Position numbers and translations under genes: made by a program. A stretch of 41,408 nucleotides of DNA from Clostridiales bacterium (GTDB lineage Bacteria > Bacillota > Limnochordia > Darwinibacteriales > B1SED10-159), in assembly GCA_003551965.1 (NCBI GenBank), contig PUOC01000199.1:1-41408 (forward strand), in the 5' to 3' direction. The notes beneath the pieces were generated by a model, which searched no databases, was not told where the DNA came from, and saw only the letters and a program-made list of their open reading frames with translations. Shown one piece after another: positions 1 to 41,408 of the stretch (position 1 is the first letter of the stretch; each line of letters starts with the position of its first letter).

Positions 1-1
1 C

Positions 2-1054
2 GGCTATAAGGGAACAGAACCTCTGAGCGAGCCTGAAACCGCTGCGCTGGTCCGGTTTGTCCAGGAACGGAATTTTCTTACCGCTGCCGCGTATCATTCG
101 TCGGGGTCGGTTATATTCACGCGCCTAGGAGCTTGCTGCCATAGAACCCGTGTGGCTGCCCTGGCCTCCGCGGCCACCGGGTACCCTTTGGTCGACCTGA
201 CCCATGCCAGCGGCAGTGGAGCCGGTTTCACGGACTGGTTCGTGCATACACTGCAGCGGCCGGCGCTAACCGTGGAAGTAGGCACGTACGTGGGAGCTAG
301 ACCCGTGCCCATGGAACAATGGCCGCAGATCTGGCACGAAAACCGCGATTTGGGCTTGCTCTTGGCCCAAGAGGCGAAGGTGAGGGACGTCGAACCGGAC
401 ACCGGGCCGGCTGTGAATGCAGAGAAGAAGAAGTCGGCAGAGGCAGCTTCTCACCTTGTGATTGGTGATGTTCGCTGGGGCGATCATGGCGACCATGAAC
501 GGCTGGTGTTTGACGTGTACTATTCCTGCTATACACGGAAGGCCGAGGCGGGCGGCGGCTTTGGCCTGGACCACGCTAGTTATCCCCCGTGGGCCGAGGT
601 GACGTTCGCCGATGCGGAGGTACCGAAGGAGATCGCCGAAGTAGACCATAACCGCAGTTATCTGATCGAACATGTCACTGCGGGCGGCCCTGATGCATAT
701 GTGCTGCAGTTTCAGCGTCCGGTACAGATTCACGCCTTTTCACTGCAGAGTCCGGCGCGCATTGTATTGGATCTGAGACCGATGGACATAGCAAATGGGC
801 GTCCGCTGTATTCCCTCCGGACGCAGTCGTTTGGCAGTTGGATTGAGGCGTTGTCGGTGATGGAATCCATGGACTTGGGAGAAGGGTATCGGCCGCGGCT
901 GCTGCGAGACGGGGCTGGAGGTTACCTTTGGGAATTGGCGCTTCTTGAAGAACTAGCCGCCGCAGAACGGGCTTTGGAGGAGACCCCAGGACTCGTCAGG
1001 CTGTTCATTGAACGCCGTTTCGGACACGATCTTCCCGGGGCCATGATTCCGTAG
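2..1054 (+). CDS. M14-family zinc carboxypeptidase (gamma-D-Glu-DAP peptidase-like), 5'-truncated by the window edge, with C-terminal AMIN-like segment
   Basis: Frame is open from base 2 through the supplied 152..1054 ORF. Upstream translation GYKGTEPLSEPETAALVRFVQERNFLTAAAYHSSGSVIF, then TGYPLVDLTHASGSGAGFTDWFVHTLQRPALTVEVGTY...EQWPQIWHENRDLGLLLAQEA, is typical of M14 C-termini. YVLQFQRPVQIHAFSLQSPARIVLDLRP is AMIN-like. Confidence 0.8.
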   Translation, partial: GYKGTEPLSEPETAALVRFVQERNFLTAAAYHSSGSVIFTRLGACCHRTRVAALASAATGYPLVDLTHASGSGAGFTDWFVHTLQRPALTVEVGTYVGARPVPMEQWPQIWHENRDLGLLLAQEAKVRDVEPDTGPAVNAEKKKSAEAASHLVIGDVRWGDHGDHERLVFDVYYSCYTRKAEAGGGFGLDHASYPPWAEVTFADAEVPKEIAEVDHNRSYLIEHVTAGGPDAYVLQFQRPVQIHAFSLQSPARIVLDLRPMDIANGRPLYSLRTQSFGSWIEALSVMESMDLGEGYRPRLLRDGAGGYLWELALLEELAAAERALEETPGLVRLFIERRFGHDLPGAMIP

Positions 1055-1125
1055 TCAGCGCCAGGGCTGCTTTCGATGACAGTATAGTGGAACATTCCCG
1101 TGACAGGGGCAAAGGAGGGGGACGG

Positions 1126-2319
1126 ATGGGAAGTGCACCCTGGAAAGGATGTCTGGGGGTTGTGTTGATAGTCTTGGTCCTATTCCCGGCGGCGGTGGGT
1201 GGTGCATCCCTGCATTGGCTGGATGACCACATGCCCTATTGGTTGTGGGCAGACAGTTGGATCGGAGTCATGGCCTATGATTTTTATGAAACGAAGTCCT
1301 CCGATACAGACTTGGGGTTTTTCAGCGAGACCGAGGATGTGGATCTATGGAGTGTCCTGCAGCTGGATGAACGCCAGTTGGAAGGTGATTATCGCGTTTG
1401 GCGCAGTCCTGAACCGATCACACTGCTCTACTACCAGTGGAAACGGAGCGAAGGAACCTATAAAGAGTTCGATCACCCCTTTCCCAGTGTCCCCAATTTG
1501 ATGGTGGACCATAAATCGCTGACAGCCTCAAATCTGGCGGAGCGGAGTGGTGATGTACCATTGTGCCCGGATAACACCTTTCTGATCATTGAGCATGATC
1601 GTCACCAGCACAAGGGATCCATTGGGTTGACGGAACCCCGTGAGGTCACAGGCAGTATTCAGGAGGGAGTGTCGCTGGGTAATCTACGTCCTCTACATGA
1701 TACGGTCACAATCTTTGATGTGATTTCTGAAACGGAGCCGCTGCCGGAGCCCTATGCTATTCTGCGCGCAGAAGTGGATCGGCGAGGGGGTCCCTACCGC
1801 AACATCATCGGCAGTGGGATGCCCCACGATGAGAGCAATCGGCAGGTCTACGCCTGGGAGTTGGAGCCGGTCCATCGACCGGAAGCATGGCGGGATGCGT
1901 ACGAGGCAATTCTGCGCGAGGAGCGGGAAGCCTGGGTGCAGCGCTGGGAGGCCATCTTAACTGACTACGAACGGGGTGTGTACCCCGGGATTTTCGGCCG
2001 CTCGGCCCAAACGGCACTGGCCCATCATGAGCGTTGGATCGAACAGTTGTTGGACGACGCCGACCGCATCCTTGCGCTCCTTCTTCATGGGCAAGTCCCT
2101 GGTTTTCTCAAAGACATGGGGCGAAATGTCCCTCATATCGGCCGTGTCGTTGTCAGCGGTCCAGCCGATACCGCCCATCTGATTCACCGTCACCTATGGA
2201 GCTATGTTCCGGAAATGGCAGCCGGGTCTATGACTATCATGTACCATCGCCTTCCTTTGTACCTGAAGAAGCTCTATCCTACCCAACAAGACTTGGAGAA
2301 TGTCCTGATCATAGGGTGA
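1126..2319 (+). CDS. exported protein of unknown function
   Basis: ATG at 1126 preceded by AAAGGAGG. N-terminal signal peptide/TM (MGSAPWKGCLGVVLIVLVLFPAAVGGA). No recognised domain. Confidence 0.6.
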   Translation: MGSAPWKGCLGVVLIVLVLFPAAVGGASLHWLDDHMPYWLWADSWIGVMAYDFYETKSSDTDLGFFSETEDVDLWSVLQLDERQLEGDYRVWRSPEPITLLYYQWKRSEGTYKEFDHPFPSVPNLMVDHKSLTASNLAERSGDVPLCPDNTFLIIEHDRHQHKGSIGLTEPREVTGSIQEGVSLGNLRPLHDTVTIFDVISETEPLPEPYAILRAEVDRRGGPYRNIIGSGMPHDESNRQVYAWELEPVHRPEAWRDAYEAILREEREAWVQRWEAILTDYERGVYPGIFGRSAQTALAHHERWIEQLLDDADRILALLLHGQVPGFLKDMGRNVPHIGRVVVSGPADTAHLIHRHLWSYVPEMAAGSMTIMYHRLPLYLKKLYPTQQDLENVLIIG

Positions 2320-2533
2320 TCGCAGGCCGCAGCATGGATGTGTGCAGGCAGAAAACGATTGCGGCGAACCGGTTGCCGTCCTGGACACCGCAATGGCAGA
2401 CCCCATGCGGGCACCATTTCCTGAAGGAGTTGATCCGGCCGCGATGGCGCTAGTCTAGGACCTGACCCGGGCAGTGCCGTTTCCGAACAGATTGTCACAA
2501 AGGCGTCGAAGCGACAGTCAAGCACGAAAGGCA

Positions 2534-2575
2534 AAGACGCTGTGCAGAGCCTACGGATGCTCTGCACAGCGTCTT
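2534..2575. terminator. perfect 17-bp inverted repeat with 8-nt loop, terminator-like, no T-tract
   Basis: AAGACGCTGTGCAGAGC-ctacggat-GCTCTGCACAGCGTCTT, lying between convergent genes (1126..2319 + and 2707..3279 -). Confidence 0.7.
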
Positions 2576-2706
2576 CATGTTGGGAACAGATATGGATCCA
2601 TCAAGAACCGGCTTTCGGCAGACCTGTCCCGGAGTTGCCTCGCCCAACTGCCCACCGCCGGAAAGCGAAAAGGTCCAGCCGCAAGAACAGACCGGCGCAG
2701 CGATGC

Positions 2707-3279
2707 CTATACGCTGATTGGCTTACACCGTGCGATGAATTGGATGAAGGCCTCGGCCTGTTCCTCGAGCATGGAGGCGCTGGTAGTAAGTCGAAGCCGA
2801 CCTTCCTCGTCTAACTGCGTCTGCGCCTGGGGAATCCTGAGCCTGGGTTTGTTCATAACAGCCATATTGAGCAGACTGATCAGGGTCACTAAGTGGTCCA
2901 TACCGGTGGCGGTGCCGCCCATTCCCGGACTGATGCCGCTCAATGCCGCCGGTTTCCCGTTAAGCACGGAGGCTGCGCCCGGCTCTGGCGGGCGGGAGAG
3001 CCAGTCCAACAGGTTTTTCAGTACTCCTGGGAAAAAATGGTTGTATTCCGGTGAAAAGAACCATACACCATCGGCCTGCTCTATGCAGGTCCGCACGGCA
3101 GCTACCAACGGCGGCGCCGGATACTCTATGTCCTGGTTCATGTAAGGTATGTCCGAGTAGTCCAATAGCTCTAGTTCGGCTCGGCCTTTGCAGACATTTT
3201 GAGCCGCGAGAGCCAGTTGACGATTGTACGAGTGGGTTCGCAGTGAACCGACCACGGCCTGAATCTTTGGCTTTGTCAT
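2707..3279 (-). CDS. NADPH-dependent FMN reductase-family protein
   Basis: MTKPKIQAVVGSLRTHSYNRQLALAA...DGVWFFSPEYNHFFPGVLKNLLDWLSRP matches the flavodoxin-like FMN_red fold. ATG at 3279 has an upstream GGAG. Confidence 0.9.
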   Translation of the reverse strand: MTKPKIQAVVGSLRTHSYNRQLALAAQNVCKGRAELELLDYSDIPYMNQDIEYPAPPLVAAVRTCIEQADGVWFFSPEYNHFFPGVLKNLLDWLSRPPEPGAASVLNGKPAALSGISPGMGGTATGMDHLVTLISLLNMAVMNKPRLRIPQAQTQLDEEGRLRLTTSASMLEEQAEAFIQFIARCKPISV

Positions 3280-3674
3280 ATTCTTCAACTCCATTACGGT
3301 TTTTGGCTTCGATCCTTTCCCCTATGCAATGACGGCCCATGGGGCACAGCCCCCGGCCATAGCTTTCCATATTCATCGCACAACTCCTGCCTCAATGCTG
3401 TGGCCTGCATCGTCTTATGCGGCCGGACAAGATACGGCGGCGGAGCCTTTGACTGGTTCGGGTATGGCCGATATATGGTGTCCCCGATGCCGGGCTGTCG
3501 CGTTTGTCCCTGGGCCCGGCTATGATCCGTGTATGTACCCGTGGCAAAAAGATCCTGATGCTATCTGCAACAACACCTCAGCACTGACACAGAAAGCTAA
3601 GAACACCCGGGTCGAGTCAGAACCTGCCCGGGCCGCAGCCCGCAGCCACACCGTGCCGGGGGCATCGTTGCAGA

Positions 3675-4478
3675 TCAGTGCAGGCTTCCCTGGCTTTGTC
3701 TGCTCGTCTCCGTGTCTCGGTCCGATTGCGGACGGGCGCGGATGCCCAGCAAGAGGATGAACCACAGCGGTGCATTGCTGATGGCGTGGACGGAGAAGGA
3801 AGCCCAGGTGGATCCAAGGTATTGCGCTGTCAGAGGAGCTATCAGCATGCCTGGTATCATGGCGACAAAGTGCCATTTCAGTGCAGCATGCATAAGCCAG
3901 GCCCACATCAATCCATTTACGATCCACGCGGTGCCGCCGAAGTGGGCCTCTTGGATGGGTAAGAGCAGACCGCGCCACATCACTTCTTCACTGAACATGG
4001 CAAAGACATGCACGGGTACAAAAAGAAACAGCAACTTCCAGTTGCCCGGCAGGGGAACACCGAAGAACTCTGTAGGCGGCAGAGAGAACTTCCGCAGAGG
4101 ATGGAAAGGAGCCGGAAGATAATGGGGCGGTGAGAGGCGGCCGAATTTGGCCAAGCGCCTGCTCACGGGCTCTAAGACCTGTTCTGTGAGCAGTGTCAGA
4201 AAGACCGCCCCTGCAATCCAGAGCCAGTCGGTTCCTGCCAACGGGAAGAAACGAAAGCGCTCCCGAAGAACCTCTGCGGTAAACGCGCCGCCTTCGGTCA
4301 GGGAAAAAAGCACCAGGGCTGCGGGCAGCAAGAGCAGGGCCGGCAGCCATAGACATAACCAAAACGCATAGATTAGAGCCCATCCCCTGTCAACTAGTTT
4401 CGGTACGCCATAGAAAACTCCGGTATAGACAACGGCACCGGGTACAGCAAAACACACTACCTGCCACCAAAAAGACAC
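3675..4478 (-). CDS. CPBP-family intramembrane metalloprotease (CAAX/Abi-like)
   Basis: Multiple TM segments. FSEEVMWRGLLLP matches the EExxxR motif; later conserved histidines in WLMHAALKWHF and FSVHAISN. Confidence 0.83.
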   Translation of the reverse strand: MSFWWQVVCFAVPGAVVYTGVFYGVPKLVDRGWALIYAFWLCLWLPALLLLPAALVLFSLTEGGAFTAEVLRERFRFFPLAGTDWLWIAGAVFLTLLTEQVLEPVSRRLAKFGRLSPPHYLPAPFHPLRKFSLPPTEFFGVPLPGNWKLLFLFVPVHVFAMFSEEVMWRGLLLPIQEAHFGGTAWIVNGLMWAWLMHAALKWHFVAMIPGMLIAPLTAQYLGSTWASFSVHAISNAPLWFILLLGIRARPQSDRDTETSRQSQGSLH

Positions 4479-4569
4479 CGGTACACCTCCCGAAGTACGC
4501 TGCGGCCCCTAGCCCTCACAGGTTTTCTCCCAGAGATGCAGCGGTAGTGAATGCTGTGCTGCCTCCTGG

Positions 4570-5847
4570 TCAGGAGACTAGTTGGCTCTGGCGGGCGATT
4601 TCCACGGGGTCGGCATCCAACCTTTTTTCGCCGGCTCTAAGCAGCACGTAAGCCAGAAAGAAAAACGCAGCCCCCGCCATGAACATACCTTGATTGCCGA
4701 CGATATCCATGGTAAGTCCCAAGGCAAAGGGCCCCATCATTTGCCCGACCATGGTAAATACGTAGTAAAGCCCGATATAGAAGCCGACCCTGTCTCTGCC
4801 GCCGAAATCGGCAATCAGCGGCATTGCCTGCACATTGACTAAGGCCCACCCCAAACCGCCTAGGACAAAAATGGCACCGATGATCCAGGGTTCTCTGACC
4901 GGAATGGCTATGAGGAATAGGACCGGTACCAGTATCAGGCCCCACAGCATCGTAGGGATTTTGCCGATCTTGGTGCCGACAACACCGGCCAATAGAGCGA
5001 ATACCAGAAACGATCCTGCGAAGGAGGTAAGGAGGAAATTGGCTCTTCCCTCTGTAAGTCCCAGGGTTTCAACGCCGTAAATGGGGAACATGGCGTTAAG
5101 CCCAGCATAACCAATAAAGTAGGCCAACATTGCCATGAGGATGAGAAATTGACCTATATAGCCCGGCTTCAGCAAGGTTCGAATGCCCACCGCCGCGTCT
5201 TTGATCGGGTTCGTCGACGATCTTGGCGAGTTATCTACATACGGGGGCTGTCTGTCGGCCTTGCGCCAGACAACGACCAAACTCAGCAGAAGTACCGCAC
5301 CGCCGATACCAAACGTCAGCCGGGGATCGATATCATAGATCAGCGACAACACACCAAAGCTGATCAGGGTCCCCATACCGCCCATAAGATTGATAATGCC
5401 ATTGGCGGTAGACCGCTTCTCAGGGGGCGTGTGATCAGGCATCAATGAAATGACCGGTCCGCGATACGAATGCATGGCCGCTGTGAAGACGATTTCGGTG
5501 ATAATCAGCAGAAACAAAACGGAGGCAGCCAGCGGAATAGCCATGTGGGTTAACGCTGCAATGGGCAGTGCAACCATGATGAAGGGCAACCTGCGCCCCA
5601 ATGGTGAATTCATGCGATCCGACCAGGCACCGATGATCGGAATCAACAGCAGGCCGATGAGATTGTCTGTACCCATAAGGAGACCCACGGCAGCTCGCGT
5701 TGCAAAGAATTCCCGGTACATCAAAGGCAGAAACGCATTGTAAGTGGTAAACGCCAGCTGTACGCCCAGGAAGCCGAAGCCAATCCACCAGATCTTTGCA
5801 TACGAAAACTCCTTACTGTCGCGGGCATGGACATTGTCTCCACTCAT
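4570..5847 (-). CDS. MFS transporter (SLC45/GPH-like)
   Basis: About 12 TM segments; GAWSDRMNSPLGRRLPFI resembles the conserved MFS loop 2-3. Confidence 0.9.
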   Translation of the reverse strand: MSGDNVHARDSKEFSYAKIWWIGFGFLGVQLAFTTYNAFLPLMYREFFATRAAVGLLMGTDNLIGLLLIPIIGAWSDRMNSPLGRRLPFIMVALPIAALTHMAIPLAASVLFLLIITEIVFTAAMHSYRGPVISLMPDHTPPEKRSTANGIINLMGGMGTLISFGVLSLIYDIDPRLTFGIGGAVLLLSLVVVWRKADRQPPYVDNSPRSSTNPIKDAAVGIRTLLKPGYIGQFLILMAMLAYFIGYAGLNAMFPIYGVETLGLTEGRANFLLTSFAGSFLVFALLAGVVGTKIGKIPTMLWGLILVPVLFLIAIPVREPWIIGAIFVLGGLGWALVNVQAMPLIADFGGRDRVGFYIGLYYVFTMVGQMMGPFALGLTMDIVGNQGMFMAGAAFFFLAYVLLRAGEKRLDADPVEIARQSQLVS

Positions 5848-5879
5848 AGCAAGGCTCCACTTTTTGATCTTACTTTCAT
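5844..5879 (-). other. possible 11-aa upstream ORF (MKVRSKSGALL*) overlapping the MFS start codon
   Basis: AAGGAG-8nt-ATG; stop overlaps the MFS start as ATGA. Confidence 0.35.
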
Positions 5880-6725
5880 GTCACCATCTCCTTGGATAGT
5901 CGATGTGTTATTGGCAATCGGGGTGGCAGCGGACCTCACTTTAGGTTTGGCATCCCTCGACGGTGATGGTGGAGCATGCTCCAGGCGCTGATGCAGCGGC
6001 CTTTGGAGCCTTAGGCGGGAGGCTTGTTATCTCCAGCAGGCGCTGCCGCCGGCTTGCGGCCTGGGACAAGTGCAAGCCGCAAAGCACCTCATGTGCTTTC
6101 CTGTGGGTTTGTTTCCACTCCGATAACTCTACCGGTGGCCTGCGGGGCTGCTTACCATTGAAGCCCGGATTGTGCCGAGGCGGTCTTCAACGAGGATTCT
6201 TAATCCATTGGTCGAATATTCCTGCCGCCCCGGTTCTGCGGCTCCCCGAAGAGCCCGTTGACACAGCCCATATGGTCACAGCCAATCCGCGGTCAGACGT
6301 TTCGATGCCCTTGGACCATGCCCCCCATCCACGCTGGGCTCCACAGCCGGTCACCGTGAAAGCTGCACTGGAGGCTCTGCCTATATTTCCCAGCACAACC
6401 CGTCTGGCAAAATACCAAACCTCCGAACAACGGTGTCGTCTGGTCAGGTGAATACCAGATTGTTTGGTGCTCTACGTATCGGAGAAAAGTCCTGTGCAAG
6501 TCACGGAGAACGGCGACCAAAGCCGGTTGACGAGGCATGCGTCCAGCGGCCAACGGTTGCCATGCCTGGACTTCTTGACCGCCGAGGCGGAAAGGGCCCA
6601 GTCACAACGGATGGTTCCCACTGCATGACGCAGATGTCGTTTGGGCGGTCCGGTCCAGGGCTTGCCACAAACAGTAACTGTATTGCGGCAGATGGCGGGA
6701 CATCCGCATTCCCTGCCAGGTCGGG

Positions 6726-6753
6726 CCAGCGCCAAGGAACCCCTTGGCGCTGG
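6726..6753. terminator. perfect 12-bp hairpin, 4-nt loop, no T-tract
   Basis: CCAGCGCCAAGG-aacc-CCTTGGCGCTGG just downstream of the minus-strand gene ending at 6776. Confidence 0.6.
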
Positions 6754-6775
6754 TGACGGAGCTTGGCCACCCCGG

Positions 6776-7729
6776 TTATTGGTGCAGCTCCAGTGTGGAT
6801 AGAAGGCGTTCTAGACGGCTCTGGGTGACGCCGTCACCAATCACAGGGCCATAGATTGCCAATAGGATGTCATCGCCCGCAACAAAAAAACGTACCATTT
6901 CCGTGGTGCGATCCATAAATTCGTAGGAGTACTGATGACCGGGGACTTCCATTCCCGCAACTTCCACAGTGATTTCGTCAATCAGCTGGTAGTTGGCTTT
7001 GATCTCTTCGTCTTCATTGCTGAAGGCTGCGGCCGCCTCCGCCGCCGAGGCATACTCCAGATCATGGACATCGACTGTCAGACGTTCATGGGATCCTTGG
7101 TCCGAGCCGCCGGGGACGATGGTCACCTGTTGGCGATGTATCACTGTGTCTAGCATGATCCATTCACCGTCTTCGCTCAAGGAATAGGTGCTTGGGTACT
7201 GGATACTGAAGAATTCGTTGTCGTAGTGAAAATAGGGCTTCGGGTACAGGGGTTTGTCCACCACTTGCATCTCGTAGCCTTGAATGTCAAGCTTGTACAA
7301 CTGCCATGTTCCGTCGAGCCTTCTCCAATGGAATTCGGTGGGGAGAGTAAACTGCTCAAACTCGGAACCATAGTCCCAGACCAGGATCCAATCGGCAGCC
7401 AGAACAGCATCATCGTCATCAAGAACCAGCTGCACATTGTCCAGGACAGCACTGGCAGAGCCTCCGAGCTCATGTTGTACAAACTCTGCCATCTGCTGCG
7501 GGTTGGCAGGATGCAGTTCTTCAGACTCAACAATGATCTGCAGATCGTCGGCAGGAGCTATCTGTGTGATCATGGTCTCTTCGTCTCGCTGCACCTGACT
7601 GATCAGAAACAAGTCCATGGCTTCGTGAATTTCCTGCTCTTCCAACGGGGCACCTGTCAAGGTACCAGGCCATGACACCATAAACAACGTCACCAAAAAC
7701 CAGATTGTCAAGGAATGGACGGACTTCAT
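6776..7729 (-). CDS. exported protein; N-terminal NTF2/SnoaL-like and C-terminal DcrB/PsbP-like segments (tentative)
   Basis: Signal peptide MKSVHSLTIWFLVTLFMVSWPGTLTGA; AGGAGG 8 nt upstream of ATG at 7729. Domain suggestion is from fold-like pattern only. Confidence 0.62.
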   Translation of the reverse strand: MKSVHSLTIWFLVTLFMVSWPGTLTGAPLEEQEIHEAMDLFLISQVQRDEETMITQIAPADDLQIIVESEELHPANPQQMAEFVQHELGGSASAVLDNVQLVLDDDDAVLAADWILVWDYGSEFEQFTLPTEFHWRRLDGTWQLYKLDIQGYEMQVVDKPLYPKPYFHYDNEFFSIQYPSTYSLSEDGEWIMLDTVIHRQQVTIVPGGSDQGSHERLTVDVHDLEYASAAEAAAAFSNEDEEIKANYQLIDEITVEVAGMEVPGHQYSYEFMDRTTEMVRFFVAGDDILLAIYGPVIGDGVTQSRLERLLSTLELHQ

Positions 7730-8250
7730 CGACATGACCTCCTAGTCTCATTTGGAACATAGTACTACATTAGTGTCGGCGCAAAGAATTCCTGCAGAAA
7801 GTTGCGGTGACCGGACGCGTGCCGCGGGAATCGGTCCCCTGCGGGAGCGGCCCTGCCTCGGCTGGGCCAGGGAGCACCAAGGTCTCAGAGGAAAGTGACC
7901 TCTGCACGGAACTATACACAAGGATGACACTGTTTGACGGGAAGCGGCAGCGAAGCTTGGATTGCAACGCTGACTAACGCGCCTGCATGGTGGAGCAGCC
8001 GGCTGGGCTGGGGGCCGACATCCTTTTCTATGAACGGAAGATCAAGGATGGGCAAGGGCCGCTGTGTTCAGCGGCGGTATGTTGTTGCGGCAGCACCATC
8101 AAACCGCTGCCTTTCCCCGAGCAATCCCTTGGGAAATACTGCTTTTTGTGACGGCTGATTTGTCAAACCTGGAAGATTTCGCTGCTCGGTTCTGGGAACT
8201 ACCGGCAGAGGACCGTCAACCAGGGGGCGGGCAACGCGGCGGGCAGCATC

Positions 8251-8303
8251 GCACAAAAAAACCGCATGCCCCAGAGATCTCCAGGGCACAGCGGTCTTTG
8301 TGC
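8251..8303 (-). terminator. intrinsic terminator of the fasciclin gene
   Basis: On the minus strand: CCGCtgTGCCC...GGGCAtGCGGTTTTTTT, immediately downstream of the stop at 8326. Confidence 0.72.
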
Positions 8304-8325
8304 TTAAGCAGTTTTCCCGGATAAC

Positions 8326-8841
8326 TTAGTATCCTTCGGTTTCGGTGTCTTCGGGGGGAGTAATAACGGCATCGAGGACGTGGATTACGCCATTGGTCGC
8401 TTCGATGTCGGTCTGCGTAACCTGTGCATCATCGACGAAGACGTTGCCATCTTCATCAATTGTGATAGTAACGCTTTGTCCTTGCAGTGTTTCTACCTCA
8501 GCGCCATCGAGTTCAACGACATCTTCAGCAAAGACAGCTCCGGATACAACGTGGTAGAGCAGAATATCGGCCAGGGCGTCGGTATCTTCCAATAAGGACT
8601 CAAGGGTGCCTTCCGGAAGGGCGGCAAAGGCTTCGTCGGTAGGGGCAAATACGGTAAAGGGACCTTCAGCCCTCAATGCGTCTACAAGATCCGCGGCGAC
8701 AACGGCATCCACCAAGGTTTCAAAGTCGTCTGCTGCAATGGCTGTGTCAACGATGTCTTCGAGGTGGCTGTGGGCAGAGCCCAAGGATACAACTGTGAAG
8801 AAAGCAATCAGTACAAAACTCAGCAACATAGTTTTTTTCAT
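8326..8841 (-). CDS. secreted fasciclin (FAS1)-domain protein
   Basis: [26 protein letters not shown]...[10 protein letters not shown]...[11 protein letters not shown] is a canonical FAS1 domain. Signal peptide; AGGAG-8nt-ATG at 8841. Confidence 0.95.
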
Positions 8842-8896
8842 GTCAAACACTCCTCTTAAATTTGTATGGTGACATTTAAGTAGTCCCCGATGTCAG

Positions 8897-8911
8897 TGAG
8901 AATGATTATCA
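8897..8911. promoter_or_regulatory. Fur-type (7-1-7) box upstream of the fasciclin gene
   Basis: TGAGAATGATTATCA matches TGATAATnATTATCA at all specified positions except one (G for T at position 4). Confidence 0.6.
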
Positions 8912-9327
8912 CTATCTATAATCTACCATAGACACTTAGAAATGCAAGGGCAGAACACGGTCGATTTCAGCTGTTTAGAATCACTTAGCTGTTAAAATCT
9001 TCAATTTTCTCTATTTTTCATACCCCGCCGATCAGAATGCTATCCGTTTCGTTGCTGGGCAGTACACACGTAGGCTGGCTTTGAGCTGGATTTAGACGGA
9101 GTGACGTGCAAGCGTGCAAACATCCCGCAACCTGTCTGTGGGCACATGCTGCTGCCAAAGCCAAAGTACCGGACCGCCCCATGGCGGCACTAACCTTTGC
9201 AGCGCGTTCTGCACATTTGCATGAACCCCGGAAAAGCGGTTTTGCCGCGTTTCTGCCATGTTCCCGTGGACACAAATCGACAGTGACCCGCGAAATCAAG
9301 AAATTTTGAGCCATTGTAGGCATAGAA

Positions 9328-9356
9328 TTGAAATAATTAGCAATACAATGTATAAT
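9328..9356 (+). promoter_or_regulatory. sigma-A type promoter
   Basis: TTGAAA-17 bp-TATAAT about 100 bp upstream of the 9458 gene. Confidence 0.75.
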
Positions 9357-9457
9357 GGACATAGTTCTTCCTTTGGGTGATAGAACAGCAGTTGGACGCT
9401 CCAAGGGTAGTTTTCGTGAGGGTAGAATTTGAGGAGATTGGGAAGGAGTGAGGAGTT

Positions 9458-10438
9458 TTGCTGAGGCGATTGTTGTTGGTTTTGTGTCTATGTGTTGGGA
9501 TGGCGGCTCCAGCTGCCGCCTATGGTTCCTGGGATTGGCAGGGTGAGGAGGTTGCGCCTTCCTTTGCCAACCAGCTGCAGGCGTTATTGGCAGAGTTTGA
9601 GACGTACATCGCACGGGCAGAGGCAGCCGATGCTGCCGATCCGGATTTTTTGGACGAACTTCGCGGCCTGCTGCAGAATTCCCGGGCCCTGGAGGAGCAG
9701 CTGCAGACCGCTCTGGCGCCGGCGACGGAACAACCGGCATCCCGTTGGGATCAAGCGGCTGGAACACAGGTTCAAGGTTTTTTTGGACCTAGGGGACACT
9801 GGATTTTCCGGGATGCGCTGGAAGGTACAGCACGGGATTCTACCGGGTCCAGGAATCATGGAACGGTATTGGGGCCAACACCCACTACGAGTCCGTTCGG
9901 CCGGGAAGGCGAGGCATACTACTTCAGCGGCTCCCGTCCCGACGATCACATTGATGTAGGCAATTCGCCGATTTTCGCAGGAAAGAGTCTCTTTTCATTG
10001 GTTGCCTGGATAAGGCCTACTTCTTTGGGTGTATCTCGATGGGGTACCATTATTTCCAAGCACAGCGAGTTCGCCGATGGTGAATGGTATCTTGCCGTGC
10101 GGCGCGGAGGTTTCCGCTTGGCCCATGTGGGTGATGGGGGTTTGCGGAGGAATTTGGAATGGGACTACGACGTGCCCGAAGATGAATGGACCCATGTCGC
10201 TGTCACATTTGAACGCGGCAAGGTTACGTTGTATGTCAATGGTGACGAGGTAGGTACGCAGCAGTCATCGGGCGGCACCAACACGACCACTTGGCCCGTA
10301 CTGATTGGAACCATTGCCGGCCAAGGCATGGATTCGGGTTGGAACTTCCAGGGAGCCCTTCACGATGTCCGTGTCTATGATCAAACCTTGCATCCTGGTT
10401 ATGTACGGTCGTTGGTGCCTCGTCCTACCGGCTTTTAA
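9458..10438 (+). CDS. exported LamG/concanavalin A-like domain protein (paralogue 1)
   Basis: TTG start with AAGGAG; signal peptide. LamG signatures GHWIFRDALEGTARDSTGSRNHGTV, FSLVAWIRP, DEWTHVAVTFERGKVTLYVNGDEVG, GALHDVRVYDQTL. Confidence 0.85.
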   Translation: MLRRLLLVLCLCVGMAAPAAAYGSWDWQGEEVAPSFANQLQALLAEFETYIARAEAADAADPDFLDELRGLLQNSRALEEQLQTALAPATEQPASRWDQAAGTQVQGFFGPRGHWIFRDALEGTARDSTGSRNHGTVLGPTPTTSPFGREGEAYYFSGSRPDDHIDVGNSPIFAGKSLFSLVAWIRPTSLGVSRWGTIISKHSEFADGEWYLAVRRGGFRLAHVGDGGLRRNLEWDYDVPEDEWTHVAVTFERGKVTLYVNGDEVGTQQSSGGTNTTTWPVLIGTIAGQGMDSGWNFQGALHDVRVYDQTLHPGYVRSLVPRPTGF

Positions 10439-10603
10439 AGAGACCGAGACAAAAGGGGTTCTGGCTGATACCATCGCTGGCCTCCGAAGTTGTTTTTGCT
10501 GCAGACAGGGATTCGGTCTACTTGGTCCTGCAGATCGAATGACAGCGGCCGAGTATCCGTAGGGAAACGGTTATCAAGCAAAGTTGGTGAGGAGGTATCG
10601 ACC

Positions 10604-11584
10604 GTGCAAAAACTGACGGCTATCGTACTCTTTTTCTGTCTCGTTGGTTGTTCGCTCTCAGCGCTGGCGTACGATGCTTGGGATTGGCGGGAGGATGGTG
10701 CATCCGCTGTTGCGCTCCGATTGGAACAGCTTGCTCTGGAAATGCAGTCTGTGATTGAGGCGGCTGCTGCGGCCAATGCAGCCCATCCAGACTTCTTAAG
10801 GGATCTACGTCAAACGGTCCAAGGCATGCTGGAGTTGGCGGAACGCGCTCCGGCGGATCTGCCGCTATCGGTCCGGGAACCGGCTGACCCCACGGTCCCG
10901 CGGGACACGGTCCGGGATATTATGCCCGTCGCCGTCGGATCCCCAGCGGGCCACTGGGTTTTGGATGATGCTGCCCAGGGAACAGCCCGCGATGTTTCCG
11001 GCCATGGCCATCACGGCACCGTTGTCGGCCCGCACCCTAGCACCGATCCCTTTGGGCGGGAAGGTCACGCTTACTACTTCAGCGGCACAGCCCGCCCCGA
11101 CCATCACATTGATCTGGGGAACTCGCCTAGGTTCACCGGATTGGATCGATTTTCCGTGGCCGCTTGGATACGCCCCATGGGCTTTGATTCGGAATGGAGC
11201 ACGATCATGTCCCAACACAATATTCATGGAGATGGCGAGTGGTATATCGCGGTACGCTCACGCGGCTTTCGTTTCGCTCACATAGATGGCAACGGGGTCC
11301 GCCGCAACCGCCACTTCGACTATGACGTTCCGTTGGAGGAGTGGATGCATGTGGCTGTAACCTTTGACAATGGTGCTGTGTCGTTTTATGTCAACGGCAT
11401 TGAACTAGGCACTGCAGAGGTGGGCGAGGGGACAAATGCAACAAGTTGGCCGCTTCTCATTGGCACCATCGGCGGTGACAGCTGGGGCAGAGGATGGAGT
11501 TTTTGGGGCTGTATGTATGATGTGCGTCTCTACGACTATGCCGTATCGAGCAGTGACGTTGCCTCGATGGCCGCTGTCCGCTAG
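10604..11584 (+). CDS. exported LamG/concanavalin A-like domain protein (paralogue 2)
   Basis: GTG at 10604 after GAGGAGG. Same architecture and many identical blocks as the preceding gene (FGREGxAYYFSG, DEW/EEW-HVAVTF, TSWPLLIGTI). Confidence 0.85.
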   Translation: MQKLTAIVLFFCLVGCSLSALAYDAWDWREDGASAVALRLEQLALEMQSVIEAAAAANAAHPDFLRDLRQTVQGMLELAERAPADLPLSVREPADPTVPRDTVRDIMPVAVGSPAGHWVLDDAAQGTARDVSGHGHHGTVVGPHPSTDPFGREGHAYYFSGTARPDHHIDLGNSPRFTGLDRFSVAAWIRPMGFDSEWSTIMSQHNIHGDGEWYIAVRSRGFRFAHIDGNGVRRNRHFDYDVPLEEWMHVAVTFDNGAVSFYVNGIELGTAEVGEGTNATSWPLLIGTIGGDSWGRGWSFWGCMYDVRLYDYAVSSSDVASMAAVR

Positions 11585-11655
11585 TCATCGTGAGTCGACA
11601 GGGACCCAGCGGTGGGCAGCGGAAGGCGCTTGAAAATCCAATGAGATAGGGGGCC

Positions 11656-12492
11656 ATGGCTGTGCTTGAACTACCTGAAGCCGCTGTCCTCGCCCGGCAG
11701 CTTAACGATTCGGTACGGGGGAAAACCATACGGGAGGTAGAGGCGGCCCGGACGCCCCATAAGTTTGCCTGGTATTCCGGCGATCCGGCGCACTACGCAA
11801 CACGTCTGCAGGGAACGATGATGGGTACCGCAACTTCCCGGGGCGGGATGGTGGAAACAGCGGTGAACGGCTGCGTGTTGGTGTTCGGCGAAGGCACCGG
11901 ACTGCGGTACTATGAACCGGACACCGAAAAACCGCAGAAGCATCAACTGCTGGTTACCTTTGACGATTCTTCGGCACTCGCGGCAGTTGTGCGAATGTAT
12001 GGACACCTATGGTGCTTCGCCCACGGTGCGTTTGACAGCCGTTATTATCAGATGGCGGTGGAAAAACCGTCTCCGTTGGATGACGCCTTTGATTTACCTT
12101 ACTTCCAGCGGCTCTTCTTCGATCCAACGGCAGCCAAAGCCAGTGCCAAGGCATTTCTAGCCACAGAACAGCGCATTCCCGGTCTGGGCAACGGCGTGCT
12201 TCAAGATATCTTATTTGCGGCGAAAATCCACCCCAAGCGAAAGGTCTCGACTCTTTCAGCCCAAGAGCGGGAGTATCTATTCTATGCCCTGAAAACTGTA
12301 TTAGACGAAATGCAGGTCAAGGGCGGCCGGGATACCGAAAAGGATCTGTGGGGGCAGACAGGCGGTTATGTGACGAAAATGAGCCGCCACACCGTCGGCT
12401 CCCCTTGTCCGCTGTGCGATCGGGCCATTGTGAAAGCAAACTATCTAGGAGGAAGCGTATATTACTGTGGAAGCTGCCAGCGGCTGGATTGA
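11656..12492 (+). CDS. Fpg/Nei-family DNA glycosylase-like protein with zinc finger
   Basis: LELPEAAVLARQL, FLATEQRIPGLGNGVLQDILFAAKIHPKRK, GGRDTEKDLWG, and C-terminal CPLC-x16-CGSC zinc finger. Confidence 0.92.
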   Translation: MAVLELPEAAVLARQLNDSVRGKTIREVEAARTPHKFAWYSGDPAHYATRLQGTMMGTATSRGGMVETAVNGCVLVFGEGTGLRYYEPDTEKPQKHQLLVTFDDSSALAAVVRMYGHLWCFAHGAFDSRYYQMAVEKPSPLDDAFDLPYFQRLFFDPTAAKASAKAFLATEQRIPGLGNGVLQDILFAAKIHPKRKVSTLSAQEREYLFYALKTVLDEMQVKGGRDTEKDLWGQTGGYVTKMSRHTVGSPCPLCDRAIVKANYLGGSVYYCGSCQRLD

Positions 12493-12518
12493 CGCACAAG
12501 TAACGAGAACAAGGGGCA

Positions 12519-12542
12519 AGGGGGCCTAGCGGGCCTCCTTTT
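12519..12542 (+). terminator. intrinsic terminator after the Fpg-family gene
   Basis: AGGGGGCC-tagcg-GGCCTCCT followed by TTT; 8-bp stem with one GU. Confidence 0.68.
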
Positions 12543-12890
12543 CCTCGTACCTGGGCTGTGACGGAACCTTTTAGGCTGGGTTGGAGCGCTAGGAAGGCTC
12601 AGGGGACAGCATTTTGACTTGTTCCTTTTGGCGGCGAGGGGTATCGCTTCTGCGGAGGAGCACACTTGCCATGTACCCTGGATCAGGCAGAATCGGGGCT
12701 CTGCCTTTGAGAACCAGCATCCCTTAGGTCCCCGCACAGGCCGAACCTGCATGGGTTTGCGGTGATGGCTATTCTATACACCAAACCGCAACCCGCGGGC
12801 GCAGTCGAATGCGTTGCCTCTGTTCAACGCGGAATTAAGAGGATACAGAAGATGAAGAAAGAAGCGCAGGGAACATGAGGGAGGAGTGGC

Positions 12891-14615
12891 ATGGAAATGG
12901 TGAAGGACCATCGCAACATCCGGCATGGAGATCGCCTGCCGTGTGAGGGGTACTGCGATCAACCCTATGTTGTACAAACCAATGACGGCAACTGGCTTTG
13001 TGTTATGACCACTGGCCCTGGCCCCGAGGGTGATTGTCGTCAACACGTGGCAGCCACGGTCAGCTCCGATCAGGGAAGAACATGGTCGCAGCTCATAGAC
13101 ATTGAGCCCATGGGCCCGCCGGAGGCTTCGTGGGCCATGCCGTTGAAGACACCCAGTGGAAGAGTGTATGTGTTTTATACCTACAACAAGGACAATGTGC
13201 AGAAATTGCCGGGATGGGCATCACCGGGTCGCCATCGAGTAGACACCCTAGGTCATCTTGCATACAAGTATTCCGATGACCACGGACGGACTTGGTCTCG
13301 CCAGCGCTACTATGTGCCCATGCGCAAGATGACAATCGATTATGAGAATGGCTATGGCGGCGAAGTTATGTTTTTCTGGGGCGTGGGCAAGCCCATCATC
13401 CACGGGAATATCGTGTACTTGGGTGTTGCCAAAGTAGGTGACTTCAACAGCGTTGGCTTTATGGCGGAGTCGGAAGGTGTTTTCCTTAAGAGTAACAACA
13501 TTCTGGAGGAGTTGGACCCCGGGAAGATCCACTGGGAAACTTTGCCCGACGGTGATATGGGCCTTAGGTCTCCTAAGGGGCCGATAGCGGATGAAAATAA
13601 CGTCGCCGCCTTAAGCGATGGAAGCCTGTACGCGACATATCGGACCATGGAAGGCCGCAGTGGCCAAGCATACAGCAGGGATGGGGGATACACCTGGGAG
13701 GACCGGCAGTATGCCTCGTACTCTCCAGGCGGTCGATGGCTTAAGCATCCGCGCGCAGCTACTTTCGTGCGCAAATGCAGCCATGGCCGATTCATCCTCT
13801 GGTTCCACAATCATGGCCGCCGCTGGTACCAGGACCGCAACCCCGCCTGGATCGCCGGCGGCGTTGAACGCGATGGGTATATCCACTGGTCACAGCCGGA
13901 GATCTGCCTTTACGACGACAACCCAGAGACACGAATCAGTTATCCGGACTTCATTGAGGAAGATGGCCACTATTTCGTTACAGAGACACAGAAGACAATC
14001 GCCCGCTGTCACAGAATGGATGGCAGCCTTTTGGAAGGGATGTGGAGCCAGATGGAAGATACGGCCTGCACACCCCGTCGGCCGGAACCGCACCTTACAG
14101 TATCTGGTTGCCAGCCGGGAACAAAGATCACCGCGGGCACAATCCCGAGATTGGAAGAGGGCCGGGGTTTTGCCTTGGAGTTGTGGCTGAACATGCGCGG
14201 CCTAGGAATGGAGGGCATGTTGTGCAGTACCTTAGACGAGTCAAATAAGGGCATCGAAGTCAGGACGACAATACGCGGGACACTGCAATTGACGTTGTCA
14301 AACGGCGAAGTATCGCTGTGCGGAGAGACCGATACCGGGCTACTGCGCCGAGGAGCATGGCAACATGTGGTTCTGAACGTGGACGGCGGTTCCAGAATCA
14401 TGAGTTTTGTGGTAGACGGCGTTTTATGTGACGGCGGGGACATTCGTGACCGGGGTTGGTACCGCATTCCTAAGGAGCTCGTGGATGTCAATGGCGCGAG
14501 TCGTCTAACCATGGGCTTTTTTAAGGGAGAACTCGGACAAGTGAACATCTACGATCGTTATCTGCGTACCTACGAGGCAGTAGGCAATTATCGGACGGGC
14601 AGACAGTCAACGTGA
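12891..14615 (+). CDS. BNR/Asp-box sialidase-like protein with C-terminal LamG-like region
   Basis: Asp-box repeats SSDQGRTWS, YSDDHGRTWS, YSRDGGYTWE. C-terminal GFALELWLNMRG...RRGAWQHVVLNVDGG...GFFKGELGQVNIYDRYL is LamG-like. No signal peptide visible. Confidence 0.85.
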   Translation: MEMVKDHRNIRHGDRLPCEGYCDQPYVVQTNDGNWLCVMTTGPGPEGDCRQHVAATVSSDQGRTWSQLIDIEPMGPPEASWAMPLKTPSGRVYVFYTYNKDNVQKLPGWASPGRHRVDTLGHLAYKYSDDHGRTWSRQRYYVPMRKMTIDYENGYGGEVMFFWGVGKPIIHGNIVYLGVAKVGDFNSVGFMAESEGVFLKSNNILEELDPGKIHWETLPDGDMGLRSPKGPIADENNVAALSDGSLYATYRTMEGRSGQAYSRDGGYTWEDRQYASYSPGGRWLKHPRAATFVRKCSHGRFILWFHNHGRRWYQDRNPAWIAGGVERDGYIHWSQPEICLYDDNPETRISYPDFIEEDGHYFVTETQKTIARCHRMDGSLLEGMWSQMEDTACTPRRPEPHLTVSGCQPGTKITAGTIPRLEEGRGFALELWLNMRGLGMEGMLCSTLDESNKGIEVRTTIRGTLQLTLSNGEVSLCGETDTGLLRRGAWQHVVLNVDGGSRIMSFVVDGVLCDGGDIRDRGWYRIPKELVDVNGASRLTMGFFKGELGQVNIYDRYLRTYEAVGNYRTGRQST

Positions 14616-14895
14616 GAGCTGCGTGACCAGCATACCGTTTCCGACCAGCGTTTTTTCTGCGCGTGCATAAACACTGGTATGTTCACCAGTTCTCGATGCA
14701 ACCAGGCGTCTTACAGGGCCCAAGAACAGAAGCAAAAGGGCCAACCCGCTCGCGGCGCAGGTTACCCGCTGCTGTACTGAGAGGAACACCTCAGTCGCAA
14801 GACAGCGCTGCAACGCAAGGGTTGACCCAAGTCCGTCATATCGCATAGGAATCATATCCGTGACGCTGTCCGTTTCAGGGGAACGGGGCCTCGGA

Positions 14896-15435
14896 TCAAG
14901 ACACGTCTTTTGACGCCTTAGTGCAGGGAAGATAATAGTCCAGGATGACGCGGCCCTCGGCATCTGGGTTTGTGAAGCGGGGACAGTTATACAGCTCCAT
15001 ACTCCAGCCGCCGGCGCTGCTATCATAGACATACCCCTGTTCTTTCATGGCAGCCTCGGCCAGTTGGTAGGCTTGGGAGTAGATGCTCGTTTCCGGACCC
15101 TTTACCCACGACACAGCCGCCGTGCAGGGGGCCACATCTCGATGCTCGAAGCCGTCGGGCACCGGTGTGCCTGGCTCCACCAGCTTGCCGACAATATATA
15201 GAAACTGTTGGGTGCTCTCATCCCATTCGGCCATCCAACCCACATAGGCGTCGTCAATGGAGACATCCTGGAGCTGGTCCAGTGCAGCCATGGTTCCATC
15301 GGAAAAACACTGCTCCCAGAGTTTGGGAAGCGGGTTGTCCGGTCCTTGGACATCTTTAAACAGCGGCCGCATACCCTTACCCACCACACGCATGGCCGGC
15401 ATCTCACGAACTTCCCATTGGATTACCTTGGACAC
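14896..15435 (-). CDS. GyrI-like / AraC effector-binding-domain protein
   Basis: VREMPAMRVVGKGMRP...LPKLWEQCF...DDAYVGWMAEWDE...EHRDVAPCTAAVSWVKGP...GGWSMELYNCPRF is the AraC_E_bind/GyrI pattern. Confidence 0.85.
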   Translation of the reverse strand: MSKVIQWEVREMPAMRVVGKGMRPLFKDVQGPDNPLPKLWEQCFSDGTMAALDQLQDVSIDDAYVGWMAEWDESTQQFLYIVGKLVEPGTPVPDGFEHRDVAPCTAAVSWVKGPETSIYSQAYQLAEAAMKEQGYVYDSSAGGWSMELYNCPRFTNPDAEGRVILDYYLPCTKASKDVS

Positions 15436-15601
15436 AGCACTATCCCCTTTCCACAGCGGAGAATTTATGCTTCTAGTGTACTCTGGGAGGCCGCGGAAGT
15501 AAATGGTTTTGTTAACGGCGGCCGCTACTGTGAGGGTTCCTGTGGGCAGCGGGTCCGGCCAACACCCGCACGTCCCGGGAAAGGGCGCCGACAGTAGAAA
15601 A

Positions 15602-15632
15602 CCGCCAAGCTCTGGCCAGCAGGGCTTGACGG
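15602..15632. terminator. hairpin downstream of the ferritin-like gene, no T-tract
   Basis: CCGcCAAGCTCT-ggccagc-AGGGCTTGaCGG. Confidence 0.42.
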
Positions 15633-15682
15633 ATCGACACCTGGGTTATTACACCGCCCAACACAAGGCGACACCCAAGATT

Positions 15683-16156
15683 CTACCGAAAATCCAAATA
15701 GGGATACCATTCTTCAGGGCGCTGCAAGAGCTGGAGAAGCCGCCATATGATCAGCCGATGGGACTCTTCTTCGTCGACCAGCCGCAGGAATGCTTTCTTC
15801 TCTTCATCGGAGCCGGCGTTTTGCGCCATCTCTGTGTAGACCGCAATGCTTTTCTTTTCGAACTCTAAGGCCATTTCATAGGCTTCCAGGTAATTTTGCT
15901 TTTGGTCCAAGGTTTCGCGATCAATGGTCTGTGGTGGGAATATCTTCCTGGCATCCTCCATGGGGTCTTTGGTTTCAAAGTCGTATTTACCCAGTTCTTT
16001 CATGCGCAGAATTGCTTGGTAGTGGCGCTCTTCATCGGCAGCCAGAGAACGGAACAGTTTCTCGGTCTGTCTATCCTTGGTGGCGTCGGCATACTTCAGG
16101 TAAAAGGCGCGGCCGTCTTCTTCATTCTGCAGGGCAATGTCCAGCACATTGGCCAT
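15683..16156 (-). CDS. ferritin-like / rubrerythrin-domain protein
   Basis: Di-iron carboxylate helices: ALQNEEDGRAFYLKYAD, LAADEERHYQAIL, ALEFEKKSIAVYTEMA, LVDEEESHRLII. Confidence 0.9.
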   Translation of the reverse strand: MANVLDIALQNEEDGRAFYLKYADATKDRQTEKLFRSLAADEERHYQAILRMKELGKYDFETKDPMEDARKIFPPQTIDRETLDQKQNYLEAYEMALEFEKKSIAVYTEMAQNAGSDEEKKAFLRLVDEEESHRLIIWRLLQLLQRPEEWYPYLDFR

Positions 16157-16200
16157 GACTATACCTCCTCTTTAGGATTCTGGAATATCTTCCCGTGGGG

Positions 16201-16653
16201 CTAAAAAAGAATACGCATTACTGTGGCCGGCTCGATGCGGAACTTCGCGCCGTGCCCTTCATAGAAACCATGGGCTTGGATCATATGGATATTGAGGGCA
16301 GAAAAGGAGAGGCGCTGCCCGGTCTTCTGGTCTGTTACCGACACCATAACCTTAGGAGCGGTGTGGTTGTCCCGGAAGGGACAGGGAATTCCACCCTTGT
16401 GCTCTTCCGCCACAACGTCGTAGCGCCGTTCTACTTCCACCGCCTGACCTAATCCTTTGCGGCCCTCGGTGTAGAAGAATTGGAGTCTCCCGGCGATGTC
16501 GCCGTGGGTAGTACCCAATTGGGTGACTAGGGCGTCGTCAGCCTCTAGAATGTCCATGAGCTGGCGGGTGTCCGAACCTAAGAACCCAAAGGCCGCCAGG
16601 GATCCCGAGCGCATGTTTTCTTGAATTGCATGTAGTTCGGGGGTTTGTTTCAC
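16201..16653 (-). CDS. conserved hypothetical protein
   Basis: SGSLAAFGFLGSDTRQLMDILEADDALVTQLGTTHGDIAGRLQFF...IPCPFRDN...FSALNIHMIQAHGFYEGHGAKFRIEP; coherent ORF with GGGGAG upstream, resembling a Firmicutes hypothetical family. Confidence 0.6.
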   Translation of the reverse strand: MKQTPELHAIQENMRSGSLAAFGFLGSDTRQLMDILEADDALVTQLGTTHGDIAGRLQFFYTEGRKGLGQAVEVERRYDVVAEEHKGGIPCPFRDNHTAPKVMVSVTDQKTGQRLSFSALNIHMIQAHGFYEGHGAKFRIEPATVMRILF

Positions 16654-16728
16654 AAAAGCTGCTCCCCTTTCTAGCCTCTGCGGCTGTGGTGTGGGAAACC
16701 GAGCCGTATGCGCAGCAGCGGCCGATTC

Positions 16729-17829
16729 CTACGTGAATTTGTCATAGAAAACTTCGTCTTCCGTTAGGCCGATCCCCGTCAGGACGTTGATGCAGGCGTT
16801 GATCATACCTGGGCTTCCGCAGAGATAGGCCTGTTTGTTAACGGGGGTTTCGACATATTTGGCCACCACATCGGTGATCAGGCCAACGTCTCCCTGCCAT
16901 GCGTCTTCGGGGGCGGGGTTTGACAGGGCGGGAATATAGCGGAAATTCGGATAGCGTTTTTCCAGGTCCTGGAACAGCTCCACATAGTAGAGGTCCTTTT
17001 TTGTTACAGCTCCGAAGAAAAATGTCATGTTCTTCTCCAGCCCTTGTTCTAGGATATCGAATACCAGAGATTTGATCGGCGCCAAGCCCGAACCGCCTGC
17101 AATAAAGACCAGGTCATCGGCGCCGTCCCGCAGGTAAAAGTCTCCAAACGGCCCGCGCAGAGTGATGGTATCTCCTTCTTTGACATGCTCATGCATGAAG
17201 GTCGTGCAGATGCCGTTGGGAACCAGGCGGATAATGAGATCGACAAAGCCCTTGTCCGAGGGCACAGAAGAGATGGAATATGCCCTCGAAACCGATTCTG
17301 TGACACTGCCGTAGGGTTTGGAATCGATCTGTACATACTGGCCCGGTTTGAAAGCCAGTTCTGCCGGTTCCTCCAGGGCGAAACGGAACTCCTTGATGTC
17401 ATGGGTAAGATCGGTAATTTTTTCTATCCGCGCTTGGTACTGCTCGATATTGAACAGCTCTTCCGGGATATGGATCTCGAGGTCGTGCTTGATCTTGATC
17501 TGGCAGGAGAGACGGACGCCTTCATTGACCTGTTCTTCGCTGAGGTACGGTTCCTCCGTCGGCAGCACAGGCCCAACATCGGAAGCTACCTGTACGGTAC
17601 ATAAGCCGCAGGTTGCCTTGCCGCCGCAGGCAGAGGGGATGAAGATCCTGTTGGCTGCCAAGGCACTGAGAAGCGTCGATCCGCCGTTTACAGTCATCTG
17701 TCTGTTGCCGCCATTGATATCGATCACGCACTCACCATAGTCGTTCAAAAACCGATCGGCGATAACCACAACTACGGCGAGAGCACTGGAGATCAGGGAG
17801 ATGCTGAGTACAGTTTGCACGATTTCCAT
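16729..17829 (-). CDS. nqrF: Na+-translocating NADH:quinone reductase subunit F
   Basis: N-terminal TM; 2Fe-2S motif SACGGKATCGLCTVQV...LSCQ; FAD motif RAYSISS; GGSGLAPIKS; YLCGSPGMI. ATG 17829 after AAGGAG. Confidence 0.9.
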   Translation of the reverse strand: MEIVQTVLSISLISSALAVVVVIADRFLNDYGECVIDINGGNRQMTVNGGSTLLSALAANRIFIPSACGGKATCGLCTVQVASDVGPVLPTEEPYLSEEQVNEGVRLSCQIKIKHDLEIHIPEELFNIEQYQARIEKITDLTHDIKEFRFALEEPAELAFKPGQYVQIDSKPYGSVTESVSRAYSISSVPSDKGFVDLIIRLVPNGICTTFMHEHVKEGDTITLRGPFGDFYLRDGADDLVFIAGGSGLAPIKSLVFDILEQGLEKNMTFFFGAVTKKDLYYVELFQDLEKRYPNFRYIPALSNPAPEDAWQGDVGLITDVVAKYVETPVNKQAYLCGSPGMINACINVLTGIGLTEDEVFYDKFT

Positions 17830-17855
17830 AGACGGAACTCCTTCCATTGTGGCCG

Positions 17856-18455
17856 CTATTGAATCATCAGGGTTCCGGCGAAGCCGATAAACGCCAGAGC
17901 CATGATTCCCGTGATAATGAACGTAATGCCGGGACCGCCCAAGCCTATGGGCAGCTTATTTCTGGCGATCTTCTCTCGGATGGCTGCCAGTGCGCATATG
18001 GCCAGCCACCAGCCCAGCCCGCTGCCCAAACCGAAAAATACGGTCTGCAGAGCCGTGTAATCCCGGATTACCATGAAGAGGCTGATTCCCAGAATAGAGC
18101 AGTTGACGGTGATCAGTGGCAGAAATATGCCCAGCTTAACGTGCAATTCCGGCAGATAGCGATCAAGAGCCATTTCAATGATCTGCACCGAGGCGGCAAT
18201 GACCACGATGAACAGGATGAACCGCAGATACTCGAGGCCCAAAGGGGCAATGACATAATGGTAAAGGAACCAGTTCAATATGGTGGTGACAAGCATGACA
18301 AGGCTGACGGCTTTTCCCAGCCCCGAGGCGGTTTTGTACTCATTGGATACGGAGATGAAAGGGCACATACCTAAGAAATTGGCCAGTACCATGTTGCTGG
18401 TAAAAATCGCGGCGAGCAATATGACGATGGGATGGATAGCTGCAGGGGTTCCCAT
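17856..18455 (-). CDS. nqrE: NQR subunit E (RnfA/NqrE family)
   Basis: IFTSNMVLANFLGMCPFISVSNEYKTASGLGKAVSLVM...ITVNCSILGISLF. True start 18455 with AGGAGG; the supplied ORF is over-extended. Confidence 0.93.
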   Translation of the reverse strand: MGTPAAIHPIVILLAAIFTSNMVLANFLGMCPFISVSNEYKTASGLGKAVSLVMLVTTILNWFLYHYVIAPLGLEYLRFILFIVVIAASVQIIEMALDRYLPELHVKLGIFLPLITVNCSILGISLFMVIRDYTALQTVFFGLGSGLGWWLAICALAAIREKIARNKLPIGLGGPGITFIITGIMALAFIGFAGTLMIQ

Positions 18456-18469
18456 ATGAATGCGACCTC

Positions 18470-19120
18470 CTAACGACTGGCCTGCTGGCCAACGGAACTC
18501 GCCGGCGGCGCAGGTTTTTGAGTTTGTTGTCGGGACAGCTGCATGGCGGATGCGGCCCAGACCATCAGCCCAATGATGAAAAAGGCAGCCGGCGGCATGA
18601 CCATAATGGTCCACGTTTCAAATCCGGCAAAATTGACATTGAAGCCCAGGATGGTACCGAAGCCCAACAGCTCACGGATGAAGCTGATAAACAGAATGAC
18701 CAATGTATAACCAACACCGGCCAGAAAACCATCGGCCATGGCCAGCAGGGGCGGGTTCTTTTGTGCGAAGGCCTCGGCCCGGCCCATGATGATGCAGTTG
18801 GTGATGATAAGCCCCACATAGGGCCCTAAAGCACGGCTGACTTCGGGCAGCTGTGCCTGGATAGTAATATCCACGAGGATGACAAAGGCGGCAATGATAA
18901 ATACCTGGGTTATCATCCGGACACGATGGGGAATGAAACTGCGCAGCAGGGAAATGGTCAAGCTAGAGAAGGAAATAACGAAGATCAAACCCAGCCCCAT
19001 GACAAGGGTGTTGATCATCAGGTTGGTCACGGCTAGGATCGAACAGATGCCGAGAATTTGGCGGAGAACTTGGTTCTCGTTCCAGAGGTTGCGTTTGAAA
19101 ATGAGTTTCAATTGATCCAT
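18470..19120 (-). CDS. nqrD: NQR subunit D (RnfE/NqrD family)
   Basis: KRNLWNENQVLRQILGICSILAVTN...GPYVGLIITNCIIMGRAEAFAQKNPP...RELLGFGTILGF. Confidence 0.93.
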   Translation of the reverse strand: MDQLKLIFKRNLWNENQVLRQILGICSILAVTNLMINTLVMGLGLIFVISFSSLTISLLRSFIPHRVRMITQVFIIAAFVILVDITIQAQLPEVSRALGPYVGLIITNCIIMGRAEAFAQKNPPLLAMADGFLAGVGYTLVILFISFIRELLGFGTILGFNVNFAGFETWTIMVMPPAAFFIIGLMVWAASAMQLSRQQTQKPAPPASSVGQQASR

Positions 19121-19713
19121 TACAGCTCTCCCTCCAATGTCTCCACGGCGTTGGACGCGGAACGCCCGATGATATCGATAACAGCATTGGACGTGGATGT
19201 TGCACCGGTGATCGAGTCTATCTTCCGGTCTCCGTCGTCATCGGTAAGAACGGGCTGTCCGTCTTCAATGGGAATGTTTCTGTACTGCTCCTTATACCAT
19301 TCTTCATCGATGCGGCTTCCCAAGCCCGGGGTTTCGTTGTGCTCCGTAAACTCTACCCCAAGGAGGCCATCCAGATCCGAGGATAATCCCATGTAGCCGC
19401 GTATCAAACCCCAAAGCCCGGATCCTTGGAAGGGCACGGCATAACCCGTGGTGACCTGGCTTTGGTCATACTGAACAAACAGATCGATGCCGTCAACGGA
19501 TGCCGTCCGAATCTGTTCAGCAAAAGCTTGCTCGACGTCAGCGTCGGTTTGGAAGGGTATGTTCAACACATAGAGCACCGCACGCTTTTGGGCAAGTTCT
19601 TCATTGCGTTCGATCTGGGGCAGAAAAAAGGCGTTGGCCCCGGCTAAGATCGTGGTCAGTACGGCGCTGAGCAAAAACACAAAGACCACGGAATAGATAT
19701 ATTCTTTCTTCAT
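19120..19713 (-). CDS. nqrC: NQR subunit C with covalent-FMN motif
   Basis: MKKEYIYSVVFVFLLSAVLTTILAGANAF...DSITGATSTSNAVIDIIG (S/TGAT flavin attachment). True start 19713. Confidence 0.92.
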   Translation of the reverse strand: MKKEYIYSVVFVFLLSAVLTTILAGANAFFLPQIERNEELAQKRAVLYVLNIPFQTDADVEQAFAEQIRTASVDGIDLFVQYDQSQVTTGYAVPFQGSGLWGLIRGYMGLSSDLDGLLGVEFTEHNETPGLGSRIDEEWYKEQYRNIPIEDGQPVLTDDDGDRKIDSITGATSTSNAVIDIIGRSASNAVETLEGEL

Positions 19714-20678
19714 GATGCCACCTTCTCTCTTGGCGCCGCGGATTTGAGCCGCCGATCGGCCCATTCTTTGGCATGCCGGTCCAGGAACGGCCCAAAGGTA
19801 TTGGCAATCAGTATGGCGAACATAGCTCCTTCGGCGAAGTTGCCGTACGCCCGGATGATGATTGTCAGCGCTCCGATCAGAAGTCCATAGAGAATGCGGG
19901 CAGTTTCTTGACGGGGAGCGGATATGGGGTCTGTAGCCATGAAAACAGCGGCGAAGAGAAAACCACCGGTCACCATAGCTGCCGCCGGATGCAACGTCAT
20001 ATCCCCTAGCAGGTACACCAGGGTCCCAATGCCTAGAAATCCGACGGCCGTTGAGCCCATAATCTTCCACGACGCTGTTTTCGTGACGATCAAGTACGCC
20101 GCTGCAGCCGCGATCAGCAGAGCACTGGTTTCGCCGGCGGAACCGGGAATTGTGCCGAGCAGACGCGGCAGAAACCCAATCTCTGCCAGTCCAAATCCCA
20201 ATGGAGTGGCCGCGGTGATGGTGTCAGCTGCTCCGGCATAGGCCGTTATCCCCCCTGGCAGTCCGGTAAATGGCTGGCTCCAGAGATTGGTCATGGAAGC
20301 GGGGAAGGAAATAAAAATGAAGCAGCGGCCGAGGATGGCAGGATTAAAGACATTCTTTCCAAACCCACCGAAAATGCCTTTGCCGAAGAAGATCCCGAAT
20401 ACAATGCCGAGCACCGCTGTCCAGAAGGGCACCGCCGGAGGCAGGGTGAGGGCATAGAGAAAGCAAGAGACCAGGACAGCTTCTGAAACCTTCGAATTAC
20501 CTTGGTACCAGCGCTGGATAACAACGTATTCGGTGGCGATGCCCGCTGCCGTTACGACAACGAGCAGCAGAAGTACCCTCCAACCAAAGAGGTATACGGA
20601 AAAAGCCAAGAGGGGAAGCAAACTGTACAGAACCCGGCGCATAAGGTCCTGTTTCATAAAGGTCTGTGTCCACTGCAA
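19710..20678 (-). CDS. nqrB: NQR subunit B (RnfD/NqrB family)
   Basis: FGKGIFGGFGKNVFNPAILGRCFIFISFP...DTITAATPLG...GSAGETSALLI; TTG start at 20678 with AGGAGG. Confidence 0.92.
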   Translation of the reverse strand: MQWTQTFMKQDLMRRVLYSLLPLLAFSVYLFGWRVLLLLVVVTAAGIATEYVVIQRWYQGNSKVSEAVLVSCFLYALTLPPAVPFWTAVLGIVFGIFFGKGIFGGFGKNVFNPAILGRCFIFISFPASMTNLWSQPFTGLPGGITAYAGAADTITAATPLGFGLAEIGFLPRLLGTIPGSAGETSALLIAAAAAYLIVTKTASWKIMGSTAVGFLGIGTLVYLLGDMTLHPAAAMVTGGFLFAAVFMATDPISAPRQETARILYGLLIGALTIIIRAYGNFAEGAMFAILIANTFGPFLDRHAKEWADRRLKSAAPREKVAS

Positions 20679-21007
20679 GAATGACTGCCTCCTTCTTTCA
20701 CACGGCCAGCTAAGCCTGTAATAATAACTATACTAATATTATACAGTACGGTTCTAACTCCTCCTAAATTAGTTAATTACTTTTATTTTATTGCTGTACC
20801 TTGTTTTGGAAATTTATTTTCCGGCCTGCTCCAAGACGAGGGTGTCACCGAGCGAAATTGATCCAGGGTTATGATAATTTATGGCGAAGGCAGAGAAGCA
20901 GATGGATGCTTGTTCTCTGCTCTGCCCGTCCGGCCGCGGCTTTGAAGAACCATGCCGGCGGGCCTAAGGCTTGCGGGAACCAGCAGCCTAGATAGGGAGG
21001 TGTTTCC

Positions 21008-21808
21008 TTGCCAGAACAGCCCACAGCAATTGTCACGGGCGGGGCGGTGGGTATTGGCCATGCCATATCCTGTCAGCTGACAGCCGATGGATATCAGGTG
21101 GTTGCCTTTTCCCGCTCTCCGCAGGACCAGGTCCAGCAGGCCTTAAATGATATCGCGCAGTATGGTCTTAAGCCGGGGTACATCCAGGGCAGTATCGCCG
21201 AGAAGGGCGATCGTGAGCGCCTGCTGCAGCGGGTCATGGAAGTTCACGGCCATGTGGACCTGTTGGTCAACAATGCCGGTGTTGCTCCGCCAAGACGCCT
21301 GGATCTTTTGGACACTACGGAAGAAAATTTCGATTTTGTCATGGACGTCAATCTCAAAGGAACATTTTTCCTCACCCAGGCCATTGCCCGCGTTATGATT
21401 GCCCAGCAGCAGCGAAGGCAGAGCGAAACGGAAGGCCCAGGTCCCAAACAGGGGCCCAAAATTATCAACATATCATCGATTTCAGCCTATACATCTTCCG
21501 TCAACCGCGGCGAATACTGCATTTCCAAAGCGGGGATCGGGATGATTACCCAGTTGTTTGCCCACCGGCTTGCGGAACACGGCATTGGCGTGTTCGAAAT
21601 CCGTCCCGGGATCACCGATACGCAGATGACAGAAAACGTCAGAGAGAAGTATGATCGCCTCATTGCCGGGGGTTTGACGCCGATTCAGCGCTGGGGCCTG
21701 CCCGAGGATGTGGCCAATGCTGTTATGGTGATTTGTTCGGGCCGGCTTAGTTTTTCCACCGGTGAGACCATTAACGTCGATGGCGGTTTTCACCTGCGGC
21801 GGTTATAG
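21008..21808 (+). CDS. SDR-family NAD(P)-dependent oxidoreductase
   Basis: TGGAVGIG, NNAGVAPP, NISSISAY, YCISKAG, TGETINVDGG; TTG start with GGGAGG. Confidence 0.93.
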   Translation: MPEQPTAIVTGGAVGIGHAISCQLTADGYQVVAFSRSPQDQVQQALNDIAQYGLKPGYIQGSIAEKGDRERLLQRVMEVHGHVDLLVNNAGVAPPRRLDLLDTTEENFDFVMDVNLKGTFFLTQAIARVMIAQQQRRQSETEGPGPKQGPKIINISSISAYTSSVNRGEYCISKAGIGMITQLFAHRLAEHGIGVFEIRPGITDTQMTENVREKYDRLIAGGLTPIQRWGLPEDVANAVMVICSGRLSFSTGETINVDGGFHLRRL

Positions 21809-21884
21809 GGTGCACAAAAACCAGCGGCCGTTGACGGCTGGCTCCAGTACCGTAACTGTACAGCGGCGGGAAGGGAGAAGATTT

Positions 21885-22658
21885 ATGATCTATGCAGGAT
21901 TGGTTTCCGTGACGTTTCGGCAGTTGAAGCCGGAGGACATCATTGAGCTGGCCGTCGAGGCAGGCATGGACGGCATTGAATGGGGCGGTGACGTTCATGT
22001 GCCCCATGGCGACGTGGGTACCGCGGAGCGAGTCAAGAAGATGACTGAACAAGCTGGCCTGCGGATTGCTGCCTACGGCTCTTATTTCCGTTTCACCGAA
22101 ACTCCCGGCTTTGATGAGGCACTGGCTTCGGCTAAGGCTTTGGGGGCGCCGCTGATTCGGGTCTGGGCTGGCAACCTGGGATCGGAAGAGGCCGATCAAA
22201 GCTGGCGGGACTATGTGGCCCGCAAATCTTGGGATATTGCAGAACAAGCTGCCGAAACAGGTATCGCCGTGGCCTATGAGTACCACGGCAAAACACTGAC
22301 CGATACGCCGGAATCGGCCGAGGCTCTGCTCCGGTCAGCGAACCACCCTAATCTGCACAGCTATTGGCAGCCACTGCCCGATCATGCGGCAGAAGAACGG
22401 CTGCCGTCATTGCGGGATGTCCGCCCATGGCTTTCCCATCTGCATGTGTATCATTGGCTGGGACGGGACCGGCGGCCGTTGGAGGAAGGGCGCGGCCCTT
22501 GGCTGTCGTATCTGCGGGAAGCTTCCAAGGCCCCGGGCCAACGCTTCGCGAGCTTGGAGTTCGTCAAAGATGATGACCCGGCGCAGTTTCTGCAGGATGC
22601 GGCAGTACTTAAGGAAATGCTCGCCGCGGTCCATGGCGGCGAGCATCTTTCGGAGTGA
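21885..22658 (+). CDS. xylose isomerase-like TIM-barrel sugar (phosphate) isomerase/epimerase
   Basis: MIYAGLVSVTFRQLKPEDIIELAVEAGMDGIEWGGDVHVPHGD...GIAVAYEYHGKTLTDTPESAEALL. ATG 21885 after AAGGGAG. Confidence 0.87.
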   Translation: MIYAGLVSVTFRQLKPEDIIELAVEAGMDGIEWGGDVHVPHGDVGTAERVKKMTEQAGLRIAAYGSYFRFTETPGFDEALASAKALGAPLIRVWAGNLGSEEADQSWRDYVARKSWDIAEQAAETGIAVAYEYHGKTLTDTPESAEALLRSANHPNLHSYWQPLPDHAAEERLPSLRDVRPWLSHLHVYHWLGRDRRPLEEGRGPWLSYLREASKAPGQRFASLEFVKDDDPAQFLQDAAVLKEMLAAVHGGEHLSE

Positions 22659-22701
22659 TGCAGTACAGTGGAACCGAACAAGTAGAGGGGAGACAGCAGA
22701 C

Positions 22702-23691
22702 GTGTTAAACGGATTATATATTTTATCGGACGACAGCTATGACAAGATTTACGGTCCCTCCGAACGCGAGGACATCGCCCAGCTGGTGACAGTCAAAGGC
22801 CAGATCAACCGAGAAACCGCTGTTTCGCATCTGGATATGCTCCGTGATGTGGATCTGATCTTCTCCGGTTGGGGCGGGCCAAAATTCACAGAAGAATTCC
22901 TTGCCGCAGCGCCGAATCTGCAGGCGGTCTTCTATGGTGCGGGGTCCTGCAAGGCCTTGGTTACCGATGCCTTTTGGCGGCGGGGCCTTACCATAACCAC
23001 CGCTTATGCAGCCAACGCGGTTCCGGTGGCAGAGTTTACATTGGCGCAGATTATTTTCTGCTTGAAATCGGGATGGGATTATGCCCTGTCCATCAAGCGT
23101 AAAGGCGCCTATAAACGCAAAGGCCATGGGGTAGGAACCTATGGTTCCAAGGTGGGCTTGGTATCCTTGGGTATGATTGGGCGCAAAACCTGTGAGCTTT
23201 TGCAGTGTCTGGACACGGAAGTCCTGGCCTATGATCCTTTCGTTTCCGAAGGAGACGCAGAAAAGCTGGGTGTCACCCTATGTTCTCTAGAAGAGCTATT
23301 TGCCCAGTGCGACGTGGTCTCTCTGCATACACCATGGCTGAAGGAAACGGAAAACATGATCGGCCGCGAGCTGTTGGCTTCCATGAAAGAAAATGCTGCA
23401 CTGATCAACACAGCCCGCGGCGCGGTGGTCAATGAGCCGGAGATGATCTCGGTACTGCAGGAACGTCCGGATCTTTATGCGGTGTTGGATGTGACCTATC
23501 CGGAGCCGCCGGCCCCTGATTCGCCGCTTTATACGCTGCCGAATGTGGTGCTCACCCCTCACATTGCCGGGTCCATGAACGACGAATGCCGCCGCATGGG
23601 CCGCTATATGGTGGAAGAACTGCAGCGCTATCTGGCTGGGGAGCCGCTGCAGTGGGCCGTAGACCAGGAGCAGATAGCCTTGATGGCATAG
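22702..23691 (+). CDS. D-isomer-specific 2-hydroxyacid dehydrogenase
   Basis: GTYGSKVGLVSLGMIGRKTCELL, CDVVSLHTPWLKETENMI, MKENAALINTARGAVVNE, VLTPHIAGS. GTG start 22702. Confidence 0.92.
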   Translation: MLNGLYILSDDSYDKIYGPSEREDIAQLVTVKGQINRETAVSHLDMLRDVDLIFSGWGGPKFTEEFLAAAPNLQAVFYGAGSCKALVTDAFWRRGLTITTAYAANAVPVAEFTLAQIIFCLKSGWDYALSIKRKGAYKRKGHGVGTYGSKVGLVSLGMIGRKTCELLQCLDTEVLAYDPFVSEGDAEKLGVTLCSLEELFAQCDVVSLHTPWLKETENMIGRELLASMKENAALINTARGAVVNEPEMISVLQERPDLYAVLDVTYPEPPAPDSPLYTLPNVVLTPHIAGSMNDECRRMGRYMVEELQRYLAGEPLQWAVDQEQIALMA

Positions 23692-23713
23692 CCGCAGGCA
23701 GACGCACGCGAAT

Positions 23714-23750
23714 GCAGGGCGGCTTTCCCGTGACCGAGAAGCCGCCCTGC
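23714..23750. terminator. shared bidirectional terminator hairpin
   Basis: GCAGGGCGGCTT-13 nt-AAGCCGCCCTGC between convergent genes ending at 23691 (+) and 23753 (-). Confidence 0.75.
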
Positions 23751-23752
23751 GT

Positions 23753-24646
23753 TCAGAGAAGTCCTGCCCGCTCCAGGACAGTTTTGACCGCTGTCCCGCC
23801 ATCGGCGGTGATCTCCGGTGAAGGGAAGGAACAGTGCTCTGGGATGGCTAGGCCCCGCAGAGTCATGGCCCGTTTAATGAAAGGGACAAAGGGCATTCCC
23901 ATGAGATACAAACTCATGAGCTGGTCGATCTGTTTTTGAATGGCCGTGACACAGGTTAGGTCATCCTCTTTGAAGGCGTTTATCCAGGCGCTGCAAAGTT
24001 CCGGGGCCAAGTTGGAGAGGCCCCCGATACAGCCGCTGCCCCCGGCCATAACATTGTGGACGAAGTGATCGTCAAAGCCTGAATAGACCTGAAAATCGGG
24101 GAATTCAGGGCGGATCAGTTTGATCAGTTCTCGGGTATGGTTCATGGACGCAACGCTGTCTTTGTAGCCGACGATATTGGAGTGCTTGCGAACGAGGTTT
24201 AGCGCCACTGTGGGAGAAAGGTCATAGCCGGTCCGGTCAGGGAAGTTGTAGAGGTAGACCCGGCCGGCGCAGCGCGGCACAACGTAGTCGTAGTAGGCCT
24301 CAACGCTTTCGTCGGCGAGACTGAAGAAATACGGGGGCAAAACCATTACTGCGTCGGCTCCTTGGCTGTAGGCAAAGTCCGCCAATTCCAGGGTTTCTTC
24401 GACTCGAGTGCTGGCTGCTCCCACGATAACGGGAATCCTTCCTTCGATGCAGCCGACGGCCAGGCGGATCAGTTCCCGCTTTTGGCCCATGGACATGGCG
24501 AAAAATTCACCGATGCTTCCCAAGACCAGAACACCGCTGACGCCACCTCTCAATAGGTGATCATAAACCAGCTTCTGCGCTTCTCCATCCAGGTTTCCCT
24601 GCCCGTCAAAGGTTGTTACAGCTGGGGTCAGATATTGAGGTTTCAT
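23753..24646 (-). CDS. dihydrodipicolinate synthase/N-acetylneuraminate lyase-family aldolase
   Basis: LVYDHLLRGGVSGVLVLGSIGEFFAMS, YLYNFPDRTGYDLSP, IVGYKDSVAS (Schiff-base Lys). ATG 24646 with AAGGAG. Confidence 0.9.
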   Translation of the reverse strand: MKPQYLTPAVTTFDGQGNLDGEAQKLVYDHLLRGGVSGVLVLGSIGEFFAMSMGQKRELIRLAVGCIEGRIPVIVGAASTRVEETLELADFAYSQGADAVMVLPPYFFSLADESVEAYYDYVVPRCAGRVYLYNFPDRTGYDLSPTVALNLVRKHSNIVGYKDSVASMNHTRELIKLIRPEFPDFQVYSGFDDHFVHNVMAGGSGCIGGLSNLAPELCSAWINAFKEDDLTCVTAIQKQIDQLMSLYLMGMPFVPFIKRAMTLRGLAIPEHCSFPSPEITADGGTAVKTVLERAGLL

Positions 24647-24671
24647 TAAGACCGCTCCTTCCACAGTGGGT

Positions 24672-26393
24672 TTAATAGCCGGCGCCGTCCATGGCCGACA
24701 AGGCACTATCCGTATAGCGCTTAAAAAGCCCGGTTCGTTTGGGCCTTGGTTTGACCCCCTGCTCTTCCTGCCTCTTGGCCAACACCTTCTGCACTTCTTC
24801 CTCGGCGGCTTCCCGGCCGTCTATGCCCACCACATCCAGACTTCTTTCGGCAATGCTGTACTCGATGATGTCGTCAGTTTGAATAAAGGCTAAGGGGCCT
24901 CCTGCTGCTGCCTCGGGCGACACATGGCCTATGGCTGCGCCGCGGGTAGCTCCCGAAAACCGCCCGTCGGTTACCAATGACACAGTACCGTTGAGGCGCT
25001 GGTCACAGACAATGGCTTCGGTGGTCATCAGCATTTCCGGCATGCCGCTGCCCCGAGGCCCTTCATAGCGGATTACGATGATGTCATGGGGGCGGATTTG
25101 GTTTCTGATCACGGCAGCATAAGCTTCTTCCTCGGAGTCGAACACTCTTGCTGGCCCTCTGTGGCTGCGCATGTTCTCGGCGCAGGCTGAATATTTCACA
25201 ACGGAGCCTTCGGGAGCCAGGTTACCCTTAAGGAAAGCCAGTGAACCGATGCCGGCGGCCTTATCCAAAGGTTTAATGACGTCGTCTCGCTCGAGGCCAT
25301 AATTAGCCAGGTAGCCGAGATTGCGATGGAAGAAGTTGTCTTGGTGCAGGGCGTCGAGGTTTTCACCCAAGGTTCGTCCCGTGACTGTCATTACGTCAAG
25401 GTGCAGATAATCCCGCAGCAGCCACTGCACCCAGGGGACGCCGCCGGCAAACCAGAAGGATTCGGTAAGGTGGTCACCGGATGGATCAATATTGCCGATG
25501 TACGGAACGCGATGATTGATTTCGTCAAAGAGTTCCGGCGGCAGATCAATATCCAGTTCCCGGGCAATGGAAGGCAGGTGTATAGTGGCGTTGGTGGAAC
25601 CGCCGATGGCACTGTGAACAACAATCGCATTTTCAAAGGCCCTTCGTGTCATGATGTCCGACGGCAGAATTCCCTCGGCGGCCAAAGTTAGGATTTGACG
25701 CCCCGCCTGACGGGCATAGGAAAGGATGTCACGCATGGTGGCTGGCGCCAGGGCGCTTCCGGGAAGAGCCATGCCCAAGGCTTCGGCCATGCACTGCATG
25801 GTGCTGGCTGTGCCTAAGAAGGTACAGGCTCCCGCGGATGGACAACCGGTCAGCTTATAATCTCGGACTTCCTGGTCTGCAATGGCATCGCCCCGGTTTT
25901 GGCGCAGGGATATGTCTCCCGCCAGCAGCGATGTGGTCATGTGCGGTCCGGGACGCATGCTGCCGCCGGGAACAAATATGGCCGGCAGGTCTAACCGGCC
26001 AGCGGCCTTTAGATGCGCTGGTATGGACTTGTCGCAGGACGAGGACAGCACCAGGCCATCCCAGCTGGAGACGGAGCCGTGGACTTCCACCATGTCGCAG
26101 AGGGCTTCCCGGGAGGCCAAGATGATGTTCATGCCGTCGTGTCCCTGGGCGCAGCCATCGCAGATATCCGTGGCGTGAAACTGCGCCGGATAACCTCCGC
26201 ACTCAAAGACTCCATATTTCGCCTGTTCCGACAGTTTGTCCAGATGGGTGCTGCCTGGGTGGCTGTCGCCGTAGACATCTTCAATGAGGATCTGCGGCTT
26301 CTTTATATCCGGCTCATCCCACCCGGAGCCCAGCTGCAGAGCGTCAAATTGGGCCCACAATAAACGTTCCGAGGCACTTCTTTGTTGCACCAT
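24672..26393 (-). CDS. IlvD/Edd-family dehydratase (aldonate-type)
   Basis: CDGCAQGHDGM, SSSCDKSIPAHLKAAGRLDLPAIFV, GCPSAGACTFLGTASTMQCMAEALGMALPGSA, TDGRFSGATRGAAIGHVSPEA. True start 26393 after GGGAGGAG. Confidence 0.92.
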   Translation of the reverse strand: MVQQRSASERLLWAQFDALQLGSGWDEPDIKKPQILIEDVYGDSHPGSTHLDKLSEQAKYGVFECGGYPAQFHATDICDGCAQGHDGMNIILASREALCDMVEVHGSVSSWDGLVLSSSCDKSIPAHLKAAGRLDLPAIFVPGGSMRPGPHMTTSLLAGDISLRQNRGDAIADQEVRDYKLTGCPSAGACTFLGTASTMQCMAEALGMALPGSALAPATMRDILSYARQAGRQILTLAAEGILPSDIMTRRAFENAIVVHSAIGGSTNATIHLPSIARELDIDLPPELFDEINHRVPYIGNIDPSGDHLTESFWFAGGVPWVQWLLRDYLHLDVMTVTGRTLGENLDALHQDNFFHRNLGYLANYGLERDDVIKPLDKAAGIGSLAFLKGNLAPEGSVVKYSACAENMRSHRGPARVFDSEEEAYAAVIRNQIRPHDIIVIRYEGPRGSGMPEMLMTTEAIVCDQRLNGTVSLVTDGRFSGATRGAAIGHVSPEAAAGGPLAFIQTDDIIEYSIAERSLDVVGIDGREAAEEEVQKVLAKRQEEQGVKPRPKRTGLFKRYTDSALSAMDGAGY

Positions 26394-26416
26394 AGGGGTC
26401 TGTCTCCTCCCAGTAT

Positions 26417-26447
26417 CAACGGCCGCCCCCATGGGCAGCGGCCGTTG
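26417..26447. repeat. 10-bp perfect inverted repeat in the ilvD-like gene leader, close to its RBS
   Basis: CAACGGCCGC-11 nt-GCGGCCGTTG, with CCCatGGG within the loop. Confidence 0.6.
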
Positions 26448-26588
26448 GTCTTGGATAGTGTCTTCCCCAGCCAGGGACGAAAACCCTTTGCGAACCACCT
26501 GTTTCGCGCGGCAATCCTTGGCTTGTGCGCCAACCCGGTTGTTCGGCCCACGGCGAGCACCCATGCCGGCGGCAGCGGCAGCGATGAC

Positions 26589-26646
26589 AATAAACAACCC
26601 TGCCCAAGGCAGCAGCGGCTGTCGAGCAGGGAGGCTGTTGTTTATT
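26589..26646 (-). terminator. long imperfect hairpin downstream of the crtI-like gene
   Basis: AATAAACAA-CCCTGC...GCAGGG-aggctg-TTGTTTATT. Confidence 0.6.
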
Positions 26647-26709
26647 CTGTGATCTGCAGGGTTCAGGGCCATAGAAACTGCATGGGGAGAGAGACCGTTG
26701 GAGGCAGGC

Positions 26710-28203
26710 CTATCGCAGCCCCCGGCCGTAGCTCTCTAGAATGAGCTTTGCTGTAATGCGGCCGGACTCTAGGATGGTGGGAAGACCGCTGCCCGGATGG
26801 GTGCCCCCGCCCACGAGGTAACAGTGATCCCATTCTTCAAATTGGTTATGCGGACGGAAAACAAGCATCTGCCCGATATTATGGGCCAGACTGAAGGTAG
26901 CTCCGTTGAATACGGCGTAGTCCTGCTCCCAATCTTCCGGTGTGATCATGCGTTCTGTTACAATGTGACTGCGCAGGTCGTCCAGGCCCGCTCGGCGCTC
27001 TAGTGTATCAAGCACCAACTCCCTGTAGGCGGCAGCTTCCTTTTCCCAGGAGATTCCGCTGGTGTTGTTCGCCACCGGAGCCAGCACATACAGGGTCGAT
27101 TTTCCCGGCGGAGCCAGGCCGGAGTCTGTGACGGAGGCATTCTGGAAGTACAGAGAAGGATCCATGGATGGCGTAGTCCCTTTGGACACTTCGTCCACAT
27201 TCCTACGGTAGTCCTTGGCAAACACCACATTGTGATGGGGTACGTCATAGAGCTTGTCCAATCCCAAATACAGCATGAACGTCGAGCAGGAATACTTTTT
27301 GCGGTGCAGGTGTTCATCGGTATATTTGCGGCGGTTCCGCGCCTTCACCAAATGGGTCATGGCATGGGCGAAGTCGGCATTAATGATGACATCATCGGCT
27401 TTCACGGTCTCACCATTCTCTAAGCGAACACCCGCCGCCTGCCCGTCCTCGACTAAGATCTCCTCGACAGCCGTGGAAAGATGCACCTGCCCGCCATCCT
27501 CGGCCAAGGCCTGGGCCATGCCGCGAGTAATCTGGTTGAGCCCGCCCATAACATGGTAAATGCCCCGCGCGTGTTCCATGTAGGAGATCATACTAAAGGT
27601 CCCCGGACATTCCCAGGGAGACATCCCTAAGTACTTGGCCTGGAATGTAAAGGCCATTCTCAGGTCTTCATTGCTGAAAAATTTGCCCAGTTTTGTATGC
27701 AGGCTGTGGTGTGCATCCAGGGTGGGAAGGGAAAATATGAACTGCCAACTGAGATAATCCCGCCAGGAACTGTAGGGGACCCGCAGCCGTGGGATAAGAT
27801 GCCGGAACTTGCGTTGTTCCACCTCCAGAAACCGCTTGTAACCTTGGTAGCTTCCGGGGAAGAACTGTTCCATTTCCGCCTCCATTCTATCGGCGTCTCT
27901 GGTGGGGTGAAATTCCCGTCCGTCGCTGTAAACCAGCCGATAGAGGGGATCCACTTCCTGTAGTGTCATATAGTCTTCTAGACGCCGGCCCGTCAGCTGA
28001 AAGACTTCTTGGAGAGTATAGATCATCATCAGGAAAGTCGGACCGAGATCAAAACGGAACCCATCCTGCTCCAGAAAGGATGTGCGCCCGCCGACACGGG
28101 GCTGCTTTTCGAATACGTCGACGCGGCAGCCTGCGCTTGCCAACAGCATGGCTGCGCTTAACCCTCCTGGCCCTGCCCCTACCACAACAACATGCTTGTT
28201 CAT
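26710..28203 (-). CDS. phytoene desaturase/CrtI-like FAD-dependent oxidoreductase
   Basis: VVVVGAGPGGLSAAMLLASAGCRVDVFEKQPRVGGRTSFLEQDGFRFDLGPTFLMM...GGGTHPGSGLPTILESGRITAKLI; ATG 28203 with GGGAGGAG. Confidence 0.92.
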   Translation of the reverse strand: MNKHVVVVGAGPGGLSAAMLLASAGCRVDVFEKQPRVGGRTSFLEQDGFRFDLGPTFLMMIYTLQEVFQLTGRRLEDYMTLQEVDPLYRLVYSDGREFHPTRDADRMEAEMEQFFPGSYQGYKRFLEVEQRKFRHLIPRLRVPYSSWRDYLSWQFIFSLPTLDAHHSLHTKLGKFFSNEDLRMAFTFQAKYLGMSPWECPGTFSMISYMEHARGIYHVMGGLNQITRGMAQALAEDGGQVHLSTAVEEILVEDGQAAGVRLENGETVKADDVIINADFAHAMTHLVKARNRRKYTDEHLHRKKYSCSTFMLYLGLDKLYDVPHHNVVFAKDYRRNVDEVSKGTTPSMDPSLYFQNASVTDSGLAPPGKSTLYVLAPVANNTSGISWEKEAAAYRELVLDTLERRAGLDDLRSHIVTERMITPEDWEQDYAVFNGATFSLAHNIGQMLVFRPHNQFEEWDHCYLVGGGTHPGSGLPTILESGRITAKLILESYGRGLR

Positions 28204-28266
28204 CGCAAAGACTCCTCCCGGCAATTTGGCAGCGGCCGATCGAAAATCCAGAAGGGGCGGCAGCCG

Positions 28267-29475
28267 TTAACAGACGTACTTCTCCAATGGGGGAATGAAC
28301 TCCCGCATATCCTGCATCAGGATTGCCTGGGGATTGCACCGCAGAACCATCCCGTCAATGTACATCAGGCTCTTTATGATCGGGAACATACCTTTCTCGA
28401 AACTCATGCCGTGATGAACGGCCATTTTGATGGTGTGCATCATCTGCTCGGTGAGACTGACTTCCGAGACGGTCTTGCCTGGGAAGTCTTTGTAGAGCCG
28501 CAGCAGTTTGGGGAGGAAATGCTTGTAGCGTTTGTCGGAGATTTCTCTGTCCGACATACTGCGAAGAGCGGCGGCACAGCCGTTAAAGTCACTGTAACTG
28601 AGGTGCTTCATGAACTGGAAGAGCCCGCAGCGCAGCCGGTCGGATACCCGTCCGATGGCGCCGCAGTCCACGAAGTAGAAGCGATCTCCATCAAGCAGTA
28701 CATTGCCGGGGTGAAGATCACCGTGGAACACTCCGACGGCAAACATGAAGAACCCGTGGAGCCGGAAGAGGTTTTTCAGGTGATGGTACTCGAGATCACC
28801 TTGCTCCAAGCGGGTTTCCAGTGTACTGCCGGCAATAGCCTCTGTCACCAGCACGTTTGTGTTGGACAGCTCCGGATATGTCTGCGGAAACCCTAAATCA
28901 TGGAGATCCACTTCTTGGCGGTACCGTTCACAGATGTCGCGCAGCAGTGTCTGGTTGCTGATCTCATTGGTCAAATCCAACTCCGCCAAAGTATCATGTT
29001 CGATCATCTCCAGCAGCCCCACGGGATCTGCTACCTTTCTCAGGCGCGGATAGAAGGTGGTCAGGACCTTGAACAGCCTTGTAACGGTGCGTACGTCTTG
29101 ACGAAAGTTGGCGGCGAAATCTTTCTTAATCAGCTTAACCACGACCGGCTGCCCGCCGCGCAGACGAGCCCGGTGTACCTGGCCGACGGATGCGCTGGCC
29201 ATGGGATCTTCGTCGATGTCCAGGAATCGGTTGCGCCAACCAGCATCGACATGTGCTTCCAGGAGCTCAGCGAAATCTTCCGGGGGCATGCGATCCGTGT
29301 TCTGGTACAGTTCCGACAGCACGGTGCAGGTTTCCGGAGGCAGGAAATCGAAACGCAGGGCAAACATCTGTCCCATCTTCACGGCCAAGAGGCCCTTCTG
29401 CTCGATTTTCCCAATATCCGGCGGATTCCCGCGGAAGATTTCATACAGCAGAGAAGAGAATGACCATATGTTCAA
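28267..29475 (-). CDS. AarF/UbiB/ABC1-family kinase-like protein
   Basis: KGLLAVKMGQMFALRFDFLP (KxGQ), MASASVGQVHRA, HGDLHPGNVLL, VDCGAIG. Confidence 0.92.
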   Translation of the reverse strand: MNIWSFSSLLYEIFRGNPPDIGKIEQKGLLAVKMGQMFALRFDFLPPETCTVLSELYQNTDRMPPEDFAELLEAHVDAGWRNRFLDIDEDPMASASVGQVHRARLRGGQPVVVKLIKKDFAANFRQDVRTVTRLFKVLTTFYPRLRKVADPVGLLEMIEHDTLAELDLTNEISNQTLLRDICERYRQEVDLHDLGFPQTYPELSNTNVLVTEAIAGSTLETRLEQGDLEYHHLKNLFRLHGFFMFAVGVFHGDLHPGNVLLDGDRFYFVDCGAIGRVSDRLRCGLFQFMKHLSYSDFNGCAAALRSMSDREISDKRYKHFLPKLLRLYKDFPGKTVSEVSLTEQMMHTIKMAVHHGMSFEKGMFPIIKSLMYIDGMVLRCNPQAILMQDMREFIPPLEKYVC

Positions 29476-29523
29476 GGATATACCCTCTTTCCGACATCAT
29501 AAAAATGGCAAACTGTAACCATT

Positions 29524-29552
29524 ATTATAGTGTGAAGCAGGCCCGGGGTCAA
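29524..29552 (-). promoter_or_regulatory. sigma-A type promoter for the aarF-crtI genes, with -35 embedded in a palindrome
   Basis: Minus strand TTGACC-17 bp-TATAAT; -35 lies in CGGGGTTTGACCCCG. Confidence 0.72.
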
Positions 29553-30416
29553 ACCCCGCCTTGCGGGCCTGGCGGCAGAAGCGATACCGGACTCCTGGAA
29601 AGGAGTAGGACCACAGTCTAACCCCCACACAGGATTCCTTTGACAAATGACCTTCTGCCTGGTATAACGGCCATGATTCGGCTTTGAACGGGGACTTGAA
29701 AACCGAAGCTTTGCATTTTGTGATGAAGGCAGGATTGTCTTAGAAACAGAGGCTTGCCTCGTTTTGTGACACGTGTTCGGCGCCCGGCGTCTGTCCCGGA
29801 GTGATTGGAGTGTGTCGGGGATCTTCACTGGGTTCGTGTATAGATGAGACAGGACCTTCGGTTTCATGTCACGAATGAAACGGTATATTCGGATCGGACG
29901 TATTGTGTATATGGCCAGAAGTGGATGGGGTAGTGACATACCATGTGGCTGCAGGCAATCGTGTGGCACAGACAAGAGGAAGAACGCATAAATCCCCGGC
30001 GATTTGCCTCTAAGGCGGCATTTGCACAGTATCTGGCGGAGACTGGGTGTCAGGTGGCCGGAATTCCGGACGCAGGCGATCTCAAGGCATGGGAGAGAAA
30101 GGCTTCGTCTGCGAATAAGAAGAAATGCGCGTCATCGTGTCATTTTTTGTTTGACGGCGCTGCTTGTGGCAGTGTGGGTTCCCGGTTTCCTAGCTGTGAT
30201 GGATCCTTGACAGTCATGGTTCCCAATCCTCATTGTTCGTTTGTTTCTTCTGAAAGGTACGGGCAGTCTAGTGCCGCGCGCGGCCGGTCATCTCGGGGCT
30301 GGCGGCGGCAGACGCAGGCCAGGGTTTGGTACGGAATCAAGCTTGGACTATGAACAACGGGTTGATGAAACCGACAGGGCTGCAGGCAATATCCTGGAGA
30401 GGACAGGTGAAATGCT

Positions 30417-31049
30417 GTGGACAGCAGAAAACGAGCCGTGTTATTTGGGGACTATTCCCAACCGCATTGGCATCCGGTGGACGGTATTGACCGCGAAATC
30501 ACGACCATGTTGGCGGACAGTTATGCCCTGCATTGCACGGAAGAGTACGGCGCATGCACTCGCTCCGATTTGGAGGCGTTTGATCTTCTCATTACCTACG
30601 CTGACTGCTGGCAGGAGAAGACTTCGGCGCAGCTCGTAGATGCTGTACTGGCATACGTCTCCGGCGGAGGTGGTCTCGTGTGTATTCACAACGGCATTAT
30701 CATGGGTGACTATGAACTGGCCCAGATGGTCGGCGCCAAGTTCACCCACCATCCGCCTTACCAGAGGCTTGCTTTTCGTCCGACGGGCGATCACCCGATT
30801 TTGGCGGGGATTGGCACCTTTGCCATGGATGAAGAGCCGTATCAGTTTGCACTGGATCCATTTACCGAACGGACGATGCTGTTGGAGTATGAATGGGACC
30901 GGCAGTGGTGGCCTGCTGGATGGGTGCACACGTTTGGACGGGGACGCATTGTCTATCTGGCTCCGGGCCACGACGTGGAGGCGTTCCGCAATCAAACCTT
31001 CCGCAGGCTCATTGTTAACAGCTGCCATTGGGCTTGTAAGAGCATGTGA
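30417..31049 (+). CDS. ThuA-like domain protein
   Basis: DLLITYADCWQEKTSAQLVDAVLAYVSGGGGLVCIHNGIIM...VGAKFTHHPPYQ...WVHTFGRGRIVYLAPGHD. Confidence 0.82.
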   Translation: MDSRKRAVLFGDYSQPHWHPVDGIDREITTMLADSYALHCTEEYGACTRSDLEAFDLLITYADCWQEKTSAQLVDAVLAYVSGGGGLVCIHNGIIMGDYELAQMVGAKFTHHPPYQRLAFRPTGDHPILAGIGTFAMDEEPYQFALDPFTERTMLLEYEWDRQWWPAGWVHTFGRGRIVYLAPGHDVEAFRNQTFRRLIVNSCHWACKSM

Positions 31050-32257
31050 TGCGGCAGCGATGGCAGCCAGTGTTCATCCTGGAAAGCCACTATCCCGGTC
31101 GAACTGTAGCTGCGAGTTCTTGGAGTGAAAGAGAGGCTGTTTTCGCAGACAGCTGCGAGGAGGGCAGACTGCTCAGACATGCGAACGCTGGGCAGCATCG
31201 CTATGACAGTATTGCTTTCGTGAACCTTACTGCCACATGTTCATCGGCCGAAGCCGCGGGAGACCTAGGGCGCGGGTCGGAAGCCTCAACGTACAATCCC
31301 AGCGGTATCGAACCCCATGGCTGACCAAACCAGCCAGCATTGACAGCATCTTGTGTGAATGGCACGACAGGCCTGAGATATTCTCTGTCGAGACGGTTGG
31401 TGTTTGCCGTTAAGCATTGGGTGGTTACCTGCCGGGCCGCAGCTCTCTCTGAGCCGGGTGTTGGTTTTTTCTATGCCCAGCGCCGAGTGGAGCGGTCATG
31501 GCTGAATTAAACGCGTCCTATCGGGTTTAGCTGCCGCCTGCTGTTCACCGGAAATGTGTTCCGTCGAAAGCTTGCTAATGCGATTATTTCACGGTAGCCA
31601 GCCTTAGAAGTACGGTTGTCGCCTGTTTTGGCAGGTGCGGCGGCAGCGTCTAGGGTGGTTTGTTTTACGCGTCCTCTGACCGGCGATTTCGCTCCGGGCC
31701 AGTGAACCTAACCTTCGATTGCACTAACAATTATCTACCCCGGCATTGGTACCTCTGTCCAGTTTTGCCTTGTGGAGCGTCTGCAAAAAATCGATGTAAG
31801 ATCCCCGGCAAAAACGGGTAGCATTGATCGACAATTTCCACAGCGGTTTTCCAGCATACCGTTGTGGCGAGATGACCGGGACGGTTCGATGCCACGGGGT
31901 TTTTGCGAAACGCCGATGACGTGAGTGACGGGTTTTCCCAACGTTGTTTACCGCCCGCGTTAAGGTGATTTTGACTAACGACAGCTTACAGAAGTTGTCG
32001 CAATGAAAAAAAGTGGTTCTGTGTAAAAATTTGGAAAAAGGAGTTAATTTATGAGGGGTCAAATATAAAGGTCGTAATTATCAAATAAAAGGAAAGGGGA
32101 AATGCAAAAGACTGTGCGGCTTGCACACGAGGGCACCGACTTATTCGTTTGTGACTTTGGTGCAACACTGATGATGGTAAGGATGTGGTCGTAGAAGTTT
32201 GAGGAGAGGACTCGTCGTTGTTCGGTTTTGCATTCATCCCAAGGAGGTGTTTCATCG

Positions 32258-34666
32258 ATGTGTGACGTGACCAAAAAGTTGTTCAGTCATCAGTATGTCT
32301 TGTATGTTTGTCTGATTGTGCTCGTTGCAGTCTTTGCCGGCGGCTGCGGCGGCCGCAGCGGGGCGGGCGATACCGGGGGCATTTCCGTCACCACCGTTCC
32401 CGAGGGGGCTGACGTCTTCCTAAATGGTTCCCTGCAAGGACAGACGCCGCTGCAAATTCAAAATGTCAGTGCCGGAACGCATGAACTCTTGATTCAAATG
32501 GCCTATTACGCAGATGTCGAGGTCAGTGTTCACGTCAAGGCAGGGGAAACCACAGTACTGGTCCAAGCACTGTCACCGCTGTGGTTTGGGGCGGTCCAGA
32601 TGCTGACCGAAGGCGGTACACCGCTGTCTGCCATCGGCACGGAACAGAGTGTTCCCGTTATTGTCAGCGCAAACGTAAACCTTCCCCCAGGTGACCTGGC
32701 TGCCGTCGGAGACGAAGATACAGAGTCTCCTGTCCGCCTCTATCGCAGCAGCACGGGCGGCCCCGGCGCCGATGATTGGGAACCGGTTGCCCGGCCGTAT
32801 CTCTTCGACTCGGGTGATCTATTCGCGCATGGAGACGAAATCAAGGGCGATCGGGTTTACTCAAACAAGCTTGTTTTCAACGAAACCGAGCCAGGAGCTA
32901 TTTACCTCAAGGTAGAGGTGGAGCTAGCTGATGGCAGCCTTTTCGCCCGCTACCTGGAACTGGAAGTGCTGTTGCTTGATGAACAGGCAGGCGCTCAGAT
33001 CCAGAGCGTCCATGAGGATATACTCACCGAACTCAATACACTAGCACCCGGAACTTCCGTGGAAGAAATGCTTGCCCACGCGGCCAATTGGCTGGCGGGA
33101 CGTGACGGCATTGACAACGTCGAGCAGTCCGGTGATGTACTGGAAATAACCCACGCTTCCGGCATTACCAGTTTCATCCACCTGCAGGATGAAGCCAACG
33201 AGGACGTGGGCTGGATCCGCGGCGGTTCGAAAGAACGGACCGCTCAACCCGTCATTCCCTTGGATGAGCAAACCCGAGGCGACACATTGGATGCAGGTGG
33301 TATATCCGCTTTGGATGTTGACCCGGCCCTGCTGCCGCTCAGTGAAACAGGCGAAAACGAAGTGGGCAGCCGCGCCGTCTTGATATGGGCTCCCTTTGCC
33401 GCTGAATTTTCGCCCTGGGATGAAACAGCGGGTTTGTTTCAGCGTTTCGGCGAGTCAGATATTGGCTTCAATGTAGTGGCTAAGAGCAATTACGACGCAG
33501 ATGTCAATTCACTGCGCTCCATTGCTAATTACGGCATGGTCGTACTTGCGACCCATGGTTCCGGAGGCCGCTGGCTTGCTACAGCAGAATTGGCTAGTAC
33601 CGCGGATACAACCTACTTGACCGATCTGCAGTCTGGCCGGATGGCCATCTGGCAGCAGATGAAACTGACTACGGCTGGAAATGTGACATCGTATAGTCCC
33701 ACCTATGCTGTCCGAGATACTTGGCTGGCTGCCAATGTCGTTGGCCAGTTCCCGAATTCGATCATTGTCAACAATTCCTGTGAAAGCCTGCGGGGCAATG
33801 ATTTGTGGAATTTCTTCGCTGACCGAGGGGCAGGAGCACTGTTTGGGCACACCCGGATTGTGACCAGCCGCTTTGCCGTGGAAAAGGTCTATGAATTGGT
33901 CGAAGGTCTGGCGGCCGGGCAGACAACGGGAGCGTCTTACGTTCAGGAAACCGATCCCTACAGTTTTCACAACGCTGTCTGGGAAATGCGGGGGAACGAA
34001 GAGTTGACTTTTGCCCTTGGGCTCATCAACGGAAGCTTTGAAGACGGCATGCTCGGTTGGGTAGGTACTGGCGACGCCAGAACTGTCAGCGGTCTAGGGC
34101 CACTGCAGCCGACCGATGAATTCAGCATGGGGCTCATTTCCACGGGTCTGGGCTTCACTGTCAGTCACGGCGGTATCAGCCAGACATTCCGAGTCCCTGA
34201 CAACGCCACGCAGCTTCGTTTCGATTGGAACTATCTATCAGAAGAGTTCTTGGAGTGGATCGGTTCTGGATACCAGGACCCCTGGGAAGTATCCATAACC
34301 CCTGTGGCTACGGGGCAGACCGATACCTTGCTTGAGTGGAGGGTGGACACGATTGCAGAGGCATTCGGGGCATCGTATGCCTATTCACCGTTCTATAATA
34401 CCGACGAGCTGGACGCAGTCGGCGAACATGGCTTCTACCTGCACCCAGACCCCGACGTTCGTGCCGCTGGCGGCAACCTAATCTGGGTGTCGCCGACCAT
34501 TGTCTTTGACCAAGGTGATGTCTGGATGACCCATTGGCAGATTGCTGAAGCCTTGGATATTTCGGCCTATGCCGGTGAAGTGGTGACCCTGGCCTTCCGA
34601 GTGGAAGATACCGGAGACACCTCTTGGGATAGCGTTGTGCTGCTGGACAATATCGTGGTTCAGTAA
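32258..34666 (+). CDS. large secreted lipoprotein: PEGA domain, putative caspase/gingipain-fold (clan CD) core, C-terminal jelly-roll-like domain
   Basis: ATG after AAGGAGG; signal peptide with VFAGGC. PEGA: ISVTTVPEGADVFLNGSLQGQTPLQIQNVSAGTHELLI. YGMVVLATHGSGGRW followed by NSIIVNNSCESLRG is an HG...C pattern. Confidence 0.8.
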   Translation: MCDVTKKLFSHQYVLYVCLIVLVAVFAGGCGGRSGAGDTGGISVTTVPEGADVFLNGSLQGQTPLQIQNVSAGTHELLIQMAYYADVEVSVHVKAGETTVLVQALSPLWFGAVQMLTEGGTPLSAIGTEQSVPVIVSANVNLPPGDLAAVGDEDTESPVRLYRSSTGGPGADDWEPVARPYLFDSGDLFAHGDEIKGDRVYSNKLVFNETEPGAIYLKVEVELADGSLFARYLELEVLLLDEQAGAQIQSVHEDILTELNTLAPGTSVEEMLAHAANWLAGRDGIDNVEQSGDVLEITHASGITSFIHLQDEANEDVGWIRGGSKERTAQPVIPLDEQTRGDTLDAGGISALDVDPALLPLSETGENEVGSRAVLIWAPFAAEFSPWDETAGLFQRFGESDIGFNVVAKSNYDADVNSLRSIANYGMVVLATHGSGGRWLATAELASTADTTYLTDLQSGRMAIWQQMKLTTAGNVTSYSPTYAVRDTWLAANVVGQFPNSIIVNNSCESLRGNDLWNFFADRGAGALFGHTRIVTSRFAVEKVYELVEGLAAGQTTGASYVQETDPYSFHNAVWEMRGNEELTFALGLINGSFEDGMLGWVGTGDARTVSGLGPLQPTDEFSMGLISTGLGFTVSHGGISQTFRVPDNATQLRFDWNYLSEEFLEWIGSGYQDPWEVSITPVATGQTDTLLEWRVDTIAEAFGASYAYSPFYNTDELDAVGEHGFYLHPDPDVRAAGGNLIWVSPTIVFDQGDVWMTHWQIAEALDISAYAGEVVTLAFRVEDTGDTSWDSVVLLDNIVVQ

Positions 34667-34697
34667 GCGAATGCTATAACAGCGGAGGTGAGGACAG

Positions 34698-35219
34698 GTG
34701 AATCGCAGCTTGCTGTATGTTCTGCCCATAGCCATGGTTCTGGTGGTATCGCTGGGCTTGCCCGGGCATGCCGCACCGTGCTGCACGGAAATAGGGGTGG
34801 TCGAGGAGCCTATGGAAGCAAAACTGCGCTTTTACCGGGATGGTCAGCAATACCAGGTGCTGGAAGATAAGGCCCAATGGACAGAGGAAACCTTGATCAC
34901 GGCGCTGGAGGGTATCCATGACCGCTTGCGTTTGGGATTGTTTGCCAGCGACATCGAGGAGATGCTGGCTGCGGACACGGTGTGGGAACTGACGTTTCCA
35001 GAGGATCGCAAGTACGATTTCGGTCTCTACGGAACACATCTTGTGCGGCGGCTGTTTGCTCCTTTGACCGGTCGTCTGGCTCCTTCTCCGGAAAGCGATA
35101 TGATCGTCCTGGTGACGGAGTCGCCCGAAGGCGGTTTGGCTGTTTGGACAGCACCTATGGATAGTGAGGATAAGAAAGTTCTTGCGGAAGATTGTCACTG
35201 CGTTGAAGGCGAGGAATAA
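34698..35219 (+). CDS. small exported protein of unknown function, downstream partner of the 32258 lipoprotein
   Basis: GTG with GGAGGTGAG upstream; signal peptide MNRSLLYVLPIAMVLVVSLGLPGHA; cysteine pairs near both ends (APCCTE, DCHCVEGEE). Confidence 0.6.
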   Translation: MNRSLLYVLPIAMVLVVSLGLPGHAAPCCTEIGVVEEPMEAKLRFYRDGQQYQVLEDKAQWTEETLITALEGIHDRLRLGLFASDIEEMLAADTVWELTFPEDRKYDFGLYGTHLVRRLFAPLTGRLAPSPESDMIVLVTESPEGGLAVWTAPMDSEDKKVLAEDCHCVEGEE

Positions 35220-35288
35220 ACGGGAATGAACCCATGGTCAACCATCACGGCCCCCTGCAGCCGTCACTCTTCCGATCACGTATTGCAG

Positions 35289-35327
35289 CACAACAGGCCA
35301 CAGTGCATTGCACTGTGGCCTGTTGTG
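35289..35327. terminator. near-perfect 39-bp palindrome between convergent genes, no T-tract
   Basis: CACAACAGGCCACAGTGCA-t-TGCACTGTGGCCTGTTGTG. Confidence 0.7.
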
Positions 35328-35505
35328 GATCGTCCGCCTGCAGCGTCGCGCTCCTTGGCCGCCCCGAGTTGAGGGCTGTTGCCCAAGGCGCCTTCGATTC
35401 CACTTGGTTGGGCAGAGTCATGGTCAAGGGCATGAGCTTATGAAGAGAAGCGTTGCATCCAGGGCCTTAGGTTCAGCTGTGATGTCGGCTTTGCCCCGGC
35501 CCGGT

Positions 35506-36693
35506 TTAAGTCACATTGCCTAACTTTGATCTTCCCTGCGGCTGTGCTGAACCGTGGTTCCAGAAAGCGGCCGCGGCTATCGTACCGGCCAATCCAGCCG
35601 ATGCTGCTGCCGTCCAATTAAGGGCGTGCATGGAACCAGCGCTGACAACCAGGCCGCCCATGGCGGCACCGCTGGCAAAACCCAGCTGAACGAAGGCTCC
35701 GTTGAGGCTCAGAAGAATGGCTGCAGCCCCTGGCGCCAGGGAGATCAAGTTGAAATTGAGCATCGGTCCCGCGGTCCAGGCAGCGGCTGACCAGCACATC
35801 AAGAGAGGGACAGTGAGGAAGATCGTCTTTGGCAGCAGAGCCACCAATAGCAGGCTCAGCATCTGCATGGAAATACCGGCAATGACCGCTCGGCTGGCAT
35901 GGGTACGGTCGGCCAGCATACCACCGGTCTTTGCGCCAGCCGTACTAGCGAGACCGAGAGCCATAAAGACGGCACTGATAGACCGATCGGACAGGGGCAG
36001 CGTGTACGCGAGAAAGGGAGCGATGTAGGTATTCATGGCAGCGTAGCTGATAAACATTGTTACCGCCACGCCCAATGCCGCAGCAATACGCGGTTCTTTG
36101 AGATAGCGCAGTTGTTGCACCAAGGGCGGAGGTGGTGGACCGGTGGCAGAGGGGATGGTGCGAGCCACGGCTATCAATGCACCGAGGACCATCAATCCTA
36201 GACCGAGGAATATCCATGGCCAATCGAAGAAGCCTGCGACCAGACGGCCCGCGGGGACTCCAATCACCAGTCCGAGACTGGCGCCCATGGCGATGGTTGC
36301 CATGGCCGTAGCCTGCCGGCCTTCGGGAGCAAGCTTCACCGCTACAGTGTAGGCACTGACGCCATAGACTCCAAACCCGACTCCCAGCAGGGCCCTAAGC
36401 GCCATCAAGATGCCATATCTCGGCAGCAGAGCTGTTCCCAAGAGGCTGGCAGCGATGGCGCTTAGGCCGACCAGCATCAGTTTGCGGCGGTCGACCTTCG
36501 CTGTGGCCATCATAATCAGGGGAGTACCGATGGCGTTGGACAAAGAAAAAACGGTCATCAGCTGGCCGGCTGCTGCGATCGGTACACCCAGCGACAAGGC
36601 GATCTTGTCCAAAATGCCGCTGATGACAAACTGTGAGGTGGCAATCAGGAAGCCGATAAAGGCCATTAGATAGATCTGGGTTCGATGATCCAC
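35506..36693 (-). CDS. MFS transporter (DHA1-like)
   Basis: About 12 TM segments; RALLGVGFGVYGVSAYTVAVKLAPEGRQATAMATIAMGASLGLVIGVPAG. GTG 36693 with AAGGAG. Confidence 0.9.
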   Translation of the reverse strand: MDHRTQIYLMAFIGFLIATSQFVISGILDKIALSLGVPIAAAGQLMTVFSLSNAIGTPLIMMATAKVDRRKLMLVGLSAIAASLLGTALLPRYGILMALRALLGVGFGVYGVSAYTVAVKLAPEGRQATAMATIAMGASLGLVIGVPAGRLVAGFFDWPWIFLGLGLMVLGALIAVARTIPSATGPPPPPLVQQLRYLKEPRIAAALGVAVTMFISYAAMNTYIAPFLAYTLPLSDRSISAVFMALGLASTAGAKTGGMLADRTHASRAVIAGISMQMLSLLLVALLPKTIFLTVPLLMCWSAAAWTAGPMLNFNLISLAPGAAAILLSLNGAFVQLGFASGAAMGGLVVSAGSMHALNWTAAASAGLAGTIAAAAFWNHGSAQPQGRSKLGNVT

Positions 36694-37214
36694 GGCATGG
36701 GGCTCCTTGCTTGTTGGAGTCAATAAACCACTGGCTCGGCCTCCACTGTAAATTTGGGACTCGAAAAGGGAAGGCCGCAATCTGCAGATCTGCCATCGTA
36801 TGTCCTACCAAAGCCGACGGCAGATAACTCATTCTACCACTCTAGGTTAGCCCAAAGTCAAGAGCAATATAGACTGTTTCGCTGCTCCCCTGTGAGCGGC
36901 AGCTATCCTTGGCTGTGTCTGGTCTTCAGTAGGATGGTTGTCCCGGTTGCGGTGGCTGGATCGGCGCTATCACCGCAGATGGGTAATGATAGGATCGTGT
37001 CGGTAACCCGTCACTGTGGTTGCGTTCTTCGATGGAAAACAAGCGCTCGGGTATGCATGGCTTGTAATGAGCGTGTCTAGGCCTCGCCGCGACATTGCCT
37101 TCTGGCTTGGTTTTTTCTGTTGTGAAGCGGCCACAGTGCGGCCTGTTTGTGGGTTGAACCGCACTCTGGCTGTGAGGAACAAAAGGGTGTACCTATGAGT
37201 GAGGTCGAAGGCTT

Positions 37215-37242
37215 TTGCAACGAATTGACGTTATGATACAAT
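37215..37242 (+). promoter_or_regulatory. putative promoter of the tRNA-Lys gene
   Basis: TTGCAA-16 bp-TACAAT, ending 13 bp before the mature 5' end. Confidence 0.55.
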
Positions 37243-37255
37243 AGAGGTGAACGGT

Positions 37256-37332
37256 GGGCCATTAGCTCAGTTGGCCAGAGCACCTGACTCTTAATCAGGG
37301 TGTCCGGGGTTCGAGTCCCTGATGGCCCACCA
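37256..37332 (+). tRNA. tRNA-Lys (anticodon CTT), CCA encoded
   Basis: GGGCCAT...ATGGCCC acceptor stem, TAGCTCAG D-arm, CCTGA-CTCTTAA-TCAGG anticodon arm, GGTTCGAGTCC T-arm, A-CCA end. Confidence 0.97.
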
Positions 37333-37370
37333 CCTAAAGCATCAATGTATAAGGCGTTCTAAGGATTCAG

Positions 37371-37397
37371 CGTTGCTCGGAGGAGCGGCGGTTTTTT
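37371..37397 (+). terminator. intrinsic terminator after tRNA-Lys
   Basis: CGTTGCTC-ggag-GAGCGGCG followed by GTTTTTT. Confidence 0.65.
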
Positions 37398-37436
37398 GGT
37401 TGCCGTGCCAACTCAGAAACACTGGCACAAAAGCGC

Positions 37437-37553
37437 TCAATTTTTCTGATTGCCAGTGGCGAATGGAAGATTTCGCAGCTTTTCTGTGACAACTTCTTGC
37501 ATCCTCGGTAGAACATGGCAGTATACAGCCAGCATTATGGTTACATCAGAGTG
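37437..37553 (-). pseudogene. C-terminal remnant of a phage-type tyrosine recombinase/integrase
   Basis: HSDVTIMLAVYCHVLPRMQEVVTEKLRNLPF resembles the integrase C-terminus (H-SDVTMTLDxYSHVLPxMQEEAxxKL) including the catalytic-Tyr position; no N-terminal/core region is present. Confidence 0.7.
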
Positions 37554-37648
37554 AAGATTGTGAGCTGCATGGGCCTTGGAAGGCGTAGAGAGCGATTTGT
37601 TGATAAGTACCGAGACCAGCTCGACTTTGCGTGCTCCCAATTGTCATT

Positions 37649-37680
37649 AGGAGGGCCCATCCGGTGGGATGGGCCCTCCT
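37649..37680 (-). terminator. 14-bp perfect hairpin downstream of the GH29 gene
   Basis: AGGAGGGCCCATCC-ggtg-GGATGGGCCCTCCT. Confidence 0.68.
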
Positions 37681-37688
37681 TATTTCCC

Positions 37689-38993
37689 CTAGTCCGGCCG
37701 TACTCCGGCAGCCAAATCCCTTCCACCAGAAAGCTGTGGATAATAACTGGCGAACATGTGCTGCGGTTCTTCCTTAAAGTTTAGGCGCAGCACGCCGATA
37801 CCGGCATGACTATCCGGGCACTGTTTTGGCAGGTTCTTCAGGGTGATGCGGTGTCCGTTCTGCTCAAATTCCACGGGCGTCTTATCGCCCAACACCGACA
37901 CCGATTCCAATTCCGACGCAAAGCCGCCGAGATGCATAACACCATTCTCCGGCCAAATCCAGTTCCAGAGATATGCGCAGCGACCAACAACCGAGGTTCC
38001 TGCAAGTCTGCCTGGCGTCATCCGTTCCAATTTCTTCTGGCGCCCGTAGACGGCTTCGCCGTTTTCCCGCAGCCAGCAGCCAACCGTTCGCAGCGGCGCA
38101 AAAGCCTCTTCAGGAACGGACCCATCAGGGGTTGGTCCAATGTTGAGGAGGAGGTTGCCACCTCCCGATGTACACGTGTTCAGCATTTTGATGATCTGCT
38201 GCGCGTTGTAGCTGTATGGTCCGACTTGGGACGAATCTACATATCCCCAGCTTAGGCCGTTGAACGTCATGCAGGCCTCCCAGTCACGGTCTAAGGCGTG
38301 AATGTGTTCCTCTGGGGTGCCAAAATCCTCATCGAGACGGCTGCGATTGTTGATAATAATGTGGGGCTGCAGGGCGCGCATTTCCTGATTGCGCCGCAGG
38401 GAATCCCAACCCTCCCAAGACTCCATGGGCCTCGGCACATCATACCAAAGGATATCAATTTTACCATACTGCGTCAGAAGCTCGTAGTTCAGGTCACGGA
38501 TATATGCGTTGAAGCGGGCCCGGGCGTCTGTGTCAAAGGCGCAGCGCCAACCATCAGGATGGTGCCAGTCCATCAGTGAAGTATAAAAACCAATGCCCAA
38601 GTCATGCTCGCGGCATGCCTCGACAAATTCTCGAACGATATCCCGCTTCGGACCGTAGTTCATCGAGTTATAGGGATTAGCCTTGGAGTCCCATAGGCTG
38701 AAGCCTTCATGGTGCCGGGTGGTCATGACCATATATTTCATGCCGGCTTCCTTCGCTAAGTTAGCCCATTCTCGGGGAGCGCCTGGTTTGGGGTTGAATT
38801 CTTCAGCCAGTTTTTCGTATTCGCTGATCGGCCAGTTCTCCACGGCCATAGCCCATTCGTGACGGCCTAGAACAGAGTAGAGACCATAGTGCACAAACAT
38901 TCCGAAGCGAGCTTCCCGCCACCAGGCCATTCGTTCATCTCTGGTACCCGCCGTTCGTTCCTCATAGGCATCTTTGCTCAGTAATTCGTCCAT
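37689..38993 (-). CDS. GH29-family alpha-L-fucosidase
   Basis: WWREARFGMFVHYGLYSVLGRHEWAM, AGMKYMVMTTRHHEGFSLWDSKANPYN, YGKIDILWYDVP, GGGNLLLNIGPTPDGSVP. Confidence 0.93.
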   Translation of the reverse strand: MDELLSKDAYEERTAGTRDERMAWWREARFGMFVHYGLYSVLGRHEWAMAVENWPISEYEKLAEEFNPKPGAPREWANLAKEAGMKYMVMTTRHHEGFSLWDSKANPYNSMNYGPKRDIVREFVEACREHDLGIGFYTSLMDWHHPDGWRCAFDTDARARFNAYIRDLNYELLTQYGKIDILWYDVPRPMESWEGWDSLRRNQEMRALQPHIIINNRSRLDEDFGTPEEHIHALDRDWEACMTFNGLSWGYVDSSQVGPYSYNAQQIIKMLNTCTSGGGNLLLNIGPTPDGSVPEEAFAPLRTVGCWLRENGEAVYGRQKKLERMTPGRLAGTSVVGRCAYLWNWIWPENGVMHLGGFASELESVSVLGDKTPVEFEQNGHRITLKNLPKQCPDSHAGIGVLRLNFKEEPQHMFASYYPQLSGGRDLAAGVRPD

Positions 38994-39095
38994 AGATCGA
39001 ACCTCCTGTCAATTTTCTCTTGTGTCTGTGTTTCCTGGAAGGCTGTTCAATTCCTTCCTTGTAGCCCACCAGCGAGACAGAAAGGGGCGGCATCA

Positions 39096-39215
39096 GTGAA
39101 AGTTTGCCGGCTGAAGGTTGGAATATTCCTTGCAGCAGTAACCATGTTGACGGGCTGTTTGGGAGGTCGAAGCGGCCCTTCCGATGAGATTTTGTATCAG
39201 AGTGATTGCCAATAG
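39096..39215 (+). pseudogene. truncated lipoprotein N-terminus or very short (39-aa) lipoprotein
   Basis: GTG start with AAAGGGG: MKVCRLKVGIFLAAVTMLTGCLGGRSGPSDEILYQSDCQ*. Lipobox MLTGC. Absent from the supplied ORF track because it is short. Confidence 0.5.
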
Positions 39216-39595
39216 CTATTGCAGTATTCTCTCCAAGCCTCTCGATGCCCAGCAGCGGCGTCATCGGGAGGCTCTTTCAATTTTACCGCTATTTCACGAT
39301 TCCATGGACATGTAGGCCGTAATAGTGCTGAACATAGTTGCCTAGGATTTTTTGGAAAGATCGATTAGAAATCTGGCAAAGACGTTGGTGATTTGGCATG
39401 GGGTAACATATTCGGCAATACGGAACATATCAGAACAGTCCAGGACTGGAAGATAGCAAGTGTTTCCCGAAAAGTCGGCAGGACTTTGGGACGAAGAAGG
39501 TCAATACAGGCGTTGTATAGCACTGGTTGCAATCCTCCACAGTGGAGTCGTATGCAATCCAGATTAACTAACCTTGGTGTTCAGGAGGAGTACTT

Positions 39596-40135
39596 ATGCC
39601 GCATCGGACAGAAAGTGATTTGGTTATTCGACGGAGCGAAGCAAGCGATGCACCGCTAGTACGGTCTTTCATGGAAGAGCGTTGGGGTGGAGAGCCGCTG
39701 GTAATCAACTGTAAGCTTTACCATCCTAGTACACTGCCAGGGTTTCTTGTATTCCACAAAGATGAACTCATTGGCTGCCTGATCTATGAACTGCAGGAGG
39801 CTGAGCGAGAGATCATTGTGTTTGAGATCGTCGATAGACACCAAGGGATCGGTTCTCGGCTGCTTCGGCAGTTCATAGTCGAAGCAGCAAAGGAAGGATG
39901 TCGACGGGTTCACTTGATGACTACGAATGATAACTTGGATGCACTTCGGTTCTACCAAAGGCGAGGATTCACTCTGTGCGGAATACGCTTGGGCGCCTCT
40001 GCTGCGGCTCGGGAAATCAAACCAAGCCTCATAGAGACCGGGGATTACGGGATCCCAGTTCGTGATGAAATCCTTCTAGAGATGGTTCTTCAGGAAGGAG
40101 ATGTTGATAATGGGGCAGCCGCCTGTCTTTGTTAA
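39596..40135 (+). CDS. GNAT-family N-acetyltransferase
   Basis: LVIRRSEASDAPLV...VFEIVDRHQGIGSRLLRQFIVEAAKEGCRRVHLMTTNDNLDALRFYQRRGFTL. GGAGGAG upstream. Confidence 0.93.
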   Translation: MPHRTESDLVIRRSEASDAPLVRSFMEERWGGEPLVINCKLYHPSTLPGFLVFHKDELIGCLIYELQEAEREIIVFEIVDRHQGIGSRLLRQFIVEAAKEGCRRVHLMTTNDNLDALRFYQRRGFTLCGIRLGASAAAREIKPSLIETGDYGIPVRDEILLEMVLQEGDVDNGAAACLC

Positions 40136-41048
40136 CGATTCAGACTTCCGTTCTCGGCGTTTCGATCCAGAGTTCTGGCTGCCCTATGTACAGACAATCC
40201 TTGAAGATGCTGGTTGGCATAGGGACGGATCGAACCGATTGGAGGTTGGGATCGGTGGGACCTATCCTACCTTTCTACATGGGGATATAGTGATCAAGCT
40301 CTTCGGGTATCTGCCGTATTGGAATGAGTCCTTTCATAATGAGCAGGCAGCCCATGAGGTTTTGGCAGCAGACTCGAATGTGCTTGTGCCTGATGTCCGG
40401 GATTCTGGGTGTTTGTTTCCTGGAGAAGCGGCAAGCTGGCCGTACTTGATTACAACCAGGATTCGAGGCACGTCCTGGCATGATGCATCTCTCGCTCGCG
40501 ATCAACGGCTTGCAGTGGCCGCAGAGTTAGGAGACCAGATAAAGCGGATCCAACGCTTGTCCGCAGGGGAACTACCAACAATGGAACGATGGCGAAATCT
40601 AGACGTTTCTGCTGCAGCCGAGAAAAGCTCGTTTCCGCAACATCTCATCCCCCAAGTTCACGCATTCCTTGCTGATATCGAATTTACCAATGAAACTGTG
40701 GTTCATGGAGATCTGTTTAGCCGTCACGTGTTTGTCGGAGGCGGCGCACTTACCGGAGTGATTGATTGGGGAGACGCTATGTTTTGTGACTGTCACTATG
40801 AACTGCCGAAGCTCTTTCTGGATACATTTGCTTGTGACAAGGAGCTGCTTCGAGTTTTCTTGCACACAGCCGGGTGGTCAGTAGACCATACATTCGCTCG
40901 GCAGTGTATGGGTATGGCATTGTATCGGCAGGCCATCGGGTCGGTTCAACATCTAACAAATGATGTGTTCTATCAATTACCGGACCTGTTGCCGATGGAG
41001 GACATGGCAACGATTGACGAACTAGCTGATGCGATTTTTTCTGTTTGA
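40110..41048 (+). CDS. APH-family aminoglycoside/macrolide phosphotransferase-like protein
   Basis: VVHGDLFSRHVFVGGGALTGVIDWGDAMFCDCHYELPKL is the APH catalytic loop; ATG 40110 with AAGGAG. Confidence 0.88.
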   Translation: MGQPPVFVNDSDFRSRRFDPEFWLPYVQTILEDAGWHRDGSNRLEVGIGGTYPTFLHGDIVIKLFGYLPYWNESFHNEQAAHEVLAADSNVLVPDVRDSGCLFPGEAASWPYLITTRIRGTSWHDASLARDQRLAVAAELGDQIKRIQRLSAGELPTMERWRNLDVSAAAEKSSFPQHLIPQVHAFLADIEFTNETVVHGDLFSRHVFVGGGALTGVIDWGDAMFCDCHYELPKLFLDTFACDKELLRVFLHTAGWSVDHTFARQCMGMALYRQAIGSVQHLTNDVFYQLPDLLPMEDMATIDELADAIFSV

Positions 41049-41196
41049 GAGAGCGCCAACTACCTACCCTCCTCGATTATGCCCGCATGGCAGTGAGCCA
41101 TTTAGCAGTATCAGCACTCCGAAGGTCGATGGCTTTTGTGGACCTAATGCCAACCTATCACGATTTTCCTTGTGGATTATCTAGGAGCTGAAAATT

Positions 41197-41408
41197 ATGA
41201 CCAATCAAAAAGCATTAATTTTTTTCTTTTTTTCTTACTGGCATCACGAATGGCCGCTTCTGAGGCCAAGCAAACCATGCCTGAACTTCTGGAAGAAACC
41301 ATACTGAAACTTATGGACGTGTATGATATTCCCGGCGTTAGTGTTGCATTGGTCTCTGGTGGTGAGTTGGTATGGAATCAAGGCTTTGGCTGGGCTGACA
41401 GTGAAGAG
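41197..41408 (+). CDS. beta-lactamase-family serine hydrolase, 3'-truncated by the window, with apparent -1 frameshift in the signal-peptide region
   Basis: Downstream frame reads ASRMAASEAKQTMPELLEETILKLMDVYDIPGVSVALVSGGELVWNQGFGWADSEE. The ATG with AGGAG at 41197 is in another frame; one extra T in the poly-T run joins them. Confidence 0.65.

Follow-up and report, generated by a model that had tools for sequence, protein, structure and literature searches.

Gene content of the locus

The window, by which we mean the whole 41,408-nt stretch of DNA that was analysed, contains five minus-strand genes in the order nqrB-C-D-E-F (20678-16729), with nqrA missing; neither NqrA nor RnfC is encoded anywhere in the window, as the preliminary description had stated. 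The features are as follows:

20688..20693, minus strand: AGGAGG, ribosome-binding site of nqrB, read from the sequence
19710..20678, minus strand: nqrB/rnfD-like, 322 aa, TTG start, short N-terminus; PF03116 (1.8e-81)
19120..19713, minus strand: nqrC/rnfG-like, 197 aa; its ATG overlaps the stop codon of nqrB; PF04205, nqrC (1.8e-24)
18470..19120, minus strand: nqrD/rnfE-like, 216 aa; PF02508, PRK09292 (2.6e-66)
17856..18455, minus strand: nqrE/rnfA-like, 199 aa; PF02508, TIGR01940 (3.2e-63)
16729..17847, minus strand: nqrF, start at 17847 or 17829, 366-372 aa; TIGR01941 (1.7e-87)
16201..16653, minus strand: gene X, sixth gene of the operon, 150 aa, soluble, no known family
15683..16156, minus strand: rubrerythrin-like diiron protein, 157 aa, without a rubredoxin domain; PF02915 (2.6e-16)

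The initial reading of the five genes as NqrB, C, D, E and F was borne out by HMM assignment of all of them (PF03116 for B, PF04205 for C, PF02508 twice for D and E, and Fer2, FAD_binding_6 and NAD_binding_1 for F). The sequence and the refined gene limits likewise confirmed that nqrB has its own AGGAGG and that a divergent SDR gene lies upstream. The nqrBCDEF gene set was correct, but the operon had been ended at nqrF and its sixth gene overlooked; past 16729 the cluster goes on with X, which starts with GTG behind an AGGGGAG ribosome site, and then with the rubrerythrin-like gene.

Even its nqrBCDEF genes depart from a textbook NQR, because the subunits score below the NQR equivalog cut-offs and NqrB passes that of RnfD. 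NqrB reaches 187.5 bits against the NCBIfam NQR equivalog model (cut-off 349.9) and narrowly exceeds the cut-off of the RnfD model (208.1 versus 207.05 bits), and NqrF scores 294 bits against TIGR01941 (cut-off 295).

Conservation of cofactor ligands

Motif conservation was counted per alignment column across 42 homologous operons. The covalent-FMN threonines lie in TAATPL of NqrB (T158) and in TGATST of NqrC, the two attachment motifs noted at first sight, and these motifs are kept across the operons together with the 2Fe-2S, FAD and NADH motifs of NqrF, with Ser in place of the FMN-bearing Thr in 2 NqrB and 6 NqrC sequences. NqrD and NqrE each hold two Cys for the intramembrane 2Fe-2S cluster (conserved in 42/42 for NqrD, and in 41/42 and 42/42 for NqrE). 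NqrF consists of an N-terminal membrane helix followed by 2Fe-2S, FAD and NADH domains, with four Cys and RxYS conserved. At the level of sequence, the operons keep the ligands that would carry electrons from NADH as far as the flavin of NqrB.

Absence of NqrA, RnfB and RnfC

Because divergent NqrAs escape the cut-off of the NqrA model (118 bits in L143), we examined matches below the cut-off singly, both in the genome that carries the window and, for 20 of 29, in its relatives. No NqrA exceeded the cut-off in this genome (98% complete, 329 contigs), in the 15 relatives that bear the operon or in the 49 genomes of the loci. The long sub-cut-off matches in the genome itself are RnfCs of other loci, and all 20 examined in the relatives are RnfCs with 4Fe-4S motifs. 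Although the assembly is fragmented, it is scarcely credible that nqrA was lost through assembly error or lies elsewhere in this genome, as the preliminary description had allowed: displacement is rejected by the near-complete genome, in which the NqrA-like matches examined prove to be RnfCs, and assembly loss is excluded because the same arrangement recurs at roughly 80 further loci, and in 55 of these >1 kb of sequence is present upstream of nqrB. RnfB and RnfC are also absent from the operon, both in the window and in 80 loci, and RnfC-like ORFs occur only downstream of two operons.

Distribution and phylogeny

A survey of nqrB neighbourhoods revealed that A-less operons recur in 15 of 60 relatives, where NqrF is 60-81% identical and the genes upstream of nqrB are unrelated. 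The A-less operon was found at 80 loci in Bacillota, Thermotogota, Spirochaetota, KSB1 and others, including the cultured Ilyobacter polytropus, which carries it on a plasmid.

In a B+D+E tree under a site-heterogeneous model, the operons fall into three groups, X-type, NqrA-type and Rnf (SH-aLRT 99, 99 and 100), and the X-type operon appears as the sister of NqrA-type NQR. The LG+F+R5 tree yields a single X-type branch with a bootstrap of only 48%; the split between X-type and RNF is fully supported under both models. The genome under study also holds a canonical Rnf operon (C178 locus; L012).

Gene X and other neighbours

X directly follows nqrF in 78 of the 80 loci, with a median gap of 15 bases, and the other two are unreadable at this point, one because the contig stops as X starts and one because of a stretch of N. 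The six-gene set nqrBCDEF-X is a constant operon, and chance adjacency of X and nqrF was rejected. One relative without nqrBCDEF retains just a truncated X of 110 aa with its middle deleted. Searches of Pfam, NCBIfam, PDB sequences and phage records returned no relatives of X. Its AlphaFold model has a pLDDT of 96, and Foldseek found no match in the PDB with E <0.35. X has no recognisable redox motif, and we dropped a metal site formed by C91, H123 and H128 because some members have Ser in place of C91.

Downstream of X, a majority of the members of the order to which the genome belongs have the rubrerythrin-like gene; elsewhere it is rare in this position. Because it is nearly confined to this order, it was rejected as a general partner and electron acceptor, and no universal acceptor candidate was found in the operon neighbourhoods. 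No apbE was found near the operon in the 80 loci; ApbE is encoded away from it in 55 of 56 host genomes. NqrM was over the cut-off in none of the 56 hosts, yet the search rang in 0 of 14 control genomes; because it lacks a positive control, this negative is weak, and we did not adopt NqrM as the protein that X replaces.

Quinone site and quinone pathways

In NQR, the N-terminal helices of NqrB build the quinone site (PMC12174285) and intertwine with NqrA (PMC9325719). Ahead of the [F/L]NPA motif, NqrB has 101-145 residues in A-less operons versus 173-223 in NQR, and the N-terminal extension is absent from the A-less operons aligned. Because of this short N-terminus, NqrB lacks the helices that form the quinone pocket and intertwine with NqrA. 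In V. cholerae, Gly141 belongs to the quinone pocket; in the column aligned with this residue, Gly is often kept.

The known menaquinone pathways do not provide for a host-made respiratory quinone in the 56 host genomes: MenD was over the cut-off in none, MqnA/D gave one partial match, and UbiA was lacking in 20, with some UbiA relative in the remaining 36. Judging from their genomes, the hosts seem to be anaerobes unable to make quinones; quinones could also be scavenged or made by another route. The earlier suggestion of an A-less pump with a different terminal acceptor is supported, and it gains strength both from the short N-terminus of NqrB and from the lack of known quinone pathways in the hosts.

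Discussion

The electrons of RNF go to NAD+ and those of NQR to quinone. We consider it probable that the product of nqrBCDEF-X is an ion pump with an NQR/RNF core that oxidises NADH, that it lacks NqrA by descent and not by accident, and that it reduces a non-quinone acceptor. Electrons donated by NADH would be taken up by NqrF (FAD, 2Fe-2S), pass by way of the intramembrane 2Fe-2S cluster of NqrD/E to NqrC and its outer FMN, and come back to the cytoplasmic side through NqrB with its FMN and riboflavin, presumably coupled to pumping of Na+. Their exit would be to a cytoplasmic acceptor rather than a quinone, docked at the part of NqrB that is usually covered by NqrA or RnfC. X would be the output subunit or a dedicated accessory; most likely it is a cytoplasmic subunit at this face (a module for electron output or docking, or one that binds substrate). 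A bolder version, which we regard as possible but somewhat doubtful, holds that the operon is a third RNF/NQR branch in which X, with an unseen fold, replaces RnfC/NqrA as the output subunit and links NADH oxidation and ion pumping to a cytoplasmic acceptor in quinone-less anaerobes.

The system shares with Na+-NQR all but one of the six subunits, with gene order unchanged (B, C, D, E and a full-domain NqrF as NADH module), both 2Fe-2S ligand sets, the FAD motif and covalent FMN, as well as the sister position in the tree. It differs in lacking NqrA and the quinone- and NqrA-binding extension of NqrB, in subunits that stay below the equivalog cut-offs, in the added gene X and in hosts without known menaquinone pathways. 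With RNF (RnfCDGEAB), it has in common a homologous B/C/D/E core and an RnfD-like NqrB architecture, and one genome houses both; unlike RNF, it has NqrF in place of the ferredoxin-input subunit RnfB, lacks the NAD+-output subunit RnfC and is separate in trees. Two-subunit NQR/RNF-like systems (PMC8238504, eLife 2021; PMC10979944) likewise contain an NAD-binding domain alongside parts that resemble NqrB/RnfD and NqrC/RnfG, but they lack NqrD/E and have the NAD domain fused to NqrB, whereas NqrD, NqrE and NqrF are separate here.

That NqrA can be missing is already in genome papers. Passages in three papers (PMC4148951, PMC5924567, PMC6256511) describe NqrBCDEF without NqrA in Pseudothermotoga thermarum and P. 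lettingae, in Clostridium ultunense and in 'Ca. Izimaplasma' ZiA1; two of the papers note the lack of NqrA and call the acceptor unknown, and the third just lists NqrBCDEF. The Pseudothermotoga loci (L080, L126) carry the same operon as the window. X, the short NqrB, the other phyla and the absence of quinone pathways go unmentioned in those passages, and we did not find X, its constancy, the short NqrB or the quinone-pathway test in the literature searched.

It is less likely that X is a dedicated assembly factor. We regard as unlikely the specific proposal that X inserts flavin or iron-sulfur clusters or assists assembly, as an analogue of NqrM, while BCDEF alone works with a soluble acceptor. 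X is small, soluble and at the operon end, in Vibrio nqrM and apbE come after nqrF (PMC12174285), and NqrM was not detected in the hosts, with the weakness given above; against this, the sister NqrA-type and Rnf complexes have the same core cofactors without X, and X tracks the A-less state.

An ordinary Na+-NQR that merely dispenses with NqrA is improbable. Quinone binds to NqrB, and NqrA plays a structural part and carries no cofactor (PMC12174285), so that quinone held by NqrB could still be reduced by BCDEF on its own; the conserved FMN ligand and electron path and the often retained Gly141 agree with this. The pocket-building helices are missing, however, and in the hosts there is neither MenD over the cut-off nor a complete MqnA/D match (both 0/56), nor, in 20 of 56, any UbiA.

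We give still less credence to reverse operation, in which electrons from a donor would reach NqrB through X and then, driven by the ion gradient, NAD+ through NqrF. RNF relatives are reversible (PMC12174285), and the genome has its own canonical Rnf operon, but NqrF is the NADH-oxidising module of characterised NQRs (PMC10643135) and no donor candidate is linked to the operon.

If true, the third output that the non-quinone reading implies would be a new form of energy conservation from NADH in fermenting anaerobes. The finding bears on the role of NqrA, a subunit without cofactor, and, because the putative sister branch has neither RnfC nor NqrA, on the origin of NQR from RNF, for which a published scenario has RnfC turned into NqrA (PMC4014512). 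X may be a concrete handle on where the electrons go, and the question is open to bench test in Ilyobacter polytropus DSM 2926, a type strain that has this operon.

Composition and spread of the operon

The nqr operon without nqrA (hereafter A-less) is real and conserved, and the system comprises six genes, the sixth of which, X, is uncharacterised. Sequence inspection and profile searches confirmed the positions and identities of the five genes given in the preliminary description, and we likewise found nothing NqrA- or RnfC-like in the window. The cluster extends past 16729, with two more genes on the same strand:

20678, minus strand: TTG start of nqrB, behind AGGAGG at 20693-20688
19713, minus strand: start of nqrC, overlapping the nqrB stop
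18455, minus strand: start of nqrE
16653-16201, minus strand: X, 150 aa, beyond nqrF
16156-15683, minus strand: rubrerythrin-like gene, after X

The flanks (12891-14615 and 21008-26672) have the look of sugar-acid catabolism, with genes for a sialidase-like protein, an SDR, a sugar-phosphate isomerase-like protein, a D-2-hydroxyacid dehydrogenase, a DapA/NanA-like aldolase and an IlvD/Edd dehydratase (all but the SDR read by eye).

The A-less arrangement recurs. NqrF relatives 60-81% identical were present in 15 of 60 related genomes, where the neighbourhood reads nqrB-C-D-E-F-X, with unrelated genes upstream and mostly a rubrerythrin-like gene next. A GTDB genome scan, from which we took the best 80 of at least 546 loci, extended it to Limnochordia/Clostridia, Thermotogota, Spirochaetota, KSB1, Mcinerneyibacteriota, Krumholzibacteriota and others. 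Among these best 80, every sufficiently long locus carries nqrBCDEF-X, with a median of 15 bases between the nqrF stop and X. X is present in 78 of them; the other two are unreadable there, one contig ending just past the X start (L066) and one having an N run after nqrF (L077). The NqrA model matched none of the 80, nor did NqrA exceed the cut-off in any of 49 genomes that hold these loci, and RnfC-like matches were limited to the region downstream of two operons. These ORFs (L053:13638-15128 and L063:8292-9782; about 496 aa, E about 1e-16) lie about 4.5 kb downstream in two related Clostridia MAGs. In Ilyobacter polytropus DSM 2926 the operon is on pILYOP01 (ILYOP_RS10220 to RS10195), and X is annotated 'hypothetical protein' (WP_013388434.1).

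In trees of B+D+E, the separation of NqrF-bearing operons from Rnf was fully supported. With LG+F+R5 the A-less group formed one side of a branch with a bootstrap of only 48%; with LG+C20 by PMSF, SH-aLRT values were 99 (A-less), 99 (NqrA-type) and 100 (Rnf). We read the A-less group as a probable sister of NqrA-type NQR; the order of the deepest branches is tentative.

The system is known in outline; its composition, its spread and the quinone test are new. Earlier papers note that NqrA is absent from Pseudothermotoga thermarum and P. lettingae (PMC4148951), and from P. lettingae and Clostridium ultunense (PMC5924567), calling the electron acceptor unknown; for Izimaplasma ZiA1 'NqrBCDEF' is listed (PMC6256511). 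A 2014 evolutionary survey recorded no nqr operon in Thermotogae (PMC4014512). In the open-access papers searched, we saw neither X nor the wide spread of the A-less form described.

Search for NqrA elsewhere

The suggestion that NqrA is encoded elsewhere was not supported. The host's own genome is 98% complete (3.87 Mb in 329 contigs); in it, neither PF05896 nor TIGR01936 found NqrA over the curated cut-off, and the three long matches below it are RnfCs with both four-cysteine motifs, at three other loci. One is a canonical rnfCDGEAB-apbE operon. At the second (L013, C79:1-6088), rnfC precedes a multi-flavin rnfD fusion, in which an RnfG-like region and several FMN-binding repeats are joined to RnfD; 855 aa can be read before the contig stops. 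The third (L015, C325:9000-22000) is an rnfC-rnfD pair; genes for a formate dehydrogenase and its iron-sulfur subunit lie immediately upstream, and the remaining rnf genes are not nearby. A fifth RnfD/NqrB homologue (L014, C38, about 3160-4131) is solitary: its neighbours are a methyltransferase gene and a peroxiredoxin-like one, and no further Rnf subunit is nearby.

None of the 15 relatives has NqrA over the cut-off, and their nqrF contigs lack any NqrA-like match; all 20 NqrA-like matches examined in them are RnfC with 4Fe-4S motifs, one shortened by a contig end. The simple refutations of the A-less finding fail.

Electron path and acceptor

Column counts over 42 A-less operons showed that the four cysteines and the FAD and NADH motif residues of NqrF are conserved as in NQR, as are the four cysteines of NqrD/NqrE, with one exception. 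The FMN-attachment Thr is conserved, with Ser instead in 2 NqrB and 6 NqrC. ApbE, one of the checks named in the preliminary description, is present in 55 of 56 hosts, so that flavinylation is possible there. Electrons can therefore very probably still pass from NADH as far as NqrB, and by homology this would be coupled to ion pumping.

In NQR the N-terminal helices of NqrB build the quinone pocket (PMC12174285), which in V. cholerae includes Gly141 (PMC10643135), and NqrA is anchored by being intertwined with this N-terminal stretch (PMC9325719). This stretch, counted as residues before the [F/L]NPA motif, is longer in NqrA-type NqrB (173-223) than in A-less NqrB (101-145), whose range includes RnfD (120-124). 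NqrA and its binding element are thus absent together.

Menaquinone genes had also been proposed as a check. MenD exceeded the cut-off in none of the 56 host genomes, against 7 of 14 controls; MqnA/D, the enzymes of the futalosine route, gave one partial match in the 56, and UbiA prenyltransferase, present in 14 of 14 controls, was missing altogether from 20 of the 56. A quinone is an unlikely acceptor, which fits the earlier proposal of an A-less pump with a different acceptor. The linked rubrerythrin-like protein is a candidate acceptor only in the order to which the host belongs.

Linkage and nature of X

X depends on nqr. In a sample of 399 genomes from the phylum it turned up in three, two of which carry the operon; the third (G004) has lost nqrBCDEF and retains an operon relic (L142, C69:3210-3991) in which X, reduced to 110 aa, lacks residues 62-109 and the rubrerythrin-like gene is intact. 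Among plasmid-collection records, NqrA occurs in 51 and X in Ilyobacter only.

We found no sequence relatives of X in Pfam, NCBIfam or PDB. Its AlphaFold model is confident (pLDDT 96, pTM 0.89) and gave no Foldseek match in PDB below E 0.35; inspection by eye showed neither a transmembrane segment nor a signal peptide. In 46 diverse members the invariant residues include D28, R30, D39, G87, P92, K101, H123, F130, G133, G135 and R139, and C91 and H128 are nearly invariant. The pattern resembles residues that form a ligand site or an interface, not a classical iron-sulfur site.

Both forms occur in one of the 49 genomes, on the closed Spirochaetaceae chromosome CP070696: a full nqrABCDEF (L143) without X, with a divergent NqrA and a long NqrB of 405 aa, and, at another place (L109), an A-less operon with a short NqrB and X. 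Behind the full operon lies a gene for a 150-aa protein that is not related to X; the chromosome also holds a third nqr/rnf-like cluster (L144), with a short F-like ORF. Shinella sp. PSBB067 (L147) has another NQR variant, an operon with NqrA whose NqrB is very short, at 268 aa, and sits on a long branch.
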